Of a stretch of DNA of 51,302 nt, positions 1 to 51,302 are shown in pieces. The stretch covers positions 1 through 51,302 of the forward strand of contig CAMENN010000004.1 of NCBI GenBank assembly GCA_945928315.1, written 5' to 3'. The stretch comes from an uncultured Clostridia bacterium (GTDB taxonomy: Bacteria; Bacillota; Clostridia; Christensenellales; Aristaeellaceae). Position 1 is the first letter of the stretch. Each line of letters begins with the position of its first letter. The notes under the pieces are model-generated. The model was not told the DNA's origin. It did not search any database and saw only the letters and a list, made by a program, of their open reading frames with translations. Both the position numbers and the translations under genes were made by a program.

Positions 1-27
1 ACGGTCAATACCGTCGCCTCTCGCCAT
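1..27 (-). CDS. Start of a gene leaving the window on the left (relaxase candidate)
   Basis: Only nine codons are present, reading MARGDGIDR. The start is well supported: an AGGAGGA ribosome site lies 10 bases upstream (37-43 on the minus strand). It follows the candidate oriT at 90-153 and the ATPase at 348 in the same direction. In mobilizable elements the gene next to oriT is usually the relaxase, so a MOBV (Pre/Mob) relaxase is the natural guess. Nothing in nine residues proves it. Confidence 0.5.
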
Positions 28-89
28 AGGCAAAAATCCTCCTGTTTCAGATGTTGGGTTGTTGAAAGAGGACGGGGGTTCGGGGGAGG

Positions 90-153
90 CACTTCCTGCA
101 GGAAGTGTAATAACCCACTATGACACTTTCATCCCTTCGGTCTGCAAAGTGTC
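90..153 (-). other. Candidate origin of transfer (oriT) of MOBV/pMV158 type
   Basis: Read on the minus strand, there is an inverted repeat GACACTTT (153-146) and AAAGTGTC (129-122). It is followed by one A, then TAGTGGGTTA (120-111), then TTACACTT, then a perfect 18-base palindrome CACTTCCTGCAGGAAGTG (107-90). The known pMV158 oriT has an ACTTTA/TAAAGT repeat, one A, the nick sequence TAGTGTG/TTA and a further repeat, so the architecture matches and the nick core differs by one base. By analogy, nicking would fall between bases 114 and 113. The relaxase itself is not visible here. Confidence 0.65.
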
Positions 154-174
154 GTGGGCTCTCCGAGGGGGTGT

Positions 175-236
175 GGGGGCTTTGCCCCCGGCAACTGCGG
201 TTGCCTCCCCCAGCAGGGCCGCCCTTTGAAAAGGGC
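175..236. repeat. Three consecutive perfect hairpins
   Basis: Three short perfect stem-loops follow each other: GGGGGC-TTT-GCCCCC (175-189), GGCAAC-TGCG-GTTGCC (190-205) and GCCCTTT-GA-AAAGGGC (221-236). They lie between the candidate oriT and the end of the ATPase gene. They could be part of the transfer origin, or transcript ends or processing sites. No coding frame here looks real, so 28-347 is read as a noncoding control region of the element. Confidence 0.5.
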
Positions 237-268
237 ACCCTGCACCCCGCCTAAACTTTGCTGCTCCC

Positions 269-351
269 CGTGACAGCCGTGACGACCGTGACGATGTTTC
301 AGACACCGCCGCCACTCTCAAAAAAGCCGTCACAGCCGTCACGGTCGTCAC
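269..351. repeat. 9-base-period repeat array, three direct and three inverted copies
   Basis: The hexamer CGTGAC occurs at 269, 278 and 287. Its reverse-orientation partner CGTCAC occurs at 328, 337 and 346, so each cluster has an exact 9-base period and the two clusters face each other. The right cluster overlaps the stop codon of the ATPase gene. Possible roles are iterons bound by the neighbouring RepA-like ATPase system or a long imperfect hairpin that ends the transcript. The sequence alone does not decide between them. Confidence 0.55.
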
Positions 352-1502
352 GCCTGGGACGGTTCCAGCGTCAGGCTGATACTTCTCCCGGCGTGGCTCC
401 TGCTGTTCTCATAGCGGATGTGGTAGTCTATCAGCAGCTTCCCGGCCCGGACGTTTAGCCGCATCGCCAGGGCGTTGGGCTTCATGTCGGTCTGGAGCGC
501 CGCTACCAGCTCGGTGGCCGTACCACCCCAGGTCGGCTTCTCCGCCGTCACAAGGGCGGCTATGGCCTCCAGCACCGGGTCGGGCGGCTCTGTCCATGCC
601 TCCGTTTCCGTACGCTCCAGCGTCCATATCAGCCGTTCCTTGTCCCTGGTAAGATAGAATCGCTGGTCTTGCTGGTCACGCCCGGCCACGTCCAGAACGG
701 CGCTGCCGTCTGTCCGCTTCTCCTTTTGAAGAAGAAAGGCCCCGTCCGCCGCTCCCAGCAGACCGTTGGTGCCGGAGATCATATCGAATTTGTCATCTGC
801 CTGTTGCTTTCGAGTGTGGTGTACCAGCAGGAGGCAGACGCCGCAATCATCGGCAAGGCGTTTCAGCTTACCCACCACCTCGTAATCGTTGGCGTAGCTG
901 TACTTATCCCCACCAGCCTCCCGGATTTTCTGGAGGGTGTCAATGATAATCAGCTTGGTGTTCGGGTGTTCCCGGACGAACTTCTTTAGCTGTTCCTCCA
1001 GGCCAACGCCAAGCTGTTTGGCGTAGACCGCAAAGAGCAGATTGTCGGTGCCCTCTGTGCCGAACATTCGGTATAGCCGCCCCTGCAAGCGGCGGTGGTC
1101 GTCCTCCAACGCCAGATAGAGGACAGTCCCCTTGTGGACAGGGTAGCCCCACAGGGGGAGGCCCATGCTGACATGGTAGGCAAGCTGGGCCATCAGGAAC
1201 GACTTGCCCACCTTGGGCGCTCCCGCAAAGAGGTACGTCCCAGGGTAGAGCAGACCGTCTATTACGGGCGGTCTGCTCTGGTAGATGTTCTGGTAAAGGT
1301 CGTTCATGGAAACTGTGTGGAGGTAGGCTGGGTCGTTCATGCGCCGCATATCCCGGAGCATTTCCTCTAAATCTTTCTCTTGGGGGTTGTTTTCAGCCGT
1401 TTCCTCTGCTATACTTTGGGTAGTTGTTTGAGAATTGGGCTGTTCCCCGTCTGCGCCAACAGACGGAACCGGGACAGTCCTTTTCGTTTCTCTGGAATCC
1501 AT
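348..1502 (-). CDS. RepA-like AAA ATPase of the mobile element
   Basis: A RecA-fold ATPase of the AAA_25/RepA-helicase type, about 384 residues. Visible motifs are Walker A GAPKVGKS near residue 95 and Walker B LIIIDT near residue 185, followed by a LLLVHHTRK segment typical of hexameric RepA/DnaB-like ATPases. The last 90 residues resemble a winged-helix DNA-binding tail (TWGGTATELVAAL). Such proteins drive replication or maintenance of plasmids and integrative elements. It is the last element gene before the candidate oriT, 7 bases after the MobC-like gene, so the four genes from 3095 leftward form one operon. The ATG at 1502 was chosen; a TTG one codon earlier is better spaced from the GGAGG. 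Confidence 0.85.
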   Translation of the reverse strand: MDSRETKRTVPVPSVGADGEQPNSQTTTQSIAEETAENNPQEKDLEEMLRDMRRMNDPAYLHTVSMNDLYQNIYQSRPPVIDGLLYPGTYLFAGAPKVGKSFLMAQLAYHVSMGLPLWGYPVHKGTVLYLALEDDHRRLQGRLYRMFGTEGTDNLLFAVYAKQLGVGLEEQLKKFVREHPNTKLIIIDTLQKIREAGGDKYSYANDYEVVGKLKRLADDCGVCLLLVHHTRKQQADDKFDMISGTNGLLGAADGAFLLQKEKRTDGSAVLDVAGRDQQDQRFYLTRDKERLIWTLERTETEAWTEPPDPVLEAIAALVTAEKPTWGGTATELVAALQTDMKPNALAMRLNVRAGKLLIDYHIRYENSRSHAGRSISLTLEPSQA

Positions 1503-1509
1503 CAATCTA

Positions 1510-1830
1510 TCAATCCTCCTTCATGCCGCCCAGCGTCACTGAGATAAGGTCAATGGTGGCGAGAAGTTCATCCCCCACGTCGCCCCCGGCCTCAATGCGC
1601 CGCAGTTCCCCCAGGACGGCGGCGAGTTGGTCACGCAGGGCCTTGTAGACCCTGGGATTGCCCTGCACCACCACGGCCCGGTCTAAGAGCCGCCGGGTGA
1701 TGTAGTCCTGCTTCGTCAGGCCAGAGAGCCGCACAGCGGCGTCAATCTGCTTGTTTTCCTCCGGGGATACCCGGAAGGCCACGGTCTTGTTCCTCCAGCG
1801 GTTGTGAGTGTCCAAATTCTTAGCTGACAT
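1510..1830 (-). CDS. MobC-like ribbon-helix-helix mobilization protein
   Basis: 106 residues. Residues about 18-50 (AFRVSPEENKQIDAAVRLSG and the following TKQDYITRRLLDR) form a ribbon-helix-helix-like DNA-binding segment. The rest is helical, a plan typical of MobC-type relaxosome accessory proteins in Bacillota mobile elements. The family link is by pattern, not by search. The start overlaps the integrase stop by one base (TAATG), which implies translational coupling. A role at oriT, helping the relaxase, is inferred from the candidate oriT downstream. Confidence 0.65.
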   Translation of the reverse strand: MSAKNLDTHNRWRNKTVAFRVSPEENKQIDAAVRLSGLTKQDYITRRLLDRAVVVQGNPRVYKALRDQLAAVLGELRRIEAGGDVGDELLATIDLISVTLGGMKED

Positions 1831-2906
1831 TACGCTCCCATCCTTTCAAAGTCCAATTTGTCTGCCATTTCCGTCTGCTTGGACGGAAACAGGTGGGCAT
1901 AGCGATAGGTGATCTCGATACTCTCATGCCCCACACGGTCAGCAATCGCCACAGCGGAGAAGCCCATGTCAATCAGAAGTGAGATGTGCGAATGCCGGAG
2001 GTCGTGGATTCTGATACGCTTGACCCCTGCCGACTTCGCCCCTCTGTCCATCTCATGGTGGAGATAGCTTTTCGTGATGGTGAAAATGCGCTCCTTCTTC
2101 TTGATACCGTAGAGCATCCCCAGGTAATCCTTCATCTCGTCACAGAGGAAGTTGGGCATTTTAATGGTGCGGTTGCTTTTCTTCGTCTTTGGCGTGGTAA
2201 TGACGTCCTTGCCGTGGAGCCGCTGATAGGACTTGCTGATTTTCACCGTCCCGGCCTCAAAGTCAAAGTCTGCCGGGGTCAGGGCCAGCAGTTCCCCCTC
2301 CCGAATACCACACCAGTAGAGCATTTCAAAGGCGTAGTAGGAAACGGGCTTGTCCATCATGGCATCTGCAAACTTCTGGTACTCCGCTTTCGTCCAGAAC
2401 AGCATTTCCTTCCGTTCCTCTGACCCCATGTTCCCAGCCTTGGCGGCGGGATTGGAGCGCAGCTCATAGAAGCGGACAGCGTGATTGAAGATGGCGCTAA
2501 GCTGGTTGTGCAGGGTTTTGAGGTAGGTAGCCGAGTAGGGCTTGCGCTTCTCGTCCCGGTAGGCCAGCAACTCGTTCTGCCATGCGATCACGTCCTTGGT
2601 GGTGATCTCGCTAATCTTCCGCTTGCCAAAGTAGGGCAGAATTTTCTTCTGGATGATGTTCTCCTTGGTCAGCCAGGTGTTCTCCTTGAGCCGGGGTTTC
2701 ATATCCTTGGTGTAAAGCTCGGTAAAGGCTTCAAAGGTCATATCCAGGTCGCCGGAGGTCTGCATCTGGAAACTGCGCTCCCACTCCTGGGCCTCCCGTT
2801 TGGTGGCAAAGCCACGCTTGCACTTCTGTTTGCGCTCCCCCGTCCAGTCCTGATACCGCACCATGACGTACCATGTTCCTCTTGCTTCGTCCTTAAAGAC
2901 TGGCAT
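1830..2906 (-). CDS. int: Tyrosine recombinase (integrase) of the element
   Basis: 358 residues in three parts. The N-terminal arm-binding domain (about 1-50; WYVMVRYQDWTGERKQKCKR) is of the AP2-like type. A SAM-like core-binding domain spans about 58-125. The catalytic domain from about 165 shows the family signature: Arg in CGIREGELLALTP, HDLRHSHIS (His-x-x-Arg), GHESIEITYRYAHL with the His and the Tyr nucleophile. The enzyme integrates and excises the element. The gene directly follows the excisionase-like gene and lies about 1.1 kb from the guaA end where the element is inserted, so guaA is its probable target. Confidence 0.95.
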   Translation of the reverse strand: MPVFKDEARGTWYVMVRYQDWTGERKQKCKRGFATKREAQEWERSFQMQTSGDLDMTFEAFTELYTKDMKPRLKENTWLTKENIIQKKILPYFGKRKISEITTKDVIAWQNELLAYRDEKRKPYSATYLKTLHNQLSAIFNHAVRFYELRSNPAAKAGNMGSEERKEMLFWTKAEYQKFADAMMDKPVSYYAFEMLYWCGIREGELLALTPADFDFEAGTVKISKSYQRLHGKDVITTPKTKKSNRTIKMPNFLCDEMKDYLGMLYGIKKKERIFTITKSYLHHEMDRGAKSAGVKRIRIHDLRHSHISLLIDMGFSAVAIADRVGHESIEITYRYAHLFPSKQTEMADKLDFERMGA

Positions 2907-3095
2907 TTAGTTCCCTTCCTTTCTGGCCCCGTAGAGCCGTTCGTTGAAATACTGGCGGTTGACCCGCCCTGCGATGGTGATGAAGCCCTTGTCCTTCAAT
3001 TCTTCGTTGAGCTGCCGGATGAGTTTATAGGCGTAGGGCTTCGATACACCCAGCTCGTCCGCAACTTCTTCCGCCCGGATGAATCTGTTCTCCAT
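2907..3095 (-). CDS. xis: Excisionase-like small helix-turn-helix protein
   Basis: 62 residues, with a MerR/excisionase-type helix-turn-helix at the N-terminus (RAEEVADELGVSKPYAYKLI) and a basic wing (GRVNRQYFNERLYG). It lies directly upstream of the integrase with no gap and has an AAAGGAGG ribosome site. Proteins of this size and place act as recombination directionality factors or as regulators of the integrase operon. The gene is driven by a consensus promoter at 3146-3174. Confidence 0.8.
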   Translation of the reverse strand: MENRFIRAEEVADELGVSKPYAYKLIRQLNEELKDKGFITIAGRVNRQYFNERLYGARKEGN

Positions 3096-3145
3096 ATGGA
3101 TTCCTCCTTTCTTTTGATTTAACGCTATTTGCTTAACGTAGTCCT

Positions 3146-3174
3146 ATTATACTAACTCTATTCCGTTATGTCAA
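3146..3174 (-). promoter_or_regulatory. Consensus sigma-A promoter of the xis-int operon
   Basis: On the minus strand TTGACA (3174-3169), 17 bases, TATAAT (3151-3146). Both boxes are perfect. The sequence CGTTAA is repeated just downstream (about 3121-3139), a possible operator. Confidence 0.85.
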
Positions 3175-3185
3175 GACCTTCCAAC

Positions 3186-3218
3186 GAGAAAATATAAACA
3201 AATTTATTTATTTTTCTC
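3186..3218. promoter_or_regulatory. AT-rich imperfect palindrome between divergent promoters (operator candidate)
   Basis: GAGAAAATATAAAC at the left end mirrors ATTTATTTTTCTC at the right end with few mismatches. The site abuts the -35 box of the repressor gene and lies just upstream of the operon promoter, so it is well placed for binding by the XRE protein encoded at 3285. Confidence 0.4.
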
Positions 3219-3247
3219 TTGACTGGTCTAAACATATCTGTTATACT
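3219..3247 (+). promoter_or_regulatory. Sigma-A promoter of the XRE regulator gene
   Basis: TTGACT (3219-3224), 17 bases, TATACT (3242-3247), followed by GGAG and the ATG at 3285. Confidence 0.8.
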
Positions 3248-3284
3248 TCAAGTGTCCCCATTACATAGATTGGAGTTGGCAGTT

Positions 3285-3818
3285 ATGGCGATTGGTGAAC
3301 GTATTCGTTTCTTCCGCAACATGAAGGGCATCACACAGAAGTATCTTGGCATGGTGGTGGGTTTCCCGGAACGCTCCGCCGATGTGCGTATGGCACAGTA
3401 TGAAACCGGGAGCCGCACCCCCAAGGCCGACCTGACAAAGACCCTGGCTGACTTCTTTGATATTTCCCCTGATGCCCTGACCGTCCCTGACATAGATACC
3501 GACATCGGCCTGATGCACACCCTCTTTGCTTTGGAGGATATTCGGGGGCTGACTATTGGGGAGATTGACGGCGAGGTTTGTCTGCGTCTGGACAAATCCA
3601 AAGGCAAGACCTATGCCAATATGCTTGATATGCTGTCCGCCTGGGCGGAGCAGGCCAAGAAGCTGGAGGCCGGGGAGATCACCAGGGAGGACTATGACCG
3701 CTGGCGGTACAACTACCCCAAGTACGACACCACCCTGCGGTGGGCAAAAGTTCCCTCACAGGAATTGAGTGATTTCCTGGTGGATGCACTCAAAGATAGC
3801 CCCGATACTGATGAATAG
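3285..3818 (+). CDS. XRE-family transcriptional regulator of the element
   Basis: 177 residues. Residues about 1-60 form a lambda-repressor-like helix-turn-helix (MAIGERIRFFRNMKGITQKY, then TKTLADFFDISPDAL). The C-terminal part is acidic and helical, with no recognised domain and no LexA-type protease residues seen. The ATG at 3285 was preferred to an in-frame upstream GTG or ATG because it follows the promoter and a GGAG. It is transcribed divergently from the xis-int operon and probably controls excision and transfer. Confidence 0.85.
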   Translation: MAIGERIRFFRNMKGITQKYLGMVVGFPERSADVRMAQYETGSRTPKADLTKTLADFFDISPDALTVPDIDTDIGLMHTLFALEDIRGLTIGEIDGEVCLRLDKSKGKTYANMLDMLSAWAEQAKKLEAGEITREDYDRWRYNYPKYDTTLRWAKVPSQELSDFLVDALKDSPDTDE

Positions 3819-3824
3819 ACAGCA

Positions 3825-3860
3825 AAAGCCCTTACCGACGTTGCCATCGGTAAGGGCTTT
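3825..3860 (+). terminator. Strong hairpin after the XRE gene
   Basis: A perfect 14-base-pair stem (AAAGCCCTTACCGA with its complement) around an 8-base loop. The arm ends in TTT but no long T run follows. Confidence 0.7.
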
Positions 3861-3950
3861 CTAATATGGTTGTCCTCACTTATAAGCCGCAAAAGAACAT
3901 TCTTTACCCGCAATCCACTGGGGATACAGAATGATACGGCCTATGGGGAG

Positions 3951-3971
3951 CGTTATCAAATCGTTATCAAA
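3951..3971. repeat. Two direct 10-base repeats next to the attachment site
   Basis: CGTTATCAAA at 3951-3960 and again at 3962-3971, 11 bases apart, so both copies face the same side of the helix. They lie 50-80 bases from the insertion point at the guaA end. This is a typical place for integrase arm-type or excisionase binding sites. The interval 3861-4028 holds nothing else recognisable. Confidence 0.5.
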
Positions 3972-4014
3972 AGAGAGATATAAAACCGCAAAATCGTTGT
4001 GCCGCAACGGGTTC

Positions 4015-4045
4015 GGAGTTTCAAAAACTCACTCCCACTCCACCG
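4015..4045. other. Attachment site (element-chromosome junction) at the guaA 3' end
   Basis: The element genes stop just short of the last guaA codons, which read ACGGTGGAGTGGGAGTGA on the minus strand. The 3' end of guaA is a well-known hotspot for tyrosine-recombinase elements because this Glu-Trp-Glu-stop sequence is highly conserved. The second copy of the core must lie outside the window to the left, so the exact core cannot be fixed here. Confidence 0.7.
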
Positions 4046-5582
4046 TTGCCGGCGGCTTGGTGGTAATATCATACACGATGCGGTTGACCCTCGGCACCTC
4101 ATTGACGATCCTCGCGCTGACCTTGGCCAGCAGATCGTAGGGCAGACGCGCCCAATCGACGGTCATGAAGTCGTCGGTCGTCACGGCGCGGATGGCCAGC
4201 ACAAAGTCGTGCGTGCGCTCGTCGCCCATGACGCCCACCGTGCGGGTGTTCGTCAGCACCGTGAAATACTGGTTGATGTCGCGGTCGAGGCCCGCTGCGG
4301 CGACCTCCTCGCGCAGAATCGCGTCGCTCTCGCGCACGGTCTCCAGCTTGTCCTCGGTGATCTCGCCCATGATGCGGATCGCCAGGCCCGGCCCCGGGAA
4401 CGGCTGGCGCCAGACCATGTCGCGCGGCATGCCCAGCTCCTCGCCGACCTTGCGCACTTCGTCCTTGAAGAGCATGCGGATCGGCTCCACCAGGCCGCCG
4501 GTGAACTTCGCCTTCACGTCTGCGGGCAGACCGCCGACGTTGTGGTGGCTCTTGATCACCGCGCTGCCCTTGACCGAGCCGGACTCGATCACGTCCGGAT
4601 AGATTGTGCCCTGCGCCAGGAATTCGACGCCCGTCAGCTTCTTCGCCTCGTCCGCGAAGCAGTAGACGAACTCGCCGCCGATCAGCTTGCGCTTGGTTTC
4701 CGGATCGGAGACGCCCGTCAGCTTGTCAAGGAAGCGCTTCCTCGCGTCCACGATCACCAGGTTCACCGGGAACTGCTTCGTGAAGACCTCGCGAACGGAC
4801 TCCGTCTCATTCTTGCGCATGAAGCCGTGATCGACATACACGCAGGTCAGGCGCTCGCCGATGGCGCGGGAGATCAGCGCAGCCGCCACGGAGGAATCCA
4901 CGCCGCCGGACAGGCCCAGCATCACGCGGCCCTCGGGGCCGACCTGCTCGCGGATGGCGGCGACGGCCTGATCGATGAACGCGCTCATCGTCCAGTCACC
5001 CACGCAGCCGCAGACGTTGTACAGGAAGTTGGCAAGGACCTTCTGGCCCTCCTCGCTGTGGGTGACCTCCGGGTGGAACTGCACCGCGTAGATGCGTTTT
5101 TCCGGGTTAGCCATCGCGCAGAAGCCGCAGTTCTCGCTGCGGGCGATGGAGGTGAAGCCCTCCGGCGCGCGCGTCACATGGTAGGTGTGGCTCATCCAGA
5201 CGATGGACTGCGGCTTCATGCCCGTGAAGAGCGGGCTGGTCGTGTCAAAATCGACCGGAACGCGGCCGTATTCGCGCTGCGCCGCGCGCTCGACCACGCC
5301 GCCGAGCGTATGGGCGGTCAGCTGCATGCCGTAGCAGATGCCCAGCACCGGCACGCCGAGCTCGTAGATCGCCGGATCGATGCGCGGGGCGTCCGCGTCG
5401 AGCACGGAGGCCGGGCCGCCGGAGAGAATCACGCCGACCGGCTCCTTCGCGGCAATATCGGAAAGCGGGGTGGAGTAGGGGACGACCTCGCAGAAGACCT
5501 TCGCCTCGCGCACGCGGCGCGCGATGAGCTGGGTATACTGCGCGCCGAAGTCCACGATGACGATGCGCTGCACGTTATGCAT
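4029..5582 (-). CDS. guaA: GMP synthase (glutamine-hydrolysing)
   Basis: Converts XMP, glutamine and ATP to GMP in purine synthesis. 517 residues, the usual length. The N-terminal class I glutamine amidotransferase has the nucleophile Cys83 in GICYGMQL and the His-Glu of HPEVTHS near residue 170. The ATP-pyrophosphatase P-loop GLSGGVDSS lies near residue 226. The C-terminal dimerisation domain ends in [11 protein letters not shown]. The start [13 protein letters not shown] was chosen because AGGAGG lies 8 bases upstream. The reading frame is complete despite the element inserted at its 3' end. Confidence 0.98.
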
Positions 5583-5734
5583 CGGCTGCAACCTCCTTGT
5601 GTCCTCATAACATGATGGTGTCACCCTCTATTGTATCACACCGGCGCATGAAATCAAGCAAAATGCGCAAAAAGTTCGGGAATACACCCGTTTTCGGCAG
5701 GTTCGCCATGAAGCGGCGCGCGGGGTTTGCGCGC

Positions 5735-5763
5735 TTTTCACGTTCGCAGGATTGTGGTATAAT
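5735..5763 (+). promoter_or_regulatory. Probable promoter of mnmE
   Basis: Extended -10 TGGTATAAT (TATAAT at 5758-5763) with a weak -35 (TTTTCA near 5735). It lies 35 bases before the chosen start, which excludes the longer upstream frame as coding. Confidence 0.6.
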
Positions 5764-5797
5764 GGGGCAAAGATCAAGCGGTCAGGCGGTGTGCGGG

Positions 5798-7153
5798 ATG
5801 CGGAACAACAGGGATACGATCGCTGCGCAGGCGACGCCCTCCGGAGAAGGCGGCGTGGCGATCGTGCGGGTGAGCGGCCCGGCGTGTACGGAGGTCCTCG
5901 GGCGCGTGTTTGCCCCAAAAAATGGAAGGCCGATGGAAAACAGGCGGCTGACGTTCGGCCATGTGATGGACGGCGCGGAGGTCGTCGATGAGGCGATGGC
6001 GGTGCTCATGCGCGCGCCGCACAGCTACACGCGCGAGGATGTCGCGGAGATCCAGTGCCACGGCTCTGACGCGCTCGTGCGGAGGCTTCTATCGCTGCTG
6101 CTCGCCGCCGGGGCCAGGATGGCGGAGCCGGGGGAGTTCACCTACCGTGCATTCGTAAACGGGCGGATCGACCTGTCGCAGGCCGAGGCCGTCATGCGGA
6201 TGATCCGGGCGGGCAGCGATCGCGCGATGCGCAGCGCCGTGAGGCAGCTCGAGGGCGGTGTATCGGCGTTTGTGCGCGAGGCCCGGGAGGAGATCATCGC
6301 CATGACGGCGTCCCTTGCCGCGGCCATCGACTTTCCGGATGAGGTCGAGGAGGAAGAAACAGCGGCCGGCGTCCGTGCGCGGTGTCTGGCGATCCGTGAG
6401 CGCCTGCTCGACGGCTGCGACCCGCGTGCGGGGCGCATCGAGGACGAGGGCCTGCGCGTCGTGCTCGCCGGACGCCCAAATGCGGGCAAGAGCAGCCTGC
6501 TCAACGCGCTGCTGCGCGAGGAGCGCGCGATCGTCACCGACATTCCTGGCACAACGCGCGATACGCTGACCGAGGCCGTGCAGATCGATGGCATCCGCGT
6601 GCTGATGACGGACACCGCCGGCCTTCGCGAGACGGATGACGCCGTCGAGCGCATCGGCGTGGAGCGCGCGAAAAAGGCGCTTGATCAGGCCGACGTCCGG
6701 CTGCTGGTGCTTGATGGATCGAAGCCGCTCGACAATGAGGACCTCTCTACGCTCATGGGCATGAAGCCCCACGCGGTCGTCCTGGCAAAGGGCGATCTGC
6801 CCGCGATCATCGGCGGGGAGGAGCTGGAGCGGACGTTCCCTGGCGTGCCGCGCCTGACCGTCTGCGCGCCGAGAGGAGAGGGGATGGATGCGCTGCGCCG
6901 GCTCATCGTCTCCTTCGCTCCGGCGGTGGGGGAGGAGAGCGCCGCGCTCTCGCAGGCCCGGCACGTCGCAGCGGCAAAGCGCGCCTGTGCGTCGCTTTCA
7001 GATGCGGTGAGCGCCATCGACGGGGGCATGCCGCTCGACCTGTGCGCCATCGATCTGTCGGCAGCGCTCGACGCGCTCGGAGAGATCACCGGAGAGACGA
7101 TGAACGAGGCGATCATCGATGAGGTCTTTTCGCGCTTCTGCGTCGGAAAGTGA
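5798..7153 (+). CDS. mnmE: tRNA modification GTPase MnmE (TrmE/ThdF)
   Basis: With MnmG it makes the 5-(carboxymethyl)aminomethyl modification on wobble uridine of tRNAs. 451 residues, normal for the family. The N-terminal folate-binding domain begins with DTIAAQATPSGEGGVAIVRV. An inserted G domain shows GRPNAGKS (near 225), DIPGTTRD and DTAGLRETDD. The C-terminus ends in the conserved C-x-G-K (FCVGK). Start ATG 5798 was chosen from homology and from the promoter just upstream. In many Bacillota mnmE lies near oriC with mnmG; mnmG is not next to it here. Confidence 0.97.
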   Translation: MRNNRDTIAAQATPSGEGGVAIVRVSGPACTEVLGRVFAPKNGRPMENRRLTFGHVMDGAEVVDEAMAVLMRAPHSYTREDVAEIQCHGSDALVRRLLSLLLAAGARMAEPGEFTYRAFVNGRIDLSQAEAVMRMIRAGSDRAMRSAVRQLEGGVSAFVREAREEIIAMTASLAAAIDFPDEVEEEETAAGVRARCLAIRERLLDGCDPRAGRIEDEGLRVVLAGRPNAGKSSLLNALLREERAIVTDIPGTTRDTLTEAVQIDGIRVLMTDTAGLRETDDAVERIGVERAKKALDQADVRLLVLDGSKPLDNEDLSTLMGMKPHAVVLAKGDLPAIIGGEELERTFPGVPRLTVCAPRGEGMDALRRLIVSFAPAVGEESAALSQARHVAAAKRACASLSDAVSAIDGGMPLDLCAIDLSAALDALGEITGETMNEAIIDEVFSRFCVGK

Positions 7154-7174
7154 GAACATGGATGATGCCAAATG

Positions 7175-7221
7175 TGAACGCCCGGCATGGTGCTCCACCT
7201 GCACCGCACCGGGCGTGTTCA
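7175..7221. terminator. Bidirectional hairpin between convergent genes
   Basis: TGAACGCCCGG (7175) pairs with CCGGGCGTGTTCA (ending 7221) with a small bulge, and GGTGC/GCACC extends the stem inside. It lies between the stops of mnmE and the metallophosphoesterase. Confidence 0.6.
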
Positions 7222-7241
7222 TATTAGGAAGAAACGAAAGC

Positions 7242-8087
7242 TCACACGCTCGCCCAGAATTCGCGCGTGCGCACACCGTCCGGCCACGGAAAGCGCGCGT
7301 CCGTATCCCACCAGGTGGCCTCGCTGATCACGGCTTCACCGCGCTCCCGGGAGAGCGAAAGCGCCATGCCGACGAATCGCATCAGGTAATCCTGATTAAA
7401 CATCATCTGAAGGCAGATGATGTGGGCCATCAACGCGCAGGCGTCGGCCATTCCGCTCCTGCGGAAGAGCAACGGATGCACGCTCGTGTCGTAGGGCACG
7501 ATGAACGGCCGCAGATAGACGGCGTCCTCCTCGATGTCAGCCATCGTGAAGGAGGTGACGCCGGGCGCGGCGTCATCCATGCACCCGACGCTGCCGATGC
7601 TGTCGAGCGTCAGGTTTCCCGTGTGGATGTGCGTCGGGTTGTGGCCGTGGCCGCAGAGGATGTGCGCCGGCTCCTCAAAGCGCATCGCGCGCAGCCGGGA
7701 CAGCGCCTTTTCGACGTCGAACATCGGGAACCTGTCGTCGCCCGGCATCGCATGGCAGAGGATCGCCGGGCCGATGCGCAGCGTCTCGGGGAAGGTGATA
7801 GCCTCGGGCGTGAGAAGCCGCGCATTGAAGCGCAGCGACGCGAAGTTCGCGCCGTCATAGGCGGGATCACCCTGCATCGCGCTGAGAATGTAGCGCTCGT
7901 GATTGCCGTGCAGGCACGTCACGCCCTCCGCGCGAAGCAGCGAAAGCGTCTCGCGGGGCATCGGCCCGAGATTGACCTGATCGCCCAGGGAAATGATGCG
8001 CTCCGGGTGATGCTTTTTCGCGGCAGACAGCGCGGCCTCGAGAGCGGGAAGGTTGCTGTGAATGTCGGCGAGCAATGCGACGCGCAT
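7242..8087 (-). CDS. Calcineurin-like metallophosphoesterase
   Basis: 281 residues. The N-terminal half has all the metal-site motifs of the family: LLADIHSN (residues 5-12), SLGDQVNLGP, HGNHE and GHGHNPTH. This is the YfcE/MJ0936-like subgroup of small cytosolic phosphodiesterases. The C-terminal 80 residues, rich in Met and Trp, are not recognised. The substrate is unknown. It has its own promoter, divergent from that of addB. Confidence 0.88.
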   Translation of the reverse strand: MRVALLADIHSNLPALEAALSAAKKHHPERIISLGDQVNLGPMPRETLSLLRAEGVTCLHGNHERYILSAMQGDPAYDGANFASLRFNARLLTPEAITFPETLRIGPAILCHAMPGDDRFPMFDVEKALSRLRAMRFEEPAHILCGHGHNPTHIHTGNLTLDSIGSVGCMDDAAPGVTSFTMADIEEDAVYLRPFIVPYDTSVHPLLFRRSGMADACALMAHIICLQMMFNQDYLMRFVGMALSLSRERGEAVISEATWWDTDARFPWPDGVRTREFWASV

Positions 8088-8109
8088 GGTGTCCTCCTCG
8101 GTTTGAAAA

Positions 8110-8157
8110 TTGCATGAAAGACATGAATATGATATAATTCTGTGCAGAGAGCGTCAA
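8110..8157. promoter_or_regulatory. Overlapping divergent promoters (addB rightward, phosphoesterase leftward)
   Basis: Rightward: TTGCAT (8110-8115), 17 bases, TATAAT (8133-8138). Leftward: TTGACG (8157-8152), 17 bases, TATCAT (8134-8129). The two -10 boxes overlap, so polymerases should compete. The rightward transcript would run through all four parS sites. Confidence 0.65.
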
Positions 8158-8187
8158 GTCCTGCTGCGGCGGACGAAACGCTTCGGA

Positions 8188-8321
8188 TGTTTCACGTGAA
8201 ACAATAGCGCCGCTGCGGCGTGAGAAAAAATGTTTCACGTGAAACAATCGGCCTTTTGGCTGCCATGAATGTTTCACGTGAAACATTGGGGAAAGCCGCT
8301 AAAAATGTTTCACGTGAAACA
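8188..8321. promoter_or_regulatory. parS: Cluster of four parS sites (ParB/Spo0J binding)
   Basis: The 16-base palindrome TGTTTCACGTGAAACA occurs four times without a mismatch: 8188-8203, 8231-8246, 8270-8285 and 8306-8321, with start-to-start spacings of 43, 39 and 36 bases. It fits the established Bacillus subtilis parS consensus TGTTNCACGTGAAACA. ParB (Spo0J) loads here to organise and segregate the origin region and to recruit SMC. With mnmE nearby, this suggests the window lies near oriC. The spacer sequences are unrelated, so only the sites are conserved. Confidence 0.95.
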
Positions 8322-8341
8322 CCGAAGAGAGGATGAGGATC

Positions 8342-11300
8342 ATGCGCCTATTGACCGGACGCCCGCATCGCCTGCTTGGACCCGTTATCGACGAAATCGG
8401 CGCGCTGTCGGGCAGGGGAGAGCGCTGCATGCTGCTCGTGCCCTCGCAATACACGCTGCAGGCCGAGCTTGAGGTCATGAACCGGCTGGATGTGCCCGGC
8501 TCATTCCTGATCGACGTGCTCTCGCCGACCCGACTGCAAAGCCGCGTCTTTGAGCGCGCGGGACAGCCGGACCGCGTGATTCTCGACGAGCGGGGCAAGG
8601 GCATGGTGCTCACCGAGGTCATCGAAGCGGAGAAGGAGAACCTGACGGTGTACCGCGCCGCGGCGGAGAGCGGCGCGTCGGGTTTTGTGCAGAAGCTGAG
8701 CGCGCTTATTGCCGATCTCAAGCGCAGCGGGATGACGGCGCAGGACCTCGGAGAGCGTCTCCCACAGATGGAGGAAGACAGCCCCGCGCGCAGCAAGCTG
8801 GCCGATGCGGCGCGCCTGTTTGCGGCGTATGAAGCGCGGATGGCCGGTCAGCTGGCCGACGGAGAGGACGTGGCACAGCTGATGCGCGACAAGCTGGCGG
8901 GTTCGGGTGTGCTCAGCAGAACGCATGTGTTTGTCTATGGGTTTGACATGATCACCGGCACGTTTGCGCGGGATCTGCTGGCCATGGCGGCCTGTGCTGC
9001 GGATCTGACGCTTGCCGTGGAGACGGACGAAAACGCTGCGCCGGACGGACGACTGTTTGCGCCGGTGAACTTCAGCCTTTCGCGGCTGTGCAGTTTGGCG
9101 CAGGAGGCGGGCGTGCAGGTCGATCGCGTGTGCGTGGAGAGCAAGCTGGATGCGCCGGAGGACATCCGGATGCTGGAACGGAGCCTGTATGCGCTGGGCA
9201 GTGCAGCCTATCCGCAGGAGCCTGCACACATCTCCCTCTTCGCAGCGAGCAGCCCGCGCGCGGAGGTGCATCGGGCAGCGTCGCAAATGCGTCGTATGGC
9301 GATGGAGGGGGCGGACCTGTCCGGAATGGCGGTCGTCTATCCGAAGGGGAGCGTCTATGCGCCGCTGCTCTCCGGGATTCTGCCGATGTACGGCATCCCG
9401 GTATACGTCGCCGGACGCCGTCCCGCGAACGCACATCCGCTTTGCCGGTTTGTGCTCAGCGCGCTGCGCGTGGCGTCGGAAGGATTTATCACATCGACCG
9501 TTGCGGAGTGCGTGCGCTCCGGGTTCCTGCCGGTGGGGGAGGAGGAGGCCGACGCGCTGATCGCCTATGCGGAGGGCATGGACGTGCGCGGCGATGCTTG
9601 GAAGCGCCCCTTTGTCTATGCCAAGGAGGGCCGTGCAGACGAGCTGGATGCGCTCAATGCGAGCCGCGAGACCGTCGTGCGTCTGCTGACGGCGCTGGGA
9701 AAAGCGCTCGCCAGAGCGCGTACGGCGGATGACACCGTCTCTGCGGTGATTGCCCTTTTGGAGGATGTGCAGGCGTTTGACCGCCTGTCAGACATGCGCG
9801 ATACGCTGACGCAGGCCGGGCTTGACGTGCAGGCGCAGGACTGCGCACAGGTCTGGAATGCGCTGATGGAGACGCTCGACCAGCTGCACACGCTGCTGGG
9901 TGCGCGCGCTGTGCCGGCGAAAACCGTGCTCTCTCTGCTCTCCGGGGGTTTGTCGGTGCTGGAGCTTTCGGCGCTGCCGCCCGCGGATGGCGCTGTCATC
10001 TGCGGCGAGATCGGCAACGTGCGCACGGCGCGGGTGAGCACACTCTTTGCGCTGGGCATGAACGACGCGTCGGGTGCGGCGGAGGAGGGCCTGCTTACCG
10101 GCAGCGAGCGCGAGGAGGCCGTGCGCGCAACCGGGGCCTATCTCGGCATGAGCGTTGCGGAGCGCGCGGCGCTTGCGCAGCTCGACGAGCTGAAGGCGCT
10201 CTCCGGCGTGCGGGAGCGGCTGGTGATCTCCTATGCGCTGGCGGACGAGACGGGCCGTGCGCTGCGCGAGGGCGAGGCGGTGCAGGCACTGCGGCAGCGG
10301 TTCCCGAAGCTGGCGGTGCGCGGCGGTCTTCCGCAGGAGGAGATGGAGGCGATGCTCTGCGCGCCGGATGCGGCGATGGAGGCACTGTCCGTGCGCCTTT
10401 CCCGCGCGGCGGATGGGCGGGATACACTGGATGCGCCGTATGCGGGTGCGTACGCGGCGCTCTCGCGAGACAGCCGGTATAGGGATGCGCTGGACGCCGT
10501 CACGCGCGGGCTGTGCGAGGACCCCGCCCGCAGGCTGACGGGGCAGAAGGCGCGCACGCTGTACGGACGGCCGACGATGAGCGTATCGCGTCTGGAGACG
10601 CTGGCACGCTGCCCGTATCAGCACTTTGTGCGCTATGGGCTCGTGCCGGAGCGGGAGGTGCAGCCGGGCGTCGACCGCGCGGAGCTGGGCACGCTTTATC
10701 ACGAGGCGGCGGAGCAGTTCACCCGGGCGCTGACGGCGCTGCCGGAGTTCCCGCAGGTGGACGAGGCGACGTGCGATGCGCTGATGGAGCAGGCCGTCTC
10801 ACCGCTGATTGACGCCTGGCGGCAGTCGCCGCTGGGGGAGAGCGCGCGCGGCGGGGCGATCGCCGGGCGCATCCGCCGCACCGCCAGGCGCGCGGGACGG
10901 AGCATCCTCTCGCAGTACGCGCAGAGCCGCTTTCAGCCGATGAGCTTCGAGCTGGTGTTCGGGCAGAACGGCGTCGCACCGCTGACGCTCGAGCTGGCGG
11001 ACGGCTCGCGTGTCTACCTGCAGGGGCGGATCGACCGCGTGGACGTGCTCGAGGAGGGCGGCACGCGCATCCGCGTCATCGACTACAAGAGCGGCGCGAA
11101 GCGGTTCGATCCCACGATGGCCTACTGGGGGATTCAGCTGCAGCTTCTGCTCTATCTGGCCTCGGCGCTCGAGCAGATTCCGGGCGCGTCGCCTGCAGGC
11201 TTCTTCTACTGCCGCATCGCCGACCCGACGGTGAAGAGCGAATCGCGCATCCGCGGGGAGGTCGAGCAGCAGCTCGCCAAAAAGCTCGCGCTGGCGGGCA

Positions 11301-11629
11301 TATCGCTCAGCGACGTCGCTATCCTGCAGGCGCAGGATGATCGCCACGCCGGGATGATCACCCGGGACGGCAAGCCCAGCGGGCGGTATGCGGCCTCCAT
11401 GGTGGACGAGCAGGGGATGAATGCGCTCGTCGCCTTCGCACGCGGCAAGGCGGCGCAGCTCGCGCAGACCGCTTACGACGGCGGCATCGACGATGTCCCC
11501 GCGACGCTGGGGACCTTCAACGCCTGCACGAACTGCGACTATGCGGCGGTCTGCGGGTTTGACCCGGCGAGGAAGGCGCGCAAGCGGCTCAAAAAAAAGA
11601 CGCTTGCCGATCTGACGGGTGGAGCGTGA
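8342..11629 (+). CDS. addB: AddB-type helicase-nuclease subunit B
   Basis: The AddAB complex processes double-strand breaks for RecA. 1095 residues, slightly short of the usual 1150-1170. The RecB-type PD-(D/E)XK nuclease at the C-terminus shows GTLYHEAAEQF and VIDYKSG. The four cysteines of the iron-sulfur staple are present as Cys757 (RCPYQHF) and Cys1062, Cys1065, Cys1071 (C-x2-C-x5-C), the spacing of the known AddB cluster. The N-terminal Walker A, usually GRxGSGKS, reads GRPHRLLGP, without Lys or Ser/Thr, so ATP binding there is probably lost. No addA follows. ATG 8342 was preferred over 8333 because the GAGAGG lies 9 bases upstream. Confidence 0.9.
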   Translation: MRLLTGRPHRLLGPVIDEIGALSGRGERCMLLVPSQYTLQAELEVMNRLDVPGSFLIDVLSPTRLQSRVFERAGQPDRVILDERGKGMVLTEVIEAEKENLTVYRAAAESGASGFVQKLSALIADLKRSGMTAQDLGERLPQMEEDSPARSKLADAARLFAAYEARMAGQLADGEDVAQLMRDKLAGSGVLSRTHVFVYGFDMITGTFARDLLAMAACAADLTLAVETDENAAPDGRLFAPVNFSLSRLCSLAQEAGVQVDRVCVESKLDAPEDIRMLERSLYALGSAAYPQEPAHISLFAASSPRAEVHRAASQMRRMAMEGADLSGMAVVYPKGSVYAPLLSGILPMYGIPVYVAGRRPANAHPLCRFVLSALRVASEGFITSTVAECVRSGFLPVGEEEADALIAYAEGMDVRGDAWKRPFVYAKEGRADELDALNASRETVVRLLTALGKALARARTADDTVSAVIALLEDVQAFDRLSDMRDTLTQAGLDVQAQDCAQVWNALMETLDQLHTLLGARAVPAKTVLSLLSGGLSVLELSALPPADGAVICGEIGNVRTARVSTLFALGMNDASGAAEEGLLTGSEREEAVRATGAYLGMSVAERAALAQLDELKALSGVRERLVISYALADETGRALREGEAVQALRQRFPKLAVRGGLPQEEMEAMLCAPDAAMEALSVRLSRAADGRDTLDAPYAGAYAALSRDSRYRDALDAVTRGLCEDPARRLTGQKARTLYGRPTMSVSRLETLARCPYQHFVRYGLVPEREVQPGVDRAELGTLYHEAAEQFTRALTALPEFPQVDEATCDALMEQAVSPLIDAWRQSPLGESARGGAIAGRIRRTARRAGRSILSQYAQSRFQPMSFELVFGQNGVAPLTLELADGSRVYLQGRIDRVDVLEEGGTRIRVIDYKSGAKRFDPTMAYWGIQLQLLLYLASALEQIPGASPAGFFYCRIADPTVKSESRIRGEVEQQLAKKLALAGISLSDVAILQAQDDRHAGMITRDGKPSGRYAASMVDEQGMNALVAFARGKAAQLAQTAYDGGIDDVPATLGTFNACTNCDYAAVCGFDPARKARKRLKKKTLADLTGGA

Positions 11630-11740
11630 TGCGGTCTTCAGGCATGCCGGAAACCCACAACGTGAAGCAAACCTTGATAGGGATGCTTCTCAAGCCTCAA
11701 ACGACCACGAGGGTTATTCCTGCGTATCGAAGCCATCCAT

Positions 11741-11779
11741 CAAAGCGGGCACTGCCGGGCTTAGGCAGCGCCCGCTTTG
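11741..11779 (+). terminator. Hairpin terminator after addB
   Basis: CAAAGCGGGC pairs perfectly with GCCCGCTTTG, and CTGCC/GGCAG continues the stem. The rest of 11630-11815 shows no gene. Confidence 0.7.
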
Positions 11780-11815
11780 GTTCAGCGTTCAACAACTATA
11801 AAAAAACATGCGGCA

Positions 11816-11860
11816 TACTACAGAAGTAGTATTGACAATCGCGTACTACTGGCGTAGTAT
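11816..11860 (+). promoter_or_regulatory. Promoter with two BlaI/MecI-type operators
   Basis: TTGACA (11832-11837), 17 bases, TAGTAT (11855-11860). Two dyads TACTAC-N4-GTAGTA lie at 11816-11831 (touching the -35) and 11844-11859 (covering spacer and -10), with centres 28 bases apart. This is a standard arrangement for autorepression by the BlaI-type protein encoded just downstream. Confidence 0.85.
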
Positions 11861-11901
11861 ATAGACGAGCTCAACAGACTGCAAAAGGGAGAGATGCGCG
11901 C

Positions 11902-12252
11902 ATGAAGCTCTTTGACTCGGAACTCAGGGTGATGGACGTGCTGTGGCGGGAGGGCGATCTGCCTGCCCGGCGGATCGCGGATGTGCTCACCCGACAGATT
12001 GGATGGAACGTCAACACGACCTATACGCTCATCAAGCGGTGTATCGGAAAGGGCGCGATTGAGCGGCGTGAGCCGGGCTTTGTCTGCCGCGCGCTCGTCA
12101 GCCGGGAGCAGGTGCAGCAGGAGGAGACGCAGGAGCTGATCGACAGGCTGTTCGATGGCTCGGCGGACGCCCTGTTCGCCTCGCTGCTGGGGTCAAAGCG
12201 GGTGAGCGAGGAACAGATGCAAAGGCTGCGTCGGATGATCGACGAGATGTGA
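11902..12252 (+). CDS. BlaI/MecI/CopY-family repressor
   Basis: 116 residues. The N-terminal winged helix has the family pattern LFDSELRVMDVLWREGDLPA and NVNTTYTLIKRCIGKGAIER. The C-terminal part is a helical dimerisation region (about 75-116). Family members repress beta-lactamase, mecA or copper genes and are released by cleavage by a BlaR1/MecR1 sensor protease or by metal. No M56 sensor gene follows; the next genes are on the other strand. The visible target is its own promoter with twin dyads, so the wider regulon is elsewhere or the gene is autoregulated only. Confidence 0.9.
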   Translation: MKLFDSELRVMDVLWREGDLPARRIADVLTRQIGWNVNTTYTLIKRCIGKGAIERREPGFVCRALVSREQVQQEETQELIDRLFDGSADALFASLLGSKRVSEEQMQRLRRMIDEM

Positions 12253-12342
12253 GCGCGTTGGGCGCGTCCGGAAAGGATGGTATAAGGCAGAAAAACAGAT
12301 CAGCAGGGACAGGCTGAAGGAGATCACGGCAAGGAGTGCTGC

Positions 12343-12868
12343 TCAGCTCATATATTTCTGGCCCAGCTCCATCGTATACACCTTATACAGCCGGTACGCC
12401 TCCTCATCCTTCCCCTCGTGAATCATCTGAGCGCACGGCTCCACCAGTTCCTCATACACGCGGTTCCAGATCTCGGCGGCGTCCTCCCGATGATTGATCG
12501 CCGCCACAATGCCCGGCGCGATCTGGTAGTACCGCGCAATCTCCTGCTGGTCCGCCGGGCCGCCGAGTCAGAATACCGTCGCGGAAGGCGCGCAGCGTCT
12601 GAAGCTCGGCGCAGGTATCCGGCAGTCCACGCGCCGCAACGCACGCGGTCGTGAGATAGCAGCCGCCGTTGTCGTTTTCCTTTGAGCCGGACGAACCGTT
12701 CTTCCCGTCCGGCTTGTAGTATTTGTCGGGGTTCAGCCCGTGCTCCTTCATGTAGCCGCGGACGGCCTTCTCGGAATGGTAGGAATAGATTTCATCCGAG
12801 TGATGCGCGCCGACGCCGTCCAGATCGGCCTCGACCTTTTTGTAATCAAACCCCTTGAGCTTTGCCAT
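12343..12868 (-). pseudogene. CYLTTAC-motif protein broken by a frameshift
   Basis: The start MAKLKGFDYKKVEADLDGVG (ATG 12868, AAGGAGC upstream) runs through GGCYLTTACVAARGLPDTC and LQTLRAFRDGIL. Near 12565-12585 the sense frame shifts: DQQEIARYYQIAPGIVAAIN and a further sequence ending ELGQKYMS-stop continue one frame over. Clostridial proteins with a CYLTTAC-like box followed by TLRxFRD and a helical tail are familiar, but their function is not known to me. It lies 16 bases after the DraG-PHP gene, so it is probably co-transcribed. The break may be real decay or a sequencing error. Confidence 0.7.
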
Positions 12869-12884
12869 GATGAACGCTCCTTTC

Positions 12885-15008
12885 TCAGTCCAGCGCGCCG
12901 GTGAGCAGCTGCTTCGCGTTTTCGTAGCAGACCGCGTTGGCGTAATCGACGTCGCAATGATCGTAGACATATCGGATACCGTTTTTCACGCACGGCGGAC
13001 GATGATCCGTGCGGTGCGCGTCCGAGCCGAGGAAGGACACCTTCCTCTCAACAAGCAGCCTGCGTGCAAAGACTTTGATGGAAGATGTCTGTTCCCCCGC
13101 AAGACTGAACGCGTTGATCTGGATGCGGCACCCCCACGCAAGCAGCGTGTTCAGCGCCGCTTCGTCATCCGCAAGACTCTCGTATCTCTCCACATGCGCA
13201 AGGACAACATGCTTTGCCTTGGAATCCGAAACGGCGGCCAGATCAAGAATCCTCCGGACGAAATCCAGAATATAGCGGCTTTCGCTGCCAAGGTCAAACT
13301 CCAGCAGCATGTAGCCGGAATTGCCGAGCAGCGCGTAATCCTTGCTTTGGACCTTTATCAGAACCGATTCGGGCGTTTCTGCCGGGCAGTAGATTTCGCA
13401 TCCGGGATACAGCGCAAGCGCGCGTCCCTGCTTTGCCCATTCCTGCTGAAGCAGCTTCAGGCTCTGCTTGTATCCATTGTGCCGTCCGTCAAAGCTGTGC
13501 GACGTGCAGGCGATGTGCCGGACACCCTGATCGGCTTCCATATGAAGCATCTGCAGCGCCATCGCCACGTTTCCCGCGCCGTCATCGATGCCCGGGACGA
13601 TGTGGCAGTGCAGATCGACGGCTTTCAGCACGTCCTCGTGCCCCGTCCATTGGGTCAGAAGCTGTGTCAGCGTCTCGCGCGGAGGCATGTTCCTGAGCGC
13701 ATCTCCGAGACTGTCGAGCCCATCATAGATGTAGAAGAACGCGCGATGACGATCTGTTTCGTGATGGATGATCAGGCGATAGACGCAGCGAAGCCCACGG
13801 AAAACGTACAGCTCTTCCTCCGAACCGGCCTGCCACCGGAAGCCCAAGAACATGTTTGCCTGACTGCTGCGGAACCTCTCCATGTCCTTTGCCGTAATGG
13901 GGAAGTCCAGCATGAAGCTCAGATACTCCGCAGGCAGCGGCTCCATGCCGCCCAGTCCATCCGCTGTGCCGAGCGTTTTTTCGTCCTTCGTCCATTCATC
14001 CTGCGCTTCATGCGCGGTATTCAGCGAATCCACAAACGCCCTGCACAGCGCTTCGATGTCCTCCGCCTTTCGCAGACCGGCAAGCCAGCCGTCGGGAATC
14101 CCCTCCATGCCGTATAGGCAGCCTGCCAGACCGCCCGCCACCGCCGCAACGGTGTCGGTGTCGTCGCCCAGATTGACGGCCTTCAGCACGCAGTCGCGGT
14201 AGTTGTTGGTATTCAGCACGCACCACAGCGCGGCTTCCAGCGTGGAAACCACATAGCCGCCGCTTTTGATTTCGTCCTCCGGCATCCGGGCGAAGTCCAT
14301 GATAGAAAGGCAATTCAGAATCCGCGCATAGCTGCCCAGCTCCTTGGAAAACACCGGATTCGCCTCATAATACCGCTTCGCCCGGTCGATGCCCGTCTGA
14401 ATGCCCGCGATGCCCCTGACGTCACACAGCTCCATCAGGATCAGCGCGTAGATGCCGCAGCCCATCTGCGAGCGGGGATGGCTGTGCGTCAGTGCGGAGA
14501 CGTCGTGAATGATCGAAAGTTGCTGATCCAAAGGAAGATCGGAGCAAGCGTACTTGCAGTACAGCGCCGCCGGGATGATCCGCATCAGCGAGCCGTTGCC
14601 GTTGTCGTACTCGCCGCTGAGGCCGCAGGAAAGCGCGGGCACGCCTTGCTTGAACTGCGACAGCGCCTTGCTCGTGGTGATGCCCATATCGAACACCACG
14701 CCCGTCGCCGTGTAGGCAGCGTGAAGCTTCCAGTCGCAGAAGCGCTCCATCATGTCCGTGTAGTCAAGGCTATGCGCGAGACTGTCGAGCGTCGCTAAGG
14801 CCATGCTGGTATCGTCCGACCAGGTGCCCGCCGGCACGTCGTGCGCGCCATAGCCGCGGTATCCGGTAACCGGATCGCGCCTGCGCGCTCTGCGATCCGA
14901 AAACTCGACGGGCACGCCCATCGCGTCGGCAATGGCATGACCGAGCATGGCGGAACGGACGATTTGCAGACGGGCGGTTTTATGTGGTTCGGCAGGATGA
15001 TTCGTCAT
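12885..15008 (-). CDS. ADP-ribosylglycohydrolase fused to PHP tyrosine-phosphatase-like domain
   Basis: 707 residues with two enzyme domains. Residues about 10-325 are an ADP-ribosylglycohydrolase (DraG family): SAMLGHAIADAMGVPVEF, the metal motif GTWSDDTSM near 61-69, and NLGDDTDTVAAVAGGLAG. Residues about 463-707 are a PHP domain of the CpsB/YwqE protein-tyrosine-phosphatase type: DLHCHIVPGIDDGA, AHVERY and LGSDAHRTDHRPP, with the His and Asp metal ligands present. The 130-residue linker (containing FRWQAGSEEELYVFRGLRC) is not recognised. The frame is continuous, so the fusion looks genuine. DraG enzymes remove ADP-ribose from proteins or small molecules; pairing with a phosphatase suggests stepwise removal of a modification. 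ATG 15008 fits the GGAGG. Confidence 0.88.
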   Translation of the reverse strand: MTNHPAEPHKTARLQIVRSAMLGHAIADAMGVPVEFSDRRARRRDPVTGYRGYGAHDVPAGTWSDDTSMALATLDSLAHSLDYTDMMERFCDWKLHAAYTATGVVFDMGITTSKALSQFKQGVPALSCGLSGEYDNGNGSLMRIIPAALYCKYACSDLPLDQQLSIIHDVSALTHSHPRSQMGCGIYALILMELCDVRGIAGIQTGIDRAKRYYEANPVFSKELGSYARILNCLSIMDFARMPEDEIKSGGYVVSTLEAALWCVLNTNNYRDCVLKAVNLGDDTDTVAAVAGGLAGCLYGMEGIPDGWLAGLRKAEDIEALCRAFVDSLNTAHEAQDEWTKDEKTLGTADGLGGMEPLPAEYLSFMLDFPITAKDMERFRSSQANMFLGFRWQAGSEEELYVFRGLRCVYRLIIHHETDRHRAFFYIYDGLDSLGDALRNMPPRETLTQLLTQWTGHEDVLKAVDLHCHIVPGIDDGAGNVAMALQMLHMEADQGVRHIACTSHSFDGRHNGYKQSLKLLQQEWAKQGRALALYPGCEIYCPAETPESVLIKVQSKDYALLGNSGYMLLEFDLGSESRYILDFVRRILDLAAVSDSKAKHVVLAHVERYESLADDEAALNTLLAWGCRIQINAFSLAGEQTSSIKVFARRLLVERKVSFLGSDAHRTDHRPPCVKNGIRYVYDHCDVDYANAVCYENAKQLLTGALD

Positions 15009-15044
15009 GGGGAGCACCTCCGGGACAGAAATCTTCTTATCTCT

Positions 15045-15072
15045 ATCATAGTGGAAAACGGGAAATGTTCAA
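15045..15072 (-). promoter_or_regulatory. Probable promoter of the DraG-PHP gene
   Basis: Minus strand TTGAAC (15072-15067), 16 bases, TATGAT (15050-15045), about 37 bases before the start. Confidence 0.6.
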
Positions 15073-15106
15073 GAGGAAAAGCGCGGCGTTATATGAAAAT
15101 GAAAAG

Positions 15107-15144
15107 GCCCCGGCACACAGCCATAGAAGCGGTGTGACCGGGGC
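15107..15144 (-). terminator. Terminator of the DJ-1 gene
   Basis: On the minus strand GCCCCGGTCACACC pairs with GGCTGTGTGCCGGGGC, followed by TTTTCATTTT. It lies 20 bases after the DJ-1 stop. Confidence 0.65.
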
Positions 15145-15164
15145 GAACCCACGCAATTCCTGAT

Positions 15165-15800
15165 TTACTGCGCATCCCTCTCCGGCAGCGACTGCATAAG
15201 CGCAAAGAAGTGCCTTGCCTCGCCGGTGCTGAAATACGCATGCCACGCTTCTAGCGTATCAGCCCGAAAGACGCCCAGACGCTCGATGATCTGTTTCGCC
15301 CACAGCAACGCACCGGTGCCGCTGGCGGTGATCAGGTTTCCATCCGCGACGGAGGGCGCGGCGACATAGTGACGCTGCCCCCTGTAGCCGGGGCACATCA
15401 TGTCCAGAAAGCCCTCGCCGTTGCTCGTGTGCGGACGGTCATCCAGCAGTCCCGCGTTAGCCAAGGCAACGGTCGCGCCGCAGATGGCGCACACGGTCGC
15501 GCCCGCCGAGAGCAGTTCTTCCGCCTTGCGGATGATTGCGCCCTGCTCCGGGCAATCCCACGTGTTTCCGCCCGGCAGGAGCAGCACGCTCTGCGCGTCC
15601 ACTGCGATGTCGTCCACCGCGCAGTCGGGCAGGACGGTCAGCCCGCCCATCGTCCTGATGGGTTCCATCGTCCTGCCGACGGTCTTCACGCGCACCTCCG
15701 GCGCATCCGCCTTGAAAAAGCGCCCGGAATACAGCTCCGCGGTCACATGGCCAATCTCCCAATCCGCCAGCGTATCCATCACATACACATAAACTGTCAT
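15165..15800 (-). CDS. DJ-1/PfpI-family protein
   Basis: 211 residues with the class I glutamine-amidotransferase-like fold. The nucleophile elbow is AICGATVALANAGLL (Cys near residue 108), the preceding strand is SVLLLPGGNTWD, and the Glu partner is likely in the N-terminal ADWEIGH segment. It resembles the YdeA/YoaZ type. Family members act as proteases, deglycases or stress proteins, and the reaction here is unknown. It is divergent from the WYL regulator across a 125-base gap, so it is a likely target of it. The third of three ATG codons (15800) fits the GGGAGG best. Confidence 0.85.
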   Translation of the reverse strand: MTVYVYVMDTLADWEIGHVTAELYSGRFFKADAPEVRVKTVGRTMEPIRTMGGLTVLPDCAVDDIAVDAQSVLLLPGGNTWDCPEQGAIIRKAEELLSAGATVCAICGATVALANAGLLDDRPHTSNGEGFLDMMCPGYRGQRHYVAAPSVADGNLITASGTGALLWAKQIIERLGVFRADTLEAWHAYFSTGEARHFFALMQSLPERDAQ

Positions 15801-15841
15801 CATCATGTCCTCCCGTTTCGTCCCTTTCAGGCTCGTGATAC

Positions 15842-15900
15842 CCTGATTCTACCGCAGATTGTTGACAGCCTCATGGCAACAATCTATAATCAGAATCAGG
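15842..15900 (+). promoter_or_regulatory. Consensus promoter inside a nested inverted repeat (operator)
   Basis: TTGACA (15862-15867), 17 bases, TATAAT (15885-15890). Two inverted repeats share almost the same centre: CCTGATTCT (15842) with AGAATCAGG (15892-15900), and AGATTGTTG (15856) with CAACAATCT (15877-15885). The inner one overlaps both promoter boxes. This suggests autorepression by the WYL protein encoded at 15925, and joint control of the divergent DJ-1 gene. Confidence 0.75.
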
Positions 15901-15924
15901 AAATTCCGGGAGGGCGAAGGCTTC

Positions 15925-16857
15925 ATGAAGGTGGACCGGCTTGTCAGCATGATCATGATCCTGCTGGAAAAACGGCGTGTCGGCGCGCAGGAGCTGGCGG
16001 CGATGTTTGAGGTATCGCCCCGCACCGTCTACCGCGACATGGAGGCCATCAATCAGGCGGGCATCCCCGTCCGCTCTATTCCCGGCGTCGGCGGCGGGTT
16101 TGAGATCATGCCGGGCTACAAGGTGGACAGGAAAGCCTTTTCCGCCGACGATCTTTCCGCGCTGATGATGGGGCTGAACAATCTTTCGGGCGTGATGCAG
16201 GGCGATGCGTTCACGCACGCGCTGGCGAAGGTCAGGAGCTTCATCCCCGCGGAGCAGGCAAGAGCGATTGAGCTGAAGGCCTCGCAGGTCGTCATCGATC
16301 CCCGCCCGTGGATGGGCGACGGACACATCGCGCTTTATCTGGACACGATCAAGGAGGCGCTGCAGAGAAGCAGGCTGCTTGCCTTCACCTATACGGACGG
16401 TCACGGAAACCGCACGGAGCGCACGGTCGAGCCATATCAGCTCGTGCTCAAAAGCAACCACTGGTATGTGCACGCCTTCTGCCGCAGCAGAAATGACTTC
16501 CGCCTGTTCCGGCTGTCCCGCATGTCCGGTCTGCGCATGCTGGACGAGGCATTCGTGCCCCGCGACTGTCCGAAGCCGACGCTGGAATTGGACGAGCTTC
16601 CGGAAGCGCTGCAAACGGACATCCGGCTTCGCGTTCGCGCGTCCGTGCTGGACAGGGTGCTGGACTTCTGCCCGCCGGAGCGCGTCACGCCGGACGGCGC
16701 GGAGCACTATCTGGTGGACTACCCGTTCATCGAGCGGGATTACTATGTCGACATGCTGCTGAGCTTCGGGGATAAATGCGAGTGCCTTGCGCCCGAACAC
16801 GTCCGCGATGAGCTCCGGCGCAGAATCAAGCGGATGGGGCGCATCTATGGAGAGTGA
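15925..16857 (+). CDS. HTH-WYL (YafY-type) transcriptional regulator
   Basis: 310 residues. The N-terminal winged helix (DRLVSMIMILLEKRRVGAQE, then SPRTVYRDMEAINQAGIPV) is followed by a WYL domain from about 145 (AFTYTDGHGNRTERTVEPY, then NHWYVHAFCRSRNDFRLFRL) and the C-terminal WCX extension. WYL domains sense small ligands, including nucleotides. ATG 15925 was chosen because GGGAGGG lies 11 bases upstream. The U32-like gene begins 7 bases after it and would be co-transcribed. Confidence 0.92.
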   Translation: MKVDRLVSMIMILLEKRRVGAQELAAMFEVSPRTVYRDMEAINQAGIPVRSIPGVGGGFEIMPGYKVDRKAFSADDLSALMMGLNNLSGVMQGDAFTHALAKVRSFIPAEQARAIELKASQVVIDPRPWMGDGHIALYLDTIKEALQRSRLLAFTYTDGHGNRTERTVEPYQLVLKSNHWYVHAFCRSRNDFRLFRLSRMSGLRMLDEAFVPRDCPKPTLELDELPEALQTDIRLRVRASVLDRVLDFCPPERVTPDGAEHYLVDYPFIERDYYVDMLLSFGDKCECLAPEHVRDELRRRIKRMGRIYGE

Positions 16858-16863
16858 GGTGCT

Positions 16864-17796
16864 ATGATGAACACAAACGCTGCATCTGTCCCGCCGAAAA
16901 ACGCCGTCGCAACTTACCACCTTCCCGGTTTGTTCGAGTTCACCGACCTGTATCGCGCGTTCCTGCCGCTGTACCGGGCGCACAGAGACTGGTTCTACGA
17001 CTGGTGTGCCATCGGCTCCATCTACGGCGCACCGGCGGACTGCATCTGGGGCGGCGGGCGCGTCGGTGCGGAGGATCGCGACCCACAGGCGGCGCTGGCA
17101 CTGACGCGGGAGTACGGCATCTCTGCGCGGCTGACATTCAGCAATTCGCTTCTGCGCGAAGAGCACCTCGCAGACAGGCGGTGCAACGCCCTCTGCCGGA
17201 TGCTGGAAGCAAACGGGAAGCCGCAGAACGGTGTAATCGTCCATTCGGAGCTGCTGACGGACTACCTCCGGCGCACGTATCCGGGGCTGTACCTCGTGTC
17301 CTCCACCACGAAGGTGCTGACGGACTTTGGGTAGCTTGAGCGTGAGCTGGAACGTGAAGAATTTCGGTACGTCGTGCCGGATTTCCGCCTGAACAAGGCG
17401 TTGGACAGGCTGGGCGCGCTTCCCGACCCGCTCAAGGCGAAGGTGGAATTTCTCTGCAACGAATGCTGCTGGTTCGGCTGCAAGGACAGAAAGCAGTGCT
17501 ACGAGGCCGTCAGCCGAAAGATTCTGGGCGAGAGCGGCCCGGAGCACCGCTGCACCGCGCCGGATGCCGGCGAGGGCTATCGCTTCTCCAAGGCCATGGA
17601 AAACCCCGGCTTCATCGGCGTCGATGACATCGTGCATACCTATTTGCCCATGGGCTTCACCCAGTTCAAGATCGAGGGCCGCGGTCTGGGCAGCGCGCTG
17701 ATTCTGGAATTCCTGCTCTACTACATGACCAGGCCTGAGCATCAGCTGAAGGTGCGGGAGGAGATCTATCTCAGCAATGCGCTGGATCTGTTCTGA
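16864..17796 (+). pseudogene. U32-peptidase-like protein interrupted by an in-frame TAG
   Basis: One frame runs from ATG 16864 to TGA 17796, but a TAG at 17332-17334 splits it after VSSTTKVLTDFG. The downstream part begins LERELEREEFRYVVPDFR in the same frame and keeps clear protein character. FKIEGR near the C-terminus and the cysteine group CNECCWFGCKDRKQC recall the U32 / UbiU-UbiV-like fold with an iron-sulfur site, but the match is distant. The simplest reading is a CAG-to-TAG change, giving a pseudogene or two pieces. Readthrough cannot be excluded. Confidence 0.65.
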
Positions 17797-17858
17797 GGGG
17801 AGAAGAACTGATTGACGCGATGCTGCGGGCATGCCAGAGGGCTGAGGAGGTGCAACAA

Positions 17859-18230
17859 ATGAACCTGAAGGAAAGAGCCGGAAAGCTGAAAACCGACCTC
17901 CCTGCGCTTTTTCTGGCGCTCAAGGATCGCGAAACGCCCGTGTTGGCCAAGGTATTCGCGGGAATCACCGTGGCCTATGCACTTTCACCCATTGACCTGA
18001 TCCCGGACTTTATCCCGGTTCTGGGGGTTTTGGATGATGTAATTCTGTTGCCCGTCCTGATCGTGATCACCGTAAAGCTGATTCCGGCTCCTGTGTTTGA
18101 AAGATGCAGAGCGCAGTCAGAGGAGATGTGGAAGGACGGAAAACCGAAGAAATGGGTTTACGCCATCCCTATCGTATTGATCTGGCTGGTCATCATCGCC
18201 GTGCTGATCAAGGCCGTTCTTTTTCGATAA
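17859..18230 (+). CDS. YkvA-like DUF1232 membrane protein
   Basis: 123 residues. The DUF1232 core is plain: KVFAGITVAYALSPIDLIPD followed by FIPVLGVLDDVILLPVLI, with the conserved S-P-I-D-L-I-P-D. A second membrane helix is at the C-terminus (VYAIPIVLIWLVIIAVLIKA). Function is unknown for the family. ATG 17859 is supported by GAGGAGG at 17844-17850. Confidence 0.85.
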   Translation: MNLKERAGKLKTDLPALFLALKDRETPVLAKVFAGITVAYALSPIDLIPDFIPVLGVLDDVILLPVLIVITVKLIPAPVFERCRAQSEEMWKDGKPKKWVYAIPIVLIWLVIIAVLIKAVLFR

Positions 18231-18310
18231 GTGCAAAACAAATCCGCTGCGCAGATGGATAACTTCCAGCTATTCAAGTTGATGCATAGAAAGTCAGGAG
18301 GAACTGCCAA

Positions 18311-18751
18311 ATGCGTGAAAAGGTAGAGATCAAAGAAGAGCGAATAACCGCAGAGGAATATATCGACTTTTTGAAAAGGACGGATCTTGGATCGCAATAT
18401 CCAAAGGAACGGTTTGCAGAAAGAATAGCCAGGCTTGTCGATCGTGTTTCGATCAGCCTTGTTGCAAGAAATCGGGCTGGCTTGATCGTTGGTGTTTTAT
18501 TTGGATTAACAGACTATGCATACTGGCTCTATGTCACAGACCTGGGTGTCGACAGAGATTACGAAGGGCAGGGAATCGGCACGCAGCTGATGAAAACAGC
18601 CCATACTATCGCGGGCGGTGAAAAGGATATTGCCGTATATCTAATCGCCAATGAGAAGGCTGTTCCATTCTATGAGAAGCTCGGTATGAAAAGAGCCGAT
18701 GATGTGATGGAGTACAATCACATTGAATGGACCGGATTCAAAGTGCAATAG
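18311..18751 (+). CDS. GNAT-family N-acetyltransferase
   Basis: 146 residues. The acetyl-CoA-binding motif A is present as LGVDRDYEGQGIGTQLMKTA, with the Y-E-K-L-G-M motif near the C-terminus (FYEKLGMKRADDVMEYN). The substrate is unknown. Base composition is lower in GC than the neighbours, and an AGGAGG precedes the ATG. It may have been acquired by transfer together with the second GNAT gene. Confidence 0.88.
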   Translation: MREKVEIKEERITAEEYIDFLKRTDLGSQYPKERFAERIARLVDRVSISLVARNRAGLIVGVLFGLTDYAYWLYVTDLGVDRDYEGQGIGTQLMKTAHTIAGGEKDIAVYLIANEKAVPFYEKLGMKRADDVMEYNHIEWTGFKVQ

Positions 18752-18806
18752 GAAAACAGAACACCCGATTTGCAGACCCAAAAACAGGATTCGTCGGAGG
18801 CTGCGC

Positions 18807-19220
18807 ATGGAAATCAGGATCAACACACTCACGCCCGAACTGTTCCTTGCCCTGTACAGGTCGGTAGGTTGGGACCCGCCGTGCATCGAGCAGGTACAAA
18901 CCGCGCTTCAGAACACGCTGGCCACGTTCACCTGTTACGACGTAGATCGCCCCGTAGGCATGGCAAGGGTGATTGGTGATGGCGGGATGTCCTTCTACAT
19001 CAAGGATTTTGCGGTCGTTCCATCCAGTCAGGGCAAAGGCGCAGGAAAATGCCTTTTGACGGCCTTGGAGCAATATGTGAAGGAATGCAAGCCCTTGGAG
19101 TGGGCGGTAAGCCTTGAATTGATCAGTTCAAAAGATGCGGTTGATTTCTACGAGAGATTTGGATTCGAAAAGCGCCCCTGTGATGGGGACGGCCCGGGCA
19201 TGTTCAAAATGATCAGGTGA
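18807..19220 (+). CDS. GNAT-family N-acetyltransferase
   Basis: 137 residues. Motif A reads FAVVPSSQGKGAGKCLLTAL, and the end carries DAVDFYERFGFEKRP. It is the single-domain type related to small aminoglycoside- or polyamine-like acetyltransferases. The substrate is unknown. ATG 18807 follows TCGGAGG. It is not a close copy of the upstream GNAT protein. Confidence 0.88.
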   Translation: MEIRINTLTPELFLALYRSVGWDPPCIEQVQTALQNTLATFTCYDVDRPVGMARVIGDGGMSFYIKDFAVVPSSQGKGAGKCLLTALEQYVKECKPLEWAVSLELISSKDAVDFYERFGFEKRPCDGDGPGMFKMIR

Positions 19221-19258
19221 TTTCCAGTCCAATCAGGCTTTACAGGAGGGACAATTCG

Positions 19259-19468
19259 ATGAATCGCAGGAAGGAAGCATGTCATTGCCGAAACGTCACA
19301 TACGGCATGATCGAGGACGCCGTTCGCGGCGGCGCAGATACCCTGCAGGCGGTCATGGACGCGACCGGCGCGGGCAGGGGCTGCGGGAAATGCAGGGATT
19401 TTCTCGAATATCTGATCCGGGACATTCGGGAAGAGATGGAAAAAGAGGCCAATCACGCAGTGCAATAA
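19259..19468 (+). CDS. BFD-like [2Fe-2S]-binding small protein
   Basis: 69 residues. Cysteines at 8 and 10 (ACHCRNVTYG) and a C-x2-C near 41-44 (RGCGKCRDFLEYL) match the bacterioferritin-associated ferredoxin (BFD) fold, which binds one [2Fe-2S] cluster. Such domains occur alone or in NifU, nitrite reductase and iron-release systems. The ribosome site AGGAGG and ATG 19259 are clear. The partner is unknown; no ferritin is in the window. Confidence 0.85.
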   Translation: MNRRKEACHCRNVTYGMIEDAVRGGADTLQAVMDATGAGRGCGKCRDFLEYLIRDIREEMEKEANHAVQ

Positions 19469-19490
19469 ATCGGGATTTGTGGAAGTTTTT

Positions 19491-19847
19491 ATGGGAATAT
19501 TTAATTTTAGAAAGAAGATGGAAAAGCAGAAAGAACTATGCTTTCCCGAGAAAAACAAATATGTGACAGAGAAAACAATACTGAGTGAACAGATAAAAAC
19601 AGGTTCGTTTTCTTTTGAAATGGAGAATACCGAGGTAAGCATCATTCTTGACGATTGTGGAAAGCATTATATGCGAGTATACAAGAAAGTGTGTAGTGCA
19701 GAGAATAACGGGAGACCGGTAACAACAATAAGCGATTACTGCTATCCGATTGAAACTTCGGATGGTGTTACTGCCGCAAGCTGGAAAGAATATGCACACT
19801 TTTTGGACAGAATTGAACTGCAGCTTATATCATACGAGGGTGTATAA
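19491..19847 (+). CDS. Hypothetical protein, AT-rich
   Basis: 118 residues starting MGIFNFRKKMEKQKELCF. It is not recognised. It is much richer in A and T, and in Lys, Ile and Tyr codons, than its neighbours, which suggests recent transfer. A basic N-terminus is followed by a beta-rich middle (FSFEMENTEVSIILDDCGKHY). The single-gene context next to acetyltransferases gives no function. The TGGAAG before the ATG is a weak ribosome site. Confidence 0.6.
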   Translation: MGIFNFRKKMEKQKELCFPEKNKYVTEKTILSEQIKTGSFSFEMENTEVSIILDDCGKHYMRVYKKVCSAENNGRPVTTISDYCYPIETSDGVTAASWKEYAHFLDRIELQLISYEGV

Positions 19848-19895
19848 ATTCCAATTTCCACGCCCCATTCTCAACCGCAGAAGGAGAGATGCACC

Positions 19896-20609
19896 ATGAA
19901 CCCATCCTTTGCAGGGAAAGTCGCCATCGTCACGGGCGGCGCGCACGGCATCGGAAAGGCAATCGCCGAAGCCTTCCGGGCCGAGGGCGCGGCGGTGGAG
20001 ATCATCGACATCGCGCCGGGCGACCACTACGTCGGGGACATCAGCAAAAAGGAGACGCTTCACGCCTTTGCCCAGACCGTTCTGGACAAACACGGGCACA
20101 TCGACTTCCTGATCAACAACGCCCCGCCGCTGATGAAGGGCATCGACGCATGCACCTATGAGGAATTCCAGTACGCGCTGTCCGTGGGCGTCACGGCGCC
20201 GTTCTATCTGAGCAAGCTGTTTGCGCCGCACTTCGCCCCCGGCGGCGTCATCATCAACATCTCCTCGTCCAGGGACCGCATGAGCCAGCCGCAGACCGAA
20301 AGCTACACCGCCGCCAAGGGCGGGATTGCGGCGCTGACCCACGCGCTCGCCGTCAGCCTCGCCGGGCGGGTGCGGGTCAATTCGATTTCGCCCGGCTGGA
20401 TCGACACGGACTACAGGGTATACGAGGGGCCGGATGCCACGCAGCAGCCGGCCGGTCGGGTGGGCAATCCCATGGACATCGCCCATATGGTGCTGTTCCT
20501 CTGCTCGGACAAGGCGGGCTTCATCACCGGCGAGAACATCTGCATCGACGGCGGCATGACCCGGCAGATGATCTACCACGGGGATTGGGGATGGAGGCTG
20601 GACGGTTAA
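19896..20609 (+). CDS. Short-chain dehydrogenase/reductase
   Basis: 237 residues, classical SDR. The cofactor motif TGGAHGIG is at 13-20, INNAPP replaces the usual NNAG, and the catalytic Ser lies in INISSSRD and Tyr-x-x-x-Lys in YTAAKGG. The C-terminal FLCSDKAGFITGENICIDGG is typical. An acidic residue after the second strand (EIIDIA) suggests NAD(H) rather than NADP(H). The substrate is unknown. It has its own GGAGAG site and a terminator after it. Confidence 0.92.
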   Translation: MNPSFAGKVAIVTGGAHGIGKAIAEAFRAEGAAVEIIDIAPGDHYVGDISKKETLHAFAQTVLDKHGHIDFLINNAPPLMKGIDACTYEEFQYALSVGVTAPFYLSKLFAPHFAPGGVIINISSSRDRMSQPQTESYTAAKGGIAALTHALAVSLAGRVRVNSISPGWIDTDYRVYEGPDATQQPAGRVGNPMDIAHMVLFLCSDKAGFITGENICIDGGMTRQMIYHGDWGWRLDG

Positions 20610-20619
20610 CCTAAAGAGC

Positions 20620-20668
20620 ACGAGCCGTGCCCAGGGCATTCGTTCCCCAGGCACGGCTCGTATTTATC
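20620..20668 (+). terminator. Terminator after the SDR gene
   Basis: ACGAGCCGTGCC (20620-20631) pairs perfectly with GGCACGGCTCGT (20650-20661), followed by ATTTAT. Confidence 0.75.
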
Positions 20669-20678
20669 TCCCGAATCC

Positions 20679-20953
20679 TCACTCAATCAGCCCGCTCTCC
20701 CTGAGCAGGATTTCAATGTCCGTTCCCTTCACCTTTTTGAGCACAATCCGCAGCAGCTCGCGCACGTCAACCTTGCTGCCCCAGACCTCCTCGCCGGTGC
20801 ATTCGCGCATGGGAATCAAAACTTGGACGCCGGTTGCGGCCGGAAGTCACGATAGCTGACGTTGCTCTTTTCGCTCAGCCGCGCCTGCGACAGATACCGG
20901 CTCTTGGCGAGCGCAAGGCTGATTTCCTCGGACGTTTCCCGGACAACGCTCAT
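20679..20953 (-). pseudogene. Small gene disrupted by a frameshift
   Basis: A GGAGGAGG and ATG (20953) start MSVVRETSEEISLALAKSRY. The frame ends early after SYRDFRPQPASKF. A shifted frame continues sensibly as GVQVLIPMRECTGEEVWGSK, then VDVRELLRIVLKKVKG and a stop at 20679. The total length is not a multiple of three. The joined protein would be about 91 residues; no family was recognised. Confidence 0.45.
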
Positions 20954-21426
20954 GCGCACCGACCTCCTCCGCTGCAGAACCGGCTTGTCGTGCTGCCAGC
21001 TCCTGTTGGCGATGCTGCGTATTCCCCGTGAGCTGCAGGGGGGAAACTTGCTCTTCCCGGAATTTTCTGGTAGAATCAAACATGAAAATTGGATTTGTGG
21101 CAGGATATGACGGGTTGCCGCCCGCCATGTCCCTGTTCAGCGCGATCGGACCTGTCTGTGCCGCACCTTTGCAGGCTGAACAATTTCAAACGGGACCGTC
21201 GCAGCATGTGAGCATTCTGCGGCGGTCTTCTTGAACCCCAGCGGCAGGAAGGCTGCAAACGCGCGCTTCTGATTTTGGGGAGTTCAGGGTACAGCAACCA
21301 CGGCTTCATTTCATTCCTTGCGTGTCGTGCCCTGATATGGGATTCTTTTCCGGCCCTTGCCTGCAGGTTTCCTCCGATCGCTTCCCGGGCGGCACGCGCG
21401 GACAGCCGTATGGCTCCACAAAACGC
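20954..21426. other. No gene recognised
   Basis: Short open frames on both strands lack ribosome sites and protein-like composition. ATGAAAATTGGATTTGTGGC at 21081 looks like a gene start but degenerates within about 35 codons, so it may be a relic. Nothing else is seen before the promoter at 21427. Confidence 0.5.
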
Positions 21427-21455
21427 TTGACAAGCCTGTAACGAAACGATAGAAT
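21427..21455 (+). promoter_or_regulatory. Promoter of the ABC importer operon
   Basis: TTGACA (21427-21432), 17 bases, TAGAAT (21450-21455). Confidence 0.7.
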
Positions 21456-21660
21456 AATATTGTCTTCGAGCCCCCCCTTCCTAAGGCTTTCGCGATGGAA
21501 TCGGGGCCATTGGGTTGCAGCGGAAACGGTGCAGCCTTCCTGTTTGAAAAGGAGACGGAATGCGCATGATCGTGGGAGGCCTGATGCCTCTCTGTTTGCT
21601 GCTGCCCGCATCCTTTTCAGGATGCGGTTTTTTATTGAGCACAGGAGAGGAGCAACCGCC
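21456..21660 (+). promoter_or_regulatory. Structured 5' leader of the ABC importer (riboswitch or attenuator candidate)
   Basis: The promoter is about 200 bases ahead of the first gene. The leader has hairpins GGTTGCA/TGCAGCC (about 21514-21539) and GGGAGGC/GCCTCTC (about 21573-21593), then an intrinsic terminator at 21606-21633. A small frame begins at 21560 with AAGGAG (MRMIVGGLMPLCLLLP, then ASFSGC, like a lipoprotein signal) and ends at 21691. No conserved cobalamin-box was found. Because molybdoenzymes lie next door, a molybdenum- or tungsten-cofactor riboswitch is a candidate, but I could not confirm the motif. Confidence 0.45.
21606..21633 (+). terminator. Intrinsic terminator (attenuator) before the importer genes
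   Basis: CCGCATCC, loop TTTTCA, GGATGCGG, then TTTTTT. It lies between the promoter and the first gene, so it must be bypassed conditionally. Confidence 0.85.
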
Positions 21661-22680
21661 TTGCGGAAAAAACGCCGTTCGTATTCCCTGATTCTCGCCC
21701 TTCTGGCGGCAGGCCTGCTGGTGCTGTTTCTGATCTCCTGCGGCATGGGACGCTATCCTGTGCCCCTTGATCAGATTGTGCGCATCCTCCTTCGCCGCAT
21801 GGGGATCGCCATGGAGACGACATGGACGGGCGCCATGGAGGCGACGGTGCTGCGCATCCGTCTGCCGCGGATCGTGCTGGCGTGCATGGTGGGCTGCTGT
21901 CTCTCCACGGCGGGCGCGGCGTATCAGGGCGTCTTTCAAAACCCGATGGCGTCGCCCGATCTGCTGGGCGCATCCTCCGGCGCGGCCTTTGGCGCGGCGC
22001 TGGCGATTCTGCTCGGCGCAAAGATGGGCATGGTGACGCTCAGCGCGTTCGCCTTCAGCCTGCTCACGGTGCTGCTGGTCATGCTCATCAGCGTGCGCGC
22101 ACCGGGCAAGCGGGTCATCTCCCTGATTCTGGGCGGCGTGATGGTCAGCTCCCTCTTTTCGGCGGGCACCTCCTACATCAAGCTGGTCGCCGATCCCAGC
22201 GATCAGCTGCCGGAGATCACCTACTGGCTGATGGGCAGCCTTTCCGGAACCGGCATGGCCAGCGTCCTCTTTGCCTGCGTGCCGATGACGCTGGGCCTTG
22301 TTCCGCTGCTGCTGCTGCGCTGGCGGCTGAACCTGCTGACGCTGGGCGACGACGAGGCCCGGGCGCTGGGCGTTCACGCCGGCGGGCTGCGGCTGACCGT
22401 CGTGCTCTGCTCCACGCTGGTCACTGCGGCGAGCGTCTCCGTCTCCGGCCTGATCGGCTGGATTGGTCTCGTCGTCCCGCACCTGGCGCGCAAGCTCGTG
22501 GGCAGCGATTACCGCGCGCTGCTGCCCTGCTCCATGCTGATGGGCGCGGGCTTCCTGCTGCTGGTGGACGATGTGAGCCGCAACCTGCTGCCCACGGAGA
22601 TCCCCATCGGCATCCTGACCGCCTTCATCGGTGCGCCGTTCTTCCTCTATCTGATCACACGCAAGGAGGCGGCGGAATGA
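21661..22680 (+). CDS. FecCD-family ABC importer permease
   Basis: 339 residues with about ten membrane helices; BtuC/FecCD family of metal-chelate importers. Typical segments are LRLPRIVLACMVGCCLSTAG, NPMASPDLLGASSGAAFGAA, GLIGWIGLVVPHLARKLVGS and the C-terminal ITAFIGAPFF-like end. The start is taken as TTG 21661, because AGGAGAGGAG lies 8 bases upstream. An ATG at 21622 lies in the terminator hairpin and has no ribosome site. It overlaps the ATPase gene by four bases (ATGA). The substrate could be molybdate/tungstate (MolB-like), an iron chelate, heme or cobalamin; context favours the first. Confidence 0.92.
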   Translation: MRKKRRSYSLILALLAAGLLVLFLISCGMGRYPVPLDQIVRILLRRMGIAMETTWTGAMEATVLRIRLPRIVLACMVGCCLSTAGAAYQGVFQNPMASPDLLGASSGAAFGAALAILLGAKMGMVTLSAFAFSLLTVLLVMLISVRAPGKRVISLILGGVMVSSLFSAGTSYIKLVADPSDQLPEITYWLMGSLSGTGMASVLFACVPMTLGLVPLLLLRWRLNLLTLGDDEARALGVHAGGLRLTVVLCSTLVTAASVSVSGLIGWIGLVVPHLARKLVGSDYRALLPCSMLMGAGFLLLVDDVSRNLLPTEIPIGILTAFIGAPFFLYLITRKEAAE

Positions 22681-23450
22681 TCGAGGTACGCGAGCTGTCG
22701 TTTGCCTATGGGCAGTCGCCCGTGCTCTCCGGCCTCTCCTTCACCATCGGGGAGGGCGGGCTGACGGCGCTGCTGGGCTGCAACGGTGCAGGCAAGACGA
22801 CGCTTTTCCGCTGCATGCTGGGGCTTCTGCCCGGATACACCGGCAGCCTCCGGATCAACGGGCGGGAGATCCGGCGCTGCTCCGTGCGCGAGCTGGCGCG
22901 GCAGATCACATGGATTCCGCAGAGCCAGAGCCCGACGTTCAACTATTCGGCGCTCGACATGGTGCTCATGGGCACGACCGGGCAAACGGGGCTGTTCTCC
23001 TCGCCGGGGGTCAGGCAGCGCAGGACGGCGATGGAAAAGCTGGAGCAGCTGGGCATTGCCCATCTGGCCGGGCGCGGCTTTCTGCACCTGAGCGGCGGCG
23101 AGCGCCAGCTGGTGCTCATCGCCCGCGCGCTCGCGCAGCAGGCGCCCATTCTGCTGATGGACGAGCCCTGCGCGAGCCTCGACTTCGGCAACCAGAGCCG
23201 CGTGATGGAGCAGGCCAGGCAACTTGCCCACAGCGGATACACGGTCATCATGTCCACGCATCATCCGCAGCATGTGCTCAGCTATGCAGACCGGGTGATC
23301 GCGCTTTCCGACGGAAGGCTGCTCACAGGCGGAACGCCCGGCGAGGTGATGAACGAAGCGCTCATGCGGACGCTTTACGGCATCGACACCACGTTTGTGG
23401 ACAGCCCGATGGGGCGGATTGTGCTGCCCGGCAGGGCGCAGACGGACTGA
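22677..23450 (+). CDS. ABC importer ATP-binding protein (FecE/BtuD/MolC type)
   Basis: 257 residues. Walker A is GCNGAGKTT near residue 34, the signature is LSGGERQLV, Walker B is ILLMDEPCASLD, and the switch His is in MSTHHPQH. The Q-loop reads WIPQSQSP. It forms the importer with the FecCD permease encoded just before (ATGA overlap) and the binding protein encoded 69 bases after. Confidence 0.95.
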   Translation: MIEVRELSFAYGQSPVLSGLSFTIGEGGLTALLGCNGAGKTTLFRCMLGLLPGYTGSLRINGREIRRCSVRELARQITWIPQSQSPTFNYSALDMVLMGTTGQTGLFSSPGVRQRRTAMEKLEQLGIAHLAGRGFLHLSGGERQLVLIARALAQQAPILLMDEPCASLDFGNQSRVMEQARQLAHSGYTVIMSTHHPQHVLSYADRVIALSDGRLLTGGTPGEVMNEALMRTLYGIDTTFVDSPMGRIVLPGRAQTD

Positions 23451-23519
23451 CCGGGTGAATGCTCAGATCCTGCTGCACGCGTGCAGTTGATCCACATTGG
23501 AAGAAAAGGAGTGTCTCTC

Positions 23520-24557
23520 ATGAAAAAAACGCTGACCGTCCTCCTGACGCTTTTCCTGCTTGCAGCATGCGTATGCGCAGCTGCGGCGGAGGGCACGCAC
23601 ACCTTCATCGATTCCACCGGCCGCGAGGTCGAGGTCCCCGCGAGCATTGAGCGCATCGCGCTCTCCGGCCCCATGGCGCAGATCGTGCTTTTCCCGCTGG
23701 CTCCGGACATGTTCGTGGGCATTGCGAATCCGTGGGACAGCAGCGCCGGGCAGTACCTGCCGACGGAATACTGCAGCCTGCCCGTCCTGGGCCAGCTCTA
23801 CGGCGGCAAGGGCGAGCTGAATCTCGAGGAGCTGCTCGCCGCCGATCCTCAGGTGGTCATCGATGTGGGTGAGCCGAAGAGCAGCATCGCCCAGGACATG
23901 GACGCACTGACGGAGCAGACCGGCATCCCGTTCGTGCACATCACCGCGACGCTCGCGACATTTGACGAGGCCTACACAAGGCTCGGCGAGCTGCTCGGTC
24001 GCGAGGCGGAGGCGGCCGTGCTGGCAGATTACTGCAGGAGCGTGTACGACCGCGCGGTCGACATCGCCGGGCGCGTTGACAAGGTGGATCTGCTTTACAT
24101 CACCGGCACGGAGGGGCTGAACGTCATTGCGAAGGACAGCTATCACAGTGAGGTCATCGATCTGCTGAGCAACAATCTGGCGGTGGTCGAATCCCCGTCC
24201 TCCAAGGGCACCGGCAACGAGGTGGACATGGAGCAGCTGCTCAAGTGGAACCCGGAGTACATCATCTTCGCGCCGGGCAGCGTATACGGCACCGTGGCGG
24301 AGGATGCGACGTGGCAGAACATGCAGGCAGTCGCCTCCGGCAGCTACTGCGAGGTGCCGATGGGGCCCTACAACTGGATGGGCTTCCCGCCCTCTGCGCA
24401 GCGTCTGCTGGGTCTTTTGTGGATGCCGAAGGTGCTCTATCCCGAGGCAGCGGACTACGACCTGTACGCCGAGGTGGCGCAGTATTATCAGCTGTTCTAT
24501 CACTGCGAGCTGACGCAGGAGCAGTTTGACGCGCTCGTGGCCCATTCCAATCTTTGA
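23520..24557 (+). CDS. ABC importer substrate-binding protein (FecB/BtuF/MolA-like)
   Basis: 345 residues. The N-terminal signal MKKTLTVLLTLFLLAACVCA contains LAAC, so it may be a lipoprotein, or be cleaved at a later AxA. The mature part has the periplasmic-binding-protein-II-like pattern of the BtuF/FhuD class: TFIDSTGREVEVPASIERIA, then LEELLAADPQVVID and LLKWNPEYIIFAPGS. The ligand cannot be read from the sequence; the neighbouring molybdopterin proteins make molybdate or tungstate plausible. AAAAGGAG precedes ATG 23520. Confidence 0.9.
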   Translation: MKKTLTVLLTLFLLAACVCAAAAEGTHTFIDSTGREVEVPASIERIALSGPMAQIVLFPLAPDMFVGIANPWDSSAGQYLPTEYCSLPVLGQLYGGKGELNLEELLAADPQVVIDVGEPKSSIAQDMDALTEQTGIPFVHITATLATFDEAYTRLGELLGREAEAAVLADYCRSVYDRAVDIAGRVDKVDLLYITGTEGLNVIAKDSYHSEVIDLLSNNLAVVESPSSKGTGNEVDMEQLLKWNPEYIIFAPGSVYGTVAEDATWQNMQAVASGSYCEVPMGPYNWMGFPPSAQRLLGLLWMPKVLYPEAADYDLYAEVAQYYQLFYHCELTQEQFDALVAHSNL

Positions 24558-24594
24558 TCTTTCCGTCAGAAACGAGCCATCACCGCAAAGCGAA

Positions 24595-24636
24595 GAAAAA
24601 AGGCTGTCGGGAGCAGAAGCCCCCGGCAGCCTTTTC
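24595..24636. terminator. Bidirectional terminator
   Basis: AAAAAGGCTGTCGGG pairs with CCCGGCAGCCTTTT, with A and T tracts on both flanks, between the convergent binding-protein and oxidoreductase genes. Confidence 0.8.
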
Positions 24637-24662
24637 CAATCCAATCAAGCCGATGCAGCGGC

Positions 24663-25646
24663 TCAGATGACATTGAACACCACGTTCGCCGCCATCGGAG
24701 ACACGTTGCCGCTCTGCGTTCTGGCGCGCACGGTCAGCTGATAGGTGCCGGCAGCCTCCGGCGTATAGCTGAAGTGCCAGTAGACCCACTTGTCCGCCGT
24801 CGCGTTGGCGGTTTCGTAGGTGGTCCAGGTTTCGCCGCCGTCCAGGCTGAACTCAATCGCCGCGATGGCATCGCCGCAGTCATCGGAGTAGCCCTCAAAG
24901 GTGATGGTTTCGTTCACCGCAAATTCGCGTCCCTGAACCGTGTTCATGACGGCGACCTCGGCGCGGTAGGCGTCCTCGCGCGCATCGACCGCAGGAACCT
25001 CGGCTTCGGCAGTCAGCTCAATCTCCATCACGTTGCGCGTGAAGTACTTGGCGACGGTCTCCGGTACCCAGAACTGGTTGCCGGAGGGAACGTCCTTGCC
25101 GCCAACCTGATAGACGAACATGGCGTCCTTGTCGAGCGCATAGCGCAGCGGGAGCTTGGCCGTGTAGCCGTCCGCACCCTTGACCGCAATGGTGTTGACG
25201 CGCTCATCGAGTTTGGCCAGCTCAAGGACGTCCTTGAGCAGCACGCCGGTGATCTTCGCATTGACGGTGGCCGCAGCCGTGGCGCAGGAGCACAGAAGCG
25301 TGCGCACCTGCGACACCTTCTCCTTGAGGTCCACGGTATAGGACTCGATGAAATCGCCGCCCACGTTCACCAGCGTGCTGCCCTCGCCCAGCGCGAAATC
25401 GGGCTTGGCGCACAGGCCGGTCACGACGGAGCCAAAGAGGCTGAACACCTCATCCGCGGGGGTGACCACGTCCTGATCGAAGGTGAACTCGCCCTTCACG
25501 CCCGCAACCTTGTCGTACTCGACGGCCTGAACCGCCTCGGCAGCCACGTCAAGATTCACTTCCTGCGCCACAACCTGTGCGGCGGCCGAGGTCAGCAGCG
25601 CCGCGGTGGAGGCGCCGGAGAGAATCCGTCTGGTCTTTTTGTTCAT
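24663..25646 (-). CDS. Secreted SUOX-fold molybdopterin oxidoreductase (no heme motifs)
   Basis: 327 residues. The N-terminal signal has a twin arginine (KKTRRILSGASTAALLTSAA) before AAAQVVAQ, so Tat export is possible but the motif is not perfect. Residues about 60-210 resemble the oxidoreductase molybdopterin-binding domain of the sulfite oxidase/YedY family: the candidate Mo-ligand Cys is 119 or 121 (LLCSCATAAATVNAKITGV), then LLKDVLELAKLDERV and WVPETVAKYFTRNVMEIEL. Residues about 245-327 form the Ig-like Mo-co dimerisation domain (DDCGDAIAAIEFSLDGGETW). The substrate is unknown. It lies 12 bases after the triheme paralogue. Confidence 0.8.
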   Translation of the reverse strand: MNKKTRRILSGASTAALLTSAAAQVVAQEVNLDVAAEAVQAVEYDKVAGVKGEFTFDQDVVTPADEVFSLFGSVVTGLCAKPDFALGEGSTLVNVGGDFIESYTVDLKEKVSQVRTLLCSCATAAATVNAKITGVLLKDVLELAKLDERVNTIAVKGADGYTAKLPLRYALDKDAMFVYQVGGKDVPSGNQFWVPETVAKYFTRNVMEIELTAEAEVPAVDAREDAYRAEVAVMNTVQGREFAVNETITFEGYSDDCGDAIAAIEFSLDGGETWTTYETANATADKWVYWHFSYTPEAAGTYQLTVRARTQSGNVSPMAANVVFNVI

Positions 25647-25658
25647 CCTGATCCCTCC

Positions 25659-27158
25659 TTACTGAACGTTGAACATGTAGCTCGTCAGCTCGTCGTTGAC
25701 GCGCAGGGTGCCGTCCGCCTTCTCGCTCGTCGCGCGGATGCGCATCAGGTAGGAGCCCGGCGCGGCGATGTTGTTGATGTCGAGCGTCCAGTAAACCCAG
25801 TGCGTGGTGTCATACTCGCCGATCTCAAACTCCTGCCAGGTCGCGCCGTGATCGAAGGTGTACTCGAGCTTGACGATGGGCTCGTTCCAGGCGTCGGCAA
25901 AGCCCTCGAGATGGATGGGCTGACCGGCCTCAAAGATCTGGCCGTCGGTGGCGTTGAGCACGGCAACGTTCGGCTTGTTGAACGGACGGCCGGTGGTCGC
26001 GTCCGTGAAGTCGCCGTAGAAGTCCCAGGAGGCGGAGTCGGTCTTCGCAAACCGCAGCTCGCAGACCTTCTTGGTGAAGTTGCCGGCGGTCATGTGGTTG
26101 CACCAGAAGGCAACCGGGAAGCCCTGATCGGCGTAGATGCGGTCACCGTTCAGGCCGACGACCAGCAGGCCGTCCTCCTGAACCAGCAGGTCGGTGTAGA
26201 TGTTGTAGCAGTAGCCGTCGTCACCGATCGGGTAGAACATGTTGGCGTCCTCGTGAACGCCCAGATCCTCCATGATCCTGGTGATCGGGATGCCGGTGAC
26301 CTCCGCCTGGTACACCATCGCCTGACCCGGGCCGTTGACGACGCAGTGGTACTTCATCGTGCGTGTCACGGTGCCGTACTTTTCGATGAGCTCGGGGAGG
26401 GTCATCTCGCACGGGTTGTCGATGTCGCCGGTGAACTTGATCGTCCACGTGTCAAACATTTCGTCCGTGACCTGCTCCTCGCTGGTCAGCCAGGTGCTCG
26501 GATCGGACTTGATGGACTTGAAGAACATCCGGCTGTGGTCGGTGATCTCGGTGTCGTTCCAGGAGAAGCTGGTTTCCACCGCGTCGGCAGCCAGATCGGT
26601 GAGGCCAAAGAGCACGTCGTACTTCACATAGTCCCAGCGCTGGAACTCGCCGTCGGCGGTGATGTAGTGGCAGGATTCGCAGCTGCCGCCCATCGCCGCA
26701 AAGGCGGAGGAGCGCTGGTGGATGGTGTGAATGCTGTCGCGCAGCTTCGTGGAGTAAAAGCCGTGACAGCCAAAGCAGTTCTGCAGCCCCTGCTCCGTCT
26801 CGTAGCCCATGTAGATGATGCCGTGATAGGTTTCCATCATCTCCAGCGCATCCTCGATGGTATGGCAGGCGGTGCAGCCGCGGTTGTCGGCGTTCAGGTA
26901 CAGATTGTTCCAGCTCTCCACCAGCTTGCCGTCGGCAGGCGTGGTGTTGAGGGGCGTCTTCTGAATCTGCACGCCGTTGTCGAGCGTCGTGACGCGCGGG
27001 GCATACTTGGCGTCCGCATCGTCGTTTTTCCCGTAGCTGGCCGTTTGAGGCAGCTTCGCCAGACGCTCAGGGTCCACCTCCGCCGCGGCGACAGCGGTCA
27101 TGAGGACCGCCACCAGCAGCGCGCAGCAGAGTGCGAGAACGCGGGTGGATTTGTTCAT
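25659..27158 (-). CDS. Triheme cytochrome c fused to SUOX-fold molybdopterin domain
   Basis: 499 residues, secreted (signal about 1-27, ending AVAAAEV). Three c-type heme motifs are seen: C95-TA-C98-H99, C128-FG-C131-H132 and C160-ES-C163-H164, with further His residues at 112, 144 and 147 as possible distal ligands. From about 235 a sulfite-oxidase-type molybdopterin domain follows, with candidate Mo ligand Cys272 in YHCVVNGPG and the segment AEVTGIPITRIMEDLGV. An Ig-like dimerisation domain (about 395-499; KLEYTFDHGATWQEFEIG) ends it. The layout suggests electrons pass between the Mo centre and outside partners through the hemes. Substrate and direction are unknown. ATG 27158 follows GAGGAGG. 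Confidence 0.85.
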   Translation of the reverse strand: MNKSTRVLALCCALLVAVLMTAVAAAEVDPERLAKLPQTASYGKNDDADAKYAPRVTTLDNGVQIQKTPLNTTPADGKLVESWNNLYLNADNRGCTACHTIEDALEMMETYHGIIYMGYETEQGLQNCFGCHGFYSTKLRDSIHTIHQRSSAFAAMGGSCESCHYITADGEFQRWDYVKYDVLFGLTDLAADAVETSFSWNDTEITDHSRMFFKSIKSDPSTWLTSEEQVTDEMFDTWTIKFTGDIDNPCEMTLPELIEKYGTVTRTMKYHCVVNGPGQAMVYQAEVTGIPITRIMEDLGVHEDANMFYPIGDDGYCYNIYTDLLVQEDGLLVVGLNGDRIYADQGFPVAFWCNHMTAGNFTKKVCELRFAKTDSASWDFYGDFTDATTGRPFNKPNVAVLNATDGQIFEAGQPIHLEGFADAWNEPIVKLEYTFDHGATWQEFEIGEYDTTHWVYWTLDINNIAAPGSYLMRIRATSEKADGTLRVNDELTSYMFNVQ

Positions 27159-27199
27159 CACTTCTACCTCCTCACAGACGAGTGATATTTTACAACAAA

Positions 27200-27228
27200 A
27201 TTATAGACCAAGTCGCGAAGCAGGTCAA
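27200..27228 (-). promoter_or_regulatory. Promoter of the molybdo-cytochrome operon
   Basis: Minus strand TTGACC (27228-27223), 17 bases, TATAAT (27205-27200). An 11-base palindrome ATTGTGACAAT lies upstream at 27243-27253, a possible regulator site. Confidence 0.75.
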
Positions 27229-27270
27229 TATTCCCTCCCAAAATTGTGACAATATGTGAAAAGCCGCGCT

Positions 27271-27294
27271 CCGGGGATGCGAAAGCGTCCCCGG
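27271..27294. repeat. GNRA-capped hairpin in the divergent region
   Basis: CCGGGGATGC, loop GAAA, GCGTCCCCGG: a ten-pair stem with one wobble. It lies between the two divergent promoters and is outside both predicted transcripts, so its role is unclear. Confidence 0.5.
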
Positions 27295-27338
27295 CTCCGG
27301 GGGCGGGCGGGCGGTCCCGCTTTTGTACGGCGTTTGCC

Positions 27339-27369
27339 TTGACTTTCCCCCTGGGGTATGCTTTATAAT
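27339..27369 (+). promoter_or_regulatory. Probable promoter of the NTPase-SecA-ResBC operon
   Basis: TTGACT (27339-27344), 19 bases, TATAAT (27364-27369). The wide spacer suggests the need for an activator. Confidence 0.5.
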
Positions 27370-27422
27370 AGTGGGCATGGGAAATGCCGCTTCGCACACG
27401 GGAGCGGACCGGTAGGCGTATC

Positions 27423-27962
27423 ATGCACACCTTGATCGTTGGGGAGCGCGGCGTGGGAAAGAGCACGCTGCTCGAGCGCGTGCTGCGGGAAATCGGACGG
27501 CCGGTATTCGGCTTCGAAACCAAAAAGGAGGACGCGCTGCGCGACGAGCGTCTGGGCAGCCCGGTCTATATCTATGAGCCGGGCGCGCCGCGCACGCAGA
27601 GCGAAACGAATCTCGTGGGCTATTGCAGGAACCAGTGTCCCTCCTCCCGCAGGGAAGGCTTTGACCGGTATGCCGGGAAGCTGCAAAACGTGCCGCCGGG
27701 CTGCATCGTCAAGCTGGACGAGATCGGCTTCATGGAGGCAGCGTCGCCGGCCTTCTGCGCGGCCATCATGCGTCTGCTCGACGGCGATACGCCCGTGATT
27801 GCCGCGGTGAAGTTCAACGCCTCGCCGTTTCTTGACGCGGTCAGAAGCCACCCGAACTGCCGCCGGTTTGACATCACGCCGGAAAACCGCGATGCGCTCT
27901 ATGACGAGGTGCTCGCCTTTGTGCGCAGCCAGCTCGCGCAGATCCCGGGCGGCAGAGGATGA
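27423..27962 (+). CDS. THEP1-like nucleoside-triphosphatase
   Basis: 179 residues. Walker A is VGERGVGKST at 6-15, and a Walker B-like CIVKLDEIGFME lies near residue 98. The family (COG1618/NTPase_1, THEP1) hydrolyses NTPs, with no settled role. The first gene of a six-gene rightward operon, it lies 41 bases before the SecA-like gene. ATG 27423 was chosen from the Walker A context; the ribosome site (GGTAGG) is weak. Confidence 0.8.
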   Translation: MHTLIVGERGVGKSTLLERVLREIGRPVFGFETKKEDALRDERLGSPVYIYEPGAPRTQSETNLVGYCRNQCPSSRREGFDRYAGKLQNVPPGCIVKLDEIGFMEAASPAFCAAIMRLLDGDTPVIAAVKFNASPFLDAVRSHPNCRRFDITPENRDALYDEVLAFVRSQLAQIPGGRG

Positions 27963-28003
27963 CCGGCACAAAACCGGCAAAAAAGAAGTGAACCGGAAAA
28001 AGC

Positions 28004-30109
28004 ATGATGATTTCCATTTCGGCCAAACGCGAGCTGCGCAAAGTCCATGCGCTGGCCGGCGCGCTTGCGGCGGAAACCGACGCGCAGCTTTTGCAGCAGA
28101 TGCAGCTGCTTCGCGGCAGGGATGACCTGCAGGGCGTCCGCCCGCGCGTGTATGCGCTTGTGTATGAGGCCTTCCGGCGTGCGATGGGCATCACGCCCTA
28201 CGACGAGCAGCTTCTCGGTGCCATCGCAATGGCACAGGGCTGCATCATTCAGATGAATACCGGCGAGGGAAAGACCGTGACGGCCGTGTTCCCGGCCTGC
28301 CTGTATGCGCTCAGCGGGCGCGGCGCGCACATCGCGACGGTCAACCCCTATCTCGCCCGGCGCGACTGCGAGTGGATGCGCCCGGTGTATGCGCTGCTGG
28401 GGATTTCCGTGGCGGTGACCGAGGCGGGGATGTCCGCCGAAGAGAAGCAGGCTGCGTATGCCTGCGATGTGACCTACGGCACCCATAGCGAGTTCGGCTT
28501 TGACTACCTGCGCGATCAGCTGGCCCAAAGCGAGCAGGCGCAGGTGCAGCGCGCCCCTGCGTTCATGCTGGTCGATGAGGCGGACAGCATTCTGCTGGAC
28601 GAGGCGGTCACGCCGATGATCCTCTCGGGCGGCGGCGGCAGCCTGAATCCGCTGCTGCCGGTGGTGGATCGCTTTGTGGGCTACTTAAGGCCCGTAACCG
28701 TGCAGTCGCTCGAGGAGGACGACGAATACGAGCGGCTCGACGGACAGTACGATTACATCGTGCTGCAGAAGGAGCGCGTCGCGATCCTCACCTCGCTGGG
28801 GCAAAGGCATGCCGAGCAGTTTTTCCGGCTGAAGAGCCTTGACGATGACCTGAGCATCGCGCACATGATCTTTCAGGCGATTCAGGCGCACGGCACGCTC
28901 AAGCGCGATGTGGACTATATCGTGACGGACGGAAAGCTGCAGATTGTGGACCCGCATACGGGCCGCGTGCTCGACGGGCGCCGCTACTGCGACGGGCTGT
29001 GGCAGGCGCTTCAGGTCAAGGAAAAGCTCGAGGTGGTCAGGGAGAGCGTCACCGTCGCCTCGATCTCCTATCAGCAGTATTTCCTGCGGTATCCGCTGCT
29101 GTGCGGCATGACCGGCACGGCCCGGGAGGGGCGCGCGGAGTTCGGCAGGGTGTATCAGGTGCCGGTGCGCGTGATTGCGCCGCACCGGCGCAGCATCCGG
29201 CGCGACCTGCCGGACAGCTTTGCGCCGGACAGGGAAACGCAGGTTTCACAGATCGTTTCCGAGGTGCGGCAGGCGCAGGGGCGCGGGCAGCCCTGCCTGA
29301 TCGTCACGAGGACCGTGGAGGACAACGACGTCCTCGCCGGGGCGCTGCGCAGGATGGGCATCGCCTGCGAGGTGCTCTCCGCGCGCAGCAGCGAGCGCGA
29401 GGCGGAGATCATCGCGCGGGCGGGGCAGACGGGGCGCGTAACCGTGGCGACAGCGCTGGCCGGACGCGGAACGGATATCCGCCTCAGCGACGAGGCGCGC
29501 GCGGCCGGCGGGCTGTATGTCCTCGGCTTTGGCCACCAGAACACCCGCCGCGGCGACAGGCAGCTCATGGGCCGCAGCGGCCGTCAGGGCGATCCGGGCA
29601 TGACGCGCTTCTTTGTCTCGCCCGGGGACGAGCTGCTGGTGCGCTTCCTCGAGCAGGACGAAAAGACAAAGAAGCGGCCCATGACGCAGAAGGCGTGCCT
29701 GCGGGCCGTCAAAAGCGCGCAGCGGCAGTGCGAGGGCGCAGCCTGCGCGCAGCGCGAGACGACCCTCAAGCTGGACGAGGTGATCGGCCGGTTCCGCAGC
29801 GAGATCTACGGGGCGCGGGAGCGGGTGCTGCGCGGGGAGCTGCCGCAGGCATACGCGCATCTGCCGCAAAGAATGGTGCAGGCGGTCGCGCTGCATACGA
29901 TCGACGAGGCGTGGGCAGCGTTCCTTCGCGAGGCGGACGAGGCGCGCCAGCGCTGCGGCGTCGTGTCGCTGGTGGGCAGGGATTACCGGAGCGAGTACAT
30001 TCGCGAGGTTGCCTCCATGTTCAATGTGATGGTGGAGGGCATGCAGGAGCAGATGCGCCTGCGGCTTGAAAAGGTGAAGGGGGACACGCTGTATGTGGAC
30101 GGTGTATGA
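28004..30109 (+). CDS. Short SecA paralogue (SecA2-like preprotein translocase ATPase)
   Basis: 701 residues, shorter than housekeeping SecA (about 800-900). Motifs are Walker A MNTGEGKT (84-91), DEAD box VDEADSILLDEA (190-201; usual SecA has VDEVDSILIDEA), CGMTGTAREGRAEF, AGRGTDIRL and GRSGRQGDPGMTRFF. The preprotein-crosslinking and helical-scaffold regions are abbreviated, and the C-terminal zinc-binding tail is absent. SecA2-type proteins export a subset of proteins, sometimes ones that fold early. The place between the NTPase and the ResB/CcsA genes suggests a client in this cluster, probably the molybdo-cytochrome. The next gene overlaps by 17 bases. Confidence 0.9.
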   Translation: MMISISAKRELRKVHALAGALAAETDAQLLQQMQLLRGRDDLQGVRPRVYALVYEAFRRAMGITPYDEQLLGAIAMAQGCIIQMNTGEGKTVTAVFPACLYALSGRGAHIATVNPYLARRDCEWMRPVYALLGISVAVTEAGMSAEEKQAAYACDVTYGTHSEFGFDYLRDQLAQSEQAQVQRAPAFMLVDEADSILLDEAVTPMILSGGGGSLNPLLPVVDRFVGYLRPVTVQSLEEDDEYERLDGQYDYIVLQKERVAILTSLGQRHAEQFFRLKSLDDDLSIAHMIFQAIQAHGTLKRDVDYIVTDGKLQIVDPHTGRVLDGRRYCDGLWQALQVKEKLEVVRESVTVASISYQQYFLRYPLLCGMTGTAREGRAEFGRVYQVPVRVIAPHRRSIRRDLPDSFAPDRETQVSQIVSEVRQAQGRGQPCLIVTRTVEDNDVLAGALRRMGIACEVLSARSSEREAEIIARAGQTGRVTVATALAGRGTDIRLSDEARAAGGLYVLGFGHQNTRRGDRQLMGRSGRQGDPGMTRFFVSPGDELLVRFLEQDEKTKKRPMTQKACLRAVKSAQRQCEGAACAQRETTLKLDEVIGRFRSEIYGARERVLRGELPQAYAHLPQRMVQAVALHTIDEAWAAFLREADEARQRCGVVSLVGRDYRSEYIREVASMFNVMVEGMQEQMRLRLEKVKGDTLYVDGV

Positions 30110-30824
30110 CCGCCTGATTGCATGCACCCGGGGGCACGACGCCGTGGACAGCGTCATGCAGGGGGAGAACTGGACGATGGTCAGGACGCGCAGCGGGCGC
30201 ACCGGCGTTGCGGCGACGAACCCCGCGCGCTCGGGCAGGCCCGTCGATCCGGCGCGGTTTGCGGGCATGCCGCTGGAGGAAGCGGCGCAGCTGGTCAAGT
30301 CGTGGGATTTTGAGGTGGCGAGCGTCGGTCTGGCGGCGATCAACGCGGTGGTCAACGCGCCAAAGCTGCACCCCGTCTGCGAGAATCCGGACGCCTTCCT
30401 GCGCTATCGCGACCGGGCAGCCGGCAAAAAGGTGGCGGTCATCGGCCGGTTCGCCTATCTGGAGAGCAGGCTCAAGGGCCTGTGCGATCTGTATGTGCTC
30501 GAGCGCAGGCCGGGCCCGGAGGATTATCCCGATCCGGCGTGCGAGTACCTGCTGCCGGACATGGACGTGGTGTTCATCACCGGCTGCGCCGTGGGCAACA
30601 AGACGATGCCCAGGCTGCTGCAGCTGTGCCAAAGGCCGTTCACGGTGATCTCCGGCCCATCCACGCCGATGCACCCGGTGTTCTTTGAGCTGGGCGCGGA
30701 TGCGCTGTGCGGCCTGTGCATCACGGATGAGCAGGCGTGCCGCGCGGCAGCGTCGGACTGCGCGGGCATTTTTGCGGCCGGGCGGATGGTCTGCCTGGAG
30801 AAACACGAGGTGATGAAGCTGTGA
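30093..30824 (+). CDS. DUF4213/DUF364 protein (putative heavy-metal chelation)
   Basis: 243 residues. The N-terminal DUF4213 part is about 1-90 (VQMGENWTMV-like region, then LVKSWDFEVASVGLAAINAV). The DUF364 part is about 110-235: KVAVIGRFAYLESRLKGLCD, ERRPGPEDYPDPACEYLLPD and TVISGPSTPMHPVFFELGAD. This family has an enolase-like plus Rossmann-like fold and is described as a putative metal-chelating protein. Several cysteines (Cys at CGLC and others) could bind metal. It overlaps both neighbours in the operon. Confidence 0.85.
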   Translation: MWTVYDRLIACTRGHDAVDSVMQGENWTMVRTRSGRTGVAATNPARSGRPVDPARFAGMPLEEAAQLVKSWDFEVASVGLAAINAVVNAPKLHPVCENPDAFLRYRDRAAGKKVAVIGRFAYLESRLKGLCDLYVLERRPGPEDYPDPACEYLLPDMDVVFITGCAVGNKTMPRLLQLCQRPFTVISGPSTPMHPVFFELGADALCGLCITDEQACRAAASDCAGIFAAGRMVCLEKHEVMKL

Positions 30825-32038
30825 AAAAGGTGCTTTCCTTTTTGCGCTCCATGCGCTTTGGCATGGTGCTGCTGGCGCTGATTGCGGTGCTGTCCGTGTT
30901 CGGCACGCTGATTGCGCAGGGGCAGAGCGCGGCGTATTACGCGCATGCCTGTCCGGGCTGGGACGGGGTCATTCTGGCGCTGGGCCTTGACCATGTGTAT
31001 TCCACCTGGTATTATGTCGCGCTGTTCGCCGCGCTGTGCCTGAACCTGCTGCTGTGCTCCGTGCTGCGCGCGGGCAGGCTCCGCACCGCCCGGGCGGGCC
31101 TGATCGCGCGCGCGCAGAAGGCCGGGCCCGTGGCAGGGCTTGAAGCTGACCAGGCGGCTGCGGCCCTCAAACGGCTCGGCTTCCGCGAACAGGACGGCGT
31201 GTACACCCGACGGATGCTGGGCGTGTTCGGCCCGCTGGTGACCCACACCGGCCTGCTTCTGCTGATGATCGCGGCGGCGTGCGCGTTCAGCCTTGCGCAG
31301 AAGCAGGACGCCTGGCTGATGGTTGGCGACAGCCTGACGCTTGCGGACAGTGCAAAAATCCGCGTGGAGAGCTTCTCGATGGAGGATGCCTCCGGCAGGC
31401 TGGAATACACCTCCGTGCTGGAGCTGACCGGCGCAGACGGCACGAGCCGGACGGCGACGATTCAGGTGAACCATCCGGCACGCCTTGGCGCGCATACGGT
31501 CTACCAGCAGAGCTATGCGTTTGCGGGCGTGCTGGACGTGCAGACGGCGCCGGATGCCCCGGCGGAGCAGGTGGTGCTGGACAGCCCGGCCTTCATCTCG
31601 CTCGACGGCGCAAACGGCATTCAGTACCAGCAGGTGTACGGCGACTATACCGTGACGGAGGACGGACAGATCATGCCGGTGAACACCGCCGGCGGCGCGA
31701 TGGTTCATCCGGTCTATCTGACGGCGGTCATCGCCGACGGGGAGCAGCGGCTCGGCGCGGTGCTGCCGGATGAGACGTTCGAGGTCGGCGGCGTGTACTA
31801 CACGTTCCGCGAGCCGGCAGCCTATCCGGGGCTGCGGATCAAGACGCAGCCGGGCTGGGTGCTTCCGCTGCTATATGCGTCCTTCGTGGTGCTGATTACG
31901 GGGCTTTACCTGTGCTTCTTCCACGTGCCGGCGGCCGTCTGCGTCACGCAGGACGGGGTGCGCATCGCGAGCGGCAAGGATACCCAGGGGCTCGCCGAGA
32001 GCCTCATGGACGCCATCCATGATATGGCGGAGCAATGA
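30821..32038 (+). CDS. resB: ResB-like cytochrome c biogenesis protein
   Basis: 405 residues. An N-terminal group of membrane helices (SMRFGMVLLALIAVLSVFGT, then YYVALFAALCLNLLLCSVLR and LVTHTGLLLLMIAAACAFSL) precedes a large external domain (about 155-340). A final helix (LPLLYASFVVLITGLYLCFF) follows. With CcsA it forms the system II synthase that carries heme across the membrane and attaches it to CxxCH motifs. The start is GTG 30821, overlapping the previous stop by four bases. The obvious clients are the three heme motifs encoded across the divergent promoter. Confidence 0.9.
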   Translation: MKKVLSFLRSMRFGMVLLALIAVLSVFGTLIAQGQSAAYYAHACPGWDGVILALGLDHVYSTWYYVALFAALCLNLLLCSVLRAGRLRTARAGLIARAQKAGPVAGLEADQAAAALKRLGFREQDGVYTRRMLGVFGPLVTHTGLLLLMIAAACAFSLAQKQDAWLMVGDSLTLADSAKIRVESFSMEDASGRLEYTSVLELTGADGTSRTATIQVNHPARLGAHTVYQQSYAFAGVLDVQTAPDAPAEQVVLDSPAFISLDGANGIQYQQVYGDYTVTEDGQIMPVNTAGGAMVHPVYLTAVIADGEQRLGAVLPDETFEVGGVYYTFREPAAYPGLRIKTQPGWVLPLLYASFVVLITGLYLCFFHVPAAVCVTQDGVRIASGKDTQGLAESLMDAIHDMAEQ

Positions 32039-32847
32039 CTGAACAAGGGGGCTTCATGATGCTGAACGTGCTTTTCTACATTCCGATTGCGCTGTATTTC
32101 GTGGCGATGCTTCTGGAATTCATGGGCGCGGCGTTCAAAAGGGCTTCGCTCCGGCGGGCGGCGTGGTTCATCCTGCTGGGCGCGATCGGCGTTCACACCG
32201 CCTACACCGTCCTGCGCGGCATCCGGGCGGGCCGCATTCCGATGGCCAACCAGTTTGAGTTTGCGAATGCGTTCGCGCTGGGCGTGGCGGTGATCGGCGC
32301 GCTGTTCAAGCTGCGCAACCGGAGCATGGACTGGATGGTCACGCTCTGCACGCCGTGCGCGTTTGTGCTGATCTCCTACGCGGCGTTTCAGCCGCAGGAG
32401 ATCACGGAGCTGATGCCCGCGCTGCGCAGCGTGTGGTTTACCGCGCACATCGGCACGGCCGTGCTCTCCTACGCGGCCTTCGCGGTTGCGGCCTGCTGCG
32501 GGCTTCGTTACCTGCTTCTGGAGAAGAAGGAGACGGATGCCCACCTGCGGCAGCTGGACAATCTCTCCTACAAGCTGGTGTGCTTTGGCTACCTGATGCT
32601 CACCGTGGTCATTCTGACCGGCTGCGTCTGGGCGGAGCAAGCCTGGTCCTCCTTCTGGACATGGGACCCCAAGGAGGTGTGGGCGCTGATCACGTGGATT
32701 CTCTACTCCATCTATCTGCATCAGCGCATCCGCATGAACTGGCGCGGGCGGAGAATGGCGTTCTTCTCCATTCTGGCGTTTGTGTTCGTGATCTTCACCT
32801 TCGTGGGGGTCAACACCCTGATGAGCGGGCTGCACAGCTATGCCTGA
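32035..32847 (+). CDS. ccsA: CcsA/ResC heme-handling cytochrome c synthase subunit
   Basis: 270 residues, about eight membrane helices. The tryptophan-rich heme-handling WWD motif is VWAEQAWSSFWTWDPKEVW at 199-217. Candidate heme-ligand His residues flank it (His54, His138 in TAHIGTAVLSYAAF, and one near the end in SGLHSYA). It overlaps resB by four bases (ATGA), as expected for a ResB-ResC pair. A thiol reductant (CcdA/ResA) is not in the window. Confidence 0.95.
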   Translation: MTEQGGFMMLNVLFYIPIALYFVAMLLEFMGAAFKRASLRRAAWFILLGAIGVHTAYTVLRGIRAGRIPMANQFEFANAFALGVAVIGALFKLRNRSMDWMVTLCTPCAFVLISYAAFQPQEITELMPALRSVWFTAHIGTAVLSYAAFAVAACCGLRYLLLEKKETDAHLRQLDNLSYKLVCFGYLMLTVVILTGCVWAEQAWSSFWTWDPKEVWALITWILYSIYLHQRIRMNWRGRRMAFFSILAFVFVIFTFVGVNTLMSGLHSYA

Positions 32848-33463
32848 GAAGATCATCTATCTGATCCGCCATGCGGAGCCGGAATACCCGGCGGGAGAAA
32901 GAATCTGTCTGGGCTGTCACGTCGACGTCCCGCTGAGCAGGCAGGGAAGACGGCAGGCCGAACAGCTGCGGGACGCGTTTTCGGATATTGCGCTGGAGGC
33001 CGCCTTTACCAGCCCCCTGCTGCGGGCGAGGGAAACGGCGCAGGTCCTCGGCCGCGGCGTGCTCCCGGTTGAGGTGGTGCCAGCTCTCCGGGAGCTCGAT
33101 GGCGGCGTTTGGGACGGGCTCCCCTTCAGCGAAATCTACGCGCGTTGGCCGGAGCATTTTCACGGAAGCTGCCGGAGCGAGCCCCCGCCCGGCGGGGAGA
33201 GCGATCAGGCGGGCTGGGCGCGCGGACTGGACGCCCTCTGCGGGATTGCCGGCCGGATTGACCGGTGCGCGGCGGTTGTCGCGCATTCCGGGCTGAACCG
33301 GCTGCTGCTGTGCGGGCTGATGGGCCAGCCGCTGCAGCTCAAAAAGCGGGTCCCGCAGAGCTATGCCTGCGTGAGCATTCTGGATTGGCAGGACGGGCAT
33401 TTCACGGTTCGGGAGGCAGGCATTCCGCTGGAGGTCTGGGCGCAGAGAGCCGCCCGGACATGA
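32840..33463 (+). CDS. Histidine phosphatase superfamily protein
   Basis: 207 residues. The catalytic RHAEPEY at 10-16, ETAQVL, a second-acid segment LRELDGGVWDGLPFSE and the second His in VAHSGLNRLLL identify the branch-1 histidine phosphatases (phosphoglycerate mutase-like, CobC-like). The substrate is unknown. It overlaps ccsA by 8 bases as the last gene of the operon. It may dephosphorylate a cofactor precursor, but this is only a guess from context. Confidence 0.88.
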   Translation: MPEKIIYLIRHAEPEYPAGERICLGCHVDVPLSRQGRRQAEQLRDAFSDIALEAAFTSPLLRARETAQVLGRGVLPVEVVPALRELDGGVWDGLPFSEIYARWPEHFHGSCRSEPPPGGESDQAGWARGLDALCGIAGRIDRCAAVVAHSGLNRLLLCGLMGQPLQLKKRVPQSYACVSILDWQDGHFTVREAGIPLEVWAQRAART

Positions 33464-33471
33464 AGCACGAC

Positions 33472-33516
33472 AAAAGGAGCTCCGTACTCAGCACGGCTGA
33501 GCGCGGAGCTCCTTTT
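33472..33516 (+). terminator. Terminator of the SecA-ResBC operon
   Basis: AAAAGGAGCTCCG pairs with CGGAGCTCCTTTT, with a second inner stem CTCAGC/GCTGAG. Confidence 0.85.
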
Positions 33517-33549
33517 CTGTAATCGGATTGACCTCTGAGCAGCTTCCCC

Positions 33550-33574
33550 GTCAGGGTTCGCTTCGCTCCCTGAC
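33550..33574. terminator. Second hairpin with T tract
   Basis: GTCAGGG pairs with CCCTGAC, followed by TGCTTTTTCTTT. It backs up the terminator at 33472, or ends the remnant gene on the other strand. Confidence 0.5.
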
Positions 33575-33628
33575 TGCTTTTTCTTTGATCGCTTCGCGCC
33601 TATCGCTCGTTTCGATCAGAGAATCGAA

Positions 33629-34021
33629 TTATTCCACCGTAAAGACGACGCTGGAGGCCAGCGGGGAGACCCTGCCGTCGGCCGTCCGCGCGCGGACGGC
33701 GAGCTTGAAGGTGCCCGGCTGTTCGGCGGTGAAGCCGAAGTACCAGTAGACCCACATCTTGCTGGTCACATCGTCCGTCGCGCAGCTCGTCCAGGTCTCG
33801 CCGTTGTCCATGGAGAACTCCACAGCGGCAATGGCCTGACCAATATCGTCGGCATAGCCCTCAAAGGTGATCTGATCGCCGACGGAGAAGACATGTCCCT
33901 CCGCCATGCGGTTCATCAGGCTGACCTTCGTGCGGTATTCCTCCTGCCCGGCCTCGATCTCGGGCACCTCCGCCTCGGCGCTCAGCTCGATTTCCGCCAC
34001 CTGACGGGTGATTTTGTCCAT
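33629..34021 (-). pseudogene. Remnant of a third SUOX-type oxidoreductase (C-terminal domain only)
   Basis: 130 residues. It matches the last 130 residues of the oxidoreductase at 24663: AEIELSAEAEVPEIEAGQEE, DIGQAIAAVEFSMDNGETW and KMWVYWYFGFTAEQPGTFKL. The signal peptide and molybdopterin domain are missing. Its first codons overlap the start of the MerR gene on the opposite strand by 14 bases, which marks a deletion or inversion joint at about 34008-34025. There is no convincing ribosome site, so expression is unlikely. Confidence 0.8.
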
Positions 34022-34991
34022 CGGCCAGATGGCCAGGCTGCATGGCGTATCGGAAAAAACGCTGCGCCTGTATCACCGGCTCGGCATTCTGGTGCCATGC
34101 CGGATTCAGGAGGACACCGGTTATCGCTACTACGACATGAACCAGTCCCCGCAGCTCGATCTGATTCAGGAGCTCAAGAGCATCGGGCTGTCCCTGGGCC
34201 AGATCCGCAGTGTTCTTCACAATCCGGACATCGGCGCCTTCCGGAATGTCGTCAGCGACCAGAAACGCAGGCTGTTGCAGCAGCAGAGGGAGCTTTCGCT
34301 CTGCATCTACAATGCCGAAAGCCTGCTGCGCAACATCGACGTGTTCATGAACAAGCCCCTGCTGGGCCGCTTTGCACTGGAGCATATCCCCGCGCGGCGC
34401 GCGCTCATCTTTCCGTATCCCGCCCCGCAGCCGGAGGGCTGCACGGCAGAGGAGGTGCTCTCGTTCTGGGAGGGCTGTCTGCGCCACTTCCACTGCGAGA
34501 TGCAGCGCCGGGGCATTCCCCTCACGCTCTTTCACAACGTCGGCTGCAGCGTGCCCAAAGCGAATGTGCTGGCGCGCAACATGCGCAACGAATGCGGCTT
34601 CGTCTTTGTGGACGACTGCTTTCACGAGGCGCCGACCGTCACGTTCCCGGAGGCCGACTACATGACCTACATCTGCGACGGCATGATCGGCGCGGACGGC
34701 ATCTATCTGGAGGAGAAGTACTACTACCTGCTGATTGATGAAATCGGGCGTCAGGGCTACGAGATCATCGGCGACTACTATGGAGAGGTGATCGCGGAAA
34801 CCGCCGCCTTCCAATACGAGGGGCGGGACATGATGGTCAGGCTCCAGATTCCCGTGCGGAAGAATCCCGGGCAGGCGCAGGACCGGTCGCCGGCAGCGCC
34901 CTCCCGGCACTCTCCCGTGGTCCCGGATGACATGAATACGCGCCGGGGCCATACAGATCTGCCGGATTGCGTCGAGCCAAACGCGCGGTGA
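34008..34991 (+). CDS. MerR-family regulator with effector-binding domain
   Basis: 327 residues. The N-terminal MerR winged helix is ILSIGQMARLHGVSEKTLRL, followed by a dimerisation coil (KSIGLSLGQI to about 110). Residues about 130-285 look like a GyrI-type effector-binding domain (RRALIFPYPAPQ and TYICDGMIGADGIYLEEKYY). The 40-residue Pro/Arg-rich tail may be an extension through a lost stop. The start is GTG 34008 at the joint with the oxidoreductase remnant, with no good ribosome site, so the native 5' end was probably lost and expression is in doubt. Confidence 0.75.
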   Translation: MILSIGQMARLHGVSEKTLRLYHRLGILVPCRIQEDTGYRYYDMNQSPQLDLIQELKSIGLSLGQIRSVLHNPDIGAFRNVVSDQKRRLLQQQRELSLCIYNAESLLRNIDVFMNKPLLGRFALEHIPARRALIFPYPAPQPEGCTAEEVLSFWEGCLRHFHCEMQRRGIPLTLFHNVGCSVPKANVLARNMRNECGFVFVDDCFHEAPTVTFPEADYMTYICDGMIGADGIYLEEKYYYLLIDEIGRQGYEIIGDYYGEVIAETAAFQYEGRDMMVRLQIPVRKNPGQAQDRSPAAPSRHSPVVPDDMNTRRGHTDLPDCVEPNAR

Positions 34992-34997
34992 TGCGGC

Positions 34998-35849
34998 TCA
35001 TGTTCGGCGAATGACGTCCTCCATCGCCTCCACGAACGCATAGGGCACCTCCAGATTGCCGTAGCCGTGCAGCATCTGCAAATTCTTTTTGAATGTGCCG
35101 TGAAAATCGCTGCCGCCGGAGCACAGGCATCCAAACTCCTGCGCCAGCTGATCCGTGCGCGCGTTCCAATCCTCGTCAAACTCACAGTAGCGTGTTTCCA
35201 GCCCGTCCGCGCCCAGGCCGAGCAAGCGGCGGCAGACCGACACGCTGTGCTCGCGATCCGCGCGGTCGATCTGGTTGGCGTGCGCCACAAAGGCCAGCCC
35301 TCCCGCCAGATGGATCAGGCGGATGCATTCCTGTGGCGGCGGCGTCTCGCGCTCCACATAGGCCACACCGCCCTTGCGCAGGTATGTGTTCATCGCCTCA
35401 GTGACGTTCTTCGCGTAGCCACGCTCCACCAGAACCTGCCCGATGTGTGCCTTGGTCAGCACGCTGCCCTCGAACCGCCGGAAGTCTTCCCTTGAGATGC
35501 GAAAGCCCTGCCCGATCAACCGCTCGATCATCCGTTCATTGCGCTGGTCGCGCGTGCGCCCGAGCTGACGCACCCGCTCGGTAAACCCCGCGTCCCGGCA
35601 ATTGATATACAGGCCGACAATGTGGATTTCACACCCGTCCATGCGGGTCGTGATCTCAATTCCGGGAATGACCTTCTGACCAATCCGCTCCCCCTCCGCC
35701 TGCGCGCGCACCAGACCGGCGATCGTGTCGTGGTCGGTGATGGCAATCGCAGCAGCGCCAAGCTCCTTCGCCAGCCGGACAGATTCCTCCGGCTCGAGGG
35801 AGCCGTCCGAAGCCGTCGTATGCGTGTGCAAATCACAGAGCCTCTTCAT
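34998..35849 (-). CDS. PHP-domain phosphoesterase (TrpH/YciV-like)
   Basis: 283 residues. The metal-site motifs are CDLHTHTTASDGSLEPEESV, AITDHDTIAGL, GIEITT, VAHANQID and the final SGGSDFHG. Related proteins are the RNase AM / 3',5'-nucleotide bisphosphatases, acting on short RNA or pAp. ATG 35849 is spaced well from AGGAAGG. It is convergent with the MerR gene (6 bases between stops) and lies upstream-adjacent to no obvious partner. Confidence 0.9.
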   Translation of the reverse strand: MKRLCDLHTHTTASDGSLEPEESVRLAKELGAAAIAITDHDTIAGLVRAQAEGERIGQKVIPGIEITTRMDGCEIHIVGLYINCRDAGFTERVRQLGRTRDQRNERMIERLIGQGFRISREDFRRFEGSVLTKAHIGQVLVERGYAKNVTEAMNTYLRKGGVAYVERETPPPQECIRLIHLAGGLAFVAHANQIDRADREHSVSVCRRLLGLGADGLETRYCEFDEDWNARTDQLAQEFGCLCSGGSDFHGTFKKNLQMLHGYGNLEVPYAFVEAMEDVIRRT

Positions 35850-35864
35850 CCGCAACCCTTCCTC

Positions 35865-37373
35865 TCAGCGCGCGCCGGCTCCGGCGCGCGATGCCTTGAT
35901 TTTCGCGACAATGCCCTTGATCTCCGGCAGAAACGCAAAGACAACCGACAGCACCAGAATCAGCAGGCACACCGGGCGGGTGAAAAAGATGCTCGCGCTG
36001 CCGCCGGAGAGCACCAGCGAGCGGCGCAGATTCGTCTCAAACAGATTGCCCAGCACCAGGCCGATCGTCAGTGGCGGAATCGGGAAGTTGAACCTGCGCA
36101 TCAGATAGCCCAGCAAACCGAAGGCGATGAGCACGCTGACCTCAAAGGTGGTGTTGCCGATGGCAAAGCCGCCCATGCAGCACACAGCGATGATGCACGG
36201 CACCATGACGATCATCGGCACGCGGCTGATATTGGCAAAGCCGCGGGAGAACACCAGACCCTGAAGCAGCAGGAAGATGTTGATGACCAGCAGGCCGCCC
36301 ATGATGGCATACACCCAGATGCTGCCGCTGCTGAACAGCTGTGAGCCCGGCGTAATGCCCTGCATGGTCAGCGCGCCGAGCATAATGGCTGTCAGGCTGT
36401 CGCCGGGGATGCCCAGCGTGAGCATCGGAATCATCGTCGCGCCGGTGACGGCGTTGTTGCCGCACTCCGCAGCCACGACACCCTCAATTTCGCCCTTGCC
36501 GAAGTTTTCCGCGTTCGGTGAGGCGCGGCGCGCCTCGTTATAGCAGAACATGGCCGACGTCGCACCGCCCGTGCCCGGAATCGCGCCGATGACCGTACCG
36601 ATCAGCGAGGAGCGCAGCAGCGTCTTCCAGTACTTGAGCATGTCGCGCAGGCGCAGCGTCGATTTGACGTATTTGACCTGCTGCGCCCGCTCGTCCCGAT
36701 GGGCGCTGTATACATTCTTCGCCATGAACAGCACCTGCGTCAGCGCATATGCACCCAGCATGCAGGTGGATACCTTGAGACCGCCCATCAGCTTGTAATT
36801 GCCGAACATCAGACGCTGGGAGCCGTAAATGTGATCGAGGCCCACGGTGGACATCAGCAGGCCCAGCGCGGCGGATATGAGTCCCTTGAGCTTGTTCTTG
36901 CCCGCCGTGCTTATGGCTGCGAGCATGCCGAACACGCACAGCGCGAAATACTCTGGCGAACCGATGAGCAGCACGACCTTCGCCACCTGCGGCGCGAGAA
37001 ACAGCAGCACAATCGCGCTGAACATGCCGCCGATGGTCGAGGCGAGCAGCGCGGCGCGCAGTGCATCGCCCGCCCGGCCCTGTTGCGCCAGGGGATATCC
37101 GTCAAAGACGGTCGCAGCGGCATTCGATGTGCCCGGCGTGTTGATCAGAATCGCAGTGATCGAGCCGCCGTACATGCCGCCCACATATGTGCCCAGCAGC
37201 AGGTACATGCCCGCCATGGAATCCATGCCGTAGGTCAACGTGAGCACCACCGTAACCGCAAAGGTCAGGCTCAGGCCCGGCATCGCGCCGATGACAATGC
37301 CCAGCGTGATGCCCAGATTCATGATCAGTACGTTATGCAGGGTCAACGCCTGTGAAATGATTTGTCCAAGCAT
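35865..37373 (-). CDS. tctA: Tripartite tricarboxylate transporter large permease TctA
   Basis: 502 residues, about 11-12 membrane helices. Family signatures are ALTLHNVLIMNLGITLGIVI, GAMPGLSLTFAV, GTYVGGMYGGSITAILINTP and TLGIPGDSLTAIMLGALTMQ. It transports an organic anion (citrate-like or other carboxylate) with a bound substrate delivered by TctC. It is the last gene of tctC-tctB-tctA, 12 bases after tctB. Confidence 0.95.
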   Translation of the reverse strand: MLGQIISQALTLHNVLIMNLGITLGIVIGAMPGLSLTFAVTVVLTLTYGMDSMAGMYLLLGTYVGGMYGGSITAILINTPGTSNAAATVFDGYPLAQQGRAGDALRAALLASTIGGMFSAIVLLFLAPQVAKVVLLIGSPEYFALCVFGMLAAISTAGKNKLKGLISAALGLLMSTVGLDHIYGSQRLMFGNYKLMGGLKVSTCMLGAYALTQVLFMAKNVYSAHRDERAQQVKYVKSTLRLRDMLKYWKTLLRSSLIGTVIGAIPGTGGATSAMFCYNEARRASPNAENFGKGEIEGVVAAECGNNAVTGATMIPMLTLGIPGDSLTAIMLGALTMQGITPGSQLFSSGSIWVYAIMGGLLVINIFLLLQGLVFSRGFANISRVPMIVMVPCIIAVCCMGGFAIGNTTFEVSVLIAFGLLGYLMRRFNFPIPPLTIGLVLGNLFETNLRRSLVLSGGSASIFFTRPVCLLILVLSVVFAFLPEIKGIVAKIKASRAGAGAR

Positions 37374-37385
37374 GTCTCCGCCTCC

Positions 37386-37901
37386 TTATGGCAGCTGCAC
37401 GTGCAGCACATAGCGGAAAACCACCCAGATGCCGCCTGCAAACAGATAGACATAGAGATAATACCGCCACTTGCGGCAGCGCAGCAGGAGCAGCACCACC
37501 GGAATCATCAGCACCGTGGGGATGACGAAGCCGATCCGGGTAATCCCCACGCCATAAAGCACGACCAGGGCGTAGACAATCCACGGGATGAATCCCGTGA
37601 TTCGATCGTGCAGCGTCTTTTTCGGCTCCGCCTCCTTCAGGCAGCCGCAGGCAAGGGCCTCCCTGCGCGCACGCACAAACTCCACACCGGTTTTGACGTC
37701 GCCAATCAGCACACAGATCGCCATGATGGTGCCCAGAAAATACGGAAAGGTGCGCGGCGTAAAGGAATCATCCTTGAGCGCCGCAGCGGGAACCCTGATG
37801 AGCACCGGAATCACATAGAGCATCAGCAGCGCGACCAGCGCCGTGCAGACGAGCATCACCAGCAGCTCCTCGCGGGCCTTTCGGTATTGCGCCTTGGTCA
37901 T
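37386..37901 (-). CDS. tctB: Tripartite tricarboxylate transporter small subunit TctB
   Basis: 171 residues, four membrane helices. The N-terminal LVMLVCTALVALLMLYVIPV is followed by the typical SFTPRTFPYFLGTIMAICVL, a cytosolic loop and two C-terminal helices (WIVYALVVLYGVGITRIGFV). Sequence is weakly conserved in this family; the call rests on topology and on its place between tctC and tctA. Confidence 0.88.
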   Translation of the reverse strand: MTKAQYRKAREELLVMLVCTALVALLMLYVIPVLIRVPAAALKDDSFTPRTFPYFLGTIMAICVLIGDVKTGVEFVRARREALACGCLKEAEPKKTLHDRITGFIPWIVYALVVLYGVGITRIGFVIPTVLMIPVVLLLLRCRKWRYYLYVYLFAGGIWVVFRYVLHVQLP

Positions 37902-37928
37902 TCACTCATCCCTCCTGTTGAAAAGAAA

Positions 37929-37948
37929 GGGGAGCCCAAGGGCTCCCC
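37929..37948 (-). terminator. Strong intercistronic hairpin between tctC and tctB
   Basis: GGGGAGCCC-AA-GGGCTCCCC, 15 bases after the tctC stop. It probably protects the tctC message or partly stops transcription, giving more binding protein than permease. Confidence 0.65.
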
Positions 37949-37963
37949 GCATGCCTTTCCGCC

Positions 37964-38944
37964 TTACTTGAGGCCGGCCTGCGTCAGCACGGCATCCCAC
38001 GTAGCCGTCGCGTCGGCAACCCACTGCGTAATTTCCTCCTCGGTGGGGATCTCGGTCATCGCGCCCGCACCCGAGCTGACCAGGAACGCCTGATACTCAT
38101 CGGAGAGAATGGTCTTGTTGATCTGCTGCTTAATCCACTCCGCGACGTCATCCGGCACGTCCTTGCGGATCGCCGCGATCTTCACGCCCGCCAGCGGCTC
38201 CAGGCCGGTGACACCGTACTCGGCAATGGCCTTGACCTCGGGCAGCAGCGGCGTGCGCTGGGCGTACAGGGTCATCAGCGCGGCAAGCTCGCCACTGTTC
38301 ACATACGGAACGATGATGTTGTCGTCCATCAAGCCGAACTGTACTTCGCCGCTGAGCACGGCCTGCATGACGCCGTTGGAGCCGCTGTAGACGACGAACG
38401 TCGCATTGTCATACACGCCCAGCTGCATCAGCGCATGGCAGAACTCGATGTGGGAATGGCCGCCGATGGAGCTGACGCCCACCTGATAGGGTTCGCCGCT
38501 GTTGATCAGCTCCCAGATCTGGTCAGCCGTCTTAAGCTCGGAATCCGGGCGGGCCACCACCACGCCCACGCTGTCGTTCGCCAGCTTGGTCAGGTAGCGG
38601 AAGTCCTCGGCGCTGTAGATCACCTCGGAGGTCAGCGGCATGGTGATCAGGCCGGTGGTGCTCAGGGTGATCAGGCAGCGGCCGTCCGCCGGACGGTTGA
38701 CGCACTCGGACATACCGATGGACTGTCCGCCGCCGGAGATGTTCTCCACGACCACATTGCCGCCCAGCTGCGCGTTGCCCAGCGCACGGGTGAAGGTATC
38801 CGTCGCACCGCCCGCGGAGGAGGGCACGATCCACGTGATCACGCCGCCGGGATAGCCGGACGGCTGGGACACTTCCTCGGCGATCGCCAGCGTGCAGGCG
38901 CACAGGAGGCACAAGCTCAATGCGATGGCAAGCAGTTTCTTCAT
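37964..38944 (-). CDS. tctC: Tripartite tricarboxylate transporter binding protein TctC
   Basis: 326 residues, Bug/TctC family. The signal MKKLLAIALSLCLLCACTLA carries a lipobox (LCAC). The mature part begins QPSGYPGGVITWIVPSSAGG, the conserved N-terminal loop of the family, with NAQLGGNVVVENISGGGQSI and VGVSSIGGHSHIEF. The ligand is probably a carboxylate. Promoter TTGTCA-N17-TATGCT lies upstream. Confidence 0.93.
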   Translation of the reverse strand: MKKLLAIALSLCLLCACTLAIAEEVSQPSGYPGGVITWIVPSSAGGATDTFTRALGNAQLGGNVVVENISGGGQSIGMSECVNRPADGRCLITLSTTGLITMPLTSEVIYSAEDFRYLTKLANDSVGVVVARPDSELKTADQIWELINSGEPYQVGVSSIGGHSHIEFCHALMQLGVYDNATFVVYSGSNGVMQAVLSGEVQFGLMDDNIIVPYVNSGELAALMTLYAQRTPLLPEVKAIAEYGVTGLEPLAGVKIAAIRKDVPDDVAEWIKQQINKTILSDEYQAFLVSSGAGAMTEIPTEEEITQWVADATATWDAVLTQAGLK

Positions 38945-39003
38945 GACGATGGCACCTCTTTCTCATTGTTAACCGGCAATCTCCCGCCGGTCTTGCTGCA
39001 TTC

Positions 39004-39032
39004 AGCATATCAGAACAGCCCGCAGATGACAA
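39004..39032 (-). promoter_or_regulatory. Promoter of tctCBA
   Basis: Minus strand TTGTCA (39032-39027), 17 bases, TATGCT (39009-39004). Confidence 0.7.
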
Positions 39033-39050
39033 TACGTGCGCGTTATATCG

Positions 39051-39066
39051 ATAAATAATCATTTAT
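39051..39066. promoter_or_regulatory. Dyad between tctC and deoR promoters (operator candidate)
   Basis: ATAAAT-AATC-ATTTAT, a perfect inverted repeat just upstream of both -35 boxes. A second dyad ATGATC-N6-GATCAT lies at 39129-39146, just after the deoR -10. Either may bind the DeoR-type proteins encoded downstream. Confidence 0.5.
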
Positions 39067-39079
39067 ACGCAAATTTTCG

Positions 39080-39108
39080 TTGATTTTATCCAGTATCCGT
39101 CCTATAAT
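39080..39108 (+). promoter_or_regulatory. Promoter of the tandem deoR genes
   Basis: TTGATT (39080-39085), 17 bases, TATAAT (39103-39108). Confidence 0.7.
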
Positions 39109-39181
39109 CAATGTGTTCAGACCATTTTATGATCGTTTTTGATCATCAATCATGCGCACTTTCAGCAGGGGAGGGTTCTGC

Positions 39182-39961
39182 ATGCTCCGTCAGGAACGGC
39201 TGGACAGCATGGTTGCGCTCATCCGCAGCAAGGGCTTCATGACCGTGCCGCAGATGTGCGAGACCTTTGGCGTCAGCCCCGCCACCATCCGCCGCGACCT
39301 GCAGCACCTCGTGCAGGCGCGGCTCGTGCTGCGCAATCGCAACGGCGCCGTGCCCTATCAGGAGCACCACACGGAGGCATCCGTTCACTTCCGCGCCGCA
39401 GTTCACGCGCGGGAGAAGGAGCGCATCGCCGCCGTCGCCAGCCGGCTGATTCAGAGCGACAGCCTGATCTTCATCGACTCCTCCAGCACCGCGCTGAGCC
39501 TGATCAACTTTCTGGAGGCACGCAGCAACCTGACGATTGTGACCAACAGCCTGCTGCTCCTCACTCTCATGCGCGATTCCCGCCACCGGCTCATCCTGAC
39601 CGGCGGCTCCTACTTCGCGCCGTCGCACGCGTTTTACGGCCCGCTTGCCGTGCGCGCACTGCAGGCCTACAACTTTGATCTGGCGATGATCTCCAGCGTC
39701 GCCATCACGCCGGACGGCTATGCTGCGGAGACACTCGAGCACAGTGTCGCCGTCCGGCAGGCCGCCATGGAGCGCAGCGAGGCGACGGTGCTCCTGTGCG
39801 ATTCCAGCAAGATCGGCCTGCGCCGTCCGTTCAACATCGCGCCCGTCAGCCGGATGAAATGGGTGGTCACCGACGCGCCTGAGCGACTTGCAGGCATCTG
39901 CACGAATGTTCTTCCCCTCGACACGCAGGAGGCGCCCGATGAGCAGAAGCGACCGCTTTGA
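39182..39961 (+). CDS. DeoR-family transcriptional regulator (first of two)
   Basis: 259 residues. The winged helix has the family signature VPQMCETFGVSPATIRRDLQ. The sugar-phosphate-isomerase-like sensor domain spans about 75-240 (IFIDSSSTALSLINFLEARS, LTIVTNSLLL, GYAAETLEHSVAVRQAAMER, LLCDSSKIG). ATG 39182 follows GGGGAGGG. It is divergent from tctCBA, so it probably controls that operon. Its end overlaps the second deoR gene by 23 bases. Confidence 0.92.
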   Translation: MLRQERLDSMVALIRSKGFMTVPQMCETFGVSPATIRRDLQHLVQARLVLRNRNGAVPYQEHHTEASVHFRAAVHAREKERIAAVASRLIQSDSLIFIDSSSTALSLINFLEARSNLTIVTNSLLLLTLMRDSRHRLILTGGSYFAPSHAFYGPLAVRALQAYNFDLAMISSVAITPDGYAAETLEHSVAVRQAAMERSEATVLLCDSSKIGLRRPFNIAPVSRMKWVVTDAPERLAGICTNVLPLDTQEAPDEQKRPL

Positions 39962-40700
39962 GCAGATTCTCGCGCTGCTCGGTCAGCAGCGCTACATGAG
40001 CGTGGAGGCGCTGTGCGAGAAGCTGTTCGTCAGCCCGTCCACACTGCGCCGTGATCTGGCACAAATGAGCCGCAGCGGCTATCTGGTCAGGACGCGCGGG
40101 GGTGCGGCCGCAATGACCTCCGCCGAGGAAAACGAGCGCATCGTGCACAATCAGCCGCTCGACTTCACCCCGGCGCAGCGGGCCATCGCCGCGCGGGCCG
40201 CCTCGTTCGTGCGCGACGGTGACGTCATCTTCATGGACGCCTCGCGCCTGTCGCTGTGCATGGCAGGCTTCATCCGAAACCGCCGTCCCCTCACCATCGT
40301 CACCAACAACCTGCAGCTCATCCTCGCGCTGCCGGAGGGGCGGCAGAACATCATCTGCTGCAGCGGCACGCTGAACGCCAGCAACCTCTCCGTCATCGAC
40401 CAAAGCACGCTGTCCATCGCCTCGTCGTTCAATTACGCTGCGGCCTTCTTCAGCTGCGCGGGGCTATCGGGCGGCATGAGCACCTCGCGCTCACTGAAAA
40501 CCTGCGCGCTGCTTACCGCCGCCGCGCGTCAGGCAGAGCGCAGCTATCTGCTGTGCACGCAGGATAAGGTCGGGCTTGCCGCTCCCGTGAACGTACTGCC
40601 GGTCAGCCATCTGACTGCCGTCATCACCGATTCGGACCCCCATCGCCTTGCCGCCGCCGGCGTTGACGTTGACGTGCAGGTGATCGCCGTGCAGGGGTAA
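39939..40700 (+). CDS. DeoR-family transcriptional regulator (second of two)
   Basis: 253 residues. The N-terminal helix-turn-helix is SVEALCEKLFVSPSTLRRDL, and the sensor domain has VIFMDASRLSLCMAGFIRNR, RPLTIVTNNLQLI and YLLCTQDKVGL. It starts inside the first regulator's gene with its own AGGAGG, which implies coupled translation and equal amounts. The two proteins are clear but divergent paralogues and may form a heteromeric sensor. Confidence 0.9.
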   Translation: MSRSDRFEQILALLGQQRYMSVEALCEKLFVSPSTLRRDLAQMSRSGYLVRTRGGAAAMTSAEENERIVHNQPLDFTPAQRAIAARAASFVRDGDVIFMDASRLSLCMAGFIRNRRPLTIVTNNLQLILALPEGRQNIICCSGTLNASNLSVIDQSTLSIASSFNYAAAFFSCAGLSGGMSTSRSLKTCALLTAAARQAERSYLLCTQDKVGLAAPVNVLPVSHLTAVITDSDPHRLAAAGVDVDVQVIAVQG

Positions 40701-40803
40701 TCCGCCGCCTGCCCAGGAATACGGCATCTGTGCCTGACTGGCGTTCTGCTAACTCCGTTTACGTCACGAGCATCTCGCGGGCAGACGGTGCAAAAGCCCA
40801 TTC

Positions 40804-42831
40804 TCAGCAAAACAGCACCACGACGGAGTTCGGCGCGACGTGCTTCGGCATACCCTCGCCCTCCTCATCTGGCGTCTCCCAGCGCGTGACCGCGTACTTC
40901 CCGGCGTGAACGGGCTGCGCCTCGTCCGTATCGTTCCACAGCACGATGCAGGCCGCGTCCCCGTCGGTAAAGACCCCGTGGAGCAGCGCCGGGTTGGCCC
41001 TTGTGATGGACGGATCGCAGCGGTAGCGGCCGTTCAGCAGCAGCGAGGCGTGCTTTCTGCGCAGAGCGCAGACGGCCCGGGCATAGGCCTTCCATTCGGG
41101 ATGCCGGTTTTCCTCCACGAACTGCCTGTCCTTCAGATAGCGCAGCTCCACCTCAAAGCGGAAGCCGTAGCAGAGCGCATAGTTGTCCATGCGGGGATCC
41201 AGATAGGGGCGGGCGTTGCGCAGCGTGGAAATGGTTTCCGGGAACGTGTGGCGGAACATCTCGGGCGCGTTGAACACCGCGGGATGCCTGTGGGCGAGAA
41301 AGTCCGCGCGCTCGGCCTTTGCGCCGCTCCAGCTGCCGATGCCGTGGATGCAGTCGATATACTGCGAATAGACGTCCGTGATCGTTTCCGTCATGAAGGC
41401 ATACCCGCTGTGCCGGTCCACGCTCTCCCGGATGGCGGGCAGCAGCTTCAGCCGCCCCTGCGTATAGGACAGCGAGGGCTTGCTGTGTCCATGCGTTTTG
41501 TCAAAGCAGGGCGTCGGGTTGATGCCGCCGATCTGGTCGTACAGAATGCCGTCCGCGCCGAAGGAGCGCACCCACTGCGCGCGCTCGGCCATCAGCGCAT
41601 GCCAGTCCCTGCACCACGGACAGACGGTGACGAAGATCTTGCGGGAATAGAACCGGAGGAAGTCGCTTTCAGCATACTTGCTGTACTGCTCATAGTACGG
41701 CGTGCCCCAGCGCGATTTGCCCTCCATGGCCTGACCGCCGCTGCGGTAGAACCGGGTCCCCATGTCGATCAGATGCCCCTGAACATACAGCGTCACATGG
41801 CCGCCCCTGTCCTGCACCGCCCGGATGCCTTCCCTGAGCAGCTCTTCGCCGCCCATGGACGCGCTGACTTCCAGATCGGGATACCGGTTGTCGTGGCCGC
41901 TTTCAAACCAGCCAAACAGGCCGAGCGCATCGCAGCCGTGCTCCTGCGCCAGATCATACAGCGCCGGAATCTCCTCATAGGGCCAGAGCGTATCGCCGAA
42001 CTGCTGGCGGTTGATGACCAGGAAATAGCCGTTCATGTCCTGCATCCAGCGTCTGGGCGTCACGGGTCTGCGCCATGTGGTAGCCCAGTCGCGGTACTCA
42101 TCGGCGCCCTGCTGCCATGCGCCCTCATACAGCCACAGCACGTACTCCGGACAGGTCCACGTTTCTCCCGGCTCCACATAGGCCATCTTGCCCATTTCCA
42201 GCGTCACATCGCGCTCTTCTCCTCCCACGGCGCGCAGGGAGCTCGCGTAGAACCGGCTGTCGTGTCCGGCCAGATACAGGCACTGCTCCCCGTCGATCAG
42301 GGTCATCCACTGCATGCTCAGCGTGTAGGGATAGGGCGTCGTCAGCTCGCACTGGCCGTCCCACGTCTGCCGGGCGGACAGCTCGTCGATGATGTCGGCG
42401 TGGTACTCGCCGTAGTTGTTCGGATACAGCAGCCCCGGCCTGCCCTCTCCCAGCGTTTTGATGGCGCCGATGCAGGGATAGTAGAAATCGTTCACAATCG
42501 CTTCGGAGCGGTTTTCGATCTCCGCACCGAAGCGCACCTTTTCGCCATCCAGGCGCAGCGTCAGCGTCAGAAGGATCTCCTGTGTGCCCATGCGGGTGGT
42601 CAGGCGGTCGGCCCGCACCGTCATCGTATTCCCCTGGGCGGCGATGCACAGGTGCGCATCCCCGGCAAAGGCCACGTCCTCCCAGTTCTCCCCGTTGATC
42701 AGCACGGCCCGAAACAGCGAAACCGGCCTGCTGATGATGTTCCCTTTGCCCGTGCGAAGGTTCTGCAGCGCAGTCAGGCGCGCCTGACCGTCCACGGTCA
42801 GGGAAATGAAACTGTTGCTGATGGTATACAT
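40804..42831 (-). CDS. Glycoside-hydrolase-like protein (DUF6259 type)
   Basis: 675 residues, no signal peptide, so cytosolic. An N-terminal beta-rich domain (about 1-250; FISLTVDGQARLTALQNLRT) resembles galactose-mutarotase-like supersandwiches of hydrolases. A central TIM-barrel follows, with DMNGYFLVINRQQ, GLFGWFESGHDNRYPDLEVS and the acidic candidate catalytic segment SFGADGILYDQIGG; then a small C-terminal beta domain. The family assignment to DUF6259 is by resemblance only. Start ATG 42831 follows AGGAGG. It is divergent from an AraC regulator, which probably induces it with a sugar signal. Confidence 0.7.
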   Translation of the reverse strand: MYTISNSFISLTVDGQARLTALQNLRTGKGNIISRPVSLFRAVLINGENWEDVAFAGDAHLCIAAQGNTMTVRADRLTTRMGTQEILLTLTLRLDGEKVRFGAEIENRSEAIVNDFYYPCIGAIKTLGEGRPGLLYPNNYGEYHADIIDELSARQTWDGQCELTTPYPYTLSMQWMTLIDGEQCLYLAGHDSRFYASSLRAVGGEERDVTLEMGKMAYVEPGETWTCPEYVLWLYEGAWQQGADEYRDWATTWRRPVTPRRWMQDMNGYFLVINRQQFGDTLWPYEEIPALYDLAQEHGCDALGLFGWFESGHDNRYPDLEVSASMGGEELLREGIRAVQDRGGHVTLYVQGHLIDMGTRFYRSGGQAMEGKSRWGTPYYEQYSKYAESDFLRFYSRKIFVTVCPWCRDWHALMAERAQWVRSFGADGILYDQIGGINPTPCFDKTHGHSKPSLSYTQGRLKLLPAIRESVDRHSGYAFMTETITDVYSQYIDCIHGIGSWSGAKAERADFLAHRHPAVFNAPEMFRHTFPETISTLRNARPYLDPRMDNYALCYGFRFEVELRYLKDRQFVEENRHPEWKAYARAVCALRRKHASLLLNGRYRCDPSITRANPALLHGVFTDGDAACIVLWNDTDEAQPVHAGKYAVTRWETPDEEGEGMPKHVAPNSVVVLFC

Positions 42832-42953
42832 GGCTGTCCTCCTCGAAGCATTCCGGATTGAATCGGTTGATCTGATTATAATCCTCCGCACGCGGGAGGA
42901 AAATGGACAGGGACATGCCTTTGTAGTACAATATGAAACAGGAGGGAGAAGCC

Positions 42954-43901
42954 ATGCTCAGAGCCGATCTGCGCCATATGCCGCGCGTCACCATGATGGG
43001 ACAGGTTGCCCAGCCCGTGGGCTGGCAAAACCGCCTGGCGCGCCTTGACGTGCACATGCTGATTCTGGTGCACGGCGGCGATATGGTTTTTGATGTGGGA
43101 GAAAACCGGCATGTGCTCGGCAGCGGCGGATGGCTGCTGATGCTGCCCGGCGAGGGATACCGTGCAAACAGCCGCCAGGGCTGCCAGTATACGTTCATCC
43201 ATTTTCTGATGGAGGAGCCCATGCGCCGCGTTCAGGCGGCGGATGAGGGCGAATGGATCGGTCCGGGCGGATTTCCCTATATGCTCCCCGTATCGGAGCG
43301 GGAGCATGTGCTGTATCTGCCGGAATCGGGCAGGCTGACGGGCGGGCAGGAGAAAATCCGGGCCATGCTGACGGAGTGCGACGTGCTCCGCTGCGGCATG
43401 AATGCGAGCCGCAAGCTGCGCGTGGACCTGCATCTGGCGGAGATCCTCAGCCTGCTGGATGTGTGCAGCGGGCAAACCGGCGCGGGCGGTTATCCGCCGG
43501 TGCTCTCGCGTATGCTGCACCACATTCACGAGCATTACGCCGAAACGCTGACGCTTTCCGATCTCAGCGATACGTTTCATCTGTCGCGGCAGTACATCAT
43601 GCGCCTGTTTGGGAAGCACCTGCACACAACGGTGACCCGATACATCACCAGGCTCAAAATGACGCACGCGCTGGAGCTTCTGCGCTATTCCACCTTCCGC
43701 GTGGGCGCCGTCGCCGAAATGCTGGGGTACAGCAACGCCTATTACTTCTGCCGCGTCTTCCGGCAGCACTTCGGCATGACGCCCACGGAATACATCCGCG
43801 ACAGCCTGGGAAACGGGCAGGCGCAGGCGCTCCCGCCGGATACGGCCCGGCCCGCGGACGACGGCAGAAACGGCGCCGGCCATCAGGGGCATGACGGATG
43901 A
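42954..43901 (+). CDS. AraC-family transcriptional regulator
   Basis: 315 residues. An N-terminal cupin-like sensor (LDVHMLILVHGGDMVFDVGE, then GGWLLMLPGEGYRA) precedes the two helix-turn-helix motifs of the AraC domain near the C-terminus (TLSDLSDTFHLSRQYIMRLF and VGAVAEMLGYSNAYYFCRVF, then RQHFGMTPTEYIRD). A basic, disordered tail follows. ATG 42954 follows AGGAGGGAG. It is divergent from the hydrolase-like gene and most likely controls it. Confidence 0.92.
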   Translation: MLRADLRHMPRVTMMGQVAQPVGWQNRLARLDVHMLILVHGGDMVFDVGENRHVLGSGGWLLMLPGEGYRANSRQGCQYTFIHFLMEEPMRRVQAADEGEWIGPGGFPYMLPVSEREHVLYLPESGRLTGGQEKIRAMLTECDVLRCGMNASRKLRVDLHLAEILSLLDVCSGQTGAGGYPPVLSRMLHHIHEHYAETLTLSDLSDTFHLSRQYIMRLFGKHLHTTVTRYITRLKMTHALELLRYSTFRVGAVAEMLGYSNAYYFCRVFRQHFGMTPTEYIRDSLGNGQAQALPPDTARPADDGRNGAGHQGHDG

Positions 43902-43973
43902 CGGAATCATGGCTTCAGCATCCATGCGCCTTTTCCGCAGCAATCCGTGGCGAGCGAAGGCTGCGTACAGGAA

Positions 43974-44002
43974 AAACGGCGCCCGGTGCCCGGGTGCCGT
44001 TT
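43974..44002. terminator. Terminator between convergent genes
   Basis: AAACGGCGCCCGG-TGC-CCGGGTGCCGTTT, with one wobble pair and A/T flanks. Confidence 0.8.
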
Positions 44003-44054
44003 CATATTGCGCTTTGAATCTGAAGCTGCGCACTCCGCCAATCCCCGTCAGCGC

Positions 44055-45377
44055 TCACACAATGCCCATGACATAGATCAGGACAATGCAGGCCGGTACG
44101 ACGAACGTGAAGACGGGGCGCATCCAGCCCCTGACCCGCAGACCTCTGCCGGCGTTGGCCTCCGCCACAAACGCGTCCCAGCCCCAGCCGAGGCGGCCGC
44201 TGACGCAGTACAGCGTGAACACCAGCGCGCCCAGCGGCAGCAGATGGGTGCTGACCAGGCCATCCCAGAAATCCAGAAAGACGGAATCCGGCCCGAAGGG
44301 ATGGAAGGGAATCACGCTGAAGCCCAGCGCGGTGGTCAGGGAAATCAGGGCGATGCCCACCCCGCAGACGAGGCTGCCCTTCCTGCGCGACCAACCGGTC
44401 ATCTCCCGGACGCAGGCGAGGATGTTCTCGCATACCGCGAGCTCCGTGGAGAAGGCGGCAAAGACCATGAAGAGGAAGAACAGCGTGCCCCAGATTCTGC
44501 CGCCGGCCATGTTCCGAAAGACCGTCGCCATGGTATCAAACAGCAGGGAGGGCCCGGCGGTCACCTCCATGCCGTAGGTGGCGCAGGCGGGGAAGATGAT
44601 GAGGCCCGCCACGACGGCGACAAAGGTGTCCAGCAGGATGACGTGGAGGCTTTCGCCCATGAGGGTGCGGCTCTTGTCGATGTAGCTGCCGAAGATGGCG
44701 ATGGCGCCGATGCCGATGGACAGCGTGAAGAACGCCTGGTTCATGGCGGCCGCGATCACGCCGGGGGTGATTTTGTGAAGGTCCGGAACCAGGTAGAACC
44801 GAAGCCCCTCCGCCGCGCCGGGAAGCGTCGCGGCTTTCACCGCCAGCACCACCATCAGCACGAGCAGGGCGGAGAGCATCACCTTTGTGACGGCCTCCAG
44901 CCCCTTTTGGAGCTGGAAGGTGAGGATGAAGAAGCCCAGCGCCACGGCAAAGAGCATATACCCCGCGCAGAGGACGGGGCTGGACGTCATCCCGGCGAAG
45001 CTGAGGCTCCCGTAACGGCCCAGCAGGAAGGAAACCGCATAGTGCATCATCCAGCCCGTGACCACGGTGTAAAACGCCATGAGGCAGATGTTGCCGAAGA
45101 AGGCCACATAGCCGTGGAGACGCCATGCCCGCTTCCCGGGGGTCAGGGTCTGATACATCCGCACGGGGCTCGCCTGGGCCGCCCGGCCGATGGCAAACTC
45201 CATGGTCATCACCGGAATGCCCAGAAGCAGCAGGCAGACGGCATACAGCAGCACAAACGCGCCGCCGCCGTTCTGCCCCACCATCCACGGGAACTTCCAG
45301 ACGTTTCCGCAGCCGATGGCGCAGCCTGCGCTCAGCATGATGAAGCCCAGCCGGGAGCCGATCTTTTCTCTGCTCAT
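44055..45377 (-). CDS. NSS-family sodium-dependent symporter
   Basis: 440 residues, about 11-12 membrane helices, the short bacterial NSS/SNF type. The first helix carries the sodium and substrate site GFIMLSAGCAIGCGNVWKFP. Further markers are NGGGAFVLLYAVCLLLLGIP, FFTLSIGIGAIAIFGSYI and TYGMEVTAGPSLLFDTMATV. Substrates are usually amino acids such as tryptophan, tyrosine or leucine. A LysR gene is divergent from it and probably regulates it. Confidence 0.95.
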   Translation of the reverse strand: MSREKIGSRLGFIMLSAGCAIGCGNVWKFPWMVGQNGGGAFVLLYAVCLLLLGIPVMTMEFAIGRAAQASPVRMYQTLTPGKRAWRLHGYVAFFGNICLMAFYTVVTGWMMHYAVSFLLGRYGSLSFAGMTSSPVLCAGYMLFAVALGFFILTFQLQKGLEAVTKVMLSALLVLMVVLAVKAATLPGAAEGLRFYLVPDLHKITPGVIAAAMNQAFFTLSIGIGAIAIFGSYIDKSRTLMGESLHVILLDTFVAVVAGLIIFPACATYGMEVTAGPSLLFDTMATVFRNMAGGRIWGTLFFLFMVFAAFSTELAVCENILACVREMTGWSRRKGSLVCGVGIALISLTTALGFSVIPFHPFGPDSVFLDFWDGLVSTHLLPLGALVFTLYCVSGRLGWGWDAFVAEANAGRGLRVRGWMRPVFTFVVPACIVLIYVMGIV

Positions 45378-45556
45378 GTCAGCCCGCCACCCTTCTGCCG
45401 GTCTTTTTGAGGCGTTTTCGCGGGGCGCGACGGATGTGTCTCATGGTGTGTTCCTCGATTCAAAGTATTTTCTTTCATTATAATGGGAAAAACCGGCTTT
45501 ACAACGGCCGGTTTCGCATGATAACATAAGGTTAACCTGATGATACGGAGGACGCC
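45378..45556. promoter_or_regulatory. Divergent control region of the NSS and LysR genes
   Basis: It contains an inverted repeat ACCGGC/GCCGGT (about 45491-45511), an ATAACATAAGG stretch followed by the GGTTAACC palindrome (about 45521-45538), and a TATAAT at about 45479. LysR sites usually have such partial dyads, but no exact T-N11-A site was singled out. Confidence 0.4.
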
Positions 45557-46459
45557 ATGACAACCACGCAGCTTCGCTATTTCGTTGCCGCCGCAAGGCT
45601 CCGCAGCTTCACCCGGGCGGCGGAGCAGTTTTACATCACGCAGACCGCCATGACCCAGCAGATCCGCGCCCTGGAGGAGACGGTCGGAACCCCCCTGTTT
45701 GACCGCAGCACCCGCCCGGTGTCCCTGACCCCGGCGGGAACGGCCTTTCTGCTGGATGCCCGTGCGATTCTGGAGCGGATCGACGTCTCCCTGGAGCACA
45801 TCAAGGATGCCTCCACGGGAATGGAGGGCACCCTGCGCATCGGCTATGTCCGGGGCTATGAGCGCAGCAACCTGTCGAACCTTCTGCGCTCCTTCCACAA
45901 GCAGTATCCCAACGTCCTGCTGAGCCTGTACCGCAGCTCCACGGACGCCCTGGCCGCGTCCCTGGGCAATCAGGATCTCGACCTCATCGTCACCTGGGAC
46001 AGCACCAACCTGGCGGCCAACCCGGCCTTTGGCGCCTTTCACATGGCCAGCGCCCGGCTGGTGGTGGCGCTGTACCCCAGCCATCCCCTCGCCGGGCGTC
46101 CGTCCCTGTCCCGCAGGGAGCTGAAGGATGAAAAGCTCCTCTACATGTCGCCCTCGGACGCCCGGGATTCCTATGGCGACGCCTTCTTCATGAACCTGTA
46201 TCAGGCGGCGGAGTTCAAGCCCAACATCATCTTCCGCTCCTCGGACACGGAGAGCATCCTGATCATGGTTGCCGCCGAGGAGGGCGTCTCCATTCTGCCG
46301 GACTACTGCACCAACAAGCTCTCCAATGCAGACAATTTGGTGTTCATCCCGCTGGAAGGGGAAAACGAGGTCGAGGAGATCACGGTCATTTGGGGCAGAA
46401 GCAACCCCAACCCGGTGCTGCCCCGGCTGGTGCAGCACCTGCAAAGGTATGCGGAGTGA
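45557..46459 (+). CDS. LysR-family transcriptional regulator
   Basis: 300 residues. The N-terminal winged helix is QLRYFVAAARLRSFTRAAEQ, then YITQTAMTQQIRALEETVGT and PLFDRSTRPVSLTPAGTAFL. The periplasmic-binding-like sensor domain starts near 90 (GTLRIGYVRGYERSNLSNLL). It is divergent from the NSS symporter. TACGGAGG precedes the ATG. Confidence 0.95.
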   Translation: MTTTQLRYFVAAARLRSFTRAAEQFYITQTAMTQQIRALEETVGTPLFDRSTRPVSLTPAGTAFLLDARAILERIDVSLEHIKDASTGMEGTLRIGYVRGYERSNLSNLLRSFHKQYPNVLLSLYRSSTDALAASLGNQDLDLIVTWDSTNLAANPAFGAFHMASARLVVALYPSHPLAGRPSLSRRELKDEKLLYMSPSDARDSYGDAFFMNLYQAAEFKPNIIFRSSDTESILIMVAAEEGVSILPDYCTNKLSNADNLVFIPLEGENEVEEITVIWGRSNPNPVLPRLVQHLQRYAE

Positions 46460-46508
46460 TCCCACTTTGCGCCTGAATGCTGTATACAGCGCGAAGCGAA
46501 GTGGGGTC
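46458..46508. terminator. Hairpin between convergent LysR and AraC genes
   Basis: GATCCCACTT pairs with AAGTGGGGTC, and the perfect palindrome GCTGTATACAGC (46479-46490) sits inside the loop. Confidence 0.55.
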
Positions 46509-46565
46509 AGAGGGACCGGAGCCTGCCGCACCCATTGGGCGGGAGAGGCCGCGTGATCTGTCTCG

Positions 46566-47357
46566 TCACGTCGTTCCCGGCCTCAGGTGCTCCTCAATGT
46601 ATTGCACCGGACTGACGCCCGTGGTCCTGCGGAAGACCCGGCTGAAATACGCCGGATCGGAATAGCCGCACAGCTGCGCGGCCTGCGTGACGCTGCAGCT
46701 GCCGCTGAGCAGCAGGTCCTCCGCATAGGCGATGCGCAGCCGTCGACGGTATTCTGCCGGGGTCTCGTGAAAGACCCGCTGGAACAGGCGGCGGAAGTAC
46801 GGCTCCGACAGGCCGCACAGCCCCGCCAGCTGCGTGAGCTCGAAGTCCTCCTGAAAGTGCTCGTCTAGATACACGCGGGCGGGGCGCACCCTGTCCAGAT
46901 AGGGGCCGCCGGGCTGCGTGAGCTCCTTGAGCAGGACGTACGCCAGCTCGTAGAGCATGCCGATGCATCGTTCATGGTAGTAGGGGTGCCGGACCGTCCA
47001 GTAGTGGACAAGCCTTGTGAACAGCTGCTCGAAGTGAATCGGATGGCTGAGCTTCTTGCGGGCCAGCGTCGGATAGAACTCCCGCCCGCCCAGCAGCTCA
47101 AAGTTGACCGTCATGTGGATGAAGCCCTCCGATTCGCCGCACTGCGTGGTGTACATGCTCCCCTTGGGGATATACAGCGCCTCCCCCTTGCGCACGGTGA
47201 AGCGCTTTCCGTCCGCCATGATGTACGCCGCGCTCCCCTCCAGCACGTAGACGATCCCGGAAAACAGGCGCACCCGGGCGTAGTCCTGACTGCACCACCC
47301 CGGAGGCGATACGAAATGATGGGCCAGCACGATTCTGCTGATCACGGTGTTCTCCAT
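46566..47357 (-). CDS. AraC-family transcriptional regulator
   Basis: 263 residues. A cupin-type sensor spans about 15-130 (VYVLEGSAAYIMADGKRFTV, then GEALYIPKGSMYTT). The C-terminal AraC domain has FELTQLAGLCGLSEPYFRRL and CSVTQAAQLCGYSDPAYFSR, then TGVSPVQYIEEH. Such cupin-AraC proteins usually sense sugars. It is divergent from the DUF5107-TPR gene and reads from a TTGACA-N16-TACACT promoter. Confidence 0.93.
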   Translation of the reverse strand: MENTVISRIVLAHHFVSPPGWCSQDYARVRLFSGIVYVLEGSAAYIMADGKRFTVRKGEALYIPKGSMYTTQCGESEGFIHMTVNFELLGGREFYPTLARKKLSHPIHFEQLFTRLVHYWTVRHPYYHERCIGMLYELAYVLLKELTQPGGPYLDRVRPARVYLDEHFQEDFELTQLAGLCGLSEPYFRRLFQRVFHETPAEYRRRLRIAYAEDLLLSGSCSVTQAAQLCGYSDPAYFSRVFRRTTGVSPVQYIEEHLRPGTT

Positions 47358-47390
47358 GGCTGCCTTCCCCCCTTCTCCTTTCCTGGATAC

Positions 47391-47457
47391 AGTGTAGCAC
47401 AGGGGCGGCGGATGTCAAGATAATCAGGATCGTTTTGTCCAAGTGCATTGTTTTGTG
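47391..47457. promoter_or_regulatory. Promoter of the AraC gene and direct repeats before the DUF5107 gene
   Basis: Minus strand TTGACA (47418-47413), 16 bases, TACACT (47396-47391). Direct repeats ATCGTTTTGTC (47429-47439) and ATTGTTTTGTG (47447-47457), 18 bases apart, precede an extended -10 TGATACAAT (about 47482) with no -35 box. This is the pattern of an AraC-activated promoter. Confidence 0.55.
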
Positions 47458-47524
47458 ATAGCCCCGCCCCGAAGCGCCGTGATACAATGAAGGCACGAAA
47501 AGCGAGCCGAAAGGAGCCTGTATC

Positions 47525-50500
47525 ATGGTTGAAATGAAGCGCGAAAAGCGGGTGCTGCCGACGTATGTGCCGGCGGCGCCGAACGAGCTGCCGTTCTTTC
47601 TGGAAAAGAAGGCGTATCAGGGCGCGACCGGCCGGGTCTACCCCATCCCGTACACGGACCGGCTGAGCAACACGCCGGTCGATAAGGCCTACGACATGGT
47701 CACCCTGCAAAACGAGTACATCGAGGTGGAGCTGCTGCCGGAGCTGGGCGGAAAAATCCATGGCGCCACGCAGAAGAGCAACGGCTACGAGTTCATCTAC
47801 AAGAACATCTGCATCAAGCCGGCCATGGTCGGCCTGGCGGGCCCGTGGGTCTCCGGCGGCGTGGAGTTCAACTGGCCGCAGCATCACCGGCCCACCACGT
47901 TCATGCCCACCGAGGCCACGCTGCAGGAGAATCCGGACGGCTCGAAGACCTGCTGGATGGGCGAGGCGGAGCCCTTCCACAGGATGCGCGCCGCGGTCGG
48001 CATCACGGTCTACCCCGGCTCCTCCGTGGTGGAGGCGAAGGCCGTCGTGTGCAACCGCACGGACGCGCCCCTGCCGTTCATGTGGTGGAACAACCTGGCC
48101 GTGCGCGTCCATAAGGATTACAAGGCCACCTTCCCGCCGGATGTGGAATGGGGCAACGACCACGACCGCCGCGCGGTGATCTCCTTCCCCGTGATGAAGG
48201 GCGTTTTTGAGACGGCCCGCCCGTTTGACTACGGCGAGGGCACCGACGCCACGTGGTTCCAAAATGTCAAGCTGCCCACCTCGGTCATGGTCATGCGCGG
48301 GCAGAGCGACATGGACTTCCTCGGCGGCTACGACTTCGCGGCGGACGCGGGCACGGTCACCGTGGCGGATCACCACTACTCCGTCGGCAAGAAGATGTGG
48401 ACGTGGGGCGACGGCGACTTCGGCCGCGCCTGGTGCGCCAACCTGACGGACAACGACGACCGCTACATCGAGCTGATGACGGGCGTGTTCACGGACAACC
48501 AGCCGGACTTCACCTACATCATGCCGGGCGAGACGAAGACCTTCACGCAGGTCTGGTATCCCACCCGCGGCATCGGCCCCACGGCCAACGCGACCCGCGA
48601 GGCGGCGCTCTCCTTCCGCATGGACGGGGACACGCTCACGGTGGGCTGCATCACGACCTCCCGCCGGGAGGGCGCGCAGCTGAGCATCCGCGCGGGCGGG
48701 CAGGCGCTGCTGTGCGAGACGGTGAGCGTCGATCCGGACCACCCGGTGCTGCGCACGGTGCCGGTGCCGCAGGGCGTGCGCGAGACGGACATCCGGGTCG
48801 AGCTGACGGACGGCGCCGGGCGCTGCCTCGTCGCGTATCAGCCCACGGAGAAGGGCAAAAAGCCGAAGCCCGAGGCGCGCACCATCCCGCCGGAGCCCGC
48901 ACAGGTGGAGAGTTTGGAGGAGCTGTATCTGCACGGCGCGCATCTGGAGCAGTACAAGCACCACACCTACGTGCCGGAGGACTACTACATGGAGGCCCTG
49001 CGGCGCGATCCCAAGGACCTGCGCTGCAATCTGGCCATGGGCCGCTCGATGATCGAGAAGGGCGACTTTGACGCTGCCCGGACGTATCTTGACCGGGCCA
49101 TCGCCCGCCTCAAGCTGCGCAACGACAACCCGGCCGACCCGGAGGCGATCTATCAGAAGGCACGGCTCGAGCGGCTGTGCGGGAACCTCGACGCGGCGTA
49201 TGCGCTGTACGCGGACGCCTCGTGGCAGTTCGGCTGGCGCAGCGCGTGCCTGTTCGAGATGGGCTGCATCGACTGCGCCCGCGGCGACCGCGCGCTGGCC
49301 GTGGAGCACCTGACGCAGGCGCTGGTGACCAACGCGCACCATCTGGCGGCGCGCACGCTGCTCGGCTACCTGACCGGCGACACGCAGGCGCTTTGGGACG
49401 TGCTGAAGCTGTCCCCGCAGGACACCTTCGCCCGCTACGCGCTGTGGCTGCTGGATGGCCGCGAGGTCGAGGCGTTCGTGCGCGGCCGTCCTCAGGATGT
49501 CATCGACGTCGCGCTCGACTTCATGCGCGCGGGGCTTGATCAGGAAGCCGCCCGCGTGCTGGGCACCTGCACAGCGCCCGACCAGATGATCTGCTACTAT
49601 CAGGCCGCCGTCACCGGCGGGGCGGCGCAGGCGGGCAGCATGGCCCTCTGCTTCCCAAACCGCCTCGAGGACATCGCGATTCTCCGGCGCTTTGGCGGGG
49701 ACTGGCAGGCGCAGTACCTGCTGGGCTGCCTGTACTACGACCGCATGAACTACGCCGCGGCGCGCGAAGCGTGGGAGCGCAGTGCGCAGCTGAACCCCGG
49801 CTACGCCTTCACCTGGCGCAATCTGGCGCAGGCGCTGTTCGACCACTTCGGCGAGCGGGAGCAGGCGCGCGCGTGCCTGGAAAAGGCGCTGGCGCTCGCG
49901 CCCGACAACGCCCGCATCGTCTATGAGCTGCTGCAGCTCTACAAGAACATTCAGATGCCCCTTACGGAGAGGCTGGCGTTTCTGGAGAGCCATCAGGCGC
50001 TGGCCATGCAGCGCGACGACTGCGCGCTCGACATGATCATCCTCTGCGTGCAGCTGGGCCAGTACGACAGGGCCCGCGCGCTGCTCGCGAGCCGCCGCTT
50101 CAACATCTACGAGGGCGGCGAGGGCAAGCTGACCCGCCTGCACGGCTGGCTGTACACGCTGCTGGGCTGCAAGGCCATGCGGGAGCAGGACGCGGCGCAG
50201 GCGCTTGGCTGGTTCCGCGAGGCGCTCGTCTTCCCGGCCAACTACGGCGAGGGCCGCCATTACAGCGCGCAGGAGGGGCAGATCCACTACTACACCGGCC
50301 TGCTTCTGGAAGCGCAGGGCGACAGCGAGGGCGCAAGGGCCGAATGGCTGGAAGCGGCCAACCAGCCCAGCCACATCAGCGAGATCAGCTTCTTCGCGGG
50401 CAAGTCTCTCGAGAAGCTCGGCCGGCAGGAGAAAGCGCGCTCGCTCTACCGCGCGATGCTCGCGGATGCCGAAACCCGTCTGGCCAACCGGAAGAAGTAC

Positions 50501-50707
50501 GGCTACTTCGGCGTCGGTATGCCATCCCCGCTGCCCTTTGAGAGCGACATCGAGCGGCAGAACAGCATCCCCGCCCTGCTCATCAAGGCGCTGGCCGAAA
50601 GGGGCCTCGGCGATGATGCCGCCTGCGCGCAGACCGTTTCGCAGCTGCTCGCGCTGGACGCCGAGGGACAACCCTTCACCTTCTTCCGCACGCTGGGGAT
50701 TCTGTGA
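47525..50707 (+). CDS. DUF5107 domain protein with tetratricopeptide repeats
   Basis: 1060 residues, cytosolic (no signal). Residues about 20-340 are the DUF5107 beta-sandwich, which recalls mutarotase/hydrolase accessory domains (YIEVELLPELGGKIHGATQK, GPWVSGGVEFNWPQHHRPTT, MWWNNLAVRVHKDY). From about 490 to 1040 there are helical TPR-like repeats (GRSMIEKGDFDAARTYLDRA, LGCLYYDRMNYAAAREAWER, NLAQALFDHFGEREQARACL). Such proteins occur in carbohydrate-use loci, but their reaction is unknown. Divergent from the AraC gene, with an AAAGGAG site before ATG 47525. Confidence 0.88.
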   Translation: MVEMKREKRVLPTYVPAAPNELPFFLEKKAYQGATGRVYPIPYTDRLSNTPVDKAYDMVTLQNEYIEVELLPELGGKIHGATQKSNGYEFIYKNICIKPAMVGLAGPWVSGGVEFNWPQHHRPTTFMPTEATLQENPDGSKTCWMGEAEPFHRMRAAVGITVYPGSSVVEAKAVVCNRTDAPLPFMWWNNLAVRVHKDYKATFPPDVEWGNDHDRRAVISFPVMKGVFETARPFDYGEGTDATWFQNVKLPTSVMVMRGQSDMDFLGGYDFAADAGTVTVADHHYSVGKKMWTWGDGDFGRAWCANLTDNDDRYIELMTGVFTDNQPDFTYIMPGETKTFTQVWYPTRGIGPTANATREAALSFRMDGDTLTVGCITTSRREGAQLSIRAGGQALLCETVSVDPDHPVLRTVPVPQGVRETDIRVELTDGAGRCLVAYQPTEKGKKPKPEARTIPPEPAQVESLEELYLHGAHLEQYKHHTYVPEDYYMEALRRDPKDLRCNLAMGRSMIEKGDFDAARTYLDRAIARLKLRNDNPADPEAIYQKARLERLCGNLDAAYALYADASWQFGWRSACLFEMGCIDCARGDRALAVEHLTQALVTNAHHLAARTLLGYLTGDTQALWDVLKLSPQDTFARYALWLLDGREVEAFVRGRPQDVIDVALDFMRAGLDQEAARVLGTCTAPDQMICYYQAAVTGGAAQAGSMALCFPNRLEDIAILRRFGGDWQAQYLLGCLYYDRMNYAAAREAWERSAQLNPGYAFTWRNLAQALFDHFGEREQARACLEKALALAPDNARIVYELLQLYKNIQMPLTERLAFLESHQALAMQRDDCALDMIILCVQLGQYDRARALLASRRFNIYEGGEGKLTRLHGWLYTLLGCKAMREQDAAQALGWFREALVFPANYGEGRHYSAQEGQIHYYTGLLLEAQGDSEGARAEWLEAANQPSHISEISFFAGKSLEKLGRQEKARSLYRAMLADAETRLANRKKYGYFGVGMPSPLPFESDIERQNSIPALLIKALAERGLGDDAACAQTVSQLLALDAEGQPFTFFRTLGIL

Positions 50708-50714
50708 GTTCCGA

Positions 50715-50745
50715 CGGGGACCGGGCAACGCCGGTCTCCGCTTTT
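50715..50745 (+). terminator. Terminator after the DUF5107 gene
   Basis: CGGGGACCGG pairs with CCGGTCTCCG around GCAACG, followed by CTTTTT. Confidence 0.8.
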
Positions 50746-50759
50746 TGGATTGCGGAACG

Positions 50760-50964
50760 TCAGCACCGATTGAAGAGCCGGAGCTTTGCGCGGCTCGATC
50801 GCTTGAAGAGAAACTCCGCCATACAGACAGCCCCAATGACGGTGCACAGATTCTGAAGACGCTGCTCCTTCAGACGGCCCATGCCGGGCCGAACGCGACA
50901 GTCACAGGCTGACCAAAATGAACAGGATCGTTAGCAGGACAGCCGCCAATCGATGCCTATTCAT
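50760..50964 (-). pseudogene. Decayed small membrane protein gene
   Basis: ATG 50964 starts MNRHRLAAVLLTILFILVSL and stops at once (50902). In the next frame the sequence continues DCRVRPGMGRLKEQRLQNLC and TVIGAVCMAEFLFKRS to a stop at 50760. The plan (one membrane helix, Cys pairs, second hydrophobic stretch) resembles small clostridial Cys-containing membrane proteins. There is no clear ribosome site. The remaining bases 50965-51041 show only a small hairpin GGCTTC/GAAGCC. Confidence 0.3.
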
Positions 50965-51041
50965 CAAATCAGCAGAGATGCAGTTCAGGGTTACGATCTC
51001 AGGCTTCAAAGGGCGAAGCCCGAAAAATCCAGTCAGGACAC

Positions 51042-51081
51042 AAAAAAATCACCCTCCGCGTCTATATCGGAAGGTGATTTT
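51042..51081 (-). terminator. Terminator of the tRNA-Thr transcript
   Basis: On the minus strand AAATCACC pairs with GGTGATTT, with TCCG/CGGA inside the stem, followed by a run of seven T. It starts two bases after the encoded CCA of the tRNA fragment. Confidence 0.8.
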
Positions 51082-51082
51082 A

Positions 51083-51127
51083 TGGAGCTGATACCCGGAT
51101 TCGGACCGGGGACCTCATCCTTACCAA
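51083..51127 (-). tRNA. 3' half of a tRNA-Thr(GGU) gene (attachment-site fragment)
   Basis: On the minus strand TTGGTAAGGATGAGG (anticodon loop with GGT, stem, variable loop) is followed by a T arm CCCGG-TCCGAAT-CCGGG, acceptor strand TATCAGC, discriminator T and CCA. The 5' half (acceptor, D arm, anticodon 5' strand) is absent: the sequence beyond 51127 is unrelated. The T loop has C where T55 is nearly universal. A break in the anticodon loop is the usual crossover point of tyrosine recombinases, so this is best read as one end of an integrated element. Confidence 0.8.
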
Positions 51128-51238
51128 CGAACGAAGTCCCCAGCAATACTGGTGACTTCGGCACACAATATGAATAAATAAACAGCCTGATTTGCTCAAC
51201 AAAGAATCGACTTTTCCACGCCTTTGTAAACGAATCAG

Positions 51239-51302
51239 TTACGCCTTATACTTGCTGGCAACATCAGCCAGCAGTTTTTTTATGCCTTCCTTCGCCTCCA
51301 GC
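51239..51302 (-). CDS. C-terminus of a gene entering from the right
   Basis: Only the end is present: LEAKEGIKKLLADVASKYKA and a TAA at 51239-51241. It is lysine-rich and lower in GC than the chromosome to the left. It lies on the far side of the tRNA fragment, so it probably belongs to a second integrated element. No function can be given. Confidence 0.5.
   Translation of the reverse strand, partial: LEAKEGIKKLLADVASKYKA

Follow-up and report, generated by a model that had tools for sequence, protein, structure and literature searches.

A rare gene module that may serve the export and heme maturation of a triheme SUOX-type protein in an uncultured Clostridia bacterium

A set of genes in an uncultured Clostridia bacterium appears to form a rare, patchily distributed module dedicated to the export and heme maturation of one extracytoplasmic oxidoreductase, a reading to which we assign a probability of roughly 0.6. 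The stretch of DNA analysed (the window) is 51,302 nucleotides long. Two leftward genes, for a triheme cytochrome fused to a SUOX-type domain (cytSUOX) and a second SUOX-fold protein (SUOXb), are divergent from a rightward series encoding an NTPase, a short SecA (SecAx), a DUF4213/DUF364 protein, ResB, CcsA, and a histidine phosphatase. No paper describing this gene set was found in the open-access literature.

On the minus strand, the secreted single-domain SUOXb is encoded at 24663..25646 (PF00174, E = 5.6e-10) and the secreted cytSUOX, with three CxxCH motifs and a SUOX-type molybdopterin domain, at 25659..27161 (PF00174, E = 2.5e-17). A sigma-70-like site precedes cytSUOX on the same strand at 27200..27228; it is a consensus match only, at 11 of 12 positions, and was the one site found, against a mean of 0.1 in shuffled sequences. 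On the plus strand follow the THEP1-type NTPase (NTPase_1; 27423..27962; PF03266, E = 7e-23), the SecA paralogue SecAx (28004..30109; SecA domains, Walker A GEGKT at residue 87), the DUF4213/DUF364 protein, a putative heavy-metal chelation protein (30093..30824; PF04016, E = 5.5e-31; PF13938, E = 9.3e-18), the System II cytochrome c biogenesis protein ResB/Ccs1 (30821..32038; PF05140, E = 8e-37, searched with the longer frame that starts at 30737), the CcsA/CcsB heme-handling protein (32035..32847; motif WAEQAWSSFWTWDPKE from 32629), and the histidine phosphatase (32840..33463; PF00300, His_Phos_1, E = 3.4e-45). The sequence-only reading from which we started had named these genes as two divergent operons, and all of them are found where it placed them and match the families it named. 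The overlap that it described from the SecA gene onward is seen at all four junctions from SecAx to the phosphatase: SecAx/DUF364 at 30093-30109, DUF364/ResB as GTGA at 30821, ResB/CcsA as ATGA at 32035, and CcsA/phosphatase at 32840-32847. The ResB start is probably 30821 rather than 30737, and the NTPase start is corrected to 27423 from 27384. The GC content of the module (0.61-0.67) is like that of the window (0.62), and base composition therefore does not point to a recent acquisition. The module is adjoined by a remnant of another SUOXb copy, its C-terminal part (33629..34021, minus strand), with 55.6% identity to the window SUOXb C-terminus and 62.6% and 61.0% to those of loci L055 and L057, and by a MerR-family regulator (34008..34991, plus strand; PF13411, E = 9.1e-15). 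A defence-system reading was dropped, as four module proteins had no PADLOC match at E 1e-5.

Both leftward proteins match Oxidored_molyb (PF00174) above its cut-off of 24 bits, with 63.4 and 39.5 bits. The CxxCH motifs of cytSUOX start at residues 96, 129, and 161; these and three further histidines (113, 145, and 148), candidate distal ligands, are invariant in the four aligned copies. In an alignment made after trimming the N-terminal regions of the four cytSUOX proteins and one reference, the cysteine that we take to be the molybdenum ligand is kept in all seven module SUOX proteins and all seven reference SUOX proteins (Cys273 in the window cytSUOX; Cys119/Cys121 in its SUOXb). The arginine of the P-x-R motif, presumably a contact to the pterin phosphate, is present in 7/7 references and in 0/7 module proteins, in the window SUOXb by a gap. 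Because this arginine is missing from all seven, binding of the molybdenum cofactor (Moco) in the module may differ or be lost. A profile of the SUOXb family finds SorA structures at E = 4.3e-9, and a SUOX dimerisation-domain match is seen in SUOXb and its remnant, with an aligned C-terminal domain in cytSUOX. The SUOX fold and the ligand cysteine are common to SorAB, SoxCD, and MsrPQ; the module proteins differ in the three hemes fused N-terminally, the missing arginine, and the lack of a twin arginine in cytSUOX. No MsrQ- or SorB-type match was found among ten neighbouring proteins searched. The earlier description of the protein as a molybdo-cytochrome is supported by its three heme sites and, indirectly for molybdenum, by the ligand cysteine, a Moco riboswitch, and genomic Moco synthesis genes, and is weakened by the missing arginine. 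As judged from these sequence features, molybdenum in the SUOX proteins is likely.

Exported members of the SUOX family usually bear a twin-arginine signal, and signal peptides without one are unusual for cofactor-loaded molybdenum enzymes. None of the four cytSUOX signal peptides has a twin arginine, which is consistent with Sec export. Among the SUOXb signal peptides it occurs in one of three: the window copy carries TRRILSG, and those of L055 and L057 have no RR at the starts used. An alternative upstream start of the L055 SUOXb would take in an RR.

Relatives of cytSUOX, 59-66% identical, were found in three other metagenome-assembled genomes (MAGs) by scanning genome contigs with six exact peptide patterns taken from a single protein, a search that reaches close relatives only. 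The co-occurrence of the short SecA with the triheme protein, which the sequence-only reading had put up for testing, is seen in all four genomes with cytSUOX; with only four genomes, three of them found via cytSUOX, it arises partly by ascertainment. Loci L055 and L057/L056 have cytSUOX, ResB, SUOXb, and SecAx in this order on one strand. The L055 contig ends after SecAx, and L056/L057 go on with DUF364, phosphatase, and CcsA, giving seven module genes in one same-strand run. In genome G062, SecAx, DUF364, ResB, CcsA, and phosphatase stand in the order seen in the window, on a contig of 144 kb, and cytSUOX lies near the end of a separate 21.5 kb contig. Co-occurrence there therefore does not rest on one operon, and it depends on correct binning. 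The stretches of G062 that were read showed no SUOXb.

Outside these four genomes, cytSUOX was found in 0 of 59 relatives, 0 of 397 genomes of the phylum, 0 of 390 of the class, and 0 of 199 of the family of G061. With the single window SecAx as query, no SecAx-like match was found in the 59 relatives (best 407 bits, against 1552 for the self match). No SecAx-level score (module members at least 837 bits) was reached in the 397 phylum genomes, where the best other score was 599, or in 102 genomes of the family of G062. SecAx homologues regularly occurring without the triheme gene, which the earlier reading had said would count against it, were accordingly seen in none of the relatives, phylum, or G062-family genomes, samples that may overlap. 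No cytSUOX relative was found on viral contigs among 208 pattern matches, and of 18 plasmid records the 15 listed are SUOX-type matches at 22-27% identity.

SecAx is without the helical wing (HWD), the C-terminal linker and zinc tail, and the NBD2 insert of SecA. With domain bounds that we assumed for E. coli SecA, 11 of 83 HWD positions and 8-14 of 69 C-terminal linker positions are aligned in all three full-length SecAx proteins. In a tree that left out rows of 500 residues or fewer and kept the 382-residue SecAx of L055, SecAx is a single clade (100/100) against 43 SecA1 rows. Its Pfam SecA domains exceed their cut-offs, and it falls below the cut-off of all eight NCBIfam SecA/SecA2 models matched, among them TIGR04397 (540.5 bits against 1085), TIGR03714 (501.4 against 930), TIGR04221 (466 against 725), and NF012136 (435.4 against 1100). 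Against the SecA model PRK12904, it scores 610.7 bits, with a cut-off of 814. Like the accessory SecA2 proteins of C. difficile, mycobacteria, Listeria, and streptococci, SecAx is a second SecA beside SecA1 and has no C-terminal tail; those scores below all matched cut-offs set it apart from them. Mycobacterial SecA2 is reported to have a shortened helical wing, as in SecAx, whereas C. difficile SecA2 keeps its HWD (PMC7503281). The tail-less second SecA of genome G256 also keeps it, with 78 of 83 positions. Furthermore, the partners of accessory SecA2 proteins are surface glycoproteins or virulence factors, whereas those of SecAx are System II and a multiheme SUOX protein. All four module genomes have another, SecA1-type SecA match, which in the window genome (G000) is a contig-end fragment only. 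One SecY each was found in G061 and G062 and none in G000 and G060, probably owing to gaps in these MAGs.

The window CcsA exceeds the cut-off of TIGR03144 (CcsB) with 228.8 bits against 187.6, and also matches Cytochrom_C_asm. A separate locus with NrfA, ResB, and CcsA is present in the window genome, so the module pair is an additional copy. A single ResB/CcsA set serving all cytochromes of the genome is disfavoured because NrfA has its own pair. A CcsA match was found in 12 of the 59 relatives, all without cytSUOX (one of them weak: G056, 8.7e-11), and ResB/CcsA adjoin NrfA in all ten loci examined, nine from these relatives and one being the second pair of the window genome. Hence, the expectation that ResB and CcsA would not regularly occur without the triheme gene does not hold for the families generally. 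The NrfA-linked pairs belong to the same ResB and CcsB families, with the tryptophan-rich motif; the module pair differs in that its neighbour is the triheme-SUOX fusion and its operon is shared with SecA and DUF364. In a tree without the L045 row, the module ResB proteins form one clade (95/94). The CcsA tree has no module clade (two changes; such a clade appears in 4% of bootstrap trees), and a common history for all module genes is not supported for CcsA. Thiol reduction of the CcdA/ResA type is available through DsbD_TM and thioredoxin-like genes on a window-genome contig (G000:C8).

On the cofactor side, a Moco (molybdenum/tungsten cofactor) riboswitch at 21452..21570 on the plus strand (RF01055, 61 bits, gathering threshold 36, E = 2.7e-12) lies 5' of an ABC importer on the same strand. 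This consists of a FecCD-type permease, probably for molybdate/tungstate or another metal (21622..22680, ATG 21622; PF01032, E = 3.8e-89), an ATP-binding protein assigned only from the motifs GCNGAGKT and LSGGERQ read in its ORF (22677..23450), and a solute receptor of the periplasmic-binding-protein type (23520..24557, likely start ATG 23520; Peripla_BP_2, PF01497, E = 3e-16). The sequence-only reading had counted a metal importer within the module at 24663..33463; the importer at 21622-24557 lies outside that interval, and the DUF4213/DUF364 protein is a non-transporter. The window genome has the Moco genes MoaC, MoaA, MOSC/MoCF, MoeA, and MobB, and a paralogue of the module NTPase (25% identical) lies in its Moco cluster. 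No NTPase counterpart was detected in L055-L058 or L089, and the NTPase was rejected as a core part of the module. The riboswitch was likewise considered as a constant companion, but in the other module loci that were read no match reached the gathering threshold. DUF364 occurs in three of the four module genomes, and in L055 the contig stops before its expected place. The phosphatase is nearest to CobC alpha-ribazole phosphatase, with a score below the cut-off of TIGR03162 (112 bits against 162.9). In the report on the family member Dhaf4260, pterin chemistry and putative heavy-metal chelation are proposed for DUF364, and its genomic surroundings include transport of molybdate and tungstate as well as MerR (PMC2954201); the window gene differs in overlapping the SecAx and ResB genes.

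Three other explanations were weighed against a dedicated module. The SUOX domains may have lost molybdopterin binding, with the secreted pair acting as a multiheme electron shuttle or scaffold on a SUOX fold and the module serving cytochrome export and heme attachment only. The missing arginine, the four cytSUOX signal peptides without RR, and the other loci without the riboswitch all favour this. However, the ligand cysteine is retained in 7/7 and the PF00174 match exceeds its cut-off, an importer under a Moco riboswitch adjoins the window module, and DUF364, for which the source cited above gives a molybdate/tungstate transport context, recurs, so we consider the loss of the cofactor unlikely. 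We are doubtful to much the same degree that SecAx is a general accessory SecA that came with the cassette, with the SUOX proteins exported by SecA1 or Tat. The window genome does have two TatC genes, one adjoining its Moco genes, and the TRRILSG motif of SUOXb would suit Tat. Yet TatC was not found in two of the four module genomes (all MAGs), RR is absent from every cytSUOX and from the L055 and L057 SUOXb at the starts used, SecAx directly follows SUOXb in L055-L057, and in the genomes searched it was found only together with cytSUOX.

That the genes only happen to lie together, in a region that is mobile or was shuffled in assembly, and have no joint function is very improbable. The related genomes are MAGs, the window and L056 differ in gene order, and L056 and L057, 99.7% identical over 8.5 kb within one assembly, may reflect strain mixing. 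Against this, the same families, from four (in L055, which its contig end truncates) to seven of them, are found again in three different arrangements at 41-66% protein identity, and junctions overlap at 4/4 positions in the window and 3/4 from SecAx to phosphatase in L089. The earlier idea of a dedicated assembly line gains from SecAx being found, in the genomes searched, only where cytSUOX is present, and loses from the ResB/CcsA families standing also beside NrfA without it.

In the dedicated module that we favour, cytSUOX and SUOXb would be exported across the membrane, with SecAx as a dedicated motor that feeds its clients, most likely unfolded cytSUOX, into the usual SecYEG channel. On the outer side, the module ResB and CcsA would carry heme across and attach it to the three CxxCH sites, probably giving three bis-His hemes. 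One or both SUOX domains may take up a molybdopterin-type cofactor, and the DUF4213/DUF364 protein and histidine phosphatase, with the THEP1-type NTPase in the window, may help on the metal or pterin side. In the window genome, the riboswitch-controlled importer and the Moco synthesis genes would supply the cofactor. The finished triheme enzyme is predicted to exchange electrons between the cell and a small substrate outside it.

Covalent heme attachment needs unfolded export through Sec, and molybdopterin enzymes are normally loaded inside the cell and exported folded by Tat. A speculative and improbable extension is that SecAx exports unfolded cytSUOX and that molybdopterin is delivered outside the membrane, modified and possibly dephosphorylated through DUF364 and the CobC-like phosphatase. 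Loading of such a cofactor would explain the loss of the presumed phosphate-holding arginine. If true, the module would resolve the design conflict between Sec for hemes and Tat for molybdopterin, as a case of extracytoplasmic molybdenum cofactor loading.

Accessory SecAs have mostly been linked to surface and virulence proteins, and a SecA genetically tied to a redox enzyme and a heme-attachment pair would widen the roles of SecA paralogues. The module offers a compact, testable case of the export and maturation of a protein that depends on covalent heme and probably also on a molybdopterin-type cofactor, and it draws attention to an extracellular redox enzyme of anaerobes that is so far unexplored.

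The SUOX-type genes of the module are leftward in the gene listing and family searches: SUOXb, a single-domain SUOX-fold protein (24663-25646), and cytSUOX, a secreted triheme-SUOX fusion (25659-27161). The rightward operon encodes an NTPase (NTPase_1, 27423-27962), the short SecA paralogue SecAx (28004-30109), a DUF4213/DUF364 protein (30093-30824), ResB (30821-32038), CcsA (32035-32847) and a histidine phosphatase (32840-33463). The genes overlap at all four junctions from SecAx to the phosphatase, and the ResB gene is flanked by GTGA and ATGA couplings. A Moco riboswitch (Rfam RF01055, 21452-21570) adjoins the module, with a FecCD-type ABC importer behind it. The metal importer that the sequence-only reading had placed within 24663-33463 is present, but it lies, with the riboswitch, outside that interval. 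Also outside are a nearby MerR regulator and a SUOXb remnant, the C-terminal part of a second copy (33629-34021, minus strand); the MerR gene overlaps the start of this remnant. The remnant is 62.6% and 61.0% identical to the SUOXb proteins of two relative loci, L055 and L057, versus 55.6% to the complete SUOXb of the window.

Six exact peptide patterns of cytSUOX were scanned against genome_contigs, described as one genome per species for 84,980 species. Nine stretches matched, and cytSUOX relatives were found at four loci in three MAGs: L055 in a 'Blautia sp.' bin, L056 and L057 in an Oscillospiraceae bin from roe deer, and L058 in a 'Clostridia bacterium' bin, G062. L056 and L057 were counted as one because they are 99.7% identical over 8.5 kb; both are in one MAG, and represent either a recent duplication or mixed strains. 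Their order, on a single strand, is cytSUOX-ResB-SUOXb-SecAx-DUF364-phosphatase-CcsA, and L055 has cytSUOX-ResB-SUOXb-SecAx up to the end of the contig. The SecAx of G062 (903 bits with a profile built without the G062 sequence) is on a 144 kb contig, followed by DUF364, ResB, CcsA and phosphatase genes in the window order, with overlaps at three of four junctions. The G062 cytSUOX is on a separate 21.5 kb contig, which also carries a molybdenum hydroxylase (xanthine dehydrogenase/aldehyde oxidase type, L058 285-3239) that has both [2Fe-2S] and 4Fe-4S domains.

The module proposed by the sequence-only reading is real and rare. All four cytSUOX genomes also have SecAx. No cytSUOX was detected in 59 relatives (28 of the same genus), 397 genomes of the phylum, 390 of the class or 199 of the family of G061, another module genome, and no SecAx in the 59 relatives (best 407 bits vs 1552 for the self-match), the 397 phylum genomes (best other 599 bits vs 837-1461 for module members) or 102 genomes of the G062 family (threshold 1e-185); these samples, in which many genomes are MAGs, possibly share members. 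No case of SecAx without cytSUOX was seen among the 59, 397 and 102 genomes.

The three CxxCH motifs of cytSUOX and three further histidines are invariant across all four known copies. The histidine count is that required for three bis-His hemes, and, judging from the sequences, these residues probably serve as the ligands. The C-terminal part can be aligned with SUOX-family enzymes. The position that we take to be the molybdenum ligand is cysteine in 7/7 module SUOX proteins and 7/7 references, including E. coli MsrP. The P-x-R arginine, presumably a pterin phosphate contact in the references, is present in all seven of these vs none of the seven module proteins aligned (from window 24663-27161 and L055, L057 and L058; by a gap in window SUOXb). 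The SUOXb family profile best matches SorA sulfite dehydrogenase structures (E 4.3e-9).

SecAx reaches the cut-off of none of the eight NCBIfam SecA/SecA2 models matched, while its Pfam SecA domains are above cut-off. In an alignment with E. coli SecA, under assumed domain bounds, the parts preserved in SecAx are NBD1, the preprotein domain, the helical scaffold and the greater part of NBD2. All three full-length SecAx retain only 11 of 83 helical wing positions and 8-14 of 69 in the C-terminal linker. Tail loss and wing loss are separate, because a tail-less second SecA in genome G256, aligned likewise, keeps 78/83 wing positions. The four SecAx form one group (100/100) apart from 43 SecA1 sequences, in a tree of SecA1 and SecAx rows, without recognised SecA2, that has long branches and a compositional warning. 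According to PMC7503281, C. difficile SecA2 lacks the C-terminal tail but keeps the wing; mycobacterial SecA2 has a shorter wing, and the wing contacts SecY.

A twin arginine occurs in none of four cytSUOX signal peptides and in one of three from SUOXb, the window copy only, at the starts used. Searches of the four module genomes found two TatC in the window genome (G000), one in G061 and none in G060 and G062; SecY was found once each in G061 and G062 and not in G000 and G060, which we read as assembly gaps. One window-genome TatC adjoins MoaC, MoaA, MOSC/MoCF and molybdate-type ABC genes; further upstream are MoeA, MobB and another NTPase of the THEP1 type. That NTPase (L107 2520-3053 and L093, contig C3) is inside a Moco biosynthesis cluster comprising MobB, MoeA, MoaC, MoaA and the molybdate-type ABC genes, with TatC next to it. 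For DUF364, PMC2954201 describes a family context of molybdate and tungstate transport and proposes flavin or pterin chemistry.

Specificity to the module does not extend to the ResB/CcsA families, with a CcsA match in 12/59 relatives, one of them weak. An NrfA homologue adjoins ResB/CcsA in 10/10 loci examined (nine of the 12 relatives and the window genome's second pair), and the three of these homologues compared with Pfam all match Cytochrom_C552. In the window genome this is a distinct NrfA-ResB-CcsA locus at L045 8553-12643 (contig C52), which also has a regulator of the Crp type. Since that genome already has an NrfA-linked ResB/CcsA, the module brings a second pair. The module ResBs form a single clade (95/94) in a tree of four module and nine NrfA-linked rows; the CcsAs form no single clade in a tree of three module and 10 NrfA-linked rows. 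Our best reading, supported by the genetics of SecAx and of the additional ResB/CcsA pair, is that the module serves as a private line for exporting a triheme, SUOX-type oxidoreductase that works outside the cytoplasm and for maturing its hemes.
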